Shown here one piece after another: positions 1 through 64,000 of a stretch of 64,000 nt of DNA. The stretch covers positions 1 through 64,000 of the forward strand of contig CANMJR010000006.1 of assembly GCA_947498025.1 (NCBI GenBank), read 5' to 3'. Made by a program: the position numbers and the translations under genes. Under the pieces are notes generated by a model. The model did not search any database. It was not told where the DNA came from and was given only the letters and a program-made list of their open reading frames with translations. The stretch's first letter is position 1. Each line of letters begins with the position of its first letter. The stretch comes from Helicobacteraceae bacterium (GTDB taxonomy: Bacteria > Campylobacterota > Campylobacteria > Campylobacterales > Sulfurimonadaceae).

Positions 1-129
1 GCTAAACTGAAAACATTTCAAATCCTGACGCAAAAATATCGTAACCGCCGAAAATACTTTAATTTACGATTTAATTTGATATGTGGATTGGTAAATTTTG
101 ATCGTGGATTTGAGGTGCCCGTAAAATGA
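1..129 (+). CDS. IS5-like transposase, 3' end only
   Basis: This is the last 42 codons of a gene entering from the left edge, open from base 1 to a TGA at 127-129. The translation ends with RNRRKYFNLRFNLICG and then VNFDRGFEVPVK. This closely resembles the basic, arginine-rich C-terminus of IS5-type DDE transposases, which commonly carry RNRRKRFGLRFNLIAG. The catalytic DDE residues lie outside the window, so intactness cannot be judged. A terminal-repeat-like sequence follows within a few bases, which supports the reading as the right end of an insertion sequence. Family placement rests on memory of the motif. Confidence 0.7.
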   Translation, partial: AKLKTFQILTQKYRNRRKYFNLRFNLICGLVNFDRGFEVPVK

Positions 130-145
130 GTTTTGCAAGAAGTCT
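1..145 (+). mobile_element. right end of an insertion sequence
   Basis: The transposase stop is followed at 130-145 by gttttgcaagaagtct. The same 16 bases, with one mismatch, appear inverted at the left end of the palindromic element at 15459-15549. The element is therefore taken to end near 145, and a TA follows at 146, as expected for a TA-type target. The left end is outside the window. Confidence 0.6.
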
Positions 146-395
146 ATTATATAAAATCAGTTTCTTAACATTTTGTGGTTTTAATCTGTTTATTGTACTT
201 TTTTATGTTAAAGGAATCTAATGAAACTTGAAGAATTGTTTAAAAAAATTAGATAAATACCTAAAATGAAAAGTTGTCTTAGTTTTTCGAGCCGTTATAC
301 TTTATCGTTGTTGTGAAGAGCAGGTTTGATGAAGCCACATACTAATAAAAGATTAGCATGCAGCAGTAGGATGAAGGAAAATAAATTTTAACAGA
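146..395. other. non-coding stretch between IS end and higA
   Basis: No convincing gene is present. An 11-codon reading frame (223-258, MKLEELFKKIR) has a good ribosome site (aaagga) and may be the 5' stub of a gene truncated by the IS or by earlier rearrangement. The hairpin ctaataaaagattag (342-356) lies just past higA and could end its transcript. It belongs to a repeat also found at about 1133-1170. Confidence 0.4.
341..376. repeat. left copy of repeat flanking higBA
   Basis: The segment contains a small hairpin (ctaat/attag) followed by agcatgcagcagtaggat. A similar segment lies at about 1133-1170, beyond the other end of higBA, in the same orientation, with roughly three quarters of positions matching by eye. 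The pair could be a scar of a duplication or of insertion of the toxin-antitoxin module, or simply two related terminators. Confidence 0.45.
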
Positions 396-749
396 TTATG
401 CACCCATCAATGATTCATATGGTACATGCAGCTGAGTGTGAAGATTGCGAATCATTGCAATTGAGAGTTGTCGTTTATGATTGAGTACTTCAGAGACTTT
501 GGAGCGTGAACCGATAATCGGTGTTAGGTCTTTGGGTTCAAGCCCCATTTGCTCCATTCGAAATTTAATCGCTTCTACAGGGTCACATGTAGGTATTGGG
601 TAATGTTTTGCTTCATACGCTTCAACCAGTGTCACAAGAATATCAAGCTCATCTCCCTCAGGTGTTGCCGGTTCTGCATTCATTAGCACATCAATGCGTG
701 TCAATGCCGCATCATAATCATCTTCGGTTCTAATAGGAAAAATGTTCAT
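396..749 (-). CDS. higA: HigA-type antitoxin
   Basis: The 117-residue protein is an antitoxin of the HigA family. The first ~60 residues are acidic (RTEDDYDAALTRID, then an EGDELDILVTLVEAYE segment). The C-terminal half holds an Xre-like helix-turn-helix, in which LEPKDLTPIIGSRSKVSEVL is the recognition region. In this family the C-terminal domain binds the operator and the protein neutralises the HigB RNase. It lies 2 bp downstream of the toxin gene, in the toxin-first order typical of hig loci. The first ATG is used. Expression is likely autoregulated through the palindrome at 1066-1082. Function is inferred from family and context. Confidence 0.88.
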   Translation of the reverse strand: MNIFPIRTEDDYDAALTRIDVLMNAEPATPEGDELDILVTLVEAYEAKHYPIPTCDPVEAIKFRMEQMGLEPKDLTPIIGSRSKVSEVLNHKRQLSIAMIRNLHTQLHVPYESLMGA

Positions 750-751
750 GT

Positions 752-1045
752 TTATATCTCCTGTGCGTTTATTTTGTCATACTGTGAATGAGTTCCCACA
801 AAGCGAACATATACCGCATTGTACGGATAGTTTATCTTTACAATCAGGCGGTATTTATTTCCGCCAATATTGAAAACTACACGATTCTCCCGTAAAAAAC
901 CGGCAGTTTTATACTGAGATTTAATATCCTGTGGGGACTGCCAAGAAGCTTTTATTGCCTCGGTATGCCATGCCGCCAATGGATTAATAGCATCGGGATG
1001 ATTACTCCAAAAATCTTGTAATGTTCGCTTGCTGATTACTCTCAT
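752..1045 (-). CDS. higB: HigB-type toxin (mRNA interferase)
   Basis: The protein has 97 residues from MRVISKRTLQDFW. It carries the HigB signature: N-terminal RVISKRTLQDFW, a central HTEAIKASWQSPQDIKSQY and a C-terminal NKYRLIVKINYPYNAVYVRF ending in GTHSQYDKI. Members cleave mRNA on ribosomes in a RelE-like fold. The start at 1045 is preferred over an in-frame ATG at 1054 because that ATG lies inside a perfect TATAAT box (1053-1058). The box lies 7 bp from the downstream ATG, so the mRNA would be leaderless. The module sits next to an IS end, fitting an acquired element. Confidence 0.88.
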   Translation of the reverse strand: MRVISKRTLQDFWSNHPDAINPLAAWHTEAIKASWQSPQDIKSQYKTAGFLRENRVVFNIGGNKYRLIVKINYPYNAVYVRFVGTHSQYDKINAQEI

Positions 1046-1052
1046 GTGAAGC

Positions 1053-1082
1053 ATTATAGCAGATGTTTCCCAAATTGGGAAA
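1053..1082 (-). promoter_or_regulatory. higBA promoter and operator
   Basis: Read on the minus strand, TATAAT (1058-1053) lies 7 bp before the higB ATG. Just upstream is a perfect 17-bp palindrome, tttcccaaattgggaaa (1066-1082), in the -35 region. Xre-type antitoxins such as HigA bind palindromes of this kind, so this is a likely autoregulation operator. Confidence 0.7.
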
Positions 1083-1130
1083 GAATGAAAGTGTGAGTGG
1101 CAGCTATTTTTGGTATTTTTAGTAGGTACT

Positions 1131-1155
1131 GCATGCTAACAAAAAATTAGCATGC
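1131..1155 (-). terminator. hairpin after the copper receptor gene
   Basis: A perfect 9-bp stem (gcatgctaa/ttagcatgc) closes a 7-nt loop that is T-rich on the minus strand. It lies 20 bp past the receptor stop codon. There is no long U tail after the stem, so termination is plausible but not certain. Confidence 0.45.
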
Positions 1156-1170
1156 AACAATAAGATAAAG
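1133..1170. repeat. right copy of repeat flanking higBA
   Basis: This segment resembles 341-376 in the same orientation: both have a ctaa...ttagcatgca hairpin followed by a purine-rich tail. Together the two copies bracket higBA with its operator. Confidence 0.45.
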
Positions 1171-1175
1171 AGCGA

Positions 1176-3191
1176 TTAGAATTTAAAGTCTAAATTTGTG
1201 TAAATATATCTTCCCGGTTCGTTGAGAAGCATAGTGTTTGCCCCTGCAGTTAGAAGTGTCAGGTCAACATAAGTGTTTGACTGTGCGTAGGCTTCATCTA
1301 ACAGGTTATTTACGCCAAGAGTAAAGTCAAAGTTTTTGCTTACTGCATGTTTTACTTTCATATTTATAATTCCCCATGCGCCCAGCTCTTGTTCACCGTT
1401 GTTCAGATCGTAGCTGCTCCATTTGTCCGAGAGTTGCGTCTCCAGAGTGGCGATTGAGTTGTTCGCATACTCATAGTTTGCAGCCAACCTTCCTCTGATT
1501 GGAGCCATGTCTGCTAAGTCTTTGTCTGTGTTTGTTGCCGAAATCGCTTCATCTTTTTGCCCTTTTTTGTAAGAGGCACTCGCGTCAACGGTTAGAGCGT
1601 CCGTTGCATAGATAGAAGAGCTGAGTTCCACTCCATAGACTGTTGCATCGATGTTTACAAAGTTGTGTGTCATAACAGTCTTATCATAGTAAATATAATC
1701 TTTTAGTTTTGAGTAGAAAGTTTTTACTTTAAATTTCATCAGAGTGTTTTTTGACTCGTACCCTAAGTCAACCTCTTTGTTCGTTGTCTGGTCTAGGTTT
1801 GGAGTTCCAACCTCTTTGTTTGCAGAATTCATAAAGTAGAGCTCTCTTGCATCAGGAACACGAGAAGCTTGCCCTGCACCTAAAAAGATTTTATTCTGTT
1901 TGTCCAAATTGTAGGCAGTTAAAATATTTGCGTTGGCTCCCGTGTAGTCGTTATCTTGCTGAGTTGCTTTGTCATTCTGTATATTCGTAGAGTCATATCT
2001 TCCCCCGAGCGTTAAATCAATATTACCAAAAGATTTGTCAAGTTTTGCAAAGAGTGCCGCATTGTTTGTTACGGCATTGTCTATGCTTACAGGGCTTGCA
2101 GCTAGGAGAGTGCCATTTTTGTAATAGCTTCCATCCCATGTTCTTTTGCTTCCATCTAAACCAACCAAAAGTTTATGCCCCTCTATATCAAAACTATTTT
2201 TAAGTTTAAGACCCTGCATGGTTGTTTTAAGTTGGCTTGTCATCTCCATCATTGGATTTGCTGCTGCCATACGGTATGCAGTGCTCATAGGGTGGTCAAC
2301 ATCCGAGTAGTAATATTGTAAATTTATATCTTTATAGATGTTGCTGATATCTTTTATATCATATGCGATATTGTAAAGATTGGAGTAGTCATACATAGCA
2401 TCCATGGCGGAGTTTGGGTAGAGAACATCATCACTTTTATTTTTTGTAACACCCATCTGCAACTCTTGGTTATCCGTAACAGTTACAAATGCTTTCGCCA
2501 TTAAGCTCTTCTTTTTGTAGGCTTGCATATCTTGGTACTTTGTTTGGTATTTACCGCCTTGAACTTTTGCATTATTAGGATCAGTCATGGGTGTTGAAGC
2601 CGCATAATTTTTCACCTGCTCGCTCAAAGTATTGCCGTTTCCGTCAACATATTGACCGCCTGTTTCACTTGAACCGCTCACCAAAACTCTTACTCTGTCA
2701 TTTCCGCCGCTCGCAGTTGCACCCACTTTTGAGTAGTTAAAGCTTCCGTATCCAAAGTTTACTTCGCCGTGAGTCTCTTTTGTAGGTTTTTTAGTGGTGA
2801 TTTTTACACCGCCGCTCATGGTTCCAAAAGTTTCAACATCGTAAGGTCCTTCGATAACTATTACTTCATCGATTTGACTCGCCAAAATATGAGAAACCGG
2901 AGGATCCATTCTGTTGGGACATGCACCGCAGATTTTTGTTCCATCCACTTCTACAGAGATGTTATCTCTCTTTTGTCCGCGGATATAGATGTCGTTTGCG
3001 ATACCGCTGCGACGGCTCATGTCGATACTAGGAACGCTTGAACTTAAAGCCTGTGCTAAGTCTGCTGAGGTTTTTGCATTTTGGCTTACCTCTGTTACAA
3101 CCGTTGACTCAACACTAATCGGTGCTAAAGTAACTTCTGCCGCATATATGGATGCTACAGCCATTAAAGATAGAGAAATTGTTTTTTTCAT
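1176..3191 (-). CDS. TonB-dependent copper receptor (OprC/NosA-like)
   Basis: This 671-residue outer-membrane receptor has a signal peptide (MKKTISLSLMAVASIYAAEV), a plug domain (about 30-150) and a 22-stranded-type barrel ending in the aromatic LDFKF. The plug contains CGACPNRMDPP, with Cys88, Cys91 and Met95. OprC of Pseudomonas and NosA share this CxxxM copper-binding segment, so copper is the likely substrate rather than iron-siderophore. The extracellular part is rich in Met and Tyr (AAANPMMEMTSQ), which also suits copper. No TonB or copper-exporter gene adjoins it. Copper is needed for nitrous oxide reductase and haem-copper oxidases, but neither is in the window. Confidence 0.85.
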   Translation of the reverse strand: MKKTISLSLMAVASIYAAEVTLAPISVESTVVTEVSQNAKTSADLAQALSSSVPSIDMSRRSGIANDIYIRGQKRDNISVEVDGTKICGACPNRMDPPVSHILASQIDEVIVIEGPYDVETFGTMSGGVKITTKKPTKETHGEVNFGYGSFNYSKVGATASGGNDRVRVLVSGSSETGGQYVDGNGNTLSEQVKNYAASTPMTDPNNAKVQGGKYQTKYQDMQAYKKKSLMAKAFVTVTDNQELQMGVTKNKSDDVLYPNSAMDAMYDYSNLYNIAYDIKDISNIYKDINLQYYYSDVDHPMSTAYRMAAANPMMEMTSQLKTTMQGLKLKNSFDIEGHKLLVGLDGSKRTWDGSYYKNGTLLAASPVSIDNAVTNNAALFAKLDKSFGNIDLTLGGRYDSTNIQNDKATQQDNDYTGANANILTAYNLDKQNKIFLGAGQASRVPDARELYFMNSANKEVGTPNLDQTTNKEVDLGYESKNTLMKFKVKTFYSKLKDYIYYDKTVMTHNFVNIDATVYGVELSSSIYATDALTVDASASYKKGQKDEAISATNTDKDLADMAPIRGRLAANYEYANNSIATLETQLSDKWSSYDLNNGEQELGAWGIINMKVKHAVSKNFDFTLGVNNLLDEAYAQSNTYVDLTLLTAGANTMLLNEPGRYIYTNLDFKF

Positions 3192-3285
3192 TTATTGCCC
3201 TTTTTTGTGATTATTGAGGTGCATAATATAAAAGTAGTGTTACAAAAGTGTTAGGATGATTAAAAAAATCTGCTAAAATTTCAAA

Positions 3286-3423
3286 ATGAGTAAAATAGAG
3301 AAGATAAAAAGATTGGTTTTGGTAGTTTTAGGTTTTGGCTTTTCCGCCTATTTGATGTACAGCGGAGTTGCTATTTTGAAGCAGGAAGATGTAAATTCGT
3401 CAAAGGCAGAGATTGGTAAATAA
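3286..3423 (+). CDS. small single-span membrane protein
   Basis: The 45-residue product starts MSKIEKIKRL and has a basic N-terminus. One hydrophobic helix follows (about 10-29: LVLVVLGFGFSAYLMYSGVA), then a short polar tail. It reads divergently from the copper receptor, with about 95 bp between the starts. The ribosome site is weak. I do not recognise the family. The clear topology and lack of overlap with other genes favour a real gene over chance. Confidence 0.5.
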   Translation: MSKIEKIKRLVLVVLGFGFSAYLMYSGVAILKQEDVNSSKAEIGK

Positions 3424-3462
3424 TCTCAACATGTCTCTTCGCAAATTTTTGATTGAGAGGTC

Positions 3463-4142
3463 TTGATATTGCGAAATACCGTTTACGATGCTAGAGAAAA
3501 GTGTTACAAATGTTATAGACCAAAAAGTTCATGCATGTGTGAATTTATAAAGAGTATAGAAACGAAGAGCAAATTCATAATTCTCATGCACCCAAAAGAG
3601 TTTAAAAAAGTAAAAAACAATACAGTTTTTTTACGCATCAAAGCCTAAGTAACTCCGAACTTTTTATAGGAGTAGATTTTACAAATAACAATCGCATCAA
3701 TGAGATTATAGAGACACATGAAAGTTTTATACTCTTCCCATCCAAAGATGCCATAAATCTGACTAAAGAAAACCCTGTGAAAACATTTTTGCATCCAAAA
3801 AATATGGCGATTTTTCTGATGGATTCGACATGGGCTTGTACAAACAAGATGTTTCAGGAGAGCAAAAATTTGCAAAAGCTTCGGCACATGAGCTTTGAGA
3901 GTTTGCGTACTTCGGAGTACAAAATAAAAGAGCAGCCTCAGAGTAATTATCTCTCCACCATAGAATCGACTTTGGAAGTTTTAGAACTACTCAACTTTTG
4001 GCATGTGGAGAAGATAGAGCAAAAAAGTTTAGATCTGTTTCTGAACCCTTTTCACAAAATGGTAGAGTATCAGCTGGGGTGCATAAAAGATTCAGCGGAC
4101 AAAAGCATTCGGTTTAGACAACATAAAGTTCTTGACATATAA
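3463..4142 (+). pseudogene. DTW-domain tRNA aminocarboxypropyltransferase, frameshifted
   Basis: The gene encodes a DTW-domain protein of the TapT/TuaA type. These enzymes transfer an aminocarboxypropyl group from SAM to uridine in tRNA. It starts at TTG (3463) after gagagg. The first frame (61 residues) gives the zinc-type cysteines CYKCYRPKSSCMC and HPKEFKKVKNNT. It then runs into a T7 tract (3626-3632) and stops. One extra T restores frame as THQSLSNSELFIGVDFT and runs through LMDSTWACTNKM, the DTW-like motif, to 4142. Every expected block is present, so either the gene is switched off at a slippery tract or the tract length is a sequencing error. Confidence 0.75.
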
Positions 4143-4164
4143 TTGTGAACACACTACAATTGTA
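4132..4164 (+). promoter_or_regulatory. promoter/operator of the CopG-RelE pair
   Basis: TTGACA (4132-4137) and TACAAT (4155-4160) are separated by exactly 17 bp, a strong sigma-70 promoter. The -35 box overlaps the end of the DTW gene. Inverted AATTGT/ACAATT half-sites and the palindrome tacaattgta (4155-4164) cover the -10 region and are likely the site bound by the ribbon-helix-helix antitoxin. Confidence 0.65.
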
Positions 4165-4184
4165 TCTACAAATAAAAGGATGAG

Positions 4185-4418
4185 ATGATGAAGCAAGCTA
4201 TCAATATAAGACTAGAAAAAGATATGATTGAAACTTTGGATGAGTACGCAAAAGAGCTGGATAAATCAAGAACGAGTTTGATTGAAAAGGCTGTTGACCT
4301 CTATTTTGACAAACTTGATGAAATCATCGCTGATAAAAGAATAGATAACATCAAAAGCGGAAAAACAAAAGTGATACCTATGGAAGAGGTTTTCAGACAA
4401 GCCGGAATAGATGTATAG
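4185..4418 (+). CDS. ribbon-helix-helix (CopG/RelB-type) antitoxin
   Basis: The 77-residue protein has an N-terminal ribbon-helix-helix: the strand QAINIRLEKDMIETL binds DNA, followed by DEYAKELDKSRTSLIEKAV. The C-terminal ~35 residues (IDNIKSGKTKVIPMEEVF) are the part that would wrap the toxin. It precedes a RelE-type gene and overlaps it by 8 bp, the usual antitoxin-first order. A strong promoter with palindromic half-sites lies directly upstream. The start could be at 4185 or the next ATG at 4188. Assignment as an antitoxin rests on fold and context. Confidence 0.85.
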   Translation: MMKQAINIRLEKDMIETLDEYAKELDKSRTSLIEKAVDLYFDKLDEIIADKRIDNIKSGKTKVIPMEEVFRQAGIDV

Positions 4419-4668
4419 TATTGCCTTTGAAGAGGAAGCGCAAAAAGAGTTTTTAAAACTTGCAGACAAAGTTCGTAATCTTGTCGGTGCAAAAATAGTG
4501 TACTTAAAAAACGGAAAATTTTCAAACGATAAATCTCTCAAAGGCAAACATCACGGCAAATACAGAAAAAGAGCCGGAGACTATCGAATTATATATCTCA
4601 GAGAAAACAATATTTTGCTCATAACAATCATCAGATTGGCACATCGAAAAGAGGTGTATGACAAGTAA
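4411..4668 (+). CDS. RelE/ParE-family toxin
   Basis: The 85-residue protein has the RelE/ParE toxin pattern: YSIAFEEEAQKEFLKL at the N-terminus, a lysine/glycine-rich middle (LKGKHHGKYRKRAGDYRIIY) and a C-terminal IIRLAHRKEVYD. The RxGDYRIIY and HRxxxY elements are characteristic of RelE-type ribosome-dependent RNases, although ParE gyrase poisons look similar. It overlaps the antitoxin by 8 bp and is probably co-translated. The gene is intact, and a tiny membrane-peptide frame overlaps its stop codon. Confidence 0.87.
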   Translation: MYSIAFEEEAQKEFLKLADKVRNLVGAKIVYLKNGKFSNDKSLKGKHHGKYRKRAGDYRIIYLRENNILLITIIRLAHRKEVYDK

Positions 4669-4750
4669 AAAAAGTTTAAAAAAACTATTCTCATTTTTTA
4701 TAAAAATGTGTGCGACACTTATTTTTATTGTTTATTTTTGGGCACACTAA
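4658..4750 (+). CDS. possible 30-residue membrane peptide coupled to RelE
   Basis: The frame opens at an ATG inside the last codons of the RelE gene (11-bp overlap) and runs to TAA at 4748-4750. The product has a lysine-rich N-terminus (MTSKKSLKKLFSFFIK) followed by a hydrophobic helix (MCATLIFIVYFWAH). This is the layout of small membrane-active peptides. There is no independent ribosome site beyond the coupling. It might be chance in AT-rich DNA, but no other gene occupies the gap up to 4867. Confidence 0.35.
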   Translation: MTSKKSLKKLFSFFIKMCATLIFIVYFWAH

Positions 4751-4866
4751 TGAAATATTTCAACTTTATAGATTTTTATATTTATGTATAATGCTTTTAT
4801 TGTAAAAAGGAACCAGTATCTATTTCACATAAAGCTTTTATGAATAGTTGATAAAAAGAGGAAATT

Positions 4867-5175
4867 ATGAGTAATAAATTAATAAATTTTGGAAAATATA
4901 AAGACCAACCAGTAGAAGTTTTACTGGAAGATGAACAGTATCGTGCATATTTCTTAGAACAAGATTGGTTCAAGCCAAAATACACTTGGATATACAATGC
5001 TATAAACAATGCAATGACGCTGGAAGATACACCTGAGCATAACACCTTACAGATGAAGTTTATGGATAATGATTACAGCCTCTCTTTGGCTAGATATCAT
5101 TTCAGTATACAACCTGAAAGTAAAAAAAACTCTACAAGAAAAATCTCATACTATGTAGTGATACCACTAAAATAA
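4867..5175 (+). CDS. ExoX-C-like domain protein, 5' part of a split gene
   Basis: The 102-residue frame follows aagaggaaatt. Residues 5-46 (INFGKYKDQPVEVLLEDEQY, then FLEQDWFKPKY) match the small C-terminal domain of exodeoxyribonuclease-X-like proteins. That domain occurs on many nucleases and phage proteins and probably binds nucleic acid. The frame ends soon after an A8 run (5122-5129). Adding one A opens the reading frame continuously through to 6059, giving about 397 residues. The last ~16 residues here are therefore probably out of frame, and this is the front half of a larger gene. Confidence 0.6.
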   Translation: MSNKLINFGKYKDQPVEVLLEDEQYRAYFLEQDWFKPKYTWIYNAINNAMTLEDTPEHNTLQMKFMDNDYSLSLARYHFSIQPESKKNSTRKISYYVVIPLK

Positions 5176-5315
5176 CAGATGATATTATTCAAAGTGTTTC
5201 AAAAGAGGTATCACTACACATCTTAAATGATTTTGTTTCTCATGCACCACTGTTTAGTGTATATGGGCGAAGCCTTGATAAACCAGAAGGAGAATCATTT
5301 GAGCAAGTTATTGGC

Positions 5316-6059
5316 ATGATAAAGAAAAAATTTGCTCTCTTGGATTTACTAGGTGCTTACGAAGCGATAGAATCAAAGAAGTTAATTTATGCGATAAAAG
5401 TAGATGAAAATAAACAATTAGATAAGAAACTTGCTCTGATATCAATAGAAATATTAGAATATGTAAAAACAATTATAAAACCTGTCATGTCACTCGAAAA
5501 ACATTTAGAGAACGACGAATCATTACTGTATTTTGAAATATTAAATGCTATGATTTGTGCAGAAGTAGAATATGAATACACATCCAAGTATTGGTTTTCT
5601 AAGCTCATTAAAACTTTTTTGATTGAAAAAGAAGAGCTAATAGATACGGCAACAAAAGAGATACAAAGAAAAAACAGTATTGATTCTGTGGGCAAGCCTA
5701 TTTTTGAAGAAAATAATATTGATGTAAAATACAACTACTATCCATCCCATTATGCAAAAGAATTTGGATATTCTGTTCAACTGATGGTAGAGCTTAAACC
5801 TGTAATATCTGAAGATTACATGTCAATTCTCAGAAAGGCGATAAAAGATAAAGTGAACATTGTTTATTGTAATAATTTTTCTGCAACAAGTACAACTCTT
5901 GAGAATGTAAAAAAAGTATATAAGGAACACAAGATAGATTTTATTTGCTTTTCAGATATAAAAGAGAGCCAATACACAATAGAGCACATAGATGTCGAGA
6001 ATCGTAATATGGAAATATTAGCTCAAATCGAAGAGCTAAAGAAAAAGCTTATAAAATAG
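5316..6059 (+). CDS. unknown protein, 3' part of the split gene
   Basis: This is a 247-residue frame of unrecognised family, charged and mostly helical, ending in a short coiled coil (ILAQIEELKKKLIK). There is no ribosome site before its ATG. The same frame is open upstream without a stop back to 5130, where it meets the A8 run that ends the preceding ExoX-C-like frame. The two are best read as one gene interrupted by a 1-nt slip. A C-terminal stretch (VNIVYCNNFSATSTTLENVK, then HKIDFICFSDI) has alternating strand and helix character, but no catalytic motif was identified. Confidence 0.55.
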   Translation: MIKKKFALLDLLGAYEAIESKKLIYAIKVDENKQLDKKLALISIEILEYVKTIIKPVMSLEKHLENDESLLYFEILNAMICAEVEYEYTSKYWFSKLIKTFLIEKEELIDTATKEIQRKNSIDSVGKPIFEENNIDVKYNYYPSHYAKEFGYSVQLMVELKPVISEDYMSILRKAIKDKVNIVYCNNFSATSTTLENVKKVYKEHKIDFICFSDIKESQYTIEHIDVENRNMEILAQIEELKKKLIK

Positions 6060-6157
6060 CAAGATTGCATTTACGAGGCGATAGATTCGAGCAATTAAAA
6101 TGTTTTCTCGTTCCATCCTCTTTCGAGGTGGAATGCATACTCAAACTAAATTCCAAT

Positions 6158-7153
6158 CTAAATAATCTCCACACCCTTGGCAAAGTTCATAGTCACGCAG
6201 TGGAGTGAGCCGTGTTGTCGGACTAGGACGGAACAGTTTACGGCTACAATCTCTCTGCCAACAAAAGTTTTTCTGAAAATCTCTAACGCCTCTTCATCCT
6301 GAGAAACTCCATAGGTAGGGACAATTACCGCACCGTTTACGATAAGGAAGTTGGCGTAAGTAGCCGGAAGCCGCTCATCGTCATAAATCATCTCGTCCGT
6401 CATAGGGAGGGCAACAAGTTTGAAGCCATGGGAGTCTTGAAGCTCAATCAATTCATTTTCCATAAGTTTCAGCTCTTTGTAGTGCTCATCGCTCTCATCT
6501 TCGCACTTCACATACATGATAGTGTTTGCATCACAAAATCTTGCAAGTGTGTCGATGTGCGAGTCGGTATCGTCTCCTGCTAAATAGCCATGATTTAAGT
6601 ATAAAACTTCAGTTGCTCCGAGGTAAGCAGAGATTTTTTGCGTGATTTCTATTGAGTCGAGAGTATGATTTCTATTTTTGTTTAAAACGCACTCCGAGGT
6701 TGTCAAAACAACTCCTGCACCGTTGTTCTCAACACCGCCGCCTTCTAAAATAAAGTCGTAACTTTCCATTTTTGCCGAGTAGTGGTTTGCGACGGCTCTG
6801 CTCATCTCATTGTCCAAATGGGCATCAAACTTTCCGCCCCAGCCCGTGAAAACAAAGTCAAGAAGTTTCACTTCACCGCTTTCTTCCACGCACAAAACTG
6901 AGCTGTCTCTCGCCCATGTATCGTTTGTTTCGTACTCTACAAAGTAGAGATTCTCGTTCTCTTTGAAACGGCTTTTTACGCTTTTAACATCATGGCAGAC
7001 AACCAAACATTTCTGGTATTTGATAATCGCATGGATGATATTTACAAATGTCTCCTCTGCCTCATCCAAATATTCCACCCAATCGCTCTTGGCATGTGGA
7101 AAGATAATTTGTGTAAAACTTTGCTCTTCAAACTCTGCGATAAATCTTCTCAT
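6158..7153 (-). CDS. aguA: agmatine deiminase (peptidyl-arginine deiminase family)
   Basis: The enzyme hydrolyses agmatine to N-carbamoylputrescine and ammonia, a step of polyamine synthesis. The 331-residue protein begins MRRFIAEFEEQSFTQIIFPH. An upstream extension is open but would overlap the divergent alr promoter, and aaggaatt is a proper ribosome site for 7153. Family landmarks are WARDSS, the FILEGGGVENNG glycine block, DSHIDTLARF, and the nucleophile Cys near the C-terminus in GSLHCVTMNF. N-carbamoylputrescine hydrolase is not in the window. Cytosolic. Confidence 0.88.
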   Translation of the reverse strand: MRRFIAEFEEQSFTQIIFPHAKSDWVEYLDEAEETFVNIIHAIIKYQKCLVVCHDVKSVKSRFKENENLYFVEYETNDTWARDSSVLCVEESGEVKLLDFVFTGWGGKFDAHLDNEMSRAVANHYSAKMESYDFILEGGGVENNGAGVVLTTSECVLNKNRNHTLDSIEITQKISAYLGATEVLYLNHGYLAGDDTDSHIDTLARFCDANTIMYVKCEDESDEHYKELKLMENELIELQDSHGFKLVALPMTDEMIYDDERLPATYANFLIVNGAVIVPTYGVSQDEEALEIFRKTFVGREIVAVNCSVLVRQHGSLHCVTMNFAKGVEII

Positions 7154-7157
7154 TTGG

Positions 7158-7163
7158 TATAAT
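7158..7163 (+). promoter_or_regulatory. -10 box for leaderless alr mRNA
   Basis: A perfect TATAAT ends 6 bp before the alr ATG at 7170. With normal spacing, transcription would begin at or within a base of the start codon. The box lies in the 16-bp gap between divergent aguA and alr, so any factor here would affect both genes. Confidence 0.6.
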
Positions 7164-7169
7164 TCCTTT

Positions 7170-8186
7170 ATGGCTAAAATAACTTTAAATAAAAATAATT
7201 TTTTTAATAATCTCGACATTATCGCTAAAGCTACCAAAAGCATAGATAAAATTGCGGTGGTTTTGAAAGATAATGCGTATGGGCATGGTTTGGTTGCAAT
7301 GGCGACTATGGCAAAAGAGTATGGCGTGAAAAAAGCGGTTGTTCAAACGGATGCAGAGGCGAAAGAAATCGAAGATTTTTTTGATTATATTTTGGCATTA
7401 AACTCAATTCCAAATGTCAAGAGTGATAAAATCCGCTACACAATCAACGACTTGCATTCGATAATAAAATTTCCACATGCCACAAAAGTTGAGCTAAAAG
7501 TCGATACCGGCATGCATCGAAACGGCATATCAATGAAGCAACTTGAAGAGGCATTTGCAAAGATAAAAGAGCAGGGGCTTATTTTGGAAGGAGTTTTTAC
7601 GCATCACAGAAGTGCGGATGAGCTGAGCAGTGAATGGTTTTGGCAAAATGACAATTTCAAAAAAGTGAAGCAAGAGGCTCAAATCTTGGCAGACGAATAT
7701 GGTTTTGGTGCACTCAGGTTTCACGCTTCCAACTCAGCAGCACTTTTTAGAAACAGCAGTTTTGATGAGGACATGGCAAGGGTTGGAATTGCTGCGTATG
7801 GATGCATGCAACTTCCGGATGCTATAAAAATAGAGGGTTTAAAACCTGTTTTGTCTCTTTATGCAAATAAAATCTCATCAAGAGAGCTAGCAAAAGGCGA
7901 GAGAGTCGGCTATGGCGGAACTTTTGAGGCAGACGAAAATTGTGTTGTGGGTAACTATGATTTTGGTTATGGAGACGGGTTTTTAAGAGTTTGCTCAAAC
8001 AACTACACAACGCCGCATGCCAAGCAGTTGGTCGGAAGAATCTCTATGGACAACAGCTCTTTTATTTGTCAAGATGATGAGATTTTGATTTTTGATGATG
8101 CCCGCGAGGTTGCAAAAGTGGCAAAAACTATCAGCTATGAAGTCTTGACTTCTCTAAAGTCCTCAATCAGAAGAGAGATAATTTAA
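7170..8186 (+). CDS. alr: alanine racemase
   Basis: This PLP enzyme interconverts L- and D-alanine for peptidoglycan. The start at MAKITLNKNN gives 338 residues. The PLP lysine is Lys33 in VLKDNAYGHG. Substrate and cofactor motifs follow: VDTGMHRNG, RFHASNSAA, ARVGIAAYG and the catalytic tyrosine of GERVGYGGTFEA. A late block, VGRISMDNSSF, corresponds to the usual GRxxMD. Slightly short for the family (about 360), as is common in Campylobacterota. An in-frame ORF extends upstream but lies inside aguA. It converges with and overlaps the EAL gene by 4 bp. Confidence 0.93.
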   Translation: MAKITLNKNNFFNNLDIIAKATKSIDKIAVVLKDNAYGHGLVAMATMAKEYGVKKAVVQTDAEAKEIEDFFDYILALNSIPNVKSDKIRYTINDLHSIIKFPHATKVELKVDTGMHRNGISMKQLEEAFAKIKEQGLILEGVFTHHRSADELSSEWFWQNDNFKKVKQEAQILADEYGFGALRFHASNSAALFRNSSFDEDMARVGIAAYGCMQLPDAIKIEGLKPVLSLYANKISSRELAKGERVGYGGTFEADENCVVGNYDFGYGDGFLRVCSNNYTTPHAKQLVGRISMDNSSFICQDDEILIFDDAREVAKVAKTISYEVLTSLKSSIRREII

Positions 8187-10147
8187 ACTATCTCTTTTTG
8201 AGGTTTGCCGATGTAGTACCCTTGGGCGTAAGTAACACCCATCATTTGCAGCAGCTCGAGTGAATCTCTATCTTCAACATATTCTGCAATTGTCTCAAGC
8301 CCAAGGTTTGCGGCGAAGTTTATGATGGTTTGAGTAATTTTTCTTGAGTTTTCATCGGTTGTTACATGTTTTACCAATGAAGCATCTATCTTTAAATAAT
8401 CAATGTTGAGTTCAAGAATATGAGCAAAATTGGAATAACCGCTTCCAAAATCATCAATAGCAATTTTACAGCCAAACTTTTTGACACTTACTATAAACTC
8501 TTTAAGCTCTTCATAATTCTCAATTTTATCGCTCTCCAATATTTCAAAAACTACCCTATGGGATGCGTTGAATGTGCTTAACTTTTTTAGGATAAATTCA
8601 AAAGTTTTTTCATTGAGTATATCATTTATAGAAAGATTTATTGAAAATTCATACTCCTTATCTTTGAAAAAATCAAATGATTTTCTTATCATCGCTTTTG
8701 TAATATTTGGATACTGCTTAGACTTTATAGCAATATCTAAAAAATTTAGAGGAAGAATAACCTCTCCTTCCTCTTTAATTATTCGGGCAAGGCACTCATA
8801 CTTTTCTATTCTTTTTGTTTGTACATTAAAAATTGGCTGGTAATAGGGAGTTATTAAATTTTTATTGATTGCATCTTTTAAAAATGATGAACCTTCAATA
8901 TTTTGAACAATTTTTGATGTCATGTCTAGGGTATCATCATACACTACAATATCTTTTTTATTATTTTTTGCATTTTGCAGAGCCATGTTTGCTTTGGACA
9001 ATAAAGCTTTTTCACTTGAAGCCAAGCCACAGCTCATTGTTATAAATATTTGATTACCGTCTATCTCAATCTGCTTTTTTTTGACAGTCTTAAGAATTTC
9101 TTTTATATTAAGAAAAAACGACTCTTTTGAAATTTTTTTTGTACTCAGCAGTGCATATTCATCACTCGGCAGTTTATAAAAAATATTTCCACTGCTTTGA
9201 CATGTTTCTTGAATAGTTTTTGCTATCTCTTTTAAGATTTTATCTCCGATTTCATATCCGTAGAAATCATTAAGTTCTTTAAAGCTATCAATATTAAAGA
9301 GTGCCAAATGTAAATACTTAGAATTTTTGTATTGTTTTATATCTTCTATAAGTTTTACTCTGTTTGGTAAGTGTGTTAAAGAGTCGTAGATGAAGGAGTT
9401 TTTTAACTCTGCTGTTTTTTCTTCTACCGTTGTTTCTAAAAAATTATTAATATTTTTAACTTTTTTAATAATATAAAAAATAGTAAAAAAGAGAAAAATA
9501 AAGAGTATTAAATCATATATTACAGAGTGAATGAAGTTTTTGTAAAAATAACCATTCAGCTCTTTTACCGGTATCTTTATGCTTATAATGCCTCTGATTT
9601 CATCAAGTTTGTAATCATATGCATTTTCATAACTATCCCTGATAAGTTTGGGAGCATCCTCTTTTGCTCCATGGCATAATAAACACTTCTGTTCAATTTT
9701 TAAAGCATGGGCAAATTGAAAAAAATCACGATTGCTATCGCTGAAATAACTTTCTTTATCTTTATTTTGTCGTAAAAATTCTATTGCTTTGAGCTCATCG
9801 TTATCGGCTGAATTTTTTATATTTCTTGCTCTGTCTGAAACAGTTTTAATGGTAATATTAAGAGGATTCTGTTGTGAAAAAGTTTCTGATATTATACTCG
9901 AGCTAAATGCCGGAAGAGCAGAGAGTGTCTCTTTGTTGAGGAGTATAGTTTTGTTTATAAAAAAATTCTGGTAATACTCTCTATATGTCATGGCATAGCT
10001 ATTTAAAACTTCCGCCTCTTTTTTTGCAAACTCGTATCTTCGCTCTTTAGTGTCATTGTAGGCGTAAACAACCCTCAAAAGTATCACTATTATAAAAATA
10101 ATTGGAATGATGTAGAGAATTCTATTATTAAATAATTTGACCGACAC
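8183..10147 (-). CDS. Tll0287-like haem sensor with GGDEF and EAL domains
   Basis: The 654-residue membrane protein starts at GTG. The order is a TM helix (8-30), a periplasmic Tll0287/DUF3365-like domain with a CLLCH haem motif near residue 155, a second TM (about 210-230), then GGDEF and EAL domains. The GGDEF site is degenerate (KLPSDEYALL), so cyclase activity is unlikely. The EAL domain keeps the glutamate (YECLARI), IDDFGSGYSN and QGYYIGKP. It is therefore probably a c-di-GMP phosphodiesterase controlled by a periplasmic c-type haem, which could sense redox state or a gas. The gene stands alone, facing alr. Confidence 0.85.
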   Translation of the reverse strand: MSVKLFNNRILYIIPIIFIIVILLRVVYAYNDTKERRYEFAKKEAEVLNSYAMTYREYYQNFFINKTILLNKETLSALPAFSSSIISETFSQQNPLNITIKTVSDRARNIKNSADNDELKAIEFLRQNKDKESYFSDSNRDFFQFAHALKIEQKCLLCHGAKEDAPKLIRDSYENAYDYKLDEIRGIISIKIPVKELNGYFYKNFIHSVIYDLILFIFLFFTIFYIIKKVKNINNFLETTVEEKTAELKNSFIYDSLTHLPNRVKLIEDIKQYKNSKYLHLALFNIDSFKELNDFYGYEIGDKILKEIAKTIQETCQSSGNIFYKLPSDEYALLSTKKISKESFFLNIKEILKTVKKKQIEIDGNQIFITMSCGLASSEKALLSKANMALQNAKNNKKDIVVYDDTLDMTSKIVQNIEGSSFLKDAINKNLITPYYQPIFNVQTKRIEKYECLARIIKEEGEVILPLNFLDIAIKSKQYPNITKAMIRKSFDFFKDKEYEFSINLSINDILNEKTFEFILKKLSTFNASHRVVFEILESDKIENYEELKEFIVSVKKFGCKIAIDDFGSGYSNFAHILELNIDYLKIDASLVKHVTTDENSRKITQTIINFAANLGLETIAEYVEDRDSLELLQMMGVTYAQGYYIGKPQKEIV

Positions 10148-10229
10148 GAAAATACCTTTCTAAAAAAAGAATCGTTAGCGCAACTATTATAATTTATATA
10201 CACTTAATACTATATTGTACTAGAGTTGA

Positions 10230-10724
10230 TTAAGGTAAAACCCTTCTGGTCTGTAGATATTTACTCTTCCAGTAGGGGTCATTGAGTTGTGAAATTTTCA
10301 CACCCTCTGTCGTGGAAGCATGTAAAAACTTTCCTTTTTCTATCATAATTCCGGAATGTCTTGTTTTAGCATTTACTTTAAAGAAGACCAAATCACCCTC
10401 TTTGGAAGAGTTTTTTGGTACTTCATAGCCTATTTGTGCCTGTTCGAGTGAAGTTCTAGGGAGTTTAATTCCAAAAGCATCGAGATAAACTTTTTGAACT
10501 AGAGAAGAACAATCCGTTCCTTGAAGCGTCTGCCCTCCAAATTTGTATGGAGTTTCGCACCACTTGTCATATTCTTTATAGAGAGCTTTTTTTACCCAAT
10601 CAGGATTTTCTTCTTCCACTTCTGTGATAGTAACGCTTTGCTCCGGAAGCGGCTGAACCTCTTTTGTAGAACATCCTGCAAATATAAAAAGAGCGATACT
10701 GAAAATTAAGATATTTTTTAACAT
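10230..10724 (-). CDS. NlpC/P60 cell-wall hydrolase lipoprotein
   Basis: The 164-residue lipoprotein has a lipobox at IFAGC (Cys18) and an NlpC/P60 papain-like domain at about 50-160. The nucleophile is Cys72 in GTDCSSLVQ. The histidines are in TRHSGIM and FLHAST. Family enzymes cut the D-Glu-gamma-mesoDAP bond or peptide crosslinks of peptidoglycan. Anchoring would be to the outer membrane. It is the last gene of a compact minus-strand run with rsmG and ribA. Confidence 0.9.
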   Translation of the reverse strand: MLKNILIFSIALFIFAGCSTKEVQPLPEQSVTITEVEEENPDWVKKALYKEYDKWCETPYKFGGQTLQGTDCSSLVQKVYLDAFGIKLPRTSLEQAQIGYEVPKNSSKEGDLVFFKVNAKTRHSGIMIEKGKFLHASTTEGVKISQLNDPYWKSKYLQTRRVLP

Positions 10725-10725
10725 G

Positions 10726-11118
10726 TTATGAGCTTATCTTTACTATCGCGTTTGCGAAAATTACACCGTCAACACCTAGAAGCGCCAACTCTTCTATCTC
10801 GCTCTCTTCTTCTGTCCGAACCAATATTTTTGCATCAAAAAGGTAGTTATTTGCGATGCTTTGAGCACTGAGTGCCAGTTCGGACGGCACTAAAATATAG
10901 GAAGCGCCAAGAGATGAAGCGTATATAATCTCTGTAATATTGCTTACGCCAAGAGCAAAAGAGATTTGATTCTCATTTATAAAATCTATAATATCCAGAT
11001 TCTCCTCGCTAAATTCTAAATACAAAACAGAAGAGGAGGGTGTGTTTTGTATTGCTTCAATGCATGCAATGTGGTAAAAAGAGTCACTCTTTATAAATCT
11101 ATGACCAAAAATATTCAT
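10726..11118 (-). CDS. conserved hypothetical, TIM-barrel-like fragment
   Basis: The 130-residue protein begins MNIFGHRFIKSDSFYHIACI. This start is chosen because its ATG overlaps the previous stop as TAATG, giving translational coupling. An alternative start lies 18 bp upstream. Alternating strand-helix segments (SSVLYLEFSEEN, ISFALGVSNITEIIYASSLG, LLGVDGVIFANAIV) recall half of a TIM barrel or a glycerophosphodiesterase-like fold, but catalytic residues are not evident. Function unknown. It is only 1 bp from the NlpC gene. Confidence 0.65.
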   Translation of the reverse strand: MNIFGHRFIKSDSFYHIACIEAIQNTPSSSVLYLEFSEENLDIIDFINENQISFALGVSNITEIIYASSLGASYILVPSELALSAQSIANNYLFDAKILVRTEEESEIEELALLGVDGVIFANAIVKISS

Positions 11119-11324
11119 TATCTTTTCTCCACACACTCTTTTGAGCAGTAATATTTATTGCCGCTTATAATAGCCTCTTCAATCTGCGTATAGACTCCGC
11201 ACGACGCGCACTCAACCATATCGCTTACATCCGATTTATCACTATTTTTGAGAGGTTTCTTCTTAAAGAAGACGAAATAGATTATCACTACGACAGCGAT
11301 AACAAGTAAAATCTTTAGTATCAT
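11118..11324 (-). CDS. PP0621-family small membrane zinc-ribbon protein
   Basis: The 68-residue protein has an N-terminal TM helix (MILKILLVIAVVVIIYFVFF), a lysine-rich linker and a C-terminal four-cysteine zinc ribbon (ECASCGVYTQIEEA...YYCSKECVE). This is the pattern of the PP0621 family, whose function is not known. Its stop shares a base with the next start (TAATG). It lies 3 bp after rsmG in the same transcript. Confidence 0.75.
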   Translation of the reverse strand: MILKILLVIAVVVIIYFVFFKKKPLKNSDKSDVSDMVECASCGVYTQIEEAIISGNKYYCSKECVEKR

Positions 11325-11327
11325 AAA

Positions 11328-11909
11328 TTAATTTCCTTCTATGAGTAAGTAGTGTCTATTTTTAGTTTTTATGATTTTGTGTTTGAGACTCTTCTCCACT
11401 TCATCATAAACATTCTCGCCTTTATAAAAAAGAAGTTTTGAGTTTTCATCTCTAAACCCTTCGCTTAGTTTTAAAAGCATGGCAGTATCTGTAACGGCTC
11501 TTGAAGTTATAAGCTCAAAAATCTCTTTTGGCATCTCTTCGACTCTTTTCATGACAACGGTTACATTGCCCAGCCCCAAATCACCCTTTATAAACTGTAA
11601 AAAACTTGCTCTCTTGGCAAGAGGTTCTACGAGTGTGACTTGTGTATCCGGTAGAGCTAAAGCCAAAATCATACCGGGAAAGCCGGCTCCCGTCCCGATA
11701 TCTAAAAGATTTTTGATTTTTGGTAAAAAGCTAACGGGAAAAACAGCGTCATAAATGAAGTTATCTACAGTTTTTTCATCTTTTGCACCCGTTAGATTGT
11801 GGATTTTATTCCACTTAAAAAGATGCTCTTTATACTTTTGAATATTATGAAAAAAATCATCCGGCAACTCTATTTTATCGCTGATAAGCATGGCTTTTAA
11901 ATTCAACAA
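11328..11909 (-). CDS. rsmG: 16S rRNA (guanine-527 N7) methyltransferase
   Basis: RsmG uses SAM to methylate G527 of 16S rRNA. The 193-residue protein has the SAM-binding motif [17 protein letters not shown], followed by [15 protein letters not shown] and the conserved ITSRAVTD. The N-terminal helix segment ([19 protein letters not shown]) also fits. Length is normal for Campylobacterota. It lies 6 bp from ribA, with which it is probably co-transcribed. Confidence 0.93.
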
Positions 11910-11915
11910 CTCTCC

Positions 11916-12479
11916 TTAAAAAAAATGTCCCATTTCGTCTTTTTTCGTATTAATATAATCTTCATTATATTTGTTAGATTGCATGATAATAGGTACTCGC
12001 TCAACTATCTCTATATCGTTAATTGAGTTTACCTTGTCCGGGTTATTTGTGAGCAGTTTTATTTTGCGAATGTTGAAGTGGTGCAAAATAAAAGTAACCA
12101 TCTCGTATGTTCGCTCATCCGCCCTAAAGCCTAATTGATGGTTCGCCTCAATGGTATTGTACCCTTTGTCTTGAAGAGCATAGGCATTTATCTTATTTAA
12201 AAGACCGATATTACGCCCCTCTTGTCTAAGATAAATCACCATTCCATTTGTTGAAGATGCTAAGTTTAGGGCATACTCCAATTGGTCTCTGCAGTCACAT
12301 TTTAGGCTTCCCATGGCATCGCCTGTCAGACACTCCGAATGAACCCTCACTATGGGTATTTCATCTAAGTTCTCTGTGTAAACCACTAAATGCTCTTTTG
12401 AGCCCTCTTTGAAAGCTTTGACTTTGAAGTTGCCAAATCTGGTTGGCAAGTTGGCAATTTGAGAAATTTCTATATTCAT
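11916..12479 (-). CDS. ribA: GTP cyclohydrolase II
   Basis: This is the first enzyme of riboflavin synthesis, converting GTP to diaminohydroxy-ribosylaminopyrimidine phosphate. The 187-residue stand-alone RibA has the zinc cysteines in ECLTGDAMGSLKCDCRDQL, the GTP-binding IYLRQEGRNIGL and the late KIKLLTNNPDK. There is no fused RibB domain. It is the first gene of the minus-strand run, divergent from hemB across 67 bp. Another riboflavin gene, ribH, lies elsewhere in the window. Confidence 0.94.
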   Translation of the reverse strand: MNIEISQIANLPTRFGNFKVKAFKEGSKEHLVVYTENLDEIPIVRVHSECLTGDAMGSLKCDCRDQLEYALNLASSTNGMVIYLRQEGRNIGLLNKINAYALQDKGYNTIEANHQLGFRADERTYEMVTFILHHFNIRKIKLLTNNPDKVNSINDIEIVERVPIIMQSNKYNEDYINTKKDEMGHFF

Positions 12480-12546
12480 TAATTTAATCTTTAAAACGGT
12501 AAAATATTTTCAATAAAAAAATATTATAGCAAAAAAAAGGTTTAAA

Positions 12547-13524
12547 ATGTTTCAAAGATTTCGTAGAACTCGTTTAAATAAACATCTTCGCGCACTTGTT
12601 CGTGAAACGAGCGTAAGTGTAAATGATTTTATCTATCCTCTTTTTATTCGCAGCGGAAAGCAAATTAAAACAGAAATAGCCTCCATGCCGGGTGTTTTTC
12701 AAATGAGTATTGATGAGGTTCTAAAAGAGTGTGAGGAGCTGAAATCACTCGGAATTTACTCCATCCTTCTTTTTGGAATTCCTGATGTAAAGGATTCTGT
12801 CGGCTCAGACTCTTTGTGCGAACATGGGATTATCGCCTCTTCTATCCGTGCCATTAAAGAAGCGCATCCCGACATGTTTGTTGTAACCGATTTGTGCTTT
12901 TGTGAATACACAGACCATGGGCATTGCGGGATTATTGACATGAAGCACGAAACGGTCAATAATGATGTAACACTTGAAATTTCAGGACAACAAGCGGTGA
13001 TTCATGCAAAAGCGGGAGCGGATATGATTGCACCCTCAGGGATGATGGACGGAATAATAGAAACTCTAAGAAGTGCACTTGATGCGGCAGGATTTGAAAA
13101 CTTACCGATTATGAGCTACTCAACAAAATTTGCTTCAGGCTACTACGGACCGTTTCGTGATGTGGCAGAATCAGCTCCAAGTTTTGGCGATCGTGCTTCC
13201 TACCAGATGGATCCGGCAAACCGTCGTGAAGCTCTAAATGAGAGTATTTCGGATGAGATGCAGGGTGCGGATATTTTGATGGTAAAACCGGCGCTTGCCT
13301 ACCTTGACATAGTGCGAGAGATAAAAGATAACACTTCCCTTCCAATGGCGGTTTACAATGTAAGCGGTGAATATGCCATGTTAAAACTTGCACAAAAACA
13401 TAATCTGATTGATTATGAGAGAGTTATGATGGAAAATATGATTGCTTTTAAAAGAGCAGGAGCGGATATAATCATCTCTTATCATGCCAAAGAGGTAGCA
13501 AAACTACTTATGTTACACACATAA
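12547..13524 (+). CDS. hemB: delta-aminolevulinic acid dehydratase (porphobilinogen synthase)
   Basis: HemB condenses two 5-aminolevulinate molecules to porphobilinogen. The 325-residue protein carries the zinc-type cysteine site [16 protein letters not shown] and two active lysines, in [16 protein letters not shown] and [12 protein letters not shown]. The C-terminus normally ends near KEVAKLL. Here the final MLHT and stop codon are made from the edge of a dispersed repeat (13510-13652). The ribosome site is aaaaaaagg. HemJ and hemD in the same window belong to the same pathway. Confidence 0.95.
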
Positions 13525-13652
13525 ACGAACAAAACAAGAGAATCGCTCGCGAAGCGATGTTTCTTTAGAAGTCCGTTTATGTGGCAGGGACTAAAGTCCC
13601 TACAACCCCCTAAAGCTACAAAAAAACTTTGTTTTTTGAGAATTACAAGGTG
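13510..13652 (-). repeat. dispersed hairpin repeat, copy 1
   Basis: On the minus strand the core reads tagctttagggggttgtagg, then a hairpin (agggac...gtccct), gccac and a second inverted arm pair (cataaacg/cgtttatg). Copies 2 (23689-23839) and 3 (55609-55722) share the core. In this copy a 38-base segment with its own hairpin (13531-13568) sits inside the loop of the last arm pair. The element overlaps the last codons of hemB. Confidence 0.75.
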
Positions 13653-13714
13653 TTTTTGTTAATTTAAAGAAAACTATGATTAGAATAACCGATATTTTAT
13701 TTTAGGAAAAGAAT

Positions 13715-14635
13715 TTGAGACATTTTTTAACACTGAAAGATTTTACAAAAGAGGAGATTTTAGAGATTATTGCTCTAGGTCTTGAGATAAAAAAAGATTT
13801 AAAAGCGGGTATTTATAAAGAGGAGCTCAAAAATCAGACTTTAGCGATGATTTTTGAAAAAAGTTCCACACGAACAAGAGTGAGTTTTGAGGTTGGAATG
13901 TATCAGCTAGGAGGTCATGCTCTTTTCTTGTCTAATCGTGATATCCATTTGGGTCGCGGCGAACCTGTTAAAGACACCTCCCGAGTAATTTCAAGCATGT
14001 GCGACATGGTAATGATACGAACTTTTGAGCAATCCATGATAGAAGAGTTTGCAAAATACTCTAAAGTTCCTGTTATTAACGGTTTGACAGATGCTTATCA
14101 TCCGGTGCAGCTGTTGGCAGATTATATGACCATGGTGGAGTATGGCGTGGCAGAAAATGCGATTGTCGCCTACATCGGCGATGGAAATAACATGACTCAT
14201 TCATGGATGATGTTAGCGGCAAAACTGGGCTTTGAACTTAGAATTGCAACACCAAAAGGGTATGAAGTTGACGGCAAAATTCTCGAAGAAGCTCTCAAAA
14301 TTGCTAAAGAGAGTGGTGCAGTTATAAAAGTTTCAAACGACCCAAAAGAGGCTGTGCATGGTGCTTCAATCGTTACAACGGACACATGGGCATCCATGGG
14401 GCAAGAGTCGGAAAAAGAGGAGAGAATCAAAGCTTTTAAAGGGTATATGGTTGATGATTTGATGATGTGCTTGGCAAAAAAAGATGCGAAATTTTTGCAT
14501 TGTCTTCCAGCCTACCGAGGGCAAGAGGTCTCCGCTGAGGTTTTAGAGAACCACTGCGAGATAGTTTTTAACGAAGCGGAAAATAGACTTCACGCTCAAA
14601 AAGGGTTAATGGTTTGGTTAAACAATCATAAATGA
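13715..14635 (+). CDS. argF: ornithine carbamoyltransferase
   Basis: The enzyme makes citrulline from ornithine and carbamoyl phosphate in arginine synthesis. The 306-residue protein starts at TTG (13715) after aggaaaa. It contains the carbamoyl-phosphate loop [23 protein letters not shown], the [11 protein letters not shown] block and the ornithine-binding [11 protein letters not shown]. The last 4 bp overlap uppP. No other arg genes are nearby. Confidence 0.95.
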
Positions 14636-15399
14636 CGCTCCTTGATGTACTCATTCTTGGAACGCTTGAGGGTTTAACGGAGTTTTTACCTATCTCAAGT
14701 ACAGGACATCTTATCCTTGCTTCTCACCTTTTGGGACTAGAACAAACACTCACCCATAAAACATTCGAAGTTGTTATTCAGCTTGGAAGTATTTTGGCGG
14801 TTCTATTTTTGTTTGCACAAAGACTTCTTACAAACAGAATGCTTTGGGTTAAAATAGCAGTTGCATTTTTGCCGACAGCCCTCTTTGGCTTTTTATTTTA
14901 CAAAACAATCAAATCACTTTTTGGAATAGAAACAGTCTCTGTTATGCTTATTCTAGGTGGTCTGATTTTTTTGATTATTGAATATTTCAGAAGAAATCAT
15001 GATGAGAGCAAAGACAAAAGTGTGGATGATTTGAGCATAAAAGAGTCCTTTATGATAGGATTATTTCAAAGCCTCTCCATGGTGCCGGGAACAAGCCGCT
15101 CAGGTGCCACAATGATAGGCGGACTTTTTGCAGGACTTTCTCGCAAAAGCGCGGCTGAGTTCTCTTTTTTACTTGCAATCCCCACTATGTTTGCGGCAAC
15201 TGCTTATGATTTATACAAAAACAGAGCTAGCATGGTAGTCGATGATTACACACTCTTGGCAGTTGGATTTATAACCGCTTTTGTTGTTGCATTTTTTACC
15301 GTAAAAGCTATGATGCAGTTTCTTACAACGCATACATTTGTAGTTTTTGGGGTTTATAGAATTTTAGTCGGGCTCGTTTTTTGGTTTTTTGTAGTGTAA
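14632..15399 (+). CDS. uppP: undecaprenyl-diphosphatase
   Basis: UppP (BacA) recycles the lipid carrier by dephosphorylating undecaprenyl diphosphate. The 255-residue membrane protein has the two signature motifs [12 protein letters not shown] and [11 protein letters not shown], plus about seven hydrophobic helices. It overlaps argF by ATGA and is probably translationally coupled. A good hairpin follows the stop codon. Confidence 0.94.
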
Positions 15400-15426
15400 A
15401 TACTAAAGATTTTACTCTTTAGTATT
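15399..15426 (+). terminator. terminator after uppP
   Basis: A perfect 10-bp stem (aatactaaag/ctttagtatt) with an 8-nt loop begins at the uppP stop codon and is followed by tgatttttgtc. Confidence 0.7.
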
Positions 15427-15458
15427 TGATTTTTGTCACACTTCTTATCTTTTTTATT

Positions 15459-15549
15459 AGACTTCTTGCATAACTAGGGAAGTACGACTTTAGTCGTGCC
15501 TAATTTAGGTGAGGCTAAAGCCTCACATCCAAGGTTATGTAAGAAGTCT
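15459..15549. mobile_element. MITE-like palindromic element
   Basis: The 91-bp element has 16-bp terminal inverted repeats (agacttcttgcataac and its complement, one mismatch), TA on both sides, and two internal hairpins (cgactttagtcg and gtgaggctaaagcctcac). It has no coding capacity. The terminal repeat matches the right end of the IS at the left edge of the window, so it could be mobilised by that transposase. Confidence 0.7.
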
Positions 15550-15589
15550 ATTCTTACATCCACAACACATTTCACAAAACAACCCAATC

Positions 15590-15714
15590 AAAAAACAACT
15601 TTTTCTCTCCAAAAGTGAGTAAAAAAGAAACTCATCTCGTGATATTTTACATTTATAAGTTCTTTTAATATTTTCTTAATGGGGGGGGGGGGGGTAATAT
15701 AAACAATTATATTA
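15590..15714 (+). promoter_or_regulatory. duplicated promoter region with G14 tract
   Basis: This upstream region is nearly identical to 25085-25200 before the second large lipoprotein. It contains an uninterrupted run of 14 G (15681-15694), directly followed by taatataaac, a plausible -10, with AT-rich -35 candidates before the run. The start codon lies 38 bp downstream of the run. Length changes in the run would alter promoter spacing. The other copy has G6-A-G3 and should be stable. Confidence 0.75.
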
Positions 15715-15732
15715 TCATTAAAGGAAAACGCA

Positions 15733-18213
15733 ATGAGAAAATCTTTGTCTATATCGGCAATTTTATTTGCTCTATTTTTGAGTGGGTGTGGTGAAGGAGG
15801 TTCATCGGTTACAGGCTTACCGGCTGCGGCACCGGTTGCAGCAACAGAGCTAAAAAACGGTTATTTGATAGATGCAAACATAAGCGGTGTGGATTATGTT
15901 TGCGGCAGTGTCCGAGGGGTAACGACCTCAAGCGGACAATACGGTTGTCCTACAGGAAGCAGCATAGACTTTTATGTCGGTTCTATGCACATTGGTGCAA
16001 TTACGGCTATGGCAAGTGACGGCATTACTTACCCGCAAGATTTGTTAAACATAAGCAGAAGTAACTTCACAGATGTAAATCTTATAAAATTTGTAAGATT
16101 TATCCAATCTTTGGATGATGGATCTGCTACGGGAGTTTTAACGATTAATCAAGCGACAAAAGCAAAGTTTACTGCAACTCAATCTTTATCGGAGGTAAAT
16201 GATGCAGATATTGAAACTCTTTTGAGTAGTAACAGTATTGTATATGTAAATGCAACGGTAGCAATGAATCATCTTAAAACAAATATGTCGATTTATGTAG
16301 CAGAGGCAGAAGTAGCAACGCTTTCGGCGCAACAAGCAGCGGATGCAAAAACAATTGCGGATCCAAAAACAGCAGCAGACGAAAAGGCAGAGGCAGATGC
16401 GGCAGCGGTTCTGGCAGCACAACAAGCAGCGGATGCAAAAGCAATTGCGGATTCCAAAGCAGCGGCAGATGCAGCTGCTGCTATTCCAAGCGGTAATGCT
16501 AAAGTTGCAACAAATATAGCTCCAACAGTAAATGCAGGAGCAGACCAGAATGTCATTGCAGGTACAAATGTAACCTTAACTGCAACAGCAAGTGACAGTG
16601 ATGGAACCATTACTAATTATGAGTGGAAGGATGGAGCTACAACTTTATTTAATGTGCCTGTCTCAGACTATTCAGGAACGCAAACTATGACTTTAACACA
16701 AAGCAACATTCAAGATATGAAATATACTAGATTAGAGGTTAAAGGTGGAACTAAAGAATTAGGTGGCGCAATAGTTAATGATACAGCACTTTTCTCATCA
16801 GGTATTCATAATATAACTTTAACAGTTACAGACAACAAAGGAGCTACTGCTATAGATACGGTTGTAGTGACAGTTACTGCTACTGATACAGCTCCAATAG
16901 CAAATGCAGAAGCACAAGAAATTGCAGATGCTAAAGCAGCAGAAGATGCTGCAGCAGCTTCTGCTAATGTCAAAATTACTCCAGTTGGCACTGAGTTTCA
17001 AGTAAATAGTGAGATTGATAGCGCTCAACAGTATCCTCATATTTCAGCACTTAAGAACGGTGGATTTGTTATTGTATGGGAGAGTTGGGATAACAATGGA
17101 ACTGCAATCACAGATTCTGAGTTAAGTTATCTAGCAGCTCAAATCTATGATGCAAATGGTAGTAAGGTGGGCAGTGAATTTCAGGTAAATACAAATTCTG
17201 AAAGTTTCATAAGTCGTTCTTCTGTTACGACACTAAACAATGGTAATTTTGTTGTCACATGGCACATCTATGGCGTTGAAGTTTATGCTCAAATTTTCAC
17301 TGAAAATGGAGATAAGATAGGTGGAGAGTTTCAAGTAAATACCTATGAGTATAGCGATCAAGATCAACCAAGTGTAACAGCGCTTAGTAATGGTGGATTT
17401 GTCGTCTCATGGACGAGTCATGATAGTGATGATTTAAGTGTTACTGATACAAGTGGGTCTCATATAGCAGCACAAATATTTAATCCTTACGGTAATAAAG
17501 TAGGAAATGAGTTTCAAGTTAACAGTGAGGGGGAAGGTTATCAACAAAATGTTTCGATTACGGCTCTTGTAAATGGTGGATTTATTTCAATATGGGATAG
17601 TGCTCATGCACAAATTTATAATAATGATGGCAGTAAAATAGGTAGTGAATTTCAAATCGGTGGTCTTTTTTGTAGTATTGGAATTGGAGCATTGGAAAAT
17701 GGCGATTTTGTTGCGGCTTGGGTAGTTACTGAATCTGTCTCCGTTGTTGGTGAATATGGTTTTAGCTATTCATATGGTGCACCAGCAGTAATGGCACAAA
17801 TTTATGACAAGAATGGCAGTAAAATAGGCAGCGAGCTTCGAGTAAGCACTAAACTTGCTGGTGAAACAAGTTTGAAAATAAATACACCTGCTATCACAGC
17901 TTTAAGCGGTGGAGGATTTGTTATCACTTGGAAACAACTTGACGATACTTCTGTATCATATATTACAGGTAGCCCAATTACTAATATAGCTGCGCAAGTG
18001 TATGATGCCAATAGCAATAAAGTAGGCAGTAACTTTTTAATAAGTAGTGAAAATGAGTATGATCAATATTATCCATCTAGTGCAACTCTTGAGAATAATA
18101 GAATTGTGGTTACATGGCAAAGTGATGATACAAGAGGTGTGGGGATTACTGATACAAGAAATGCTCACATTGCAGCACAAATATTTGATATAAATATAAC
18201 AGCGGGTCAGTAG
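15733..18213 (+). CDS. large surface lipoprotein with PKD and seven propeller-like repeats
   Basis: The 826-residue lipoprotein has its lipobox at LFLSGC (Cys19). After an N-terminal domain with paired Cys (about 40-195) comes an Ala-rich coiled region with repeated QQAADAKAIAD. A PKD-like domain follows (about 255-385, APTVNAGADQNVIAG). Residues ~415-826 hold seven units of 45-66 residues, each with GxEFQVN, a QPSVTALSNGGFVVxW strand pair and AQIYDxNGxKVG. Such units occur in large adhesins, and seven copies suggest a beta-propeller. It likely acts at the cell surface in adhesion; the function is inferred. Expression may be phase-variable through the upstream G14 run. Confidence 0.8.
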   Translation: MRKSLSISAILFALFLSGCGEGGSSVTGLPAAAPVAATELKNGYLIDANISGVDYVCGSVRGVTTSSGQYGCPTGSSIDFYVGSMHIGAITAMASDGITYPQDLLNISRSNFTDVNLIKFVRFIQSLDDGSATGVLTINQATKAKFTATQSLSEVNDADIETLLSSNSIVYVNATVAMNHLKTNMSIYVAEAEVATLSAQQAADAKTIADPKTAADEKAEADAAAVLAAQQAADAKAIADSKAAADAAAAIPSGNAKVATNIAPTVNAGADQNVIAGTNVTLTATASDSDGTITNYEWKDGATTLFNVPVSDYSGTQTMTLTQSNIQDMKYTRLEVKGGTKELGGAIVNDTALFSSGIHNITLTVTDNKGATAIDTVVVTVTATDTAPIANAEAQEIADAKAAEDAAAASANVKITPVGTEFQVNSEIDSAQQYPHISALKNGGFVIVWESWDNNGTAITDSELSYLAAQIYDANGSKVGSEFQVNTNSESFISRSSVTTLNNGNFVVTWHIYGVEVYAQIFTENGDKIGGEFQVNTYEYSDQDQPSVTALSNGGFVVSWTSHDSDDLSVTDTSGSHIAAQIFNPYGNKVGNEFQVNSEGEGYQQNVSITALVNGGFISIWDSAHAQIYNNDGSKIGSEFQIGGLFCSIGIGALENGDFVAAWVVTESVSVVGEYGFSYSYGAPAVMAQIYDKNGSKIGSELRVSTKLAGETSLKINTPAITALSGGGFVITWKQLDDTSVSYITGSPITNIAAQVYDANSNKVGSNFLISSENEYDQYYPSSATLENNRIVVTWQSDDTRGVGITDTRNAHIAAQIFDINITAGQ

Positions 18214-18249
18214 CATAATAAACAAAAGCAGTAAATACTTTTAGATTGA

Positions 18250-18384
18250 GTGCGCTTACTCAAGCGAATAGTATTGGAGTTTTACTATCGGCGAGGGCGA
18301 TAAGTACGATGTGTGGATTGTCCTTGTCGGCAATGGAATAAGAACAATGGCTATTACTTTCGTTGTGTCAGGGCAGGACAGTAG
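18250..18384 (+). pseudogene. remnant of a DUF1566 (Lcl-type) C-terminal domain
   Basis: The sequence decodes, with two 1-nt shifts, as ALTQANS, then YWSFTIGEGDKYDVWIVLVG, then NKNNGYYFRCVRAGQ and a stop. It matches the end of the DUF1566 proteins at 25223-30250 and 30319-30744 (YWSST... and VRCVRAGQ). Even the bases after the stop (agtttggattttg) match the latter gene. It is the 3' scar of a gene or domain once present here, probably part of the preceding lipoprotein's ancestor. Confidence 0.75.
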
Positions 18385-18444
18385 TTTGGATTTTGATTTT
18401 TAAATAATATAGCTGCTTTTGAGTAGCTTAAAAAGGAGTAGTGA

Positions 18445-18873
18445 ATGAAAAGAAAGATAATTTTATCGGTTCAATTGTTGCTTGTTGCGTTAATGTTTGC
18501 CTCATGTGCAACTAAAAATGATATAGATATTATGCAACTGAAAAATAACAGTGAAATAAAGCGAACTGACAATTTGATTGTTGACATGAATAATAAAACA
18601 TCAGAAATGAGAGAAGTGTCACAAAAATTAATAGAACTAAGAATTGAGAATAAACAAAGCACTAAAGAGTACGAAAATCTTAAGAAAAAAGATGACTCAT
18701 TGGCACAGGAAATTTATTCTATTATCAAAGGACTAGAAGAAATTAAGCAAAAAGGAGGGCAGAATGCTTCAGAAATTTTAAAAATTCAAACTTCTCTTGA
18801 TGAGAACAAAAAATCTAGAAAAGAGATTATAAACTGGTTTATTGAAGAGTGGAAAAAAATCGAAAATAGTTAA
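18445..18873 (+). CDS. small coiled-coil lipoprotein
   Basis: The 142-residue lipoprotein has a lipobox at LMFASC (Cys21). The remainder is a charged, heptad-like coiled coil (EMREVSQKLIELRIENKQ, ENLKKKDDSLAQEI) ending in WFIEEWKKIENS. No known family is recognised. It has a good ribosome site (aaaaggag) and lies 14 bp upstream of a membrane-anchored coiled-coil gene, so the two may form a pair. It could be a spacer or tether protein of the envelope. Confidence 0.65.
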   Translation: MKRKIILSVQLLLVALMFASCATKNDIDIMQLKNNSEIKRTDNLIVDMNNKTSEMREVSQKLIELRIENKQSTKEYENLKKKDDSLAQEIYSIIKGLEEIKQKGGQNASEILKIQTSLDENKKSRKEIINWFIEEWKKIENS

Positions 18874-18887
18874 AAAAAGGAACGCAG

Positions 18888-19181
18888 ATGGAAGATAATA
18901 AGTATATAGTAAATATTGCTATCTCAATAATAGCTGTTGGTATTAGTGTTTATACATTTATAGTAAGTAATCAGAATGAGGCGTTTAAAAATACTGTAAC
19001 AGAAAATACAAGCCATATAGAAAAAAATATTGCCAGTATTAAAAAGTTAAATGAGGAAGTTGAGAAGATAAACAAAAATATGATTAGTGAAGATTTGTCG
19101 AAAAATCAAGAGATTTTACAAGAACATAGTAAAAAACTTGAATTGATACATGAAACATTAATTAAACTTAATAGAGAATGA
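18888..19181 (+). CDS. single-span membrane protein with coiled coil
   Basis: The 97-residue protein has one TM helix near the N-terminus (YIVNIAISIIAVGISVYTFI), then a long coiled coil (NEEVEKINKNMISEDLSK, LQEHSKKLELIHETLIKL). The ribosome site is aaaggaacg. It is probably co-transcribed with the preceding coiled-coil lipoprotein, and a hairpin terminator lies 28 bp downstream. Function unknown. Confidence 0.65.
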   Translation: MEDNKYIVNIAISIIAVGISVYTFIVSNQNEAFKNTVTENTSHIEKNIASIKKLNEEVEKINKNMISEDLSKNQEILQEHSKKLELIHETLIKLNRE

Positions 19182-19209
19182 AAAAGGTTGTTTCCTAAAA
19201 AATAATAGC

Positions 19210-19232
19210 CAGAGGAGTGATTAATTCCTCTG
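19210..19232. terminator. bidirectional hairpin between convergent transcripts
   Basis: A 7-bp stem (cagagga/tcctctg) is followed by tttt on the plus strand and by a T-rich run on the minus strand. It can end the coiled-coil operon on the plus side. On the minus side it lies 6 bp past the micro-ORF stop codon. Confidence 0.6.
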
Positions 19233-19238
19233 TTTTGA

Positions 19239-19301
19239 TTAATACAGAGCGGGTGCAAACACCATCAGCAGTAAAAAGACTATTATTGTTGTATAAAGCA
19301 A
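19239..19301 (-). CDS. 20-residue hydrophobic micro-ORF (toxin-like peptide), locus 1
   Basis: Read from TTG, the peptide is MLYTTIIVFLLLMVFAPALY. An aaggg ribosome site lies 7 nt upstream, and an ATT codon one position earlier is a second possible start. It resembles in size and character the Ibs-type toxins (19 residues, hydrophobic, ending in Tyr) and the micro-ORF at 30981-31040 (both contain LLM and FAP). The segment from the ribosome site through the TTG is complementary to the 5' part of the upstream RNA. Coding status is a hypothesis. Confidence 0.45.
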   Translation of the reverse strand: MLYTTIIVFLLLMVFAPALY

Positions 19302-19357
19302 AATGAAACCCTTACTTAAAAGTCCACTCCCACCCCAGCCTTACCAAAAAAATTGGC

Positions 19358-19441
19358 AAAAAAAAAGGCTAAGACCCGAAAGTCCTAACCTAATCTCTCA
19401 AGTGTCTGGTAATCAGTCAGACGGTTTCATCTTGTTCCAAC
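19358..19441 (-). ncRNA. small RNA with intrinsic terminator, locus 1
   Basis: The minus strand has tatgatatactt (a TATACT -10 box at 19453-19448) predicting a start near 19441. The transcript would be about 84 nt, with a small hairpin (gtctg/cagac) and a 10-bp terminator stem closed by a TTCG loop (19390-19367), then U9. Bases 19434-19423 can pair with 19310-19299, the initiation region of the micro-ORF (12 bp, one G-U). I do not recognise it as a known RNA family. trpS ends 64 bp upstream. Confidence 0.6.
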
Positions 19442-19504
19442 GAAAGAAGTATATCATAGAAAAATAAAAATTTATTTTATGTCAATTCTAAAAATAAGTC
19501 CAAT

Positions 19505-20470
19505 TTAGTAATTTATCCCCGTCACTCTTCTTATCTTCTCTATCATCGGCATTGCCGCTTCTTTTGCCTTTACGCTTCCCATTCTTAGAATCTCTCTCAC
19601 TTCATTCTGATTTGCTCCAAAATAAGCTCTTTTCTCTCTGAAGTCTCCAAAATATTCCCACATGACATCCGCAAGGTAGAGTTTAAAGTGTCCATGTCCT
19701 TCGCCGCCTTTTTTGTATCTCTCTTGAAGTTCTCTCAGCTTATTTTCATTTAAAAAGAGTTTTGCCATGTTGTAAACATTGCAGTTAAGAAACTCTTTTG
19801 GCTCTTCCATTGAAACATTTTCAGTTACTATTTTTTTGATAGTTTTAAGTTGCGCTTTCTCTTCGCCGAAAATATTGACTGTATTGCCGTAGCTTTTTGA
19901 CATTTTTTGCCCGTCGGTTCCCGGGACTGTTGCTACATGCTCCTCGACTTTAAATTCCGGTATTTTCAGCACATCGCCGTATTGGTTATTGAATTTTATT
20001 GCTATGTCTCTTGCTATTTCTACATGCTGAATCTGGTCTTTTCCGACTGGGACAATGTCCGGTGAAAAGAGCAGAATATCCGCTGCCATAAGCACCGGAT
20101 AAGAGAAAAGTGAATGGTTTGTTGCAAATCCTCTTGCCGTTTTGTCTTTGTAGCTGTGCGCACGCTCCAGCAGACCCATCGGTGTAAAAGAGGAGAGTAC
20201 CCAATAGAGTTCCAAAACTTCTTTTACATCGGATTGAACCCAAAATGTTGATTTATTTGGGTCTATGCCTAGAGAGAGGAAATCGGTTGCGGTTTGCATG
20301 GTGAGTTGTGATAATCTTTGTCCGTCATTTACGCTTGTTTGTGCATGGTAGTTTGCTATAAAAGCAAAGGTTTCATTGCTCTTTTGCGCCTCTACCATCT
20401 GTTTTATAGAACCAAAATAATTTCCGATATGTAAATCGCCCGAGGGCTGGATTCCCGTTAAAAGTCTCAT
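19505..20470 (-). CDS. trpS: tryptophanyl-tRNA synthetase
   Basis: TrpS charges tRNA-Trp. The 321-residue class I synthetase starts MRLLTGIQPSGDLHIGNYFG, containing the HIGH-type motif (HIGN). The KMSKSYGN motif lies near residue 195, and VGKDQIQHVEIARD is the tRNA/ATP region. A longer open frame exists upstream but lacks a better start, and the chosen ATG follows agggaatttt. It is divergent from a short hpf. Confidence 0.95.
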   Translation of the reverse strand: MRLLTGIQPSGDLHIGNYFGSIKQMVEAQKSNETFAFIANYHAQTSVNDGQRLSQLTMQTATDFLSLGIDPNKSTFWVQSDVKEVLELYWVLSSFTPMGLLERAHSYKDKTARGFATNHSLFSYPVLMAADILLFSPDIVPVGKDQIQHVEIARDIAIKFNNQYGDVLKIPEFKVEEHVATVPGTDGQKMSKSYGNTVNIFGEEKAQLKTIKKIVTENVSMEEPKEFLNCNVYNMAKLFLNENKLRELQERYKKGGEGHGHFKLYLADVMWEYFGDFREKRAYFGANQNEVREILRMGSVKAKEAAMPMIEKIRRVTGINY

Positions 20471-20598
20471 AAAATTCCCTGATTTTTTTGTGTGCATTAT
20501 AGCAAAATCACCTTGCATGAATGACATTTTCAGCTTTATTTTGTTATCATCGCCCCAAAAATAGAGAGCATGCAGAGTGCTCATAAAAAGGATTCGTT

Positions 20599-20928
20599 AT
20601 GAATGTAAAGATTCACGCAAAAGGTGTTACGCTCCATGAACATGCAAAAGCTCACATTGAGGCTGCTGTTGAGGGTTTTAGAAAATTTCAGTTGGATATA
20701 ACAACTGTAAACGTGAATGTAAGCACAGAGAAAAAAGGTGTTGCGATAGAGTTTGATATTCATATCGCCCATGCACAGCCGGTTGTTATTAGCCAAGGCG
20801 ATAGCGATTTAGATACGGCAATTGATTTGGCAATAGAGAGAGCCTTAAAAGCACTCCGCCGTCTGCATGATAAAGTTATTGACAAACATGCCGTATCGGT
20901 AAAAGATTTAGAAACACTGGATGTATAA
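20599..20928 (+). CDS. hpf: short ribosome hibernation promoting factor
   Basis: The 109-residue HPF/YfiA-type protein starts MNVKIHAKGVTLHEHAKAHI. It has the beta-alpha-beta-beta-beta-alpha pattern of the family (FRKFQLDITTVNVNVS; IEFDIHIAHAQPVVISQ; DTAIDLAIERALKALRRLHDK). It binds the 30S decoding area in stationary cells. There is no C-terminal dimerisation domain, unlike the long HPF at 41244-41786. It is followed 3 bp later by a barrel-protein gene. Confidence 0.88.
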   Translation: MNVKIHAKGVTLHEHAKAHIEAAVEGFRKFQLDITTVNVNVSTEKKGVAIEFDIHIAHAQPVVISQGDSDLDTAIDLAIERALKALRRLHDKVIDKHAVSVKDLETLDV

Positions 20929-20931
20929 AAT

Positions 20932-21540
20932 ATGAAGAGACTGTTTCTCTCTGCTCTGCTGTTTTTTTCTACTCTTGCGTGTGCAGAGGATGACTACTCA
21001 TTCAGGGCTGCATATGGGCAGGTTACAAAAAATGATTTTCTTGAAATTTTAGTCGGTCAAATTCAGCCGCACAGATATGATTTGAAGGTTCTCGCTTTTG
21101 ACGGCGGTTATCTTTTGAAGCAGAATACATTTGATTTGCCGTTGGATTTGTACGCAAAAGCAGGGGTGGCTCATTTTGATGAGAGAGGTTTGCAGGAGGA
21201 TATTTATGAGGGAACACTCTATTTAAAACTCTACTGGAACATAGATTTCTTAGATAATAGAGCAAGGCTTGGGCTTGGAGAGGGTGGTTCCTATACCACT
21301 GATATTCTTTATGCGGAGTATCTCGAAGCAATAGAAAAAAATGGTAAAAACTCAAAATATTTAAATTACATGGATGTCAGTATAGATTTAGATGTTGGAA
21401 AATTGGTTCAGTACGAGCCGTTACATGGTACTTCCATAGGTTTCGCTCTTAAACACAGATCAGGTATTTATGGATTAGTCAATAATGTGAGAAGGGGTGG
21501 GTCAAACTACTACACCGTTTATTTAGAAACAAATTTTTAG
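20932..21540 (+). CDS. putative outer-membrane beta-barrel protein
   Basis: The 202-residue exported protein has a signal peptide (MKRLFLSALLFFSTLACA|ED). The mature part has repeated amphipathic strands (YLKLYWNIDFLDNRARLGLG; GTSIGFALKHRSGIYGLVNN) and ends YYTVYLETNF, a C-terminal Phe typical of barrel proteins. It broadly resembles small 8-stranded barrels such as the PagL or acyloxyacyl-hydrolase-like group, but I cannot identify catalytic residues. It sits between hpf and hemJ, and overall spacing suggests one transcript. Confidence 0.65.
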   Translation: MKRLFLSALLFFSTLACAEDDYSFRAAYGQVTKNDFLEILVGQIQPHRYDLKVLAFDGGYLLKQNTFDLPLDLYAKAGVAHFDERGLQEDIYEGTLYLKLYWNIDFLDNRARLGLGEGGSYTTDILYAEYLEAIEKNGKNSKYLNYMDVSIDLDVGKLVQYEPLHGTSIGFALKHRSGIYGLVNNVRRGGSNYYTVYLETNF

Positions 21541-21551
21541 GAGGATGTTCA

Positions 21552-21998
21552 ATGTATAACTGGATAATTTGGTTTCATATTTTATCTTTAATATCTTGGT
21601 TTGCAGTTCTATTTTACCTGCCGAGACTCTTTGTTTACCATGCAGAAAATAGAGAAAATGCAGGGTTTGTTGAAGTCGTAAAAGTTATGGAGTTTAAAAT
21701 TTTTCAGTACATCGGTGTTCCCGCCATGTGGGCAACAGTTATAAGCGGTATAGCTTTAATCTTCTTATCATCCTCTCACTACGGCGGAGTAAATATACTC
21801 TCAACAGGTGGATGGCTCCATGCTAAAATAGTTTTTGTTCTTCTATTAATGGTTTATTTTTTCTCTTTGGGAGTTTTTAGAAAAAAACTTTTAGAAGATA
21901 AGTGTGAGAAGAGCGGAAAGTTTTTTAGAGTTTATAATGAAGTTCCGACACTGCTTTTGATGGTAATTGTTGCGATGGTAATAATCAGACCGTTTTAA
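21552..21998 (+). CDS. hemJ: protoporphyrinogen IX oxidase HemJ
   Basis: HemJ oxidises protoporphyrinogen IX to protoporphyrin IX in the inner membrane. The 148-residue, four-helix protein has the characteristic HILSLISWFAVLFYLPRLFVYH start, with His and Arg ligand positions, and a central WLHAKIVFVLLLM with conserved His and Lys. The late FRVYNEVPTLLLM block is also diagnostic. The ribosome site is aggagg. Confidence 0.9.
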   Translation: MYNWIIWFHILSLISWFAVLFYLPRLFVYHAENRENAGFVEVVKVMEFKIFQYIGVPAMWATVISGIALIFLSSSHYGGVNILSTGGWLHAKIVFVLLLMVYFFSLGVFRKKLLEDKCEKSGKFFRVYNEVPTLLLMVIVAMVIIRPF

Positions 21999-22015
21999 TC
22001 ATTACAGAATTGGGG

Positions 22016-22039
22016 ATTGGACTTTAGTCCAATTTTTTT
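22016..22039 (+). terminator. terminator after hemJ
   Basis: The stem attggac/gtccaat, with a short loop, is followed by seven T on the plus strand, 18 bp after the hemJ stop. An outer, weaker inverted repeat (ttgggga/tccccag) surrounds it. Confidence 0.65.
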
Positions 22040-22069
22040 ATAGGATTGAAATCCCATCCCCAGTTTTAC

Positions 22070-23563
22070 TTATTTCTCCCCTCTTTTTTTTGCCTTAAAT
22101 AACACGGGCGTTCCGGTAAAATTAAAAGCCTCTCTCAATTTGTTTGTCAAATATCTTCTGTAGGTAAAGTGAAGACCTTTTGGTTTGTTCATAACGATAG
22201 CGATTTTCGGCGGTCTTGTTTCGTATTGCGTTGCATAGTAAATTCTAATAACCTGACCGCGCATGCTCGGAAGTTGGTGACGTCTGAGAGCTTTTTCCAT
22301 CGCTTCATTGAGTTTTGAAGTTGTAATTCTCTGAGAGTAATTCTCATTTATCTCCAAAATCATGTCATGGAGCTTTTCAACTCTTTGGTGCGTGCTTGCA
22401 GAGAGGGTAATGATTGGTGCATAGGCTAAAAACTTAAATCTGTCTCTAACCTCTTTGATAATCTTGTCGTAATCATCTCTTGCTGCAATATCCCATTTGT
22501 TGAGAACGATGATACATGCAAGTCTGTTTTGATCCACAAGCCCTGCTATCTTCTCATCCAAATCCAAAAATGGCTGGCTTGCATCAAGAACAACAAGTGC
22601 CATGTTCGCACTCTCAAGCATCTCTGTTGTTCGCATAAGAGCAAATTTCTCAATGCCCGTGATTTTTCCTCTTCTTCTGATTCCGGCAGTATCTACAAAT
22701 GTTAACTGCTTTCCTTTGTAGTCTATGCTCTCATCAATCGGGTCGATTGTAGTTCCGGCAACATCGCTTACAACTGAGCGTTCTTCTTTGAGAAGTGCAT
22801 TCAAAAGTGAGCTCTTTCCAACATTTACGCGACCGATAATTGCGATTTTAATATGGTTGATATCATTTTCATCAAACTCTTTGATTCTGTCATTCTGAGC
22901 ATAGATAGAGTCATCTTCTATATCCTCTATCTCTTCCTCATCGGTATAGAAAAAGCCGTCATCCTCTTCGTCTTCCTCTTCATCTTCACCAAAGAAATCA
23001 TACTCTTCGTCTTCATCGACTATCTCATCGCTTCTCTCTTCGTCACTCTCTTCTTCTTCTTCCACAATGATGTCGCTATCGGGAATAAGCACATAAAGCC
23101 AATCAAAAAGTGCAGAAACACCTCTGTTGTGAGATACGGAGATACCGAAAATAGCATCCGTTCCAAACTCGTAAAAATCCCAAAGCTTATCTTTCATTTT
23201 GTCGTTGTCTATTTTGTTTACGACAAGTGCAACATCTTTACCCAGAGATTGAAGTTCGTAAAAAAGTTTTTTATCTTCATCTTCAGGTAAACCTTTCCCG
23301 TCCACTATAAATAAAATTATGTCCGCTTTGTATGCAGCTTGAAGCGATTTCTCTTTGATTTTATCAAAAAGTTCGCACCCTTTATCGAGTCCGCCCGTGT
23401 CTAAAAGCTCAACTTGCTTATTGATGATAATGGCGTTTCTTCTCTTAACATCTCTTGTTGTTCCGGCTTGTTCGGATGTGATTGCATCTCTTTTTTTAAG
23501 AAGTCTGTTAAAGAGTGAACTTTTGCCGACATTCGGGCGACCTATAATAGCGATTTTTTTCAT
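22070..23563 (-). CDS. der: ribosome biogenesis GTPase Der (EngA)
   Basis: Der has two tandem GTPase domains and acts in 50S assembly. The 497-residue protein has G1 motifs GRPNVGKSSLFN (residue ~7) and GRVNVGKSSLLN (~240), with NKID and NKWD specificity motifs, and a KH-like C-terminal domain (YATQYETRPPKIAIVMNKPK). Between the two G domains lies a ~60-residue, extremely acidic linker (rich in EEEE, DEDEEYDFFGEDEEED), longer than in E. coli. Essential cytosolic GTPase. Confidence 0.95.
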   Translation of the reverse strand: MKKIAIIGRPNVGKSSLFNRLLKKRDAITSEQAGTTRDVKRRNAIIINKQVELLDTGGLDKGCELFDKIKEKSLQAAYKADIILFIVDGKGLPEDEDKKLFYELQSLGKDVALVVNKIDNDKMKDKLWDFYEFGTDAIFGISVSHNRGVSALFDWLYVLIPDSDIIVEEEEESDEERSDEIVDEDEEYDFFGEDEEEDEEDDGFFYTDEEEIEDIEDDSIYAQNDRIKEFDENDINHIKIAIIGRVNVGKSSLLNALLKEERSVVSDVAGTTIDPIDESIDYKGKQLTFVDTAGIRRRGKITGIEKFALMRTTEMLESANMALVVLDASQPFLDLDEKIAGLVDQNRLACIIVLNKWDIAARDDYDKIIKEVRDRFKFLAYAPIITLSASTHQRVEKLHDMILEINENYSQRITTSKLNEAMEKALRRHQLPSMRGQVIRIYYATQYETRPPKIAIVMNKPKGLHFTYRRYLTNKLREAFNFTGTPVLFKAKKRGEK

Positions 23564-23688
23564 GTGAAACCTTGTAATGTTGTTATATAGTTTTAAGAAG
23601 TGTGGCTAATAAAATATATTTTGAAGTGAAATTATATCTAAATAATCATGTTATGACATTACGCACTTTTTCATAAAAATGCGTAAAG

Positions 23689-23839
23689 CACCTTGTGATT
23701 CTCGAAAAACTCTGTTTTACTAAAGAAACATTTTCGCTTTGCGAAAAGCGATTCTCTTGTTTTCGTAGCTTTAGGGGGTTGTAGGGACATTTGTGTCCCT
23801 GCCACTAAAACGGACTTGTTCGTTTTAGTGTGTAACATC
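23689..23839 (+). repeat. dispersed hairpin repeat, copy 2
   Basis: The order is caccttgtgattctcg, then a 44-base hairpin segment (23720-23763) resembling the one nested in copy 1, the core tagctttagggggttgtagg, the hairpin agggac...gtccct, and the arm pair cactaaaacg/cgttttagtg ending gtgtaacatc. It lies between der and an LPP20-type lipoprotein gene. Upstream at about 23660-23687 is a further hairpin, ttacgca/tgcgtaa. Confidence 0.75.
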
Positions 23840-23855
23840 AAGAAAGAGGGGGAAG

Positions 23856-24446
23856 TTAGTTTGTTGGAAACTCTTTATCAAGACCTTCTAGTGCTTGTTG
23901 AGACTGAAACTGTTGCCATAGGGCGTCATCTTTTTTAAAGCTTGAACGAACTGCATCTTTAATTTCACCATTAATAGAAGCCTCAGGAACAGCGACTAAC
24001 ATGTAAAGAGCACCTGATGGAGCATTCCACATATCAACGGCATTGGAATTTTGCAGATTGATTTTTGCTACTTGTTTAGAGACGGCAGTTGAAACCGCAT
24101 CTACTGTCTCTTGGTCGCCGTTGCCGGTTGCTCTTGTAAAAACTTCTACCTTGTCTTTGACCAAAGTATTTATCTGCTGTGCTAAATCTGAACGGCCGTT
24201 TGCTAGTGCCACTCTTCTCATGTGCCCCATTCCGGCATTGCTTTTAGGGGCGATTCCGACACCTGCATACGCAGATTTTACTTTAGGAATACATGTCCAT
24301 TTTGGTGCATCAACGCCCTCTTGTTTACATTTAAAATTCGAATCTTGCTCATACTCAATAGTTGTCGGGCTAGGCTTGTCTCCACATCCTATAAATAACA
24401 TAGAAATCAAACCGGTAAAGAGAATCGATGAGAGAGTTTTTATCAT
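23856..24446 (-). CDS. LPP20-family lipoprotein
   Basis: The 196-residue lipoprotein starts MIKTLSSILF and has a lipobox at LFIGC (Cys21). The mature part has DAPKWTCIPKVK, a GVGIAPKSNAGMGHMRRVAL segment and repeated short helices. This is the LPP20 pattern of Helicobacter-type lipoproteins, which are outer-membrane or surface proteins of unclear function. An in-frame upstream ATG (24482) is rejected because the signal peptide starts at 24446 after an aaggattt ribosome site. Confidence 0.75.
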   Translation of the reverse strand: MIKTLSSILFTGLISMLFIGCGDKPSPTTIEYEQDSNFKCKQEGVDAPKWTCIPKVKSAYAGVGIAPKSNAGMGHMRRVALANGRSDLAQQINTLVKDKVEVFTRATGNGDQETVDAVSTAVSKQVAKINLQNSNAVDMWNAPSGALYMLVAVPEASINGEIKDAVRSSFKKDDALWQQFQSQQALEGLDKEFPTN

Positions 24447-24498
24447 TTTAAATCCTTTAAAATATTTGGAGAATGGTATCATAATTTTAAATAATCGA

Positions 24499-24504
24499 TA
24501 TAAT
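24499..24504 (+). promoter_or_regulatory. -10 box for a leaderless phosphoribosyltransferase mRNA
   Basis: TATAAT ends 7 bp before the ATG at 24512, and no ribosome site precedes the ATG. The transcript would start at or next to the ATG. The same arrangement is seen for higB, alr and the EamA transporter. Confidence 0.55.
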
Positions 24505-24511
24505 TCCGCCT

Positions 24512-24955
24512 ATGAAATATTACGCATATGAAAATTTTAAAAACGACACAAATAGTTTGATTAATCAGGTAAAGAACTTCACTCCGGAAGCAATTATAGG
24601 CATTGCAAGAGGTGGATTAACACTTGCGCATGCCATGGCTGAGGGGTTAAATATAAGGGATGTTCAAACCATACAAACAGAACTTTATGATGAAACCGCT
24701 AAAAGAGATGCGCTGTCCATCTTTGGTACATGTAAATTTAGCAACATAAAAAGAGTCTTAGTAGTCGATGACATATCCGACAGCGGAGATACGCTCAAAG
24801 CTGTTATGACTTATTTGGAATCTGAATTTAGTGAGATTGAGTTTAAGTCTGCGACACTTTTTTACAAAAAAACATCTGTCTATGAGCCTCACTTCTGGGT
24901 CAATGAAGCAAATGAGTGGATAGATTTCTTTTGGGAGAGGGATTTTAAGGGTTAA
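24512..24955 (+). CDS. phosphoribosyltransferase (purine salvage type)
   Basis: The 147-residue type I phosphoribosyltransferase has the PRPP-binding motif VLVVDDISDSGDTLKAV and an N-terminal IIGIARGGLTLAHAMA loop. It ends WIDFFWERDF. Small proteins of this type convert guanine, xanthine or hypoxanthine with PRPP to nucleotides. The exact base cannot be told from motifs. Predicted leaderless, as the -10 box is 7 bp from the ATG. Confidence 0.85.
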   Translation: MKYYAYENFKNDTNSLINQVKNFTPEAIIGIARGGLTLAHAMAEGLNIRDVQTIQTELYDETAKRDALSIFGTCKFSNIKRVLVVDDISDSGDTLKAVMTYLESEFSEIEFKSATLFYKKTSVYEPHFWVNEANEWIDFFWERDFKG

Positions 24956-24974
24956 GTATATTTTTTTATAACAA

Positions 24975-25050
24975 AGATTGCTTCGCTGTAAACTCATCCT
25001 CTATAATAGCAAGCAAAACAACCTCGTCATTGCGAGCCACGAAGCAATCT
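24975..25050. repeat. intergenic inverted-repeat element
   Basis: Perfect 11-bp inverted ends (agattgcttcg/cgaagcaatct) enclose about 54 bp including cgtcattgcgagc. Sequences of the type gtcattgcgag...gaagcaatct are widespread intergenic repeats in many bacterial genomes. A half copy is at 30261-30288. No coding capacity. Confidence 0.6.
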
Positions 25051-25084
25051 AAAATATTCCCTGCTGCATCACTAAAAACCAGTA

Positions 25085-25200
25085 TAAAAAACAACAATTT
25101 CTGCCAAAAGTGAGAAAAAAAGAAACTCATCTCGTGATATTTTACATTTATAAGTTCTTTTAATATTTTCTTAATGGGGGGAGGGTAATATAAACAATCA
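25085..25200 (+). promoter_or_regulatory. duplicated promoter region, interrupted G tract
   Basis: This is nearly base-for-base the same as 15590-15714, except that the G run is G6-A-G3 (25176-25185). It precedes the 1675-residue lipoprotein by about 40 bp. The interruption should suppress slippage, which would make this copy constitutive relative to its G14 paralogue. Confidence 0.7.
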
Positions 25201-25222
25201 TATATGATAAAAGGAAATATAA

Positions 25223-28200
25223 ATGCAAAAATATTTTTATATGTCGGCAATTTTGTTTGCTCTGTTTTTTAGCGGATGCGGTGATGGCGGCTCGTCATCC
25301 ACTACGCCGGAGGCAGTTGTAAATACCCCACCAACACAAGCAGCGGATGGAGTGGTAACAGTTTCAGGAGTAGCACAGCTTGGCTATATCTCGGGCGGTG
25401 ATGTAAAGTTGTTTGAATTGTCAAACCTAAATACTCCTATAGCAACAACTAAAAGTGCAACTTCATCTGTTGAGAGTGAAGCAGGTCGTTTTAGTTTTGA
25501 GAAAGTTGCATTAGATGCTCAAAAATATTATTTATTACAAATATCGGGCGGAAAAGATATTGACCCGAATGACGATGGAGAGACTCTTCCTGATGAAGCG
25601 GTTGATATAAATGGCAGTGTTTATACATTAGCAAAAGGTGATGATTTACTTGATGGCAAAGTGAGAATCAATGTACTTTCAGATATTGCCTATCAAAAAC
25701 TCAAAGCATCACTTAGTACCCTAAAAAGTAGCGATATTGATGCAGCACTCGATGCAAATGCAAAAGAGTATCTTTATGATATTGATGGCGATGGGGAGAT
25801 CGGACATAAAGATATTTTAGCTTTTAACCCAATACTTCATACAAGCAAAACAAAACAATCCTACAAAGATATTTTAGACATTTATGTACCGAACCTTCAT
25901 TCTGGGGGGAGTGATGAAGCAAAACTTTCTTCACTCATGTATCTTGATACTCCAAAAATTGTCATAAAAAATGGAAATTTGCAAGAAGTTCCATTTACGC
26001 TTCAAATGACGGTTGAAAATATGCCGGCAGGTCTTGATATCGTATGGTCGATAAACGCAGAAGAAAATGCATCAATGAACATTCAAAACGATGAAACATA
26101 TGAGATAATTGCAAAACTTACACAAGGAAACAATGTTTTAAAAACGCTTACAAGCACTGTCGTGGCAACGAGTAAAACTACCCTTGCTACTATGGATGTC
26201 AACGCTACACAAGACAGCATTGTTTATGTGAGCGATGAAACAAATACATCTTTGAGTGGCATACAAGTTGTAGTACCAAAAAATGCTCTTGCTCAAAACA
26301 CGCAACTAAGTGTCAAAAAATCCTCTATGAACACTCTTCCTCAAACAGATGGTACAGCGATAAGCGATGTGCTAATTTTGGAACCGGCAGGACTTACTTT
26401 TGCAAAACCAGTTCAAGTGAGTATGCCTTATTATGGCGACGCAAATCTAATAGATCAAAATGTTCGCATCGCAAGATATAGCGAAAATGGTGTAGTTGAC
26501 TACATAACCCCACTTTCGGTGAATACTCAAACACATGAAATAGTCTTTGAAACCGAGCACTTTACGGCATTTCAGTTGCAGACTAACTGGATTGGGCAAG
26601 AAAAACCAAAAGCGAGTCAAACAGAGATAACAGCTATTGAAGCGTTGACAGGTTTAAAATACACAAACGTTGTTTGGGAAAAAATCTTAAACAAAAAAGT
26701 TGCAGACAAGGCGACAGTGTACGATCTTTACTTGGAGTACAGAAAGAACTCAGCAATTGTAGAGAAACTTAACTCACAAGATTATGTAAGTGCTTATAAA
26801 CTATTTCTCTCCAGTACTAAAGATGCCGAAGATACGAGTGTAACTTTAGAAAATATAGGTAAATTGTATGATTTTGCAATAGATACAAAACAAATGGTAG
26901 GCGATGTCAAAGATGGTCTAAATACCCTCTTTATAACAAAAAAATATTATGCACAAATAGCTTCAAATATAGGAATGGTGACAGATATGAACCCTATGTC
27001 GTTTGTCACGGACTACACTACTTATGTATTTAAACAGGGGTTAAAAGCCTTGAGTTTAGCAGATAATATTTCCAAGAATAACCAGTTGAATGCTTTTTTT
27101 CAAACAAGAAAAACTCAAAGCTTTAGTTTTATTTTAAGCAAGTTGAAAAAGAGCTATAATGAACAGGATATGATTGAAGTAGCTGATGGCGTGTATGCTT
27201 CAAATGGTCTATTTTCTCCAACCCTATACACAGACGGCGTACTAAAATACCAAGATTTAGAAGCTTTTTGGTATAGTGCAAACTTGATGTACGAAATGGC
27301 AGAAAATTTCAAAACTCAAACCGATTTTAATTATGCTTCTTATAATGCAGAACATGTAGGAACTTTAAAAAATATCATAGAGGAACATAAAAAATTAGTC
27401 GATAACGGCGGAGAATATATTGATATTACTTACTTTTATGTAGGAAATCCCAACTCAATAACAGTCGGTGATACGGTTTCGCTTGATGTCTCGTGTGAAG
27501 TGGATGCATCAAGTGCCTATGCACTTGAGTTTAAGGTTTATGAACCATCAGCTGCTTATGCTGATAAACAGCTAAGCGGAGTAAGTATCACAAAAACAAG
27601 CGCGGGTCATTATAGACTTACCTTTAACACATCCAACGCAGGAAGATATTACTACTATGTGAATGCAACTGCGAAATTGAGTGCTAAAGCATTGTCGGAT
27701 TCTCAAAACAGTCTGCAAGACTCTTTTCTTGTAAATGAAAAAACAGTTAATGAACCCCAAAAAGCTAATACAGCTCCAATAGCATACGCAGGTACAAATA
27801 AAAATGTTCAGACAAATTCGCTAGTAAAATTAAGTAGTGCATTGGGTTATGATACAGAAAGTAATGCTTTGTCTTATGGTTGGAGTATGATTAAGCCAAG
27901 TGGTAGCAAAGCCATATTCTCAAACACATCTGTAGCACAGCCCTCTTTTACTCCTGATGTAGCAGGAAAGTATATTCTTGCTTTGATAGTTTATGATGGA
28001 AAGTTAAAATCTAGTGCAAGTATGGTAACCGTGACGGCTACGGCTCCGGAAGTGGCAAATACGGCACCTAGCGCATCAGCACAAAATAAAACACTCAAAG
28101 AAAATAGTACAAACACTGCTATAACATTGAGTGCAAGTGATGCAGATGAAGACACACTGACTTACTCTCTCGTCGCACAACCAAGCCATGGAACACTAAG

Positions 28201-30250
28201 CGGTACTGCACCAAATCTCAAGTACACGCCAAGTAGTGGATACAGCGGAACAGATAGCTTTACATTTAAAGTGAATGACGGCAAAGTTGACTCAAATACT
28301 GCAATAGTATCTATTACAGTTGAAAGGCTTTTATACAAACAGATTGCATTTGTAAGTGAATCTGCTCCACTGGATAATAGTGTGGTGCAAAGAGGAAGCA
28401 CTTTTACAAAAAGTTGGACAGTAAAAAATAGTGGTAGCCTTGATTTGACAAATGTTCGTGTTGTGGCACTTAGTAGCTCATCAGCGTTAGTCTCAAGTAT
28501 AACTCAAAATATAAGCAGTTCTTTGGTAGAAAATGCACAAACAAGCTACATATTAACTATCGATGTGCCAAGTTCTGCTGCGGAGGGAACATACGAGGCT
28601 AGTTTCAAACTTGTAGACGGCAGCGGTGACTTGAAATATGCAGATGGCAATACCGCTATTTTTTACTATAAGTTTGTAGTAGAAAAGCCAAATGATTTCC
28701 AAGCGTTCGCATATCTTTCTGCAACCACTTATAAGACAAATGAAAGTGCCCTTTTAGGCATAGTCATCAATGACGGAAACGCTCCTTACACTGCTACTAT
28801 TAATTGGGGAGACGGAACAACAGAAACTAAGCAAATTGCAACAGCTTCAAATGCGATAAATACTTCACACTCTTATACAACAAAGGGAAAATATAGTGTT
28901 AGTGTAGGGGTGCTAGATGCAATGGGGCAAACAGCTAGTATTTCAAATGCAATTGAAATAATTGACACAGTATCTAGTATAACAAAATGGATTGTAACCG
29001 CATCTGATAAAATAGCAAATACAAATGCTCAAGATATTACCGTAAATAAGACATCGCAAGCAAATGGCTATCCTGCGTATGGAACATCATGGTTCCCACA
29101 AACCGTGAGTGCAGATTATTGGTTATCTTATAAGTTACCCGTACCTGAGGGTGTGTTAAAAATGAATAAAAAACTTCGTTTAACACTTGTCTCTACAGCA
29201 GGAAACCTCTCAGACCACAATCGTGAGTTAAAGTATTCTCTTTCGGATGGAAAAAGTTATGCATACAACATTATGAGTAATATCAATAATGGCAGTGGAT
29301 TTATTCGTATAAAAGATTTTCAAGGAACGGATACAAACTATGCAGTAGCATCTCTTACTGACAGTGCTGCGGGTGTGGCGGTAAATGCACGGGCTTATGC
29401 GATAGAGAGCCTTTATAATAGTAGCAATACTTCAAATTATGCAATATTGAGTGCTTATAAATATGAAAATTCAGCTTATTCACTCTTGTCTAGCTCTGCT
29501 AAATCGGTAGATGCATCTACTACGCTTAAAGAGCTAGCTATAAGTTTTAAAGGCAATGGAATTTCTTATCTTATTACATTAGAATACGATAAAGATGGCG
29601 ATGGAAGTTATAGTAGCACGGAAAAAATTATACTCAATACGGAGACTATGGAAGTTGACTGGAGTGTTTTTTTAGATACTACGCAAAACAACAGTAGCAC
29701 TGTCAAAAAAACAGGGCAAACCAAAAGCTACAACACGGATGGTATTGAAGTCACAGACGGTTCAGTTAAAGATGATGGTTACTACAAAAGCGGTGAAACA
29801 CCTCGCTACACGAGAGCATCAGACATGGTAAGTGATGAACTCACAGGGCTTATGTGGCAAGACGATGCAGCAGCAGCTTCGACAAGCAGACCGTGGCTGA
29901 CAAGCGATAATTATATCACATGTGCAAATGACACTTCATCTGCTACATGTAATGACACCGGCGGAGACACAGCAGCTTCGTACTGCTCGAATTTGGTGTT
30001 AGGAGGCTACACAGATTGGAGACTTCCTACATCTACGGAACTAGAAGGCATTATGGATTATGGAAAAGTTGTTCGGGCTATTGATACAACCTATTTTAAT
30101 AATGTTAGCCAATGGTATTACTGGAGTTCAACTATTTGTGAATATAATAATAAGCTCTATGCATGGATTGTGGACTTCCATGGTGGCGGTGTGTACGACA
30201 ACTCTAAGGGTAACCACAATTCTGTTCGTTGTGTCAGGGCAGGACAGTAA
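25223..30250 (+). CDS. giant modular surface lipoprotein with C-terminal DUF1566
   Basis: The 1675-residue lipoprotein has a lipobox at LFFSGC (Cys19), with a signal peptide almost the same as the 15733 protein. By eye the order is an N-terminal beta domain with a DIDGDGEIGHKDI calcium-loop motif (~195), a ZU5-like segment (~345-400), a helical middle, a PKD-like domain (~850-940), a cadherin-like domain (~950-1040, SYSLVAQPSHGTLSG), an NBR1/FW-like domain (~1045-1155), a second PKD-like domain (~1160-1250), and a DUF1566 domain (~1530-1675) ending VRCVRAGQ. DUF1566 occurs in fibrobacter-type surface proteins. Probably a cell-surface adhesion or substrate-binding protein. Confidence 0.82.
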   Translation: MQKYFYMSAILFALFFSGCGDGGSSSTTPEAVVNTPPTQAADGVVTVSGVAQLGYISGGDVKLFELSNLNTPIATTKSATSSVESEAGRFSFEKVALDAQKYYLLQISGGKDIDPNDDGETLPDEAVDINGSVYTLAKGDDLLDGKVRINVLSDIAYQKLKASLSTLKSSDIDAALDANAKEYLYDIDGDGEIGHKDILAFNPILHTSKTKQSYKDILDIYVPNLHSGGSDEAKLSSLMYLDTPKIVIKNGNLQEVPFTLQMTVENMPAGLDIVWSINAEENASMNIQNDETYEIIAKLTQGNNVLKTLTSTVVATSKTTLATMDVNATQDSIVYVSDETNTSLSGIQVVVPKNALAQNTQLSVKKSSMNTLPQTDGTAISDVLILEPAGLTFAKPVQVSMPYYGDANLIDQNVRIARYSENGVVDYITPLSVNTQTHEIVFETEHFTAFQLQTNWIGQEKPKASQTEITAIEALTGLKYTNVVWEKILNKKVADKATVYDLYLEYRKNSAIVEKLNSQDYVSAYKLFLSSTKDAEDTSVTLENIGKLYDFAIDTKQMVGDVKDGLNTLFITKKYYAQIASNIGMVTDMNPMSFVTDYTTYVFKQGLKALSLADNISKNNQLNAFFQTRKTQSFSFILSKLKKSYNEQDMIEVADGVYASNGLFSPTLYTDGVLKYQDLEAFWYSANLMYEMAENFKTQTDFNYASYNAEHVGTLKNIIEEHKKLVDNGGEYIDITYFYVGNPNSITVGDTVSLDVSCEVDASSAYALEFKVYEPSAAYADKQLSGVSITKTSAGHYRLTFNTSNAGRYYYYVNATAKLSAKALSDSQNSLQDSFLVNEKTVNEPQKANTAPIAYAGTNKNVQTNSLVKLSSALGYDTESNALSYGWSMIKPSGSKAIFSNTSVAQPSFTPDVAGKYILALIVYDGKLKSSASMVTVTATAPEVANTAPSASAQNKTLKENSTNTAITLSASDADEDTLTYSLVAQPSHGTLSGTAPNLKYTPSSGYSGTDSFTFKVNDGKVDSNTAIVSITVERLLYKQIAFVSESAPLDNSVVQRGSTFTKSWTVKNSGSLDLTNVRVVALSSSSALVSSITQNISSSLVENAQTSYILTIDVPSSAAEGTYEASFKLVDGSGDLKYADGNTAIFYYKFVVEKPNDFQAFAYLSATTYKTNESALLGIVINDGNAPYTATINWGDGTTETKQIATASNAINTSHSYTTKGKYSVSVGVLDAMGQTASISNAIEIIDTVSSITKWIVTASDKIANTNAQDITVNKTSQANGYPAYGTSWFPQTVSADYWLSYKLPVPEGVLKMNKKLRLTLVSTAGNLSDHNRELKYSLSDGKSYAYNIMSNINNGSGFIRIKDFQGTDTNYAVASLTDSAAGVAVNARAYAIESLYNSSNTSNYAILSAYKYENSAYSLLSSSAKSVDASTTLKELAISFKGNGISYLITLEYDKDGDGSYSSTEKIILNTETMEVDWSVFLDTTQNNSSTVKKTGQTKSYNTDGIEVTDGSVKDDGYYKSGETPRYTRASDMVSDELTGLMWQDDAAAASTSRPWLTSDNYITCANDTSSATCNDTGGDTAASYCSNLVLGGYTDWRLPTSTELEGIMDYGKVVRAIDTTYFNNVSQWYYWSSTICEYNNKLYAWIVDFHGGGVYDNSKGNHNSVRCVRAGQ

Positions 30251-30260
30251 TTTGATTTTT

Positions 30261-30288
30261 GTCATTGAGAACGAAGCGAAGCAATCTT
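30261..30288 (+). repeat. half copy of the gtcattg...gaagcaatct repeat
   Basis: The sequence gtcattgagaacgaagcgaa followed by gcaatctt matches the right half of the element at 24975-25050. It falls between the giant lipoprotein and the next DUF1566 gene. Confidence 0.55.
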
Positions 30289-30318
30289 GTAAAAAAATAA
30301 AAAAAGTAGGAGTGATAA

Positions 30319-30744
30319 ATGAGAAAAATCCTTTTGATTATGATAGGCTTGAGTGTTGGTCTGATGGCTGATTTCGTGAGAGATGCAAATACAGGCATAG
30401 TAACGGACAATACAACAGGTTTGCAATGGCAAGATGACGCTATAGGGGCTAGTATGGCATGGCAAAGTGCGATAGATACATGTGAGAATCTCACACTAGG
30501 CGGAGAGAGTGATTGGCGACTACCAAACATAAATGAGCTAAAAACCATAATAGACAGAAGCAGAGTAAAACCGGCTATTGCGATTGCATTTACACAAACT
30601 AGCTCGAGCGATTATTGGAGTTCGACTACCATTGCGTATTATAATGACAGTGTGTGGCTTGTCTTTTTCGACTTTGGCTTTATGGGTGGCAGTGCCAAGG
30701 CTAATGACTACTATTATGTCCGTTGTGTCAGAGCAGGACAGTAG
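30319..30744 (+). CDS. secreted DUF1566-domain protein
   Basis: The 141-residue exported protein has a signal peptide (MRKILLIMIGLSVGLMA) and is then almost entirely one DUF1566/Lcl-type domain: TGLQWQDD, WRLPNINELKTI, DYWSSTT and VRCVRAGQ. It is the same domain as at the C-terminus of the preceding giant lipoprotein and the remnant at 18250. The ribosome site is agtaggagtg. Domain function is unknown; a surface or carbohydrate-related role is often assumed. The last ~40 bp and 3' flank are nearly identical among the three copies. Confidence 0.82.
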   Translation: MRKILLIMIGLSVGLMADFVRDANTGIVTDNTTGLQWQDDAIGASMAWQSAIDTCENLTLGGESDWRLPNINELKTIIDRSRVKPAIAIAFTQTSSSDYWSSTTIAYYNDSVWLVFFDFGFMGGSAKANDYYYVRCVRAGQ

Positions 30745-30866
30745 TTTGGATTTTTGTTTTTTTGGAGTGTGAAAGTGGGTGAAGTTGGTTTTTGAATTTG
30801 TAAAGTTATTTTAAAATGAGCAAAATTTAACGAACAATCTTTTTTAATTTTTGATATACTTACATT

Positions 30867-30950
30867 TGCGAAGACACTTATTGTAATCAACGGAGCGGTA
30901 AAAAGCTTTTTAAGGCTAGAGGGAGTCATGAACCTCTAGCCTTTTTTTTT
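30867..30950 (+). ncRNA. small RNA with intrinsic terminator, locus 2
   Basis: The promoter is tgatatactt (TATACT at 30855-30860), the same core as at the locus 1 RNA. The predicted ~84-nt transcript has a palindrome (aaaaagcttttt) and an 11-bp terminator stem (aaggctagagg/cctctagcctt) with U9, followed by GCC as in locus 1. Bases 30877-30888 (cttattgtaatc) are perfectly complementary to 30960-30971, the ribosome-site region of the micro-ORF, and ggag/ctcc (30892-30895 with 30954-30957) can extend the pairing. Confidence 0.65.
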
Positions 30951-30980
30951 GCCCTCCTAGATTACAATAAGGGAGATTTT

Positions 30981-31040
30981 ATGAATAAGCTAGTTTTCGC
31001 AATCCTGCTTATGTGCTTTTTTGCACCTATGTTAAATTAA
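30981..31040 (+). CDS. 19-residue hydrophobic micro-ORF (toxin-like peptide), locus 2
   Basis: The peptide is MNKLVFAILLMCFFAPMLN, with ATG start and aaggGAG ribosome site. It has a lysine near the N-terminus and then a purely hydrophobic run, like Ibs toxins. It shares LLM and FAP with the micro-ORF at 19239-19301. A hairpin lies 6 bp after its stop. It is 30 bp downstream of the RNA terminator, so translation needs read-through or an internal promoter. Coding status is inferred. Confidence 0.55.
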   Translation: MNKLVFAILLMCFFAPMLN

Positions 31041-31046
31041 CATAGT

Positions 31047-31066
31047 CAAGGGATTTATTTCCCTTG
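31047..31066 (+). terminator. hairpin after micro-ORF, locus 2
   Basis: The 7-bp stem caaggga/tcccttg, with a 6-nt loop, lies directly after the micro-ORF. The tail is only modestly T-rich (tctccc), so it may stabilise or end the transcript. From here to 31166 nothing else is seen. Confidence 0.5.
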
Positions 31067-31166
31067 TCTCCCATACTTTCATTCAGTCACTTATTAAGAT
31101 ACTTTTAATTACGCCCCTGTGAACGAAACTCCATTTTTTACAGATATAAAAATTAATCCCTACTTT

Positions 31167-31517
31167 CTATATTTTTTTTGAAAAATCACTCTCAAAGATG
31201 TAGGCAGAGATTGCTTGGAGGGTTTGGAGGTCGTAGCCTAGTTCGGGCATGAGTCCATGTTTTTTGATTGCTTCGGGCATGCGTGATGTTTTTGCGTTTG
31301 GCTCTGCTACCCATGCGGACATAGAGGCGATAAAATCCTTTTTGTCGGCATGTGCGCTTTTGTAGCTCGTTTGAATCTCCAGTGCCGAGGGGGCAGAGAG
31401 CGTTTTGGTTTGGAGATGGCATGTGGCGCAGTTGCCGTCAAAGAGCAGTGCGCCTTCATTGGCATGGAGCTCCATAACAAGGAGTAAAAAAAGAGCCGAG
31501 ATTTTTGTAAAAGTCAT
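31167..31517 (-). CDS. small periplasmic c-type cytochrome
   Basis: The 116-residue protein has a signal peptide (MTFTKISALFLLLVMELHA) and one haem motif, CATCH, near residue 30. MPEA or MPEL later in the sequence may supply the methionine ligand. It looks like a class I cytochrome c used as a periplasmic electron carrier. It follows the TerB-DnaJ gene by 2 bp on the same strand, though no functional link is evident. Confidence 0.82.
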   Translation of the reverse strand: MTFTKISALFLLLVMELHANEGALLFDGNCATCHLQTKTLSAPSALEIQTSYKSAHADKKDFIASMSAWVAEPNAKTSRMPEAIKKHGLMPELGYDLQTLQAISAYIFESDFSKKI

Positions 31518-31519
31518 AA

Positions 31520-32275
31520 TTATTGTTTCGCTTTTTTAATTATTTCATACGCCTGATTTATCTCTTGCGTTATTTGCGTTGCCTCTTTCATATAGTCCTC
31601 ACTTTTTCCCTGCGATTTTATAATGTCTGGATGATACTGCTTCACAAGGTTTCGGTAGGCTTTCTTTATAGTGTTCAAATCATCATTCTCACTAACGCCC
31701 AAAACTTTATAAGCATCCGCAATATTGGCTTTTGGATGGATATTTTTAATCATCTGCTCAAACTGCTCAAAAATCGCATGGTAGGCATTTGGATCAAAAT
31801 TAAAAGCTTCCGCAATAGTCTGTAAAACCTTCTCCTCATTTGCGCTGACTTCTCCGTCAATAAAAGCGAGTTGGATTAAAAATCCCATGAATTGCTGCTG
31901 TTTTGCTCTGTCTCTTCTGATAGCGTTACCTAAAGTTTGTGCCACATCTTGAAGATTATCGAACCTCTCTTTTTGTTCACTGAAAATCTCTTTTAAAATA
32001 TTTTTGGTTTTCTCCGGCTCAGGAAAAACTGCTGAGATGTCGTCAAACATGATGCCGATAAGCTCCGCCTCAAGGGCATCCACTTTTCCATCTGCCTTAG
32101 CAACTTTTGCCACAAGCGCCACAAAAAGACCAAGCTCACTTTGTGCCAAAGACTCTTTTGTAATGCTCATATTCTTGAAAGCCTCTTTGGAATATTCGCT
32201 TGTATAGGTTGAATAACTCTTGAATATCCAGTAAAAAACCGCTCCCAAAATCGCAAATAAAATTATATTGCCCAT
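31520..32275 (-). CDS. TerB-like and J-domain membrane protein (DjlA-like)
   Basis: The 251-residue protein starts MGNIILFAILGAVFYWIF, which is its single TM helix. A TerB-like helical domain (about 50-170) has VAKADGKVDALEAELI and LAFIDGEVSANEEKVL. A C-terminal J domain (about 185-251) has the HPD motif in VKQYHPDII. This is the layout of DjlA-type DnaK co-chaperones. A longer upstream start is open but lacks sense as a membrane N-terminus. The next plus-strand gene begins 60 bp away. Confidence 0.85.
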   Translation of the reverse strand: MGNIILFAILGAVFYWIFKSYSTYTSEYSKEAFKNMSITKESLAQSELGLFVALVAKVAKADGKVDALEAELIGIMFDDISAVFPEPEKTKNILKEIFSEQKERFDNLQDVAQTLGNAIRRDRAKQQQFMGFLIQLAFIDGEVSANEEKVLQTIAEAFNFDPNAYHAIFEQFEQMIKNIHPKANIADAYKVLGVSENDDLNTIKKAYRNLVKQYHPDIIKSQGKSEDYMKEATQITQEINQAYEIIKKAKQ

Positions 32276-32335
32276 ATTAATCCTTAATTTTTTTGAGATT
32301 ATACAACACAAATATGAATGGGTATAATTGCACCC

Positions 32336-33223
32336 ATGAAACAGATAAACCAATTAAATCTCGGCGTCAAATATATGCTCATCTCCTCCTTTTTGTTTGC
32401 ACTTATGGCTGCTTTTGCAAAGCTTTCAAGTGGGCACATGAGTTCGTTAGAAGTTGTCTTTTTCAGAAATATTTTTGGAGTTGCAATTATCGGTTTTGCT
32501 ATCTGGAAATCCCCTCTGAAAAATGTTGGCGGAAAGCCGCTTTTACTCTTTTTTAGAGGATTTATGGGCTTTATCTCACTTCTTGCCTATTTTTATAATG
32601 TAGCGCATATCAGTCTTGGCGATGCTGCAACTTATTCAAAAACAGCACCCATCTTTACGGCAATTTTTGCTTGGGCTTTTTTAAAAGAGAAGCTGACTCT
32701 GAGTTCTTGGTTTGCAGTAATTGTCGGCTTTGGCGGAATACTTTTAATAACGAAGCCTAGCGGAATAGGATTTAGCAAGTATGATATTCTGGGCATCTTT
32801 AGTGGAGTCGGAGCGGCACTCGCATACACTTCTGTGAGAGAGCTAAAAAACTATTACGATACCAGAACCATTGTAATGTCTTTTATGCTGATTGGAACAA
32901 TCGGACCGCTTCTATTGCTGATTCTCTCAGAATATTTTCATGTATCAGAGTTGGATTTCATGTTGGGAGAGTTTATTGTACCTAAAGGAATTGTCTGGTT
33001 TTATGTAGCAGGAATGGGGATATTAGCGACCCTCTCACAATACTACATGACAAAAGCATATGGCGAAACAAAAGCGGGAATTGTCGGAGCGGTGAGTTAC
33101 ACAAATATAGTTTTTGCAATTATTGTCGGTCTCTTTTTGGGCGATTCGCTTCCTACTTTTATCACCGCATGCGGAATTGTTTTGATTGTTTTTGCGGGAA
33201 TAATCGTAGCAAAACAGAAGTAG
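32336..33223 (+). CDS. EamA-family (DMT) transporter
   Basis: The 295-residue inner-membrane protein has about ten hydrophobic helices and two EamA repeats. Blocks such as YSKTAPIFTAIFAWAFLKE and ITKPSGIGFS are typical of drug/metabolite transporters. Substrate unknown. The ATG at 32336 is preferred over 32318 because a TATAAT box (32323-32328) ends 7 bp before it, implying a leaderless mRNA, and the earlier ATG would precede the -10. Confidence 0.85.
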   Translation: MKQINQLNLGVKYMLISSFLFALMAAFAKLSSGHMSSLEVVFFRNIFGVAIIGFAIWKSPLKNVGGKPLLLFFRGFMGFISLLAYFYNVAHISLGDAATYSKTAPIFTAIFAWAFLKEKLTLSSWFAVIVGFGGILLITKPSGIGFSKYDILGIFSGVGAALAYTSVRELKNYYDTRTIVMSFMLIGTIGPLLLLILSEYFHVSELDFMLGEFIVPKGIVWFYVAGMGILATLSQYYMTKAYGETKAGIVGAVSYTNIVFAIIVGLFLGDSLPTFITACGIVLIVFAGIIVAKQK

Positions 33224-33286
33224 AAATAGCCTTGGTTTAAAACCAATATGCTATAATCTTTTTCTATTTTTTGAGAGGTAAACATA

Positions 33287-34078
33287 ATGATATTATTAGC
33301 AGGTCCCTGCGTTATTGAGAGTGAAGAAAATATTTTTAAAATCGCTAAATCTTTAGAAATTTATCAAAATGACCCGACAATTGATTTTTATTTTAAATCT
33401 AGTTTTGATAAGGCAAACCGTACATCGCTTGATAGTTTTCGCGGTTTGGGTCTCGAAGAGGGGCTGAGAATTTTAGAAAAAGTAAAAAATGATTTTGGGT
33501 ATAAAGTTGTAACCGATGTGCATGAATCACATCAAGTTGGGGCTGTTGCCGAGGTTGTGGATATGCTCCAGATTCCTGCATTTTTGTGCCGTCAGACAGA
33601 TTTGCTTGTTGCATGTGCAAAAACTACAAAAGAGGTCAATATCAAAAAAGGGCAGTTTATAAATCCGCCCGACATGCGATACTCGGTCGCAAAAGTTCTT
33701 CAAACTCGCGGATGTAATGAAGTGAACTATGAAAACTCCAAAAAGCATGGAGTTTTTTTGTGTGAGCGAGGCTCTTCTTTCGGCTATGGAAATATAGTTG
33801 TTGACATGCGCTCCCTTGTAATCATGAGAGAGTTTGCACCGACGATTTTTGATGCAACGCACTCGGTTCAAATGCCCGGAGCTTTGGGCGGAAAAACGGG
33901 TGGAGACAGCTCTATGGTTCCTTATTTGGCAAGTGCTGCAGCAGCTGTCGGAGTGGACGGTTTCTTTTTTGAAACGCACTTTGACCCAAGTATAGCACTT
34001 AGTGATGGACCCAACATGATAAAACTTGATGCGCTGGAAGCTCTTGTTGCAAAAATTAAAAAAATTCAAAATATATAA
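33287..34078 (+). CDS. kdsA: 3-deoxy-8-phosphooctulonate synthase
   Basis: KdsA condenses phosphoenolpyruvate with arabinose-5-phosphate to form KDO-8-phosphate for lipopolysaccharide. The 263-residue protein starts [14 protein letters not shown]. It has [44 protein letters not shown] and a late [16 protein letters not shown]. The promoter gctataat lies 37 bp upstream with a gagagg ribosome site. First gene of the kdsA-ribH-nusB cluster. Confidence 0.95.
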
Positions 34079-34088
34079 AGGAAGATAA

Positions 34089-34559
34089 ATGAAGTTGATA
34101 GAAGGCAAATTAAAAGTAATCAACGGCAAAAAAATTGCTATTGTAAGTACAAGATGGAACCATTTTATAGTGGATAGACTGGTAGAGGGTGCAAAAGATG
34201 CATTTTTCCGCCATGGTGGAAACGAGGAAGATATTGTTCATGTTTTGGCACCGGGGGCATTTGAACTTCCAATGGTTATCGATCAGCTTCTTGTAAGTGG
34301 CAAATATGACGGAATTTGTGCTTTGGGAGCAGTTATCCGTGGTTCAACCCCGCACTTTGATTATGTCTCAGCTGAGGCTACTAAGGGCATCTCCATGATG
34401 AGTCTTAAGTACCAAAAACCCGTCTCTTTTGGACTTTTAACAACGGATACAATCGAACAGGCAATCGAGAGAGCCGGAACAAAAGCCGGAAACAAAGGTT
34501 TTGAAGCTATGACGGTTGTGATAGAGATGTTAGACCTTTACGAAGCGATAGGAGCATAA
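34089..34559 (+). CDS. ribH: 6,7-dimethyl-8-ribityllumazine synthase
   Basis: RibH forms lumazine in the penultimate step of riboflavin synthesis. The 156-residue protein has [45 protein letters not shown] and the late [20 protein letters not shown]. Normal length. It is packed between kdsA and nusB, the usual Campylobacterota order. Confidence 0.96.
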
Positions 34560-34560
34560 T

Positions 34561-34968
34561 TTGGCGACAAGACAACAAGCCAGGATGGCAGTGGTAAGCC
34601 TTCTTTACGCCTTTGATTTGGGTAACGGAAATATTGCCGAGCATACAGATGAGATTTTAGAAGAGAAAAAAATCCGTAATAAACAGAAAGATTTTGCACT
34701 AGAACTCTACGAAGGCGTTTTAAAAAACATTGAACCGGTTGACAAAGCGATTATTGAGCACCTTAAAGAGTGGGATTTTGAGAGACTCGGAGCTATTGAG
34801 AGAGCAACGCTTAGACTTGCATGTTATGAAATACTTTTTGGCGAGCTTGACTCTGCAGTTGTTATAAACGAGGCGGTTGAGATAACAAAAGCTTTTGGAA
34901 CTGAACAGTCTCCAAAGTTTATAAATGGTGTGCTAGACGCAATTTCAAAAGATAAACAAGCCCAGTAA
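34561..34968 (+). CDS. nusB: transcription antitermination factor NusB
   Basis: NusB binds boxA RNA in rRNA antitermination. The 135-residue helical protein starts at TTG (MATRQQARMAVVSLLYAFD) 1 bp after ribH. It has the family's WDFERLGAIERATLRLACYE and VVINEAVEITKAFG. The next gene starts with no gap after its stop codon. Confidence 0.93.
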   Translation: MATRQQARMAVVSLLYAFDLGNGNIAEHTDEILEEKKIRNKQKDFALELYEGVLKNIEPVDKAIIEHLKEWDFERLGAIERATLRLACYEILFGELDSAVVINEAVEITKAFGTEQSPKFINGVLDAISKDKQAQ

Positions 34969-36999
34969 ATGATAAAAACACTCATACTTTTTCTGTTTTT
35001 GACTCAAGCACTCTTTTGCGCAAATGAGTGTCTGAGTTGTCATAAAGAGACTGAGAAAATTCGTGATGCCTCTTCGGGCATGATGAAGGCTATTTTAGAG
35101 CTCTCAGAAAAAGCCGGACATGGCGGAAATGACTGCATCGTTTGCCACGGCGGTAATCCAAATGCCAATAAGAAAAATAGAGCGCATGAAGGAACGGTTG
35201 CATATTTCAAAACCAACAAAGGTCCAAAAGAGTTCTATCCTTCTCCTTCAACAGCATCAGTAAACAAAAATACATGCGGTATGTGCCACGAAAATCAGGT
35301 GGCATCTCAGCCGAACTCTCTTATGGTAAATAATCAAGAAAAAATTAGGGAAACACTTCAAAGCTTCGGAGCAAAAAACAGCCATGCCATCGGAATACAT
35401 GCAACGCAAAATCCTGATGACAAACACGAGCGACTCGGAAGCGAGGCGTATCAAAAATATATGCAAAATCTCCAAACTTTAGAGCCACACGCGTTTGCCA
35501 AAGAGTTAGAGAAGCTTCCGTCGGCTCCAACTGCAAAAGATGTTAAAAAAGAGCCTTCGCTAGTAGCTTTTGCATATCTGAATCAAAACAAATCCAGCAA
35601 AGAGATGGGGTGTGCATCATGCCACCTGCCTCATTCGAGTAGTGGAAAACTTGTTCACTCCATACAATCCTCAAGAGAAACCAAAGTAAAAGTGGATGGC
35701 AAAGAGTATTCTGGCGTTTCGGTTGAGACATGTGCCGCTTGCCATAAGAGCGAAAAAAGTATCGGCACCTCCTACCAAGGTTTGATAGAAAAAGAGAGCT
35801 CCTCTCGTAAAAAATATATTCACATGCAAGAGGATGTTCACTTTTTAAAAGGGATGTTGTGTCAGGATTGCCACACCTCAAATGATTTGCATGGGGACGG
35901 TTTTTTAAACGCAACGAATGCAACTGCCGTTGAGGTAGAGTGTCAGGATTGCCATGGAACAACAACATCTTATCCATGGGAGCTGCCTCTTGGATATAGT
36001 GATGAGTTTAATGCAACTGTTGCAAAGGGTAAAGCAAGAGGAACTACAACAACCGTAGCAGAGTACTTAAAGCAGGGAAGTGTAGGTGAGCCTAAAGAGG
36101 GCTATCTTCTGAGTGCGAGAGGAAATCCGCTGACGCATGCCAAAAAAGACGGCGATAAAATTATAATGCAGCTGGCAAACGGCAACGATATAGAACTTAA
36201 GCCTCTAAAAAAACTAAAAAAAGAGAAGAAGTTATCTCAAAAAGCAATTTTAGCTATGGAGAGCATAACTGCTCATACCGATAAGATGGAGTGCTACACC
36301 TGTCATGCGACTTGGGCACCACAAGTTTATGATAATCATATAGAAATTGATTATTCTAAAAAAAGTTCAATAGATGCAAAAGTAATAGAGAGTCATGCTT
36401 TCATGCGATGGGAAGAGCCGGCACTTCTTCAAAACGGAGAGGGAAGAGTTTCTCCGGGTGTTCCAAAACTTCAATCAAGAGTAACGGTTATCGGAGAGAA
36501 CTCCGATGTCTTGCTGTACAAAAAAAGAGAAGAAACAACACCGATTCAGCCGCACAGTGTGCAAAAAGAGGCAAGAAGTTGTGAGAGTTGTCACGCAACT
36601 CCTAAGGCTACGGGCATGGGAATAAGCGGTTTAAGAGTAAATAAAAACATATCAGAGTCCCAAGATGAGAACAAAACCCAAGCAGATGGATTTAAACTTT
36701 TAGCGCCTCTCTCTCCTGCACAGATCGATAAGCTTGATAGAAGCGGTGTTTGTCTCTCTTGCCACCTTAATATTCCAAAAGGGAATTTAGCAACTTCTAC
36801 TATCTCTCACATGCGAGAGATGGCAGAGGTGAAAATAGACAAAAATACGCACAATGAGATAGTAAGCAATACAATAAATATCAGTGCTTGGACACAGTTT
36901 ATAGGTGCAATTTTTATAGGATTACTTATTGTACTTGGAATTTATGTATCTTTTATTAAAAAACAACCGATTAATCCAAGAAATGAGGGATGGAAATAG
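34969..36999 (+). CDS. ten-haem membrane-anchored cytochrome c
   Basis: The 676-residue exported protein has a signal peptide (MIKTLILFLFLTQALFC) and ten CxxCH motifs: CLSCH, CIVCH, CGMCH, CASCH, CAACH, CQDCH twice, CYTCH, CESCH and CLSCH. A C-terminal TM anchor (about 640-665) follows. Many isolated His could be distal ligands. It is a periplasmic electron-transfer or respiratory protein. The substrate is not clear: it is not obviously an octahaem hydroxylamine or tetrathionate reductase. It sits between nusB and mqnC and is probably co-transcribed. Confidence 0.82.
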   Translation: MIKTLILFLFLTQALFCANECLSCHKETEKIRDASSGMMKAILELSEKAGHGGNDCIVCHGGNPNANKKNRAHEGTVAYFKTNKGPKEFYPSPSTASVNKNTCGMCHENQVASQPNSLMVNNQEKIRETLQSFGAKNSHAIGIHATQNPDDKHERLGSEAYQKYMQNLQTLEPHAFAKELEKLPSAPTAKDVKKEPSLVAFAYLNQNKSSKEMGCASCHLPHSSSGKLVHSIQSSRETKVKVDGKEYSGVSVETCAACHKSEKSIGTSYQGLIEKESSSRKKYIHMQEDVHFLKGMLCQDCHTSNDLHGDGFLNATNATAVEVECQDCHGTTTSYPWELPLGYSDEFNATVAKGKARGTTTTVAEYLKQGSVGEPKEGYLLSARGNPLTHAKKDGDKIIMQLANGNDIELKPLKKLKKEKKLSQKAILAMESITAHTDKMECYTCHATWAPQVYDNHIEIDYSKKSSIDAKVIESHAFMRWEEPALLQNGEGRVSPGVPKLQSRVTVIGENSDVLLYKKREETTPIQPHSVQKEARSCESCHATPKATGMGISGLRVNKNISESQDENKTQADGFKLLAPLSPAQIDKLDRSGVCLSCHLNIPKGNLATSTISHMREMAEVKIDKNTHNEIVSNTINISAWTQFIGAIFIGLLIVLGIYVSFIKKQPINPRNEGWK

Positions 37000-37005
37000 T
37001 TAGAG

Positions 37006-38055
37006 ATGAAAAGATTAACAAAAGAAGAAGCGCTATTTCTTATAAAAAACGCTGACCTAAAAGAGTTAGGGCGCATGGCGAGTGCAAGAAAAAAAGAGCT
37101 CCATCCTGAGGGCATTACAACTTTTGTGGTTGACAGAAATATCAACTACACGAATATCTGCTGGGTTGACTGCAAATTTTGCGCCTTTTATAGACATGAG
37201 AAGGATGCGGATGCTTATGTCCTCACCTACGAAGAGATTGACGCAAAGATAGATGAACTCCTAGAAATCGGCGGAACACAGATACTTTTTCAGGGAGGAG
37301 TTCATCCAAAGCTGCAAATTGAGTGGTATGAAGAGTTGGTGGAGCATATTCATGTAAAATATCCGCAAATAACAATTCATGGTTTCTCTTCCATTGAAAT
37401 AGATTTTATTGCCAAAGTCTCTCGTATAAGTGTTGAGGAGGTTTTAGAGCGTCTCAAAGCCAAAGGTCTTGCGTCTATTCCCGGAGCAGGAGCGGAGATA
37501 CTCTCTGATAAAGTGCGTGATATTATCGCACCCAAAAAAATTGATTCAGAGGTTTGGGTGGACATCCACAGAAAGGCGCATAAACTGGATATAAAATCAA
37601 CGGCGACCATGATGTACGGAACAATTGAGAGCGATGAAGATATCGTGGAACATTTTGATATGATAAGAAAGTTACAAGATGAAACAGGCGGTTTCAGAGC
37701 TTTCATAATGTGGAGTTTTCAAGGAAAAAATACAGAGCTTTTAAGGTTGATTCCCCAGATGGAGAAGCCCTCTTCAAACCGCTATTTAAGACTTTTGGCA
37801 GTTGCTAGGCTCTATCTTGACAATGTGCCGAATATTCAGAGTTCATGGGTAACTCAGGGAGCTTACATCGGGCAGATGGCACTTAGATTTGGAGCAAATG
37901 ATTTGGGATCAACCATGATGGAAGAGAATGTGGTAAGCAGTGCAGGAGCAGCGTACTCTATGGCAAAAGAGGAGATGGTGCAGCTCATACGGGATATCGG
38001 AGAAACACCGGCGGTTAGAAATACGGCGTATGAGATTTTGGAGACATTTAAATGA
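37006..38055 (+). CDS. mqnC: cyclic dehypoxanthinyl futalosine synthase
   Basis: MqnC is a radical-SAM enzyme that cyclises dehypoxanthinyl futalosine in the futalosine route to menaquinone. The 349-residue protein has the CxxxCxxC cluster (Cys52, Cys56 and Cys59 in NICWVDCKFCAF), LFQGGVHPKL, HGFSSIEIDF and GAGAEILSDKVR. Menaquinone is the respiratory quinone expected here, matching the neighbouring cytochrome. It overlaps the following M16-like gene by 4 bp. Confidence 0.93.
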   Translation: MKRLTKEEALFLIKNADLKELGRMASARKKELHPEGITTFVVDRNINYTNICWVDCKFCAFYRHEKDADAYVLTYEEIDAKIDELLEIGGTQILFQGGVHPKLQIEWYEELVEHIHVKYPQITIHGFSSIEIDFIAKVSRISVEEVLERLKAKGLASIPGAGAEILSDKVRDIIAPKKIDSEVWVDIHRKAHKLDIKSTATMMYGTIESDEDIVEHFDMIRKLQDETGGFRAFIMWSFQGKNTELLRLIPQMEKPSSNRYLRLLAVARLYLDNVPNIQSSWVTQGAYIGQMALRFGANDLGSTMMEENVVSSAGAAYSMAKEEMVQLIRDIGETPAVRNTAYEILETFK

Positions 38056-39332
38056 GATACATATTTACACTTTTAATTTTAGGACAGATAATAATGGCAG
38101 CAACGATAGAATATATTGAGACAAATTCCTCAAAAGTACCGGTTGTTTACGAGAGCGATACAAGACTTCCTCTTGTGACAATGCAGTTTACATTCATAAA
38201 CAGCGGAAGCGTGACGGATCTTAAAAAAGCGGGATTGGCACGATTCAGTGCAAAGGTTATGAGCGAGGGCACCAAAACACTCGGAAGCGCAGCTTTTGCA
38301 GAGGCTCTTGAAGCTAAAGCAATACACATCTCCGCTTCGAGCGGAGGAGAGACCTTTGTGATTGAGATGAGTTGTCTCAAAGAGGAGTTTTATGAGGCGC
38401 TTGGCTATTTTGATGCGCTTATAAAAGAGCCGAATTTGAGTGATGAGGCTCTGGGTAAAGTTAAAACCATGACTCTAGGCTCTCTTAGTTCTAAAGAGAA
38501 CGACTTTGATTATGTGGCTTCAAATGAGTTGAAGGCTATTTTATTTAAGGGCACTGTTTTAGGACAGCCGTCTTTGGGGACGGTAGAGAGTGTAAAAAGT
38601 ATAGAGCTTCGCGATGTAGAGGAGTTTGTCAAATCGAACCTTGTCAGTAAAAAACTTATAGTAGTTATTGGCGGAGATGTTGATTTTGAGAGTGCAAAAG
38701 CCAAAATAGCAAAAGTGATAGAAGCAATGCCAGAGGGGAACTCAAGCCAAGTTGTAAACTACTCCGTTACGAAAGAGCCAAAAGAGAACATCCTCAAAAA
38801 AGAGACAGAACAGGCATACATCTATTTTGGTTCACCGTACAATATTGTGGATAATTCACCTGATTTTTATAAAGCGAGAGTTGCCACATTTATACTCGGA
38901 ACGGGAGGATTTGGCTCAAGACTTATGGAAGAGATACGGGTAAAAAGAGGTCTGGCTTACTCTGCATACGCAAAAATTGATGTCAGCAAATCTAGCAGCT
39001 ATTTTAATGGCTATCTGCAGACAAAGTTGGATGCACTTGAAGTGGCAAAGAAAACAGTCAATGAAGTAATAGCCGATTTTACAAAAAACGGTGTTACAAA
39101 AGAGGAGTTGGAGCAGACGAAGAAGTTTTTGCTAGGAAGCGAACCGCTAAGAGTTGAGACCATGAGCCAAAGACTGAACCGCACATTTATGGAATTTTAT
39201 AAAGGTCAAGAGCTTGGTTACTCTGGGAAAGAGTTAGAGATGATTCAATCGCTAAAACTGGAAGATTTGAATACATTTATAAAATCTCATACAGAGATAA
39301 ATAGTTTAAGTTATGCAATAGTCACGAAGTAA
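38052..39332 (+). CDS. M16-family (insulinase-like) protein lacking the zinc motif
   Basis: The 426-residue exported protein has a signal peptide (MRYIFTLLILGQIIMA). M16 features are an N-terminal and a C-terminal domain, and RVKRGLAYSAYAKIDVSKSS, the R/Y motif of the C domain. Where catalytic members have HxxEH, this one reads LARFSAKVMSEG, so it cannot bind zinc in the usual way. It is likely the non-catalytic partner of an M16 pair or a chaperone-like protein. A catalytic partner is not in the window. Confidence 0.82.
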   Translation: MRYIFTLLILGQIIMAATIEYIETNSSKVPVVYESDTRLPLVTMQFTFINSGSVTDLKKAGLARFSAKVMSEGTKTLGSAAFAEALEAKAIHISASSGGETFVIEMSCLKEEFYEALGYFDALIKEPNLSDEALGKVKTMTLGSLSSKENDFDYVASNELKAILFKGTVLGQPSLGTVESVKSIELRDVEEFVKSNLVSKKLIVVIGGDVDFESAKAKIAKVIEAMPEGNSSQVVNYSVTKEPKENILKKETEQAYIYFGSPYNIVDNSPDFYKARVATFILGTGGFGSRLMEEIRVKRGLAYSAYAKIDVSKSSSYFNGYLQTKLDALEVAKKTVNEVIADFTKNGVTKEELEQTKKFLLGSEPLRVETMSQRLNRTFMEFYKGQELGYSGKELEMIQSLKLEDLNTFIKSHTEINSLSYAIVTK

Positions 39333-39402
39333 TTATTGCAATTTGTCATGTTATGAGCATTCGTTTTAAAAATGATGTAGTATTTTATACTAAGGAATTA
39401 AA

Positions 39403-41211
39403 ATGAATCTCACAAAAGAGCAAGAGCTAAAGTTTAAAAAATTGGGCATTCACAGTTGGTGTGAACTTGCCCTGCTCATTCCACATGCTTATGAAGATTT
39501 CAGGCTACATAGCCAACTTCAAAACGGCATGCCGCAACTCATAGATGCTACCGTTGAGTCGGTGCACCGCTCTGCTAACTCCATTCAAATAACTTTTTTT
39601 GCTCACAATTTCGGACACACCGTAAGCGGTGTGATTTTTCGTCCAAAGCCGTACATGCTTCATCAGTTTAAGGTCGGAGAGAGAGATTATTACTCTGGCA
39701 CGATAGAGTGCAAAATGGGGCAATGCACCATAAATATGCCAAAAAAAATAACTACTGTCGGTGCGATAACTCCAAAATACAAATCAGCTTTGAGAAGTGA
39801 TGTGATGCAGCGTTTTGTACAGGCTAATCTGACAAAAGAGAATTTACTAGGTGAGGGTTTAGATGAAAAAGTTATTGATGAGATTCTGAAACTTCATTTT
39901 CCTACAGAGGAAATTTTACTGCGCAGAGAGCTCTCTCAAGAGGCTATAAATGCTCTAAAGCATGTGGAACTCTTTGCATATATGAAACTCTTAGCAGGTA
40001 AAAGAAGATATTTTACTGCCTTAGCATGCATAACCGAAAACGGAAATAAAAGTTATGAAGAGTGGGCAACCACGCTTCCATTCAAACTCACAGGCGAACA
40101 GGTTAAGGCAATAGAAGATATAAAAAGTGATTTTTCAAAAAGCGTTGCATCAAAGCGAATGGTTGTAGGTGATGTCGGGTGTGGTAAAACCATGGTTATA
40201 TTAGCTGCATGTATAATGATGTTGCCACACCGCGCAATCCTTATGGCACCGACAACCATTCTTGCAAATCAGCTTTTTGAGGAAGCTTCTAAATATCTTC
40301 CAAATGTGAAAACTATTTTAGTAACAAACAAAACCAAAAAAGTAAATTTAGAAGAGTTTGATTTTATCATAGGAACACATGCTCTGCTTTATAGAGAACT
40401 TCCAACAGCCGCACTTGTTATGGTGGATGAGCAGCACCGCTTTGGGACGCAACAGCGAAATATGTTGGAGAAGCTGGTGAGCAACAGAGATAAAAAGCCT
40501 CACTTTTTGCAGTTCAGCGCAACTCCGATTCCAAGAACGCAAGCCATGATAGAGACCGCCCACATCGATGTTAGTTTGATTACTACGACACCTTTTGAAA
40601 AAAATATTACCAGTAAAGTGATTCACAAGAGTGACTTCAAAGATTTGCTCTCACACATAAAAGAGGAGCTGCAGAAAAAGAATCAGGTTTTAGTTGTTTA
40701 TCCTTTAGTTGAGCAGAGTGAGATGATAGAGTATCAAAGTATAGAAGAAGCCCGCGGTTATTGGGAGAAGAACTTTGAAAATGTTTATGTAACGCATGGT
40801 AAGGATAAAGAGAAGGAGGAGGTGCTTTTTGAGTTTCGTGAATCCGGAAATATCTTGATTGCGACGACTGTTGTAGAAGTCGGTATCTCTTTGCCGCGTC
40901 TTAGTACGGTTGTGATTGTCGGTGCTGAGAGATTGGGCTTGTCAACTCTGCACCAGTTGAGAGGCAGAGTGAGTAGAACAGGGTTAAAAGGCTACTGTTT
41001 TTTATATACAAATCAAGAAAAATCCAAAAGATTAGATGAGTTTGTAAACACTTCAAGCGGTTTTGACATAGCCAATATGGATCTGAAATACAGAAAAAGT
41101 GGTGATTTACTCAAAGGGGCTAATCAGAGTGGAAGCCAATTTAGATGGGTCGATTTGGCAGAGGATGCTGAGATAGTCAGGAGTGTGAAAGAGGAGCTAA
41201 ATATCCTCTAG
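39403..41211 (+). CDS. recG: ATP-dependent DNA helicase RecG
   Basis: RecG remodels stalled forks and Holliday junctions. The 602-residue protein has a wedge/OB region (about 45-130), Walker A GDVGCGKT, DEQH in VDEQHRFGTQQR, SATPIPRT, and C-terminal helicase motifs VVEVGISLPR and QLRGRVSRTGLKG. It is shorter than the E. coli enzyme (693), normal for Campylobacterota. The promoter ttatactaagg overlaps the ribosome site region. Confidence 0.94.
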   Translation: MNLTKEQELKFKKLGIHSWCELALLIPHAYEDFRLHSQLQNGMPQLIDATVESVHRSANSIQITFFAHNFGHTVSGVIFRPKPYMLHQFKVGERDYYSGTIECKMGQCTINMPKKITTVGAITPKYKSALRSDVMQRFVQANLTKENLLGEGLDEKVIDEILKLHFPTEEILLRRELSQEAINALKHVELFAYMKLLAGKRRYFTALACITENGNKSYEEWATTLPFKLTGEQVKAIEDIKSDFSKSVASKRMVVGDVGCGKTMVILAACIMMLPHRAILMAPTTILANQLFEEASKYLPNVKTILVTNKTKKVNLEEFDFIIGTHALLYRELPTAALVMVDEQHRFGTQQRNMLEKLVSNRDKKPHFLQFSATPIPRTQAMIETAHIDVSLITTTPFEKNITSKVIHKSDFKDLLSHIKEELQKKNQVLVVYPLVEQSEMIEYQSIEEARGYWEKNFENVYVTHGKDKEKEEVLFEFRESGNILIATTVVEVGISLPRLSTVVIVGAERLGLSTLHQLRGRVSRTGLKGYCFLYTNQEKSKRLDEFVNTSSGFDIANMDLKYRKSGDLLKGANQSGSQFRWVDLAEDAEIVRSVKEELNIL

Positions 41212-41238
41212 TTTCCACATGCGAGGAGCATGTGGAAA
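41212..41238. terminator. hairpin between convergent recG and long hpf
   Basis: A perfect 10-bp stem (tttccacatg/catgtggaaa) with a 7-nt loop begins immediately after the recG stop and ends 5 bp before the hpf stop. It can act in both directions. Confidence 0.6.
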
Positions 41239-41243
41239 TGGTA

Positions 41244-41786
41244 TTAATATAAACCGAAGCTTCCATTACTTTTTTTATAAAGAACGCGAGTCTTGCCTTC
41301 ATTGTCTAAGAAAATTTCAAAAATCTTAGCACTCTCTTTTAAGTCTTGAAGTACATCTTCAACTTCACGAGGTTTGTAGAGGGAGAGTTCAACAGGAACA
41401 ATTTCATCTTCTAATGCTTCTGCAATCTCTTTTACATCCACATGGTTATTAGCCTCAATTTTTGCTACATTTAGACCATCTTTATGGTGTTCTGTACCAC
41501 GGTCATGCATGCGGCGCATAGCTTTTTGAGCTCTTCCTGCCGCAAGGTCGATAGCTGCATATAAATCATCATCACTTTGTTTAATGACAATAGAGTTTTT
41601 ATGAGCAAGATTTATAACAAATTCTACGCATGAATGCTCTTTACCCTTTTTTGTTTGAGCAGTTGCAATGACATTAACAGAGATAATGTCTAAGTGAAAT
41701 TTACTAAGTGTTTCGATAGATGTGCTCATATGAGCTTTTATTGCGTCGGTCAGCTCAAGGTGTCTGCCTGTTAGAGAGATATTCAT
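41244..41786 (-). CDS. hpf: long ribosome hibernation promoting factor
   Basis: The 180-residue protein has an N-terminal HPF domain (MNISLTGRHLELTDAIKAHM ... DDDLYAAIDLAAGRAQKAMRRMHD), a linker and a C-terminal dimerisation domain (PVELSLYKPREVEDVLQDLK ... VLYKKSNGSFGLY). Long HPF makes 100S ribosome dimers by itself. The start MNISL follows an aggatt ribosome site; an upstream extension is rejected. A short HPF lies at 20599-20928. Confidence 0.9.
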   Translation of the reverse strand: MNISLTGRHLELTDAIKAHMSTSIETLSKFHLDIISVNVIATAQTKKGKEHSCVEFVINLAHKNSIVIKQSDDDLYAAIDLAAGRAQKAMRRMHDRGTEHHKDGLNVAKIEANNHVDVKEIAEALEDEIVPVELSLYKPREVEDVLQDLKESAKIFEIFLDNEGKTRVLYKKSNGSFGLY

Positions 41787-41850
41787 TTGTAATCCTTTAA
41801 TAGTTTGATATTTAATTATAGCATTAAATTGCATATATAAATTTGCATAA

Positions 41851-42303
41851 CTACAATTTTTGAATACTTCTTCTAAAATATCTTATTGGTTCGCTTGTGA
41901 TATTTTCGTCAGTCACAGATACGGTTATATCCATAAGAATGGAGCCGTTTTGTTCGGGCGTGGCTATGTCGAAGTATTTATCATTTATATCTGCACATGG
42001 AGAAGGTGCTGTGTAAATATATTTCATAGTAATATCAATATCATAAATTCCATCTTGTCTAAAATTTAAGTTATTATGACTACATGCACCATCTTGTGAA
42101 ATTCTAAGCAGAGCATACTCCGCCGCACTTTTTGAGAGTAAAACCGCCTGCTCGTAAATATACAGGTCTGTTGTTCTTTTGGTTGTCTCAGCCGTCATAG
42201 CCAATGAGAGAGCCATGATAGTAGAGATTATAACAATCACGGAAATCGCCATTATCATAGCAAAACCGGCTCTTTTTTTTAGTAGATAGTTTTTTCTTTG
42301 CAT
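41851..42303 (-). CDS. PilX-like minor pilin
   Basis: The 150-residue protein has a prepilin-type N-terminus (KRAGFAMIMAISVIVIISTI) in which the usual Glu5 is replaced. This is seen in PilX-like minor pilins. It then continues as a periplasmic domain with Cys. It overlaps the preceding prepilin gene by 25 bp. Member of a four-gene pilin/MshQ-like operon. Confidence 0.7.
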   Translation of the reverse strand: MQRKNYLLKKRAGFAMIMAISVIVIISTIMALSLAMTAETTKRTTDLYIYEQAVLLSKSAAEYALLRISQDGACSHNNLNFRQDGIYDIDITMKYIYTAPSPCADINDKYFDIATPEQNGSILMDITVSVTDENITSEPIRYFRRSIQKL

Positions 42304-43145
42304 AACGAGTACTCCTCCACTAAATCACTTTTGGTGCAAACTTGAATCTTTACGAGGGAACCAATTGCCATAAATTGAAAAGAGCTTGCATTTTCCATGA
42401 TTGTTGCTGATTTTCCATTCGTATAATTTTCCCCATTCCAAGGCTGATAGTCATAATAGAGTGTTAGGTTTCCATCATCTGAATGAACTACGGCATAGGC
42501 ACTCCATGCAAGTTGGTAGTATTCGTAGATTTCACTAAAATTTCCATCTGTGGATGCAAATGTTGCTCCTCCAACTATGGGGTGCATGGTTTTATTTTGG
42601 TCACTTATTGCAATACCGTTCCAGCCATAGCCAGTTTTAATATCACTGCTTGAACCCACAAAATAGAGGGCTGCATCATCGATTGAACTTCCCCCGTCGG
42701 AGAGAATATCAATAAGTTCATCTATCTCAGTTGTGTTAGTTTCGGGCGAGAATATGGTTGTTGTGCTGCTTAAATCCAAATCTATAACTCCGCTCCATGC
42801 AGGAAGAGAAGAGTTAGAATTTCCGCGCAAACCGTCAATGTCAGCTCCCACCCACTCTAAAATGGTATAATTTTCGCCACTAGCACTTCCTAATGCTACA
42901 AAATTAGTTGTAAAATCAGGGTCTGATGTCCTAGCAATAATCGAATCTTTTATGCGGTGTTGCAGTCTTGTAGAGATAAATGCAACTGCTGTTGCACTAT
43001 TTGTTTGCAGAGTGTTATTCACATTTGTGAAGATAAAACCTTTGTAAGCCCCAGCCAAAAACTCAACCCCGAATTTGCCGATAACCCCCATAACAACTAT
43101 AACAAAGACAAGTTCAATAAGAGTAAAGGCGTTACGAAATCTCAT
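42279..43145 (-). CDS. type IV prepilin-like protein (PilW/MshO type)
   Basis: The 288-residue protein has a classical prepilin leader, RFRNAFTLIELVFVIVVMG, with Glu5. The large C-terminal domain has no further recognisable motif. Processing by prepilin peptidase and assembly into a pilus tip or pseudopilus are expected. The size resembles PilW/MshO minor pilins. It overlaps both neighbours. Confidence 0.78.
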   Translation of the reverse strand: MRFRNAFTLIELVFVIVVMGVIGKFGVEFLAGAYKGFIFTNVNNTLQTNSATAVAFISTRLQHRIKDSIIARTSDPDFTTNFVALGSASGENYTILEWVGADIDGLRGNSNSSLPAWSGVIDLDLSSTTTIFSPETNTTEIDELIDILSDGGSSIDDAALYFVGSSSDIKTGYGWNGIAISDQNKTMHPIVGGATFASTDGNFSEIYEYYQLAWSAYAVVHSDDGNLTLYYDYQPWNGENYTNGKSATIMENASSFQFMAIGSLVKIQVCTKSDLVEEYSLCKEKTIY

Positions 43146-43771
43146 TGGTAACTTCTTTTGTAGTAATCAATTTCACCTATATTCGCACTGTATGTTTTTA
43201 AAAGAGTAATTACCTTTGCATCATTGTCTTTGATAGTTACCGTAACTTTTTTTATATTTGGATTTACTGCGATGGAAGTTCCAAAAATTGCATTATTCTC
43301 AATAGTAACAGTGCTGTTATAGGTTTGTTTATACCCTTCTTGAGTGGTTGTACTATCAGTAAAAATTATTTGTGCGGCATGCGCGGCATCATCAATATCA
43401 TTTAAACCATCTATAGCAATTGTGGGTCTTAAAATCTCATTATCGATACACTTTCTATGAAGCGGCTGATTTACATGTCCTGTTCTTAGTTTTGTTGTAG
43501 AGTTACAATCGGTGGTACTTGTCCATACAACTTTTGAGAGTAGATTGGAACCATCCATAGCATTTTCATCCCACTGATAGGAGAGAACTTGATTTAATTC
43601 TGTGGAAGCCGCAAAAATAGCCTCCTGCACAAGGTTTCCCTCAACTCCTTTTGAGGTTGCTTGACTCATCATAGGAAGAGAAATAACAGAGATACCGATA
43701 ATGACAATGGCAAAAATAAGCTCTATCATGGAAAAAGCAGATTTGCTTAAAACTTGCATCTTGCTCACCAC
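43142..43771 (-). CDS. type IV prepilin-like protein (PilV/MshP type)
   Basis: The 209-residue protein has the prepilin leader KSAFSMIELIFAIVIIGISV and a periplasmic domain with paired Cys (CNSTTKLRTG, RKCIDNEIL). It is likely a minor pilin. It overlaps the upstream MshQ-like gene by 7 bp and the downstream prepilin gene by 4 bp, so the operon is tightly coupled. Confidence 0.78.
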   Translation of the reverse strand: MVSKMQVLSKSAFSMIELIFAIVIIGISVISLPMMSQATSKGVEGNLVQEAIFAASTELNQVLSYQWDENAMDGSNLLSKVVWTSTTDCNSTTKLRTGHVNQPLHRKCIDNEILRPTIAIDGLNDIDDAAHAAQIIFTDSTTTQEGYKQTYNSTVTIENNAIFGTSIAVNPNIKKVTVTIKDNDAKVITLLKTYSANIGEIDYYKRSYQ

Positions 43772-46700
43772 ATCGTTCTTCTGTTGGTTTTATCCGTACC
43801 GCTTTTTATTGTTGTGGTATTGGTCTCATGTTTGCCTGTCCATTGACTGCTAGAACCCTCAAACTCAACTTCAAACTCATTTTTTGTAGCTGCTGCATTG
43901 TATTTGTTGTAAATCAGCCAGCTTGAAGCGTTGTTTTCCATGGTTGTTTTATACGGGTAGCCTTTTGTACCGGAAGCATTATAATTTAAAGCGGCTTGAG
44001 CAGGCGTTACACTGCTATCTATGCTTCCCGTGACAAATCCGGCTCCGATAGCAAATCCTCTTTGATTAACACTTCCCGCATTTCCGGATGTACTCGTATG
44101 CAGAGTGTTTATAAACCATCTAGGGTCATCCGTGCTAAGAGAGCCGTTCCCGTTTGGAAGTAAAGTTTTGTTGCATGTTGTTCCGCTACTGTCCGTAGCA
44201 TAGCAAAAGGATTCAAAGTATATCAATGCTGTTTCCGTGTTACTGGAAAATCTATATCTCGGTGCATGCGTGTGACCATAAATAAATGTAGCATTTTGGT
44301 CAGCCACGCTTGAACCTGTCACTATTTTTGTTGTACCGGAATCCGTATAGGTTGATTTTGCAGCTACAGTCACTTCGGAGCCGTTAATCATAAACGGATT
44401 TTTCGAATCATTTACATCTCTGTCGAAATTAAACATCAGTTTTTTAGTGGCATTCGTCTCACTCCAAGGTATTGTGATTGCTCCCAAACTGAACCCAAGA
44501 TTTTGAGTTTCATTAATATCGTCTTTGATAATTGTAGGTGTGGATGCCGCACTCACAACACTCATATTAATATCTACAGGGTTCTCCCAAGAGCCTGATT
44601 TAAAGTTTTGCGTAGTGTTGTTATCAAGATTTTTGGCAGAAACATTCACATCTAAGTGGGCAGACATGTTTAAATCATCCGAGAGGTAAGTGAATGTTTG
44701 AACACCGTTATTGTTTAAATGAACTGCACTTAAAGTAAAGTGGTCGGGTATAAAAGTGGAATTTATATCTCCGCATATATATCTTCCCGTCATATTGCAG
44801 TCACCTGATGTGTCGTCGCTGTCAACGGTAGCCCATGTTGTATCTCTGAGTTCTATATTAACCTTTCCTACATCATTAAACTTAATGAGAGCACCGGCAT
44901 TTCCATCGGCAAAATTAAACGGAGTGGTTGAAAAAGAGAGCGTACCGTTGAGAGTATCGTCAACAGTGTTGGATGGTTGATACATGGTTCTGGCTAGGCT
45001 TAAGACTAAGTTTGCAGCCGTGATATTGTAATCATCTGCAGCATTAGCTGTACCGTATTGTTTAGCCGTTACCGAAAAATTGTAATCCTGTGCCGATGTT
45101 AGAAGATTAATATTTTCTCCACTAGGGGCACTCAGGAAAAAACTATCGGGACGAATGGCAAAATTATCGCTGCTAAACTTTTCACGGTAGCAAGGGGTAT
45201 TAACCGTCACCAAGGCAGAATGACATACATTCTGAGATGTACATGTAATATCCTGTTTCACGTCATACGCTGTTCCGTTATAATCTGCACAAAATTTAAA
45301 CTGCACTTTCATGTCTTGCGTAGATGAGAGAATATTAAATGCTGGCGATGTAATAGATGCACTTGCATTGGCATCAAAAAAAGTATAAGGCGTTTTTGAA
45401 GTATTAGCCGTTGAATCCCAAAGGCGATAGTAGGTTCCTTTGCCCGCTGACTTGAGTTGAGTAGCGTTATTTGCGCTATTTAAACTCGCAATAGTAAGAT
45501 TAAAATCTTGATTCACGATTTTGGTCGAAATATTGCGGTCGTCCACCGAGCGAAATGTGTCCCATGCATCAAATACGCCTGCCGTAGGTGCCGTAGTATA
45601 TGGACCGCATATGCCCCATACTGTCAAATCATCGATTTCATGAATATTTGTCGATCCACCCGTTGAGCCCGTCATTGCAAGACGCACGAATGCGGGGCTT
45701 GCCCCTTGAGATGCGACTGCATCAAATCTGTCTATCACCACTTGATATCCGCTCCCGGTATTTCGCTCAAGGGTGATGTAAAGGTGCGCAGGATTACGAG
45801 CATCGACGGTCATTTTAAATTTATCCCCGGGATTAGCGGTAGCCCCTGCGGTCCACAACGCAGGTGTCAACGACCCTGTCCCTGCCAAATAGGTATAGCC
45901 GCTCTGCCCATTTCCTTGTCCTCGTATGGCGACGGCATTCGCGCGAAAACCACTATTCGTACCTGTACCTAAACGCCCCTCCGTAGGATTGGAGTAATTT
46001 CCGTATTCATCAATTCCTAGACCAAGCCATCCCCCCTGAAATCCGGGACACCCTCCTACGACCGTACAGTCACTTCCGGGATTACTTTTTTGTGCATACC
46101 CTAGTGACCCTCCGAATGCCCCTACCGTCGGGCTTGCCCCGACTGCCGTATCATACAAAACAAATGAAATTCCGTCCGCTCCGCTGCCTCCATACGCATA
46201 GTGGGTAAATTCGGCAATAATGAGATTTTGAGAAGCACGGAATTCATAATCTTTGGTAATCGCTGTTGAAATATTACCCTGCGCCGATGTTAACCGAAGT
46301 CGATTGCTCACAATTTGAGGAGTAAATCCTCCGCTGCTAAATAAGGTTCTCCAAGTTGTGTCCAAACTTGCTGCATTAAAATTATCAGCGTAACAAATCG
46401 GTGCCGTCGCCTGCTGAAGTATTGTTACTGTTGCCGTTGAATTCGTATCCAATACTACCGTCGAAGAGGGCTGAGGATTCGTAAGAACGACCGTAAAGTT
46501 CTCATCCAACTCAATCGGCTCGTCATGGATAATAGCGATAGAAACGGTTTTGCTTATCTCTCCTGCCGCAAATGTCAGTGAACTATTTTGTGAGTAATAA
46601 TCCGTTCCACCGCTAGAAGTTGCGATAGCGGTTGCATCATGCGTTGTATAACTTAAGGTTACGGGGTAATCAACCGCTTGGGAAAGTTTTACCGTTAGAG

Positions 46701-47496
46701 ATGCTAAATTCGATGTGTCATATCCTGAAGCGGTATCTTCAAATGTTTGGTAAACGAGTCTGTCAAAGCCTATTCTTACCGGCTCTATTGTGAAAGTAAA
46801 GCTATTACTGTTTGTTGAACCGTCATTATCGGTGGCGATTATAATGATATTGTTATATGTTCCGATGGTAGTCGGAGTACCGCTTAAAACCCCTGTGTCC
46901 GAATTAAGAGTTACTCCGGCAGGTAATCCGCTATTTGAATAAGTGATGGTGTCGCCGTTTGTTTGTGTAAAATAGGTGGATGTGTTGAAGGAAAAAATAG
47001 TGCCGACAGTTGCGGTTTGAGCAGGAATTGTTCCTGCAAAGGTAGGCGGAGTTTGAGCTAGGGGAGTTCCAGTGATGGCAATATTGTCAATATAAATATC
47101 TTCTGCATTGTCATTTGTGTTCGGTTTGATTGTAATTATCGTGCTACCGCTTTCGTTTAATGTAGCAGAAAAAGTTTTTGTCTCAGTGCCGTCAATAGTA
47201 TCATCTATAATTTTTGTGCCATCGACTGTTATTTCTAAGTCATCATCACTCTCCCAAGAGCTTATTTCTATTGCATCGAGTGAAAAATTTACCGTTTGAT
47301 TCTCGTAGCCTACAAATGTAAAAGTCTTTGAAGCTATATCATCCCTGTCTATGCGTAATTTACCGGATTCCTGAGTAACATTTGCTCCGCTCCATCCATC
47401 AGTATTAGATGCAAAAGTATCAGTGTCAAGCTCCACCGCACAAAGTAAAGATTCAAATATAAAAAATAAAAATAAAAAAGAATTAAGAGCTTTCAT
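43765..47496 (-). CDS. MshQ-like surface protein with lectin domain
   Basis: The 1243-residue exported protein has a signal peptide (MKALNSFLFLFFIFESLLCA), an N-terminal jelly-roll-like domain (~20-145), an Ig-like domain (~150-240), a Calx-beta-like domain (~240-365), an L-type-lectin-like domain (~370-640, with FTHYAYGGSGADGISFVLYD and GFQGGWLGLGIDEYGNYSNP) and a long DUF6701/MshQ-type C-terminal region. MshQ-type proteins accompany MSHA pili and probably sit at the pilus tip or base. The lectin part (nt ~45590-46330) is clearly GC-richer than the rest (about 60% in sampled lines against about 33%). Confidence 0.75.
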   Translation of the reverse strand: MKALNSFLFLFFIFESLLCAVELDTDTFASNTDGWSGANVTQESGKLRIDRDDIASKTFTFVGYENQTVNFSLDAIEISSWESDDDLEITVDGTKIIDDTIDGTETKTFSATLNESGSTIITIKPNTNDNAEDIYIDNIAITGTPLAQTPPTFAGTIPAQTATVGTIFSFNTSTYFTQTNGDTITYSNSGLPAGVTLNSDTGVLSGTPTTIGTYNNIIIIATDNDGSTNSNSFTFTIEPVRIGFDRLVYQTFEDTASGYDTSNLASLTVKLSQAVDYPVTLSYTTHDATAIATSSGGTDYYSQNSSLTFAAGEISKTVSIAIIHDEPIELDENFTVVLTNPQPSSTVVLDTNSTATVTILQQATAPICYADNFNAASLDTTWRTLFSSGGFTPQIVSNRLRLTSAQGNISTAITKDYEFRASQNLIIAEFTHYAYGGSGADGISFVLYDTAVGASPTVGAFGGSLGYAQKSNPGSDCTVVGGCPGFQGGWLGLGIDEYGNYSNPTEGRLGTGTNSGFRANAVAIRGQGNGQSGYTYLAGTGSLTPALWTAGATANPGDKFKMTVDARNPAHLYITLERNTGSGYQVVIDRFDAVASQGASPAFVRLAMTGSTGGSTNIHEIDDLTVWGICGPYTTAPTAGVFDAWDTFRSVDDRNISTKIVNQDFNLTIASLNSANNATQLKSAGKGTYYRLWDSTANTSKTPYTFFDANASASITSPAFNILSSTQDMKVQFKFCADYNGTAYDVKQDITCTSQNVCHSALVTVNTPCYREKFSSDNFAIRPDSFFLSAPSGENINLLTSAQDYNFSVTAKQYGTANAADDYNITAANLVLSLARTMYQPSNTVDDTLNGTLSFSTTPFNFADGNAGALIKFNDVGKVNIELRDTTWATVDSDDTSGDCNMTGRYICGDINSTFIPDHFTLSAVHLNNNGVQTFTYLSDDLNMSAHLDVNVSAKNLDNNTTQNFKSGSWENPVDINMSVVSAASTPTIIKDDINETQNLGFSLGAITIPWSETNATKKLMFNFDRDVNDSKNPFMINGSEVTVAAKSTYTDSGTTKIVTGSSVADQNATFIYGHTHAPRYRFSSNTETALIYFESFCYATDSSGTTCNKTLLPNGNGSLSTDDPRWFINTLHTSTSGNAGSVNQRGFAIGAGFVTGSIDSSVTPAQAALNYNASGTKGYPYKTTMENNASSWLIYNKYNAAATKNEFEVEFEGSSSQWTGKHETNTTTIKSGTDKTNRRTMW

Positions 47497-47606
47497 GACG
47501 ACACCTCCGTGATGAACTTGTTGTATTATATATCATAATAGCGGCATGTGGAGTTAATAGTTTTTAAAAAGTTTTTAATTACTGGAAGAAAAAGTGTTAG
47601 AAGTAA

Positions 47607-47630
47607 TTTTCACATGCGACCATGTGAAAA
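47607..47630 (-). terminator. terminator after fliW
   Basis: A perfect 10-bp stem (ttttcacatg/catgtgaaaa) with a 4-nt loop lies directly after the fliW stop codon on the minus strand, ending in a T-rich stretch. Confidence 0.65.
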
Positions 47631-47631
47631 T

Positions 47632-48012
47632 TTATTTATTTAAAAACGAAGATATCTTCTCTGCTACGCCGTATTCTCTTGACTCGCCGAGTATTATTTG
47701 GGCGGCTTTGTTGTTGTCCGTATTAAATATAAGCGGACCGACAAAGTTGATTATTGACTCTTCTATCGGTGTTTGAATGAGAATAATATTAAAAATAAGC
47801 AGATTGGATTTTTCGTCAATCTCTAAAATTTTTTTAGCACTCGGAGGAACCTGAAAATCGTACTCCCTCAGAACAAAAGGATTTATCAGCGTAAAAGCGA
47901 TATGCTCATTGCTGAGGGCTTTCATCTTCATAAAAATATCATCTATCTTTTCCAATTCTACCTCTTTTAGATCTTCAAAACCTAGAATGGGCATACATAT
48001 ATCAAATTTCAT
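47632..48012 (-). CDS. fliW: flagellar assembly factor FliW
   Basis: FliW binds CsrA and flagellin, setting flagellin translation. The 126-residue protein starts MKFDICMPILGFEDLKEVEL and has FTLINPFVLREYDFQVPPSA. The 15-residue upstream extension is rejected for lack of a ribosome site; aaaggttttct precedes the chosen ATG. Its usual partner genes are not adjacent. Confidence 0.85.
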   Translation of the reverse strand: MKFDICMPILGFEDLKEVELEKIDDIFMKMKALSNEHIAFTLINPFVLREYDFQVPPSAKKILEIDEKSNLLIFNIILIQTPIEESIINFVGPLIFNTDNNKAAQIILGESREYGVAEKISSFLNK

Positions 48013-48133
48013 AGAAAACCTTTGGTTAAAATTGCTTGATTCTATCACTTTAAGCATAAAATATACCTACTTTAAAGAGATATATATCTCTTTTTGATAG
48101 AATAAGAATCTATTTTAATTAGGATTATAATAT

Positions 48134-48898
48134 ATGAAAGTTAAAACAAAACTTACTAAAACAAAACTTGCAATGATGATAGTTGTTGCTACTCTGTTCT
48201 TTGGCGGATGTACAAAAGATGCAGAGGAATACAACAAACCAGCCGCTTATTGGTACGCAAAAGTTGTAGATTCAATCTCTAATAATAACTTGGAAAAAGC
48301 AGATGACTATTACAGTTCACTTCAAGGTGAGCATGTAGGCTCTCCTCTCCTGCCTGAAGCTACAATGATTTTGGCTATCGCTCACATGCACTACGAAGAG
48401 TATGTTTTAAGTGAATATTTTTTAAATGAGTATGTGACAAGATATGCAAATCCAAATGAGAGAGAGTTTGCAGAGTTTTTAAAAATTAAATCAAAATATT
48501 TGGCTCTGCCAAATCCGAGACGCGATCAGGTACTTATAAATGAAGCGATTACGGAGAGTGAAAAGTTTAAAAGCAACTATCCAAACTCTATGTATTATGG
48601 CATCGTCGATACTATGCTAACAAATCTCTACATGGCGGCGGCATCTCTCAATGAATCTATTTCAGACCTATATACGAGACTCGACAAGCCAAAAAGTGCG
48701 AAATATTACAAAACTATTCAGAACCAGCCATGGATAAAATGGGAAAATGTTGATAGAGACAATACTCCTTGGTACCGTGAATGGTTTGAGGGAGACGGAA
48801 CTTCTAGCTGGTACGGCTTTTTGATTCCTCACATAAGAAGTGTTGTTTCAAGAAACTCTGTGAGTGAAACAGAGACAAATAGTACAAGAGGAGAATAG
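48134..48898 (+). CDS. bamD: outer-membrane assembly lipoprotein BamD
   Basis: BamD is the essential TPR lipoprotein of the BAM complex. The 254-residue protein has a lipobox at LFFGGC (Cys26), then TPR-like helices (AAYWYAKVVDSISNNNLEKA; ILAIAHMHYEEYVLSEYFLN) and a C-terminal extension. It lies directly upstream of lon with a 2-bp gap and shares its operon. Confidence 0.88.
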   Translation: MKVKTKLTKTKLAMMIVVATLFFGGCTKDAEEYNKPAAYWYAKVVDSISNNNLEKADDYYSSLQGEHVGSPLLPEATMILAIAHMHYEEYVLSEYFLNEYVTRYANPNEREFAEFLKIKSKYLALPNPRRDQVLINEAITESEKFKSNYPNSMYYGIVDTMLTNLYMAAASLNESISDLYTRLDKPKSAKYYKTIQNQPWIKWENVDRDNTPWYREWFEGDGTSSWYGFLIPHIRSVVSRNSVSETETNSTRGE

Positions 48899-48900
48899 TT

Positions 48901-51318
48901 ATGAAACTGAGTAATTATGGTCAATTTCCTGCAGATATACCTGTAATAGCGGAGGATGAGCTTTTTTTGTATCCATTCATGATTTCACCGCTCTTTTTGA
49001 GCGATGAGAACAACATAGAAGCTGCAACAAAAGCAATAAACGAGAACTCTCTGGTAATTGTATGTTCAGCCAAACCTTCCCATGAGGGTGAAAGAAAATT
49101 TGATTCGCTCTATGACGTCGGTGTTGTAGGTTCAATCATGAGAAAAGTCTCTCTTCCGGATGGAAGAATAAAAGTTCTCTTTCAAGGCTTGGCAAGAGCT
49201 CAAATGCTTTATGAAGTGCAAGAACATCCTCTTGTTGCGCATGTTAAAATCTTGGAAGCTACAAATACAAGCTCGCTGAAAATTGATGCGATTTTAGAGA
49301 TAGTTCGTGAAAAAGTGAGAACACTCTCCGGCGTGAGCAACTATTTTCCTCCGGATTTGCTCAGAACAATAGAAGAGAATCATGACTATAACCGAATAAT
49401 TGATCTGATATGCAGCACTGTGAAGCTAAAAAAAGAGCAGGCGTATAAACTTTTCGTAGAGACGGATACCGAAAAAAGATTTTTGCTTCTAATCGATTAT
49501 CTTATAGAGGAGATAGAGGCGAACAAGCTTCAAAAAGAGATTCGCTCAAAAGTGCATACGCATATAGAAAAAGTGAATAAAGAGTACTTCCTAAAAGAGC
49601 AGTTGAAGCAGATTCAAAAAGAGTTGGGAGCAGATACGGCTAGGGAAGAGGAGCTTGACGAGTATAGAAAAAAATTAGAGGCAAAAAAAGAGAAGATGGG
49701 TAAAGATGCCTATAAAGAGATAGCAAAGCAGGTGGAGAGATTTTCACGCATGCACCCCGACTCTTCAGATGCTTCTATGACTCAAACCTATCTCGATTGG
49801 GTTTTAGAGATTCCTTTTGGAGATAAATCTAAAAAAGCTCTAAAAATTTCTGATGTTGAAACACAGCTCGATAAAGACCACTTCTCGCTGGAAAAAGCAA
49901 AAAAAAGAATAGTGGAGTATTTTGCCGTTAAAGAGCTTTTGGAACTCCGAGGAGTGAGCAATCAACAGACGGCAGGGGCAATTCTCTGCTTTTATGGACC
50001 TCCTGGGGTCGGTAAAACTTCTCTTGCAAACTCAATAGCTACGGCGCTCAAACGCCCACTCATTAGAATTGCACTTGGCGGATTAGAGGATGTAAATGAA
50101 CTGAGAGGTCACAGAAGAACCTATGTTGGAGCCATGCCGGGGCGAATCACGCAAGGACTGATTGATGCTAAAAAGATGAATCCCGTCATTGTTTTGGATG
50201 AGATAGACAAAGTAAGCCGTTCACAAAGGGGAGACCCGACTGCCGCACTTTTAGAAATTCTTGACCCAGAGCAGAATAAGGAGTTTAGAGACTACTATCT
50301 TAACTTCAACATCGATTTAAGCAATGTGATTTTTATTGCAACAGCAAACGATATAGGCAATATACCGACTCCGCTTCGTGATAGAATGGAGTTTATAGCG
50401 GTGAGTTCCTACACGCCTCAGGAGAAGTTTGAAATTGCTAAGAGATATTTGATTCCTCAAGAGTTGAAAAAACATGGTCTAAAAAATTCTGAAGTCAGTA
50501 TCTCTCAACCCGCTTTAAAAGAGCTTATCCACAGTTATACCCGTGAAGCAGGCGTTAGAAACCTTCGCCGCCGCATAGCCGACATGTGCAGAAAAGTGGC
50601 TAAAGATGTACTACAAAATCCAAAACTTGATAAAGTTTCGGTAAGTTTGAAGAATCTCAAAGAGTTCTTTGAGAAAAGTGTTTTTGAGATAGAAAAGACG
50701 GATAAAATCCCTGTTGTCGGTGTTGTGAACGGGCTTGCATGGACGGCGGTCGGAGGCGATGTTCTCAAAATAGAGAGTATCCGCATCAAGGGCAAGGGCA
50801 ACCTGCAGTTAACGGGCAGCCTAGGCGATGTCATGAAAGAGTCGGCTAGAATTGCGATGAGCGTTGTTAAAACTCTCATTGATACAAAAAAGATAAAAAT
50901 AGCACCGGAGAATATTCCTCTTACATTTGAGGAGACTAAAGATAATACAGTAGTTGATCCGAGTGAAGTGTATAAAAGATATGATTTACACATACATGTT
51001 CCCGATGGAGCAACACCAAAAGATGGACCGAGTGCAGGTATCGCCATGGTAAGTGTAATTGCATCTATTTTAAGTTCACAAAAAATTCGTTCAGAGATAG
51101 CTATGACGGGAGAAGTCTCTTTAAGCGGAGATGTTCTTCCTATCGGCGGACTCAAAGAGAAGCTCATTGCTGCCCATAAGGCCGGAATGTCAAAAGTTCT
51201 CATTCCTGCAAAAAATTATGAGAGAGATTTAGAAGATATTCCAAAAGAAGTCAGAGAGACTTTAGAGATAATCGGAGTGAGCAGGATAGAAGAGGTTTTA
51301 AAACAGATTTTGATATAA
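48901..51318 (+). CDS. lon: ATP-dependent protease Lon
   Basis: The 805-residue protease has an N-terminal substrate domain, Walker A FYGPPGVGKTSLANSIA (~residue 365), Walker B VIVLDEID, and the catalytic Ser-Lys pair: Ser in DGPSAGIAMVS, Lys in GGLKEKLIAAH. It degrades misfolded and regulatory proteins. Full length for the family. Confidence 0.96.
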   Translation: MKLSNYGQFPADIPVIAEDELFLYPFMISPLFLSDENNIEAATKAINENSLVIVCSAKPSHEGERKFDSLYDVGVVGSIMRKVSLPDGRIKVLFQGLARAQMLYEVQEHPLVAHVKILEATNTSSLKIDAILEIVREKVRTLSGVSNYFPPDLLRTIEENHDYNRIIDLICSTVKLKKEQAYKLFVETDTEKRFLLLIDYLIEEIEANKLQKEIRSKVHTHIEKVNKEYFLKEQLKQIQKELGADTAREEELDEYRKKLEAKKEKMGKDAYKEIAKQVERFSRMHPDSSDASMTQTYLDWVLEIPFGDKSKKALKISDVETQLDKDHFSLEKAKKRIVEYFAVKELLELRGVSNQQTAGAILCFYGPPGVGKTSLANSIATALKRPLIRIALGGLEDVNELRGHRRTYVGAMPGRITQGLIDAKKMNPVIVLDEIDKVSRSQRGDPTAALLEILDPEQNKEFRDYYLNFNIDLSNVIFIATANDIGNIPTPLRDRMEFIAVSSYTPQEKFEIAKRYLIPQELKKHGLKNSEVSISQPALKELIHSYTREAGVRNLRRRIADMCRKVAKDVLQNPKLDKVSVSLKNLKEFFEKSVFEIEKTDKIPVVGVVNGLAWTAVGGDVLKIESIRIKGKGNLQLTGSLGDVMKESARIAMSVVKTLIDTKKIKIAPENIPLTFEETKDNTVVDPSEVYKRYDLHIHVPDGATPKDGPSAGIAMVSVIASILSSQKIRSEIAMTGEVSLSGDVLPIGGLKEKLIAAHKAGMSKVLIPAKNYERDLEDIPKEVRETLEIIGVSRIEEVLKQILI

Positions 51319-51327
51319 AAGAGTGTA

Positions 51328-51356
51328 AAGATAGCTCAAGTGATTGAGGCTATCTT
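51328..51356. terminator. hairpin between convergent lon and kinase genes
   Basis: The stem aagatag/ctatctt encloses a further tca/tga pairing. It lies 9 bp after the lon stop and covers the end of the kinase gene. A T-rich tail is weak on either strand. Confidence 0.45.
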
Positions 51357-53971
51357 CTAATCAACCTTTCAAACAAGACTTTCATTGAATCTTTATTAAT
51401 CACATTGTGAATTACTTCATCAAAAGATTCATCCAGCAGAGGGTCGTCCTGCATTGATGGATTGTATATTAAAACAAGTTTTGTGTCTAGTATTAAATTC
51501 TCACTCAACTCTTTTGCTCTGTCGGCAAAAAGAGCTACATTAACATTCTCAAACTCTTTGTCAAACAGAACAATTTTATAGATAGATAATGCCATAAGTT
51601 CATCTAGCTCATCTTTCGTGTCGGCAACATCATAAGAATAGCCCAAAGATTTTAGTATCTGAATATAAAGTTTTGATTCAAAAGAGCTTTTTTTAACAAG
51701 AAGAACATCCGCTTTGTAGTTTGGTTTCTCATCTTTGATGCGTACCTCCTCCGGCGTTGCAATCTCTTTTGGTTCAGCCGGCATCTCATGAAAGCTTTCT
51801 TCCGTAATTATCTGTATATCATCAAGGTCATCCCCTTCTTCTATGACGAGAATGTCATCAGGATTCTTCGGCATTAGCGTAGTTTCTACAAGCTTGACAA
51901 CCTTTTTATCAATCACTTCTGAAACTGTTTTTACCTCTTCTTTTACCTCGGGAGCTGCCTCAACTACCTCTTCTTTTTGCTCTTTTATCTCTTCATCAAT
52001 GATATGCTCAGATAAATAGTGACTAAGATGAGAGATTATTTCGTTGCGGACTAATGGCTTGGATGTATATTCATCCAACCCCGCTTCTAAAAATTTATCT
52101 CTGTCGTCTTTGAGTGCATTGGCTGTCAATGCAATAATAGGCACATGCGGCAGATTAGAATCTCTTTCATACTTTAAAATCTCTTTTGTAGCTTCAAGTC
52201 CGTCAAGAAGCGGCATTTGAATATCCATAAAAATCATATCAAAATTTTCATCTTTTCTTTTTTGAACTGCTTCAAGACCATTTTTGGCAATTGTTATAGT
52301 TAAACCTAAATCTTCAAGGGTTCTTTTGATTAATTTTTGGTTAATTACATTGTCTTCTGCAACTAGAACATTTGCTCTAAATTTTGATTTCTCGGCGTTA
52401 AATGTCTTTGGAATCAGTGCCGTATCCGTGAGTGTTTTTTTATCAACTGAATGTTGTTTCATAAAACTTGAAAGAATATTTTTTATTTTTGAAGCAGTTA
52501 ACGGCTCATATATTGTTTTAAATATATTCAAATTTAAAGAGTCTATTGTTTTCATATGAGAAGATTTTGTGAGTACAATAAGTTTCTGAGGAAGAGATGA
52601 ATAAAGAGAAAGCATATTTTCATCAGTATAATCATAGTCAACAAAGAGAATGTCATACCTCTCATGTTTGCTAATATTTATTAACTCATCCATGTCTTTA
52701 ACCATTGTATAGGTTACCCCGTAGTAGGTCAAATAATCATGAAGATACTTCTCTTGCTGCTTCGTCTTATTGGTGCCTTTGAGTATTAAAGCCTTAATGG
52801 TGCTAAAATCATGTTTTTCATCTCCAGCGGCCGTATTAAGCTCTTTAAAATCAATTTGAAAAGAGAAGGTTGCTCCAGGTCCGCTTTCGCTCTGAAGGTG
52901 TAATTTACCGCCCATAAGTTCAACAAATTTACTTGAAATTGTAAGCCCAAGACCTACGCCGTTATATTTACGGGTTATTGAGCTATCAGCTTGTGTAAAT
53001 GCCTCAAATATTTTAAATTTCTGCTCATCGGTTACCCCAATGCCGCTATCTTGAACCTCAAATTTAACTCTGGCGATTCCATCTTTTGCTTCAAGTCTAT
53101 GAATATTTACATTAATTGCGCCTGCCGAAGGTGTGAACTTAACAGCATTGGAGAGCAGATTTATTAAGATTTCTTTAATTTTTGTTGGGTCACCTTTGAG
53201 GTGGTACTTTAATTTAGGGTCGATAAAGAATCCTAACTCAATATGCTTCTCACCGGCTCTCACTGCATAAATTTCTACAACTTTCTCAAACTCCTCAATA
53301 GGATTGAATACTACCTCTTCAAGTTCAAGATGATTGTTCTCTATTTTTGAAAAATCAAGAATATTATTTATTATTTCAAGAAGGTTTTTTGAACTTGTTT
53401 CAATAATATCAACAAACTCAAGTTGCTCTTCCCCTAGTCCTGTATCTCTTAAAAGGTCTGCAAAACCAACTATGCCATTAAGAGGTGTTCTTATTTCATG
53501 AGACATATTCGCTAAAAACATAGATTTTGCTTCATTGGCTTCTTGAGCCGCTTCTTTATCTTCGCAGGTTTGAGCAATAATTGTTTTGAGTAGGGTATAT
53601 GCAATAAACATGCCGTTTTGGGAGTTAAGGTTTATGTCTGCGATATCACCGTAATTCTCTTTTTTATTTTCATCAATTGTATTTAATACAGCTTGCAGGT
53701 TTTCTCTGTTTAATGAAATTTCTTCTGATATAAAATAGCCGACAACCGCTAAAACAACTGTTACAAACCATGCGATTAACGAAAGTATAAAAAAATCTAA
53801 AGCCTGTTTTTGAATATCAACTATCAAAACTTTATCAACGATTTTTATCTGTTCGCCGATGGATTTGAGTATAGAGTAGGATTCATAGACATAGTAAGTC
53901 GTAATTAAAAACAGGATAGATAAAAGCAGTAAACCTACAAATTGGAGTCTATTTTGTTGCCATAGTTTCAT
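51350..53971 (-). CDS. hybrid sensor histidine kinase with several receiver domains
   Basis: The 873-residue inner-membrane protein has two TM helices (about 10-30 and 60-85) and no obvious sensor domain other than the short periplasmic loop. HisKA follows (phospho-His in [15 protein letters not shown], ~160), then HATPase ([18 protein letters not shown]), a degenerate receiver (~395-480), a full receiver with Asp in [16 protein letters not shown] (~545-670), an acidic linker, and a C-terminal receiver-like domain that looks degenerate. It lacks an Hpt domain, which is in the upstream gene (3-bp gap). Acts as a phosphorelay. Signal unknown. Confidence 0.88.
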
Positions 53972-53974
53972 GTG

Positions 53975-55576
53975 TCATCCCTCTATTTTTGAGATTTTTA
54001 AAATTATAGTATCAATCTGCTCTATAGCTTTTTTGGCTACTTTCATGTCCTCTGTACCTATAATAGTTTCTAATTCCACAGTTAAATCGGAGATTCTCAT
54101 GTTATCGCTCATCCCCTTGAGTTTGATGGCATTTAATTTGCACATGCCCGGATTGTTTGATTCTATGGCACTGTGAATAGAGTTGCAGAGAACTCCGCTC
54201 TCTAAAATATAATCTTCAAAAAGCTCACAAAAGGTTTCATCATCCAATCCTATTTCAGCTGCAGCTTGCTTTTTATTGTATGTTATCTCTTCTGCTGCTG
54301 CTTCGAGTGTTGGCTCTATTTTTGGGCTCTCCTCAACTTTCGGAGCCTCGATAACATCCTCTTTGAAGCTGATAATTAAATCATCCTCTTCTGCTTTTAT
54401 CTTAAGAGAGGGTTTCGCCTCCGCCGGAGCATCCTGTTTAAAATCGAGAACAAAATCATCGTCGCTGCTCTCCTGAACTTTTATCTCTTGCATCGGCTCT
54501 AATTTAATCTGTTCCTCGTTTTTTGGAGCCACACTTTTTTTGTGCAGATAAACCTCCTCACCCGAGAGCTTTGCGATTATTTTATAGAATAGCTCCAAGT
54601 TTAATTTGATTTGGGTGAGATTATCCGATGTGTTTATGGTTGTTAAAGCATCTAAGGCGTCTTCTATTCTTAAATTACCGGCAACGCCTTTTAGCTTATG
54701 AGAGAGTGTTTTTATCTGCGCTATATCCCCGTTTTCTAATGCATTGTAGAGCTCACTCTTAAACTCTTTTGTTTGGAGAACAAAATCCTCAATGAACTCT
54801 TCGATTAAATCAACCGGAAGTCCCAACTCGCTAGATGCTATTCTTGGGTCATAATTGTACTCTCCCTCAAATTCCTCTTCGATTTCTTCTCTAAGCTCTT
54901 TGTTTTTCTCTTTTATCTCTTCATTGTAAATAAACTCATCTCTAACTTGTGGAGCACCAATATCTATCTTCACGGCAATTTCTGTCTCTTGGGGAAGGAC
55001 TTCAATTGGAACCGGCTCTATAACAATTTTTTCTGGGGCACTCTCTTCTAAAATTTTTACGACTTCAGGAGTCGTCGGAATCTCAATATCCGAAATTTCT
55101 TCAACAAGGAGTTCGGCACTTTTTGCAGTTGGAATCTCTTGGATATCATCAGAATTTTTTGGACTGTTTACTATGTTAGGAGTTTTGTTTTGTGTTATTG
55201 GGGTTGTTTTATTAAAAGAGCTACTGAGAGAAATATCCTCTTGATTGCCTAGTTCTCTCAAATTTTGCAGAGTGACCATGTAGGCTTTAGAGGATGGTTT
55301 GTCGTTAAGATAGAGAGTTTTTATATTCAAATTGCATCTGAAGGTTTTAGAGTTGACACAAACAAGAGCTTTTTGGCTCTCAGAGTCATCCGCACACTCC
55401 ACAAAATCTATCCAGTGAACATGTTTAAAGTTATGCACAAATCCCGGTTCTTTAACAAAAAAATCAGCAAAATCATTCGTTTGGGTTAAAAGGGCAGAGA
55501 GGTCCGTAAAACCAAGAGTTTTTAAATCTTGCTCGTCCATGCCAACGAACTCTTTTTTGTAATTATATATTAGCAT
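53975..55576 (-). CDS. Hpt-domain phosphotransfer protein with two Hpt modules
   Basis: The 533-residue cytosolic protein has an N-terminal PAS-like segment (~1-110), a long acidic, Pro/Glu-rich linker, and two Hpt modules. The first (~240-330) keeps the phospho-His in TLSHKLKGVAGNL. The second (~440-530) reads NAIKLKGMSDNM where His is expected, so it is likely inactive. It immediately precedes the hybrid kinase and is probably its phosphotransfer partner. Confidence 0.75.
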   Translation of the reverse strand: MLIYNYKKEFVGMDEQDLKTLGFTDLSALLTQTNDFADFFVKEPGFVHNFKHVHWIDFVECADDSESQKALVCVNSKTFRCNLNIKTLYLNDKPSSKAYMVTLQNLRELGNQEDISLSSSFNKTTPITQNKTPNIVNSPKNSDDIQEIPTAKSAELLVEEISDIEIPTTPEVVKILEESAPEKIVIEPVPIEVLPQETEIAVKIDIGAPQVRDEFIYNEEIKEKNKELREEIEEEFEGEYNYDPRIASSELGLPVDLIEEFIEDFVLQTKEFKSELYNALENGDIAQIKTLSHKLKGVAGNLRIEDALDALTTINTSDNLTQIKLNLELFYKIIAKLSGEEVYLHKKSVAPKNEEQIKLEPMQEIKVQESSDDDFVLDFKQDAPAEAKPSLKIKAEEDDLIISFKEDVIEAPKVEESPKIEPTLEAAAEEITYNKKQAAAEIGLDDETFCELFEDYILESGVLCNSIHSAIESNNPGMCKLNAIKLKGMSDNMRISDLTVELETIIGTEDMKVAKKAIEQIDTIILKISKIEG

Positions 55577-55608
55577 TTACTTTTCCTATTTTTTATCATT
55601 TAAAAAAA

Positions 55609-55722
55609 CTTCGTGATATACTCCAAAAATCTCACAAAACTTGCTTTGTGTAGCTTTAGGGGGTTGTAGGGACATCTGTCCCAGCCACTCAAACGGACGA
55701 GTTCGTTTGAGTGCATAACATC
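55609..55722 (+). repeat. dispersed hairpin repeat, copy 3
   Basis: This is the shortest copy. The order is cgtgatatactcc, a small hairpin (cacaaa/tttgtg), the core tagctttagggggttgtagg, the hairpin gggacatctgtccc, and the arm pair cactcaaacg/cgtttgagtg ending gcataacatc. It lacks the extra 38-44-base module seen in copies 1 and 2. It lies between the Hpt gene and uvrC. Confidence 0.75.
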
Positions 55723-55765
55723 AGATACAAGGGCAAAATATATCATAATAGAATAAAAATGAAAC

Positions 55766-57568
55766 TTAGTTATAAATTTTTTTGATTGCATTTGCATCGT
55801 TTAGGTTTAATATCGCTGCTATCTCAAGGGCGCTTAAACTTTTTAAAGCTTCAAATGTTCCAAAGTGATTGAGCAGTTTTTTTACCTTTGCCTCCGAGAT
55901 ACCATGAAGATTTAAAAGTCGGCTTTCATGGTCAAGTTTGAGTTTTGTTTTTTTATGAAATCCTATCGCACATCTGTGTGCTTCATCTCTGAGATTCTGT
56001 ACAAATTGGAGTCTTTTATCGCTGCTTTTGAGTTCAAAACTTTTCTCTTTTGTGTGCAGAATGTCGTTTGCCTTTCCTTTTGCACGGTGGGATTTTGCAT
56101 CGATTTTCTCCTTGGAGATGGCGATAACATCGATAAAAACACCATGGGAATCTATGATTTCACATGCCAACTTTAAAAGCGTTGTCCCTCCATCAATTAT
56201 CCACAAGTCAGGCGGAGAGTTTTTTGAAAAACTCTCCACTCTTCGTGTGAGCGTTTCTCTCATCTGGGCATACTCGTCTTTTGCCTCAAGATGATAGGTT
56301 CTGTAGCTTTTTTTATCAAATGCACCATTCTCATACACTATCATAGCTCCGACGGTTGCAACTCCCGACATGTGGGAGTTGTCAAAAACCTCGATGCGTG
56401 AGGGAACTCTCTCTAAAGATAAAAGCTCTTTCAGCCCCTCTAAAACAGGGCTGTTCTCCTTTTTTATATCCCCTTTTAAAAGCTCATTCGCGTTTAAAAC
56501 CGCCAAATCTATAAGATGCTTTTTGTCTCCTCTCTGCGGTACTCTTATCTCTGCATTTTTTTCAAAAAGAGTGCTTAAATGCTCCTCTATAATCTCCAAA
56601 GATTCAAACTTCTTTGCAACTAAAATAGGTGCGATAATGGGCGGTTTTTCATTTGCATAAAACTCCATGAGTACCCTTTGATAAAACTCATCTTCGTCGT
56701 AGCCGTCATTGATTTGAATAAAATCATGGGATGAGGAGATGATTTTTCCGCCTCTCATAAATATTCTCACAACTACCGCTCTTGTCTGGCTGTTTTGCAC
56801 TACAAAAATATCGTAGTTCTCATCACTTGCAAAATCTATCTCACTCTTTATCTCGGAGCGGGAGATTCTCTCGCAGCGGTCTCGAAGCTCTGCCGCCTCC
56901 TCAAAACGCAAGTTTTCAGCATAAAATTCCATCTTCTCTTGAAGCGTTTTTATGAGAAATTTTTTATTTACAATGAGCTCTTTTGCTAAATCCAACTCTT
57001 TTTTGTATTTTTCTTGTGGAACTTTGAGCTCGCATGGAGCAAAACATTTATCTATCTGATGATAAAGACACATCTTCTTTGATTTTAAACAGCTCTTTTT
57101 TTGGACGAGTTTACACACCTCATAGATTGAGTCTAAAATATCTCTTGCCCCAACCGAGTAAGGTCCAAAATAGGTAATGTCAGAGCTTTTAATCACCTTT
57201 CTTGTTATCTCAAATCTCGGAAATTCTACGGAGTTGTCGATGTAAATGTAGGGGTAGGTTTTGTCATCGCGAAGCAGAATATTGTACTTTGGATGGAGCT
57301 GTTTTATAAGAGAATTTTCTAAAATGAGTGCGTCATGTTCGGAGTTTACAACGATGTAGTTGAGAGAGATAGTCTGGTTTATCATCTTTGTAATTCTGAG
57401 AGAGAGGTTGGAATTCGCTTTTATTTGCGGCGTAAAGACAAAATAACTCTTCACTCTTTTGTAGAGATTTTTAGCTTTTCCGACATAAAGAAGATGCCCC
57501 TCTTTGTCAAAATACTGGTAAATTCCAGCATTCTGCGGCAGCTGTTTTATCGTCTCTTCTAAGGTCAT
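55766..57568 (-). CDS. uvrC: excinuclease ABC subunit C
   Basis: UvrC makes both incisions in nucleotide-excision repair. The 600-residue protein has the GIY-YIG domain ([20 protein letters not shown]), a UvrB-binding UVR motif ([20 protein letters not shown]), the RNase H-like endonuclease ([31 protein letters not shown]) and C-terminal HhH. Its start overlaps the next minus-strand gene's stop by 4 bp. Confidence 0.95.
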
Positions 57569-58002
57569 TTCATAGCTTTTATAATTTTTTGAATCGACAT
57601 GACAAGACTATTTAGCTTCTCATCCTCTATGTTTACACTAAAATTTCCGGTCGCTCTCTCCGGGTATCGCATCACTTTTTGCTCTGTTTCGACTGTTCTT
57701 TTTATGGGTGTGTGGGTTACAAAGGCTTTGATGTCGTTTATCAGTGTCTCTTTGCACTCCTCCGGCATGTGGAACTTTAAAGCACTTTTAATACTTTGTA
57801 TATTATTATCGAATTCTTGTTTACCGGCGGGATGTGAGAGAACGAAAAAGAGTGTGTCGTTTTTGATGTATGCAAACTTTATCATCCTTTGCAAAGCAGG
57901 TATAAAAACAGACTCAATTCTCTTGATACATTTGTATTTTGAGAGTTTAGAAAATTGAGGTTTATTTTGAATAGAATTAATAATTTGACTAGCATTTTTC
58001 AT
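57565..58002 (-). CDS. DUF721/DciA-like protein
   Basis: The 145-residue basic protein has an N-terminal DciA/DUF721-like region ([20 protein letters not shown], then [20 protein letters not shown]). DciA loads replicative helicase in many bacteria that lack DnaC. The match is weak by eye, and the C-terminal part is unrecognised. It overlaps uvrC by 4 bp, and its start is overlapped by the divergent lipoprotein frame. Confidence 0.5.
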
Positions 58003-58137
58003 CTGGCAATTATAGCAATGTTTTTGTTAAGTTTGAATGGATGCGGATATAAAAAAGCACCCTACTATTTAGAAGATGCCCCAAAAGCGGATGAGAATGT
58101 TAAGTTTACAATAAAACAGCCGGCAGAAACAAAATGA
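57955..58137 (+). CDS. LptM-like small lipoprotein
   Basis: The 60-residue product has a signal peptide and lipobox at LLSLNGC (Cys30), then GYKKAPYYLEDA. LptM (YifL) in Enterobacteria has a similar Cys-Gly-x-Lys-x-Pro start and helps LptD folding. A TTG start at 57955 gives the signal sequence; an ATG at 58018 would shorten it too much. The TTG start makes it overlap the 5' end of the divergent DciA-like gene. The nadB ATG overlaps its stop by 4 bp. Confidence 0.6.
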   Translation: MRFILNRINNLTSIFHLAIIAMFLLSLNGCGYKKAPYYLEDAPKADENVKFTIKQPAETK

Positions 58138-59612
58138 TGCAGTATGATGTAATAATAATAGGTGCCGGAGTTGCAGGACTCTATGCTGCTCTCAAACTTC
58201 CAAAAGATAAAAAAGTCCTTCTCATCAACAAAAGAGAGACTTTTAAGTGTAACAGCTTTTATGCCCAAGGCGGTGTGGCACTTGCCCGTGACGCGGCAGA
58301 TATTCCTGCACATATAAAAGATACCCTTGAAGCGGGTTCGGGGCTCTGCTGTGAAAATGCCGTAGATGTTTTGTCTCAAAACTCAAGATTGGTTATCGAT
58401 GATTTAATCAATAGAGGTTTTGAGTTTGACAAAGATAGTGAGGGAAATCTGCTCTATACGAAAGAGGCAGCCCACTCCACTGAGAGAATTTTACATGCAG
58501 GGGGCGATGCAACAGGGCGGCACATGCATCTCTTTTTGCTTGAGCAGAATCCGCATGCTATGCTTAGCGATGCAAGGGTGGTTGACTTGCTCATTAAAAA
58601 TGGCGAGTGCTACGGTGTGAGCGTTCTTGACCATAGAGAGCGAAGAAATATCTATGCAAAAGATGTGATTATTGCCAGTGGCGGGGTTGGTTCGCTCTTT
58701 GAGTTTCATACAAATGCACCATGTATCAGTGCCGACATGCAGGGTTTGTGCGTTTTAAAAGGGATTGAGTTAGAGCGAATGGAGATGTTGCAGTTCCATC
58801 CGACTGTGTTTGTAGATAGTAACAATGCGCAAAAGATGCTGCTCACCGAAGCTCTAAGAGGCGAGGGTGCGACCATAGAGGATGAGAGCGGGCGAAGATT
58901 TTTGTTTGATTATGATGAGAGGGGAGAGCTGGCTTCGCGCGATATTGTGAGTAAAGCTATTTATGAACATAGCAAAAAAACAGGCATGCAAGTTTATTTA
59001 TCCCTTGAAAATTTTGACCATGTTTACTTTACACAAAGATTTCCAAATATTTATAAAAATCTACAAATTTTAGGTTTTGATGTTCCACGCCAACGAGTGC
59101 CTATTTCTCCTGCTTTTCACTATGCTATAGGCGGAATTAAAACCGATTTACATGGAAGAGTCCCTAATGTAAAATCTCTCTATGCCATAGGCGAAGTTGC
59201 ATCTACAAAGGTGCACGGTGCAAACAGACTTGCTTCAAACTCACTTTTAGAGGGTCTTGTTTTTGCAAAAGAGGCGGTAGAAGATATTTTGAATCATCCG
59301 CATGTGCCCGAGCGTAGCGACAAATGCCCTTGGGGTGACAAAGAGTTTATAGAATTTCCCGTCGGCGATGAGGTGATGAGCCTCAAAGAGGACAAAGAGA
59401 AGAAGAATCTGCTTCGCAAAATAATGTGGGAGAATGTCTCAATTGTGCGAACCAAAAAAGGTTTAAATAGTGCGTTGGAGCAAATCAACGCAATGTTGGG
59501 TGAAAAAATCGGCAAACTACTAAAATTTCGCCTCCTCACCGCAAAAGAGATTGTACTCTCTGCACTTGCAAGAGAGGAGTCAATCGGGGTGCATTACAGA
59601 ACTTCTGACTGA
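58134..59612 (+). CDS. nadB: L-aspartate oxidase
   Basis: NadB oxidises aspartate to iminoaspartate for NAD synthesis. The 492-residue flavoprotein has the FAD motif VIIIGAGVAGLYAALKL, a FYAQGGVALARD region, HSTERILHAGGDATGRHMH, and the late AIGEVASTKVHGANRLASNS. It ends 19 bp inside the convergent antiporter gene. ATG at 58134 or 58137. Confidence 0.94.
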   Translation: MMQYDVIIIGAGVAGLYAALKLPKDKKVLLINKRETFKCNSFYAQGGVALARDAADIPAHIKDTLEAGSGLCCENAVDVLSQNSRLVIDDLINRGFEFDKDSEGNLLYTKEAAHSTERILHAGGDATGRHMHLFLLEQNPHAMLSDARVVDLLIKNGECYGVSVLDHRERRNIYAKDVIIASGGVGSLFEFHTNAPCISADMQGLCVLKGIELERMEMLQFHPTVFVDSNNAQKMLLTEALRGEGATIEDESGRRFLFDYDERGELASRDIVSKAIYEHSKKTGMQVYLSLENFDHVYFTQRFPNIYKNLQILGFDVPRQRVPISPAFHYAIGGIKTDLHGRVPNVKSLYAIGEVASTKVHGANRLASNSLLEGLVFAKEAVEDILNHPHVPERSDKCPWGDKEFIEFPVGDEVMSLKEDKEKKNLLRKIMWENVSIVRTKKGLNSALEQINAMLGEKIGKLLKFRLLTAKEIVLSALAREESIGVHYRTSD

Positions 59613-60919
59613 TCCCTCTTCTCATGATACTCGGCAGAGAGTTTGAGTAAGAAGGGAACACTGAGATTGAGGATAAAAGCACTCAGTGAAATCAGAAGTA
59701 AATCTGCACTTGTGATGAGTTTCATGGAGAGTGCCGCCATGGCAACTAAAAAGGTTACTTCGGCGCGTCCTTGCATTGCAATCCCGATAAGGGACGCTGA
59801 ACGCCATGGAAGCTTGTTGATATAGCGTGCCGTGAGTGCAGCGGCGATAAATTGTGCCGTGAATAAAACAGCTGCTAAAACAAAGGCATTGGAAAGAACG
59901 CTTAGCAGAAGTGAAAAACTCTCGATTTCCATTTGTAGTCCGATGCTGATAAAAAAGATTGGTGCGAAAAAATAGAGGGTTAAAAAACGGAATTTCTCCA
60001 TTGCTTCGTGAAAAAGCTTGTCTCCATTGTTCTTGTTCTCAAAATGGTCTTTGTTAATAATTAACCCCATGAAATATGCCCCCAATGCGACACTTGTAGC
60101 AAAATACTCGGCAATAAATGAGCCGACAAAAGCTAAAAAAATCATAAAAACAATCGCTGCATTTATCTCCTGTTTTCCTAAAAAATGAATAGCTCCTGCA
60201 TGTGAATAGATGCTGTTTTTAGTTTTGGTGATTAAAGTGAGCAGCATGCCCTCTTCTTTAAGGGATGCCGTCGGATGAAAAAGAAAAAAGAGGTAGGCGA
60301 TGAGTGCCATTACGGTACTGAAAAATAGAAAATTTGAGAGAGGTTTTATGGCTAATGCGCTTATGGTTTCAAGCGAAATCCCGACAGATGCCGAAGCTTG
60401 CAAAGAGACAAGAATTCCTCCGAGAACTCCCCATAAAATAAGGGAGAGCACATCGTCGGTAAGTGCTGCAGCGACAATAATCGGCTGAAGTTTCGCTTTG
60501 GCACCAAAAGAGAGGGTATTGAGGGTCAAAAATGCGATTCCGATAGAAGTCGGGGTAAATGCCATTGCAAAAACGATAGATTTAATCATGTCATGCGTGA
60601 GAAAATATTCTGTAAAATAAATCAAAGTAAAAGGTAAAATTACCCCCGCAATTGCAATTTTCCATCCTTTTTTAACACCCTCAGCAAAGCTTTGGAGGTT
60701 CTCTTCTAACCCAAGATAAAAAAACAAAAAGATGGTTCCAATAAAAGCAAAGGTCTCAATTGTCGCCGAATGGGGAGAAAGAAGATGCAAATTGACCGCG
60801 ACAAGTCCTCCAATAAGGTAAAAAAGGACATCGGCAACCCCCGTTTTTTTGGACGCCCAGAGGGAGGCGATAATAATTATAAGTAAATAGAGCAGGACAA
60901 GAGTTGTAATCATTTCCAT
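59594..60919 (-). CDS. CPA2-family cation:proton antiporter
   Basis: The 441-residue integral membrane protein has about 12 hydrophobic helices and no RCK or Rossmann domain. Family features are AFTPTSIGIAFLTL, DDVLSLILWGVLGGILV and MQGRAEVTFLVAMA. It exchanges Na+ or K+ for H+ across the inner membrane; the ion is not predictable. It converges with nadB, overlapping 19 bp. Confidence 0.88.
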   Translation of the reverse strand: MEMITTLVLLYLLIIIIASLWASKKTGVADVLFYLIGGLVAVNLHLLSPHSATIETFAFIGTIFLFFYLGLEENLQSFAEGVKKGWKIAIAGVILPFTLIYFTEYFLTHDMIKSIVFAMAFTPTSIGIAFLTLNTLSFGAKAKLQPIIVAAALTDDVLSLILWGVLGGILVSLQASASVGISLETISALAIKPLSNFLFFSTVMALIAYLFFLFHPTASLKEEGMLLTLITKTKNSIYSHAGAIHFLGKQEINAAIVFMIFLAFVGSFIAEYFATSVALGAYFMGLIINKDHFENKNNGDKLFHEAMEKFRFLTLYFFAPIFFISIGLQMEIESFSLLLSVLSNAFVLAAVLFTAQFIAAALTARYINKLPWRSASLIGIAMQGRAEVTFLVAMAALSMKLITSADLLLISLSAFILNLSVPFLLKLSAEYHEKRDQSEVL

Positions 60920-61005
60920 AAAAAAAGCCTTCGTTGATTTCCTTGGATTATGACTTAAATAAGTTTACAGTTTACTTTTAAACAATAGATTCTTAATTTA
61001 TTTTA

Positions 61006-61059
61006 TTGTATCCTTTCGCCATTGAAAGGATACAATCCTTCTTAACGCCTCTTTGGCGC
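61006..61059 (+). promoter_or_regulatory. paired hairpins upstream of guaA
   Basis: A perfect 12-bp stem (ttgtatcctttc/gaaaggatacaa) with a 6-nt loop is followed by a smaller cgcc/ggcg hairpin 11 bp later. Both lie in the 5' region of guaA, whose ATG is at 61087. They could be an attenuator, an RNA-binding site or a processing site. No known riboswitch consensus (e.g. purine type) was recognised. Confidence 0.45.
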
Positions 61060-61086
61060 CACAAAACACTTTTAAAGGCACTCAAA

Positions 61087-62637
61087 ATGACAAATGTTAG
61101 CATCATAGTTTTAGATTTTGGTTCGCAATATACGCAACTTATCGCGCGTCGTCTCCGCGAAGATAAAATTTACTGCGAAATTCTTCCTTACCATACGAAA
61201 GTTGCAGATATAAAAGCAAAAAATCCACAGGGAATTATCCTTAGCGGCGGTCCCTCTTCGGTTTATAACAAAGATGCGTATGAGGTTGACAAGGGTGTTT
61301 ATGAACTAGGTCTTCCGATTTTGGGAATCTGCTACGGCATGCAGAGAATTGCTGTTGATTTTGGCGGGAGTGTTGTTCGTTCAAGCCACCATGAGTACGG
61401 CAAAGCGGAACTTACAATCAATAATATCGACGATAAATGCTCTCCTCTTTTGGCAGATTGTGATGACGGTCGTATCGTTTGGATGAGTCACAGCGATAAA
61501 GTGGATGTGCTTCCTGAGGGCTTTGCACCGATTGCAACTTCGGCAAATTCTCCTTATGCAGCCATTGCAAATGAAGAAAAACGCGTTTATGCGATGCAGT
61601 ATCACCCGGAGGTTCAACACTCGGAAGAGGGGTATTTGATGCTTCGCAACTTCGCAAGAAATATTTGCGGAGTGACCGAGAAGTGGAAAATGGAACACTT
61701 CTTAAAAGAGCAGATAAAAAGCATTCGCGCAAGAGTAGGAACGGGCAAAGTTCTCTGCGGACTCAGCGGAGGAGTGGATAGCTCCGTCGTTGCAGCGATT
61801 CTTTATGAAGCAATCGGCGACCAGCTTATTCCTGTTTTTGTTGACAACGGACTTCTAAGAAAAGGTGAAAAAGAGCAGGTGGAAGAGGTTTTCAAAATCA
61901 ACCTCAAAGTGCCTCTGGTTACCGTAGATGCAAGAGAGAGTTTTTTAAGCAAGCTTGCAGGTGTGAGCGATCCTGAAACAAAAAGAAAAATCATCGGTCA
62001 CACTTTTATAGAGGAGTTTGAGAAAGAGGCGAAAAAACATGACGGTATCAAGTTTTTGGCACAAGGGACACTCTATCCCGATGTTATCGAATCTATAAGC
62101 GTAAATGGACCTTCTGAAGTTATAAAATCACACCACAATGTCGGCGGTTTGCCTGATTGGATGGATTTTGAACTTATTGAACCGCTCAGAGAACTTTTTA
62201 AAGATGAAGTGCGTAAAATAGGGCTTGAACTCGGACTTCCTGAGAGCATGATAAACCGTCATCCATTCCCTGGACCGGGACTTGCAATAAGAATTATGGG
62301 CGATGTGAATGAGGCAGATTTGACGCTTCTTCGTGAAGCGGATGTGATTTTGCTTGATGAGTTAAAAGCGAGCGGATACTACGCAAAAACATGGCAGGCA
62401 TTTGTGGTTCTGCTCAATGTGAAATCTGTTGGAGTTATGGGCGATAACCGCACATACGACAATACGGTCTGCGTAAGAGTTGTTGAAGCGGTGGACGGAA
62501 TGACGGCAACATTTGCGCATCTTCCGCATGATTTACTAGAGAGAATTTCAAGAAGAATTATTAATGAGGTGGATGGAATTAATCGTGTTGTTTATGACAT
62601 CTCTTCTAAGCCACCTGCTACAATCGAATGGGAGTAG
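61087..62637 (+). CDS. guaA: GMP synthase (glutamine-hydrolysing)
   Basis: GuaA aminates XMP to GMP. The 516-residue protein has a class I GATase with nucleophile Cys in [11 protein letters not shown] and its His in [10 protein letters not shown], then the PP-loop [14 protein letters not shown] and the C-terminal dimerisation domain ending KPPATIEWE. The start [20 protein letters not shown] is preferred over an upstream in-frame ATG, which lies in the hairpin region. Confidence 0.96.
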
Positions 62638-62661
62638 AGATTTTTAATCTCTAATCTCTTG

Positions 62662-63297
62662 ATGCAAAAAAAAATTTACCTTTTTTCAATCTCCCCACAT
62701 CCTCAAGCTATAAGTATAAATTCTCTTGATGTTCAATTTTTACAACCCGAGATAGATTTTTCTAATTACGATTATTTGATTATTACCTCCAAACAAGCCA
62801 GCGAAGCCCTCAAACAGTATGATAAAAAAGAGTATCTTCACATGCCGGCATTGTGTGTTTCGGTGCAAAGTGCACTCTCTTACGAGGATATCGGCGGCAA
62901 AATTTTAGCTATCGGCGGAGGATACGGCGATAATTTAGCTAATAAGATCAGAGAGTATCCGAGAGAGATAAAGTGGCTCTATCTGCGGGCAAAAGAGGTT
63001 GCGTCTAATTTTGTATCCACATGTAATAATGAAGCTTATCTCATAAAAGAGGCGATAGTTTACGAGAGCGAATGTTCAAAAGAGATACAAGATGTGAAGG
63101 TTGAAGAGGATGCAGTTTTGATTTTCACCTCCCCATCGAGCGTGGAGTGTTTTTTAAAAAACCATGCAATATCTTCCTCAAATAAAGTAATTGTAATAGG
63201 CAAGACAACAGCCTCTGCTTTGCCAAAAGGAACAGATTGTATTATTTCTAAGGAGACATCTATTGAGAGTTGCATAAATTTGGGCGTTCATCTGTGA
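62662..63297 (+). CDS. hemD: uroporphyrinogen-III synthase
   Basis: HemD cyclises hydroxymethylbilane. The 211-residue protein is divergent in sequence like all HemD, but shows the two-lobe pattern: LIITSKQASEALKQY in lobe 1 and LIFTSPSSVECFLKN, then NKVIVIGKTTASALPK in lobe 2. The start is ATG 62662; a TTG one codon earlier is possible. Its TGA stop overlaps the GTG start of the next gene (GTGA). Confidence 0.8.
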   Translation: MQKKIYLFSISPHPQAISINSLDVQFLQPEIDFSNYDYLIITSKQASEALKQYDKKEYLHMPALCVSVQSALSYEDIGGKILAIGGGYGDNLANKIREYPREIKWLYLRAKEVASNFVSTCNNEAYLIKEAIVYESECSKEIQDVKVEEDAVLIFTSPSSVECFLKNHAISSSNKVIVIGKTTASALPKGTDCIISKETSIESCINLGVHL

Positions 63298-64000
63298 TTT
63301 TTTTCAGATTATTCTGCATCTCAATACTTTTGAGCTTTACTTTTTTATCAGCAGCAGAGATAGTCGCTCATGACAAGGCGTATTACAAATACAAAAAAGA
63401 TAATGTAGAGATAATTTACACGGAGGATAATCTTCCTTTTGCACAACAAGTAGTCGGTATTCAAGAATCACTTCATAAAGATTATGAGAATTTTTTTGGC
63501 TGGAAATTGGATGAGACGCTTTACATCGGTCTGCTCTCTTCCTACAATCAAATTGCAAACGGGGAGTCCTCCCAGTTTTCCGGCAATAGACAGATTAATT
63601 ATATTGGCGGAACACAGCTTATCGACTATTTTGCTTCTACCTCGTGGCTTAATGTTTTGTGTTACCATGAAACAGCACACAACTACCAGCAAAATATGAA
63701 AAACAGCGGAGTTTCAAAAACTCTGCACTCCTTCTTTGGAAGCGGCTCCTTTTTATTTCCGTTTGTAATTGTTCCGAATATTATGGAAAATTCATTTATG
63801 CTTGAGGGAAATGCAGTCTTAAATGAGTCTTGGCATGGAAACGGCGGTAGGCTCTATAGCGGCAGATTTAAAGCTGAAACCATGCTTCAGGCAAAAGCCG
63901 GAAATATCAAGGCAGGCGATGTTTATAATGTAAAAAGCTCCTTTCCCTATAGCGGCAGTATCTGGTATATTCAGGGTGGTTTTTACAATCTCTATTTGGC
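63294..64000 (+). CDS. secreted gluzincin-like metalloprotein, 5' part
   Basis: The frame starts at GTG 63294, overlapping the hemD stop, and is open to the right edge (235 codons seen). It has a signal peptide (VIFFRLFCISILLSFTFLSAA) and the zinc motif HETAH (His125 to His129) in VLCYHETAHNYQ, with Glu171 in FMLEGNAVLNES as a likely third ligand. This is the gluzincin arrangement. The C-terminus is outside the window. Substrate unknown. Confidence 0.75.
   Translation, partial: MIFFRLFCISILLSFTFLSAAEIVAHDKAYYKYKKDNVEIIYTEDNLPFAQQVVGIQESLHKDYENFFGWKLDETLYIGLLSSYNQIANGESSQFSGNRQINYIGGTQLIDYFASTSWLNVLCYHETAHNYQQNMKNSGVSKTLHSFFGSGSFLFPFVIVPNIMENSFMLEGNAVLNESWHGNGGRLYSGRFKAETMLQAKAGNIKAGDVYNVKSSFPYSGSIWYIQGGFYNLYL

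What the first reader, a model, noticed from the sequence alone, without database searches (positions are those of the whole stretch)
15681..15694. Uninterrupted G14 tract in the promoter of a surface lipoprotein: likely phase-variation switch
Seen: 14 consecutive G directly before a -10-like taatataa, 38 bp upstream of the start codon. The paralogous promoter at 25176-25185 has the same context but G6-A-G3. Established: poly-G tracts of about 7 or more in Campylobacter and Helicobacter slip and switch surface genes. Inference: length change alters promoter spacing, giving on/off or graded expression of the 826-residue lipoprotein.
Basis: partly seen in the sequence, partly recalled or inferred. 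Interest (0 to 1): 0.75.

Follow-up and report, generated by a model that had tools for sequence, protein, structure and literature searches.

The report
Slippery G14 repeat in lipoprotein promoter
A run of 14 Gs sits in the control region of a surface-lipoprotein gene in a probably free-living relative of Campylobacter; it is real and far beyond chance, and it most likely lets the cell vary that gene's output by slipping in length, a known kind of switch in pathogens that was thought to be missing from such environmental species.

Summary
In detail: 14 uninterrupted Gs at 15681-15694, 38 bp before the ATG of an 826-aa lipoprotein. The paralogous promoter has G6AG3 inside a block that is otherwise 71/72 identical upstream and 13/13 downstream. 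Sequence models expect 0.0001-0.0009 such tracts in the 2.93 Mb genome. It is the second longest of 76 measured G10+ tracts from the genus.

The phase-variation reading is plausible but only partly supported. For it: the tract is the hot spot of change in a near-identical duplicated promoter; a G11 tract 54 kb away on the same contig splits a 7TMR-DISM sensor kinase that is intact in the closest relative; and G8-10 runs next to TATAAT recur in other promoters of the genus, mostly before chemosensory genes, with lengths that differ between orthologs. Against or open: no length variation could be observed within the species. The "-10/-35 spacing" step is unproven: this genome shows no -35 signal, and two -10 candidates lie upstream of the tract, which would put it in the mRNA leader (the H. 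pylori tlpB/RepG type). The element is absent from the other 134 genus genomes searched.

Verdict: new member of a known kind (poly-G promoter contingency locus), in a lineage whose relative Sulfurimonas denitrificans was reported to lack such tracts.

The parts
15681..15694 (+). G14 tract (putative slippage-prone regulatory repeat)
   Evidence: chance expectation
15695..15703 (+). TAATATAAA, -10-like sequence abutting the tract (TATAAA at 15698-15703); preferred -10 under the spacer model
   Evidence: sequence; same arrangement as genus G8-9/TATAAT promoters; conserved in paralog
15609..15680 (+). 72-bp upstream block, 71/72 identical to the paralog promoter; AT-rich, likely upstream promoter/activator region
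15646..15674 (+). Alternative promoter TTTACA-N17-TATTTT wholly upstream of the tract; would place the tract at the start of the mRNA
   Evidence: 9 of 12 consensus; 2 such sites found in the region against 1.2 in shuffles
15654..15659 (+). TATAAG, best -10 candidate by a model trained on 173 upstream regions of this genome; would place the tract in the leader
15720..15725 (+). AAAGGA, likely Shine-Dalgarno sequence
   Evidence: sequence
15733..18213 (+). 826-aa lipoprotein (LSGC lipobox, PKD domain, four or five C-terminal GSEFQVN-type repeats), the gene downstream of the tract
25104..25175 (+). Paralogous copy of the upstream block
25176..25185 (+). Paralogous tract G6AG3, interrupted and 4 nt shorter
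25223..30250 (+). 1675-aa lipoprotein (Lcl_C, Ig-like, PKD and ZU5 domains) driven by the paralogous promoter

Best explanation
The G14 tract is a slippage-prone (contingency) repeat in the control region of a lipoprotein gene. Polymerase slippage during replication changes the number of Gs. Because the tract lies between an unusually conserved AT-rich upstream block and a -10-like TATAAA, a change in length alters the distance and helical phase between upstream contacts and the -10 and so tunes or switches transcription. Shown: the tract, its rarity, the near-identical duplicated promoter in which the tract is what differs most, and a second poly-G tract in this genome that has slipped out of frame. 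Inferred: that 15698-15703 is the -10, that the length varies within the population, and that length changes expression. Of the two ways length could act, graded control by spacing and phase (as for the sabA T-tract) is preferred over strict on/off.
For: Tract far beyond chance. Paralog promoters identical at 71/72 and 13/13 positions around a tract that differs by 4 nt plus one substitution. A G11 tract at C6:69541-69551 splits a 7TMR-DISM/HisKA_2 kinase; the 82%-identical ortholog in the closest relative (G155) has GGG there and one 625-codon open frame. G8-10 runs next to TATAAT recur in the genus: 20 tracts with TATAAT within 12 nt downstream, 12 of them within 2 nt (binomial P = 0.0004), against 10 reversed-control matches. 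Orthologous promoters differ in the tract: TerB-like G8 against G9; one MCP gene G8, G8, G10, G8 and none in five species. TTTAAG-N8-24-G5-TATAAT returns six sites, five with G8-9. In the TerB-like pair the distance from the upstream element to TATAAT is 15 nt in both, although the G run differs.
Against: No second genome of the species was available, so no length variation was seen at this tract. The promoter element occurs in none of the other 134 genus genomes searched, and no G run of 5 or more was seen upstream of the lipoprotein homologs whose starts could be placed. No -35 signal in this genome. Promoter candidates lie upstream of the tract. G-run lengths in the genome and genus fall off steadily instead of peaking at 9-10 as in Campylobacter (PMC6321876), so there is no Campylobacter-like phasome. 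The TTTAAG motif was derived from the same tracts, so the and 74 statistics are partly circular. Mismatch-repair genes were not searched for.
Confidence: 0.5

Rival explanations
1. The tract is transcribed: transcription starts upstream (TATAAG 15654 or TTTACA-N17-TATTTT), so the G repeat lies at the 5' end or in the leader of the mRNA. Its length then acts after or at initiation, by pairing with a C/U-rich small RNA, by structure, or by reiterative G initiation, as for the tlpB G-repeat and RepG in Helicobacter pylori.
For: Best genome-trained -10 and the only plus-strand consensus -35/-10 pair both lie upstream of the tract; the tlpB-hp0102 leader G-repeat acts in a length-dependent way through RepG (PMC8295292).
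Against: The genus promoters with the same layout have a full TATAAT directly after the G run; conservation between the paralogs stops just after TAATATAAACAAT, about where a start from TATAAA would fall. No sRNA was looked for apart from a local Rfam scan of 13-26 kb (none).
Confidence: 0.25
2. The tract is a functional but essentially fixed promoter element (a G-rich spacer or a protein-binding site), not a switch.
For: Lengths of 8-9 recur in chemosensory promoters of other species, and the spacer length is equal in the TerB-like pair despite different G runs.
Against: The tract is the most divergent part of the duplicated promoter; the MCP ortholog in G034 lacks it.
Confidence: 0.13
3. A neutral slippage by-product with no effect on expression, with the length drifting.
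For: Poly-G runs in the genus decline roughly geometrically; the element is species-restricted.
Against: G14 is far off that decline; the flanks are near-identical between paralogs whose coding parts have diverged.
Confidence: 0.1
4. Sequencing or assembly error in the tract length.
For: Draft assembly of 102 contigs; homopolymers are error-prone; a G13 in one related genome (L103) sits at a contig end.
Against: The tract is internal to a 101 kb contig with unique flanks, and the paralog shows a G-rich tract at the same place.
Confidence: 0.02

Closest known systems
Poly-G promoter tracts of Neisseria porA and Treponema pallidum tp0126 (between -35 and -10), and of tprE/G/J/L (upstream of the start site)
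   Same: Poly-G next to the -10 in the promoter of an outer-membrane gene; length controls output (PMC7864442)
   Different: No -35 defined here; no measured length variation or expression; different phylum or class and a probably free-living host
T-tract rheostat of Helicobacter pylori sabA
   Same: Homopolymer in the promoter of a surface protein in Campylobacterota, tuning RNA polymerase contact with upstream AT-rich elements by length (PMC4081817)
   Different: T-tract adjacent to the -35, not a G-tract adjacent to the -10
tlpB leader G-repeat with sRNA RepG in Helicobacter pylori
   Same: G-repeat of 6-16 upstream of a gene, graded effect (PMC8295292); other G-run promoters of this genus also precede chemoreceptor genes
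   Different: tlpB repeat is in the transcribed leader; here that is undecided and no RepG-like RNA is known
Campylobacter jejuni poly-G phasome
   Same: Same nucleotide and overlapping length range
   Different: There 77% of tracts lie inside genes and lengths peak at 9-10 (PMC6321876); here few tracts, no peak, and this one is in a promoter

Membership tests
Simple-sequence contingency locus (SSR phase variation) | Tract longer than the slippage threshold (about 7-8 G) and above chance | tested here: met
   G14; expectation 0.0001-0.0009 per genome; thresholds from PMC6321876
Simple-sequence contingency locus (SSR phase variation) | Tract length differs between copies or orthologs | tested here: inconclusive
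   Differs from the within-genome paralog (G14 v G6AG3); no ortholog found in 134 other genus genomes
Simple-sequence contingency locus (SSR phase variation) | Reversible length change within a clone | not testable with these tools
   needs reads or passaging
Simple-sequence contingency locus (SSR phase variation) | Length changes expression | not testable with these tools
   needs RNA or reporter data
Spacer-type poly-G promoter (porA/tp0126 type) | Tract between a -35 and a -10 element | tested here: inconclusive
   TATAAA directly downstream, but no -35 signal in this genome and the best -35/-10 pair is upstream
Leader G-repeat (tlpB/RepG type) | Tract lies in the transcribed leader | tested here: inconclusive
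   Promoter candidates exist on both sides of the tract
Leader G-repeat (tlpB/RepG type) | Cognate small RNA with a C/U-rich loop | not tested
   Only Rfam on window 13-26 kb, no hit
Translational (frameshift) phase variation | Tract inside the reading frame | tested here: not met
   Tract is upstream of the ATG; the in-frame upstream ATG at 15679 meets TAA at 15700-15702 (sequence)

The most novel reading that the evidence does not exclude
The genus uses a recurrent promoter layout, a G8-14 run directly in front of the -10, as a family of graded contingency switches for chemosensory (MCP, FIST) and lipoprotein genes, so that these bacteria diversify their sensors and surface by slippage, as pathogens do, even though a relative in the class, Sulfurimonas denitrificans, was reported to lack hypervariable G:C tracts.
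Probability: 0.25. Interest if true: 0.65.

Novelty: new member of a known kind. Interest (0 to 1): 0.45.

Why it matters
Hypervariable G:C tracts are described for all characterised Campylobacter and Helicobacter but were reported absent from Arcobacter butzleri, Sulfurimonas denitrificans and Wolinella succinogenes; that paper suggests a working mismatch repair as a possible reason (PMC2147049). A G14 promoter tract, a slipped G11 sensor-kinase gene and a set of G8-10 promoters before chemoreceptor genes in what looks like an environmental genus would extend contingency loci to sensing and surface genes of free-living relatives, and the claim can be tested with existing reads.

Tried and rejected
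Promoter element elsewhere: DNA searches of 59 and then 134 other genomes gave only 26-37 bp AT-rich hits; none of the six has a G tract and they look like chance matches, several inside coding DNA. Viral contigs and plasmids: no match. Genome-contig scan with the lipoprotein: one unrelated PKD match. Translational switching: rejected, in-frame stop between tract and ATG. Lipoprotein homologs: no G run of 5 or more in the 130 bp upstream of the roughly 12 homologs whose start could be placed; two have C5-6 runs at about -64. RNA structure: TAATATAA/TTATATTA after the tract can pair in this copy but is not kept in the paralog, so not pursued. Rfam: nothing in 13-26 kb. The organism's name was not established; Sulfurimonas is a guess from gene content and genus size.

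Full report
Observation. The tract is real: 14 G at 15681-15694, 38 bp before the ATG of an 826-aa lipoprotein. It is the only G or C run longer than 6 in the window. Markov models from this genome expect 0.0001-0.0009 such runs in 2.93 Mb. Five runs of 10 or more exist in the genome (14, 11, 10, 10, 10) where 0.12-0.40 are expected. In 135 genomes of the genus about 80 tracts of 10 or more were found; of 76 measured, 58 are G10 and 13 are G11, and only this one and a G16 reach 14.

Paralog. The promoter at 25104-25198 is a near copy: 71/72 bases before the tract and 13/13 after it are identical, while the leader and signal-peptide codons have diverged more and the remaining coding sequences do not align. 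Inside this block the tract itself differs by 4 nt and one substitution (G14 against G6AG3). This is what a hypermutable repeat in an otherwise constrained or recently copied promoter would look like. The interrupted copy should be more stable (inference from slippage principles).

Where the promoter is. A -10 model trained by EM on 173 upstream regions of this genome gives TATAAT-like sites with no TTGACA-like signal at any spacer and prefers TATAAG at 15654. A consensus scan finds TTTACA-N17-TATTTT at 15646-15674. Both lie before the tract and would make it part of the mRNA. The EM model is crude, as it was trained on all upstream regions and overfits flanking columns, so I treat the promoter position as open. 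Two comparative points favour the abutting -10. Other genus promoters place TATAAT directly after a G8-10 run, and paralog conservation ends just after TAATATAAACAAT.

Other poly-G tracts in the genome. At C6:69541-69551 (54 kb away, outside the window) a G11 tract separates a 7TMR-DISMED2 N-terminal part from a 7TM/HisKA_2/HATPase part in another frame. The 82%-identical ortholog in the nearest relative is a single 625-codon open frame with GGG at that point. So G-tract expansion with frame loss has happened here (assembly error aside). A G8 tract precedes TATAAT of a TerB-like gene (C2:11227; name from sequence resemblance, not tested by HMM), and its ortholog in G021 has G9 with the same overall spacing. 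A G10 tract precedes TATAAT of a small gene that looks like a cytochrome c, followed by a radical-SAM-like gene (C10:68075; judged from sequence, not tested by HMM).

Genus pattern. G8-N0-12-TATAAT gave 20 distinct tracts against 10 matches for the reversed control; 12 of 20 have a gap of 0-2 nt. Several precede FIST, MCP, Cache or NIT sensory genes, identified by Pfam, some with a TTTAAG element 21-22 nt before TATAAT. A search for TTTAAG-N8-24-GGGGG-TATAAT returned six sites, five of them with G8-9, although shorter runs should dominate by chance. This test is partly circular, since the motif came from the same tracts. One MCP gene carries G8, G8, G10, G8 and no tract in five species. In at least two of the 20 tracts the TATAAT overlaps a start codon and the G run is probably a ribosome-binding site (L136, L141). 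Poly-G at the Shine-Dalgarno position is a second recurring setting in the genus.

Mechanism. Shown: the tract, its rarity, its divergence between copies and a slipped relative in the same genome. Inferred from established slipped-strand mispairing: reversible length change. Inferred: effect on transcription through spacing or helical phase, as in porA, tp0126 and tprL (PMC7864442) and sabA (PMC4081817). The rival is a leader repeat of the tlpB/RepG type (PMC8295292).

Standing. This works like a poly-G promoter contingency locus; membership is not complete because length variation and effect on expression could not be tested. It runs against the published statement that Sulfurimonas denitrificans, Arcobacter butzleri and Wolinella succinogenes lack hypervariable G:C tracts (PMC2147049). 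The name of this organism is not known to me; Sulfurimonas is a guess, and so is a free-living way of life. A literature search for Sulfurimonas with phase variation found three papers, none of which appears from its title or abstract to describe such loci in Sulfurimonas.

Noticed in passing
Same genome, contig C6:69541-69551 (- strand), locus L113: G11 tract splits a 7TMR-DISM histidine kinase gene into two frames; the closest relative (G155) has an intact ortholog with only GGG at the site.
   Followed up: partly
L135, L137, L138, L142, L143, L144, L149, L150, L151, L155 (related genomes): G8-10 runs directly in front of TATAAT, mostly before MCP, FIST, Cache or NIT chemosensory genes; tract presence and length differ between orthologs. 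Possible genus-wide promoter class.
   Followed up: partly
L086, L087, L094, L108, L111 (related genomes): G10-G16 runs at the Shine-Dalgarno position a few bases before start codons; could vary translation. L111 has G16 before a gene that looks like a response regulator.
   Followed up: no
L034, L039 (own genome), L101, L106, L218 (related genomes): G9-10 runs at the edge of a dispersed element containing a TAGGGAC...GTCCCTGCC-type repeat.
   Followed up: no
window 15458-15550: 46-nt-arm imperfect inverted repeat (74% complementary, 1 nt loop) between the bacA-like gene and the G14 promoter; may be a terminator or a small mobile element.
   Followed up: no
window 25223-30250 and 30319-30744: Two neighbouring genes both encode an Lcl_C domain (end of the large lipoprotein, and a separate 141-aa protein).
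   Followed up: no
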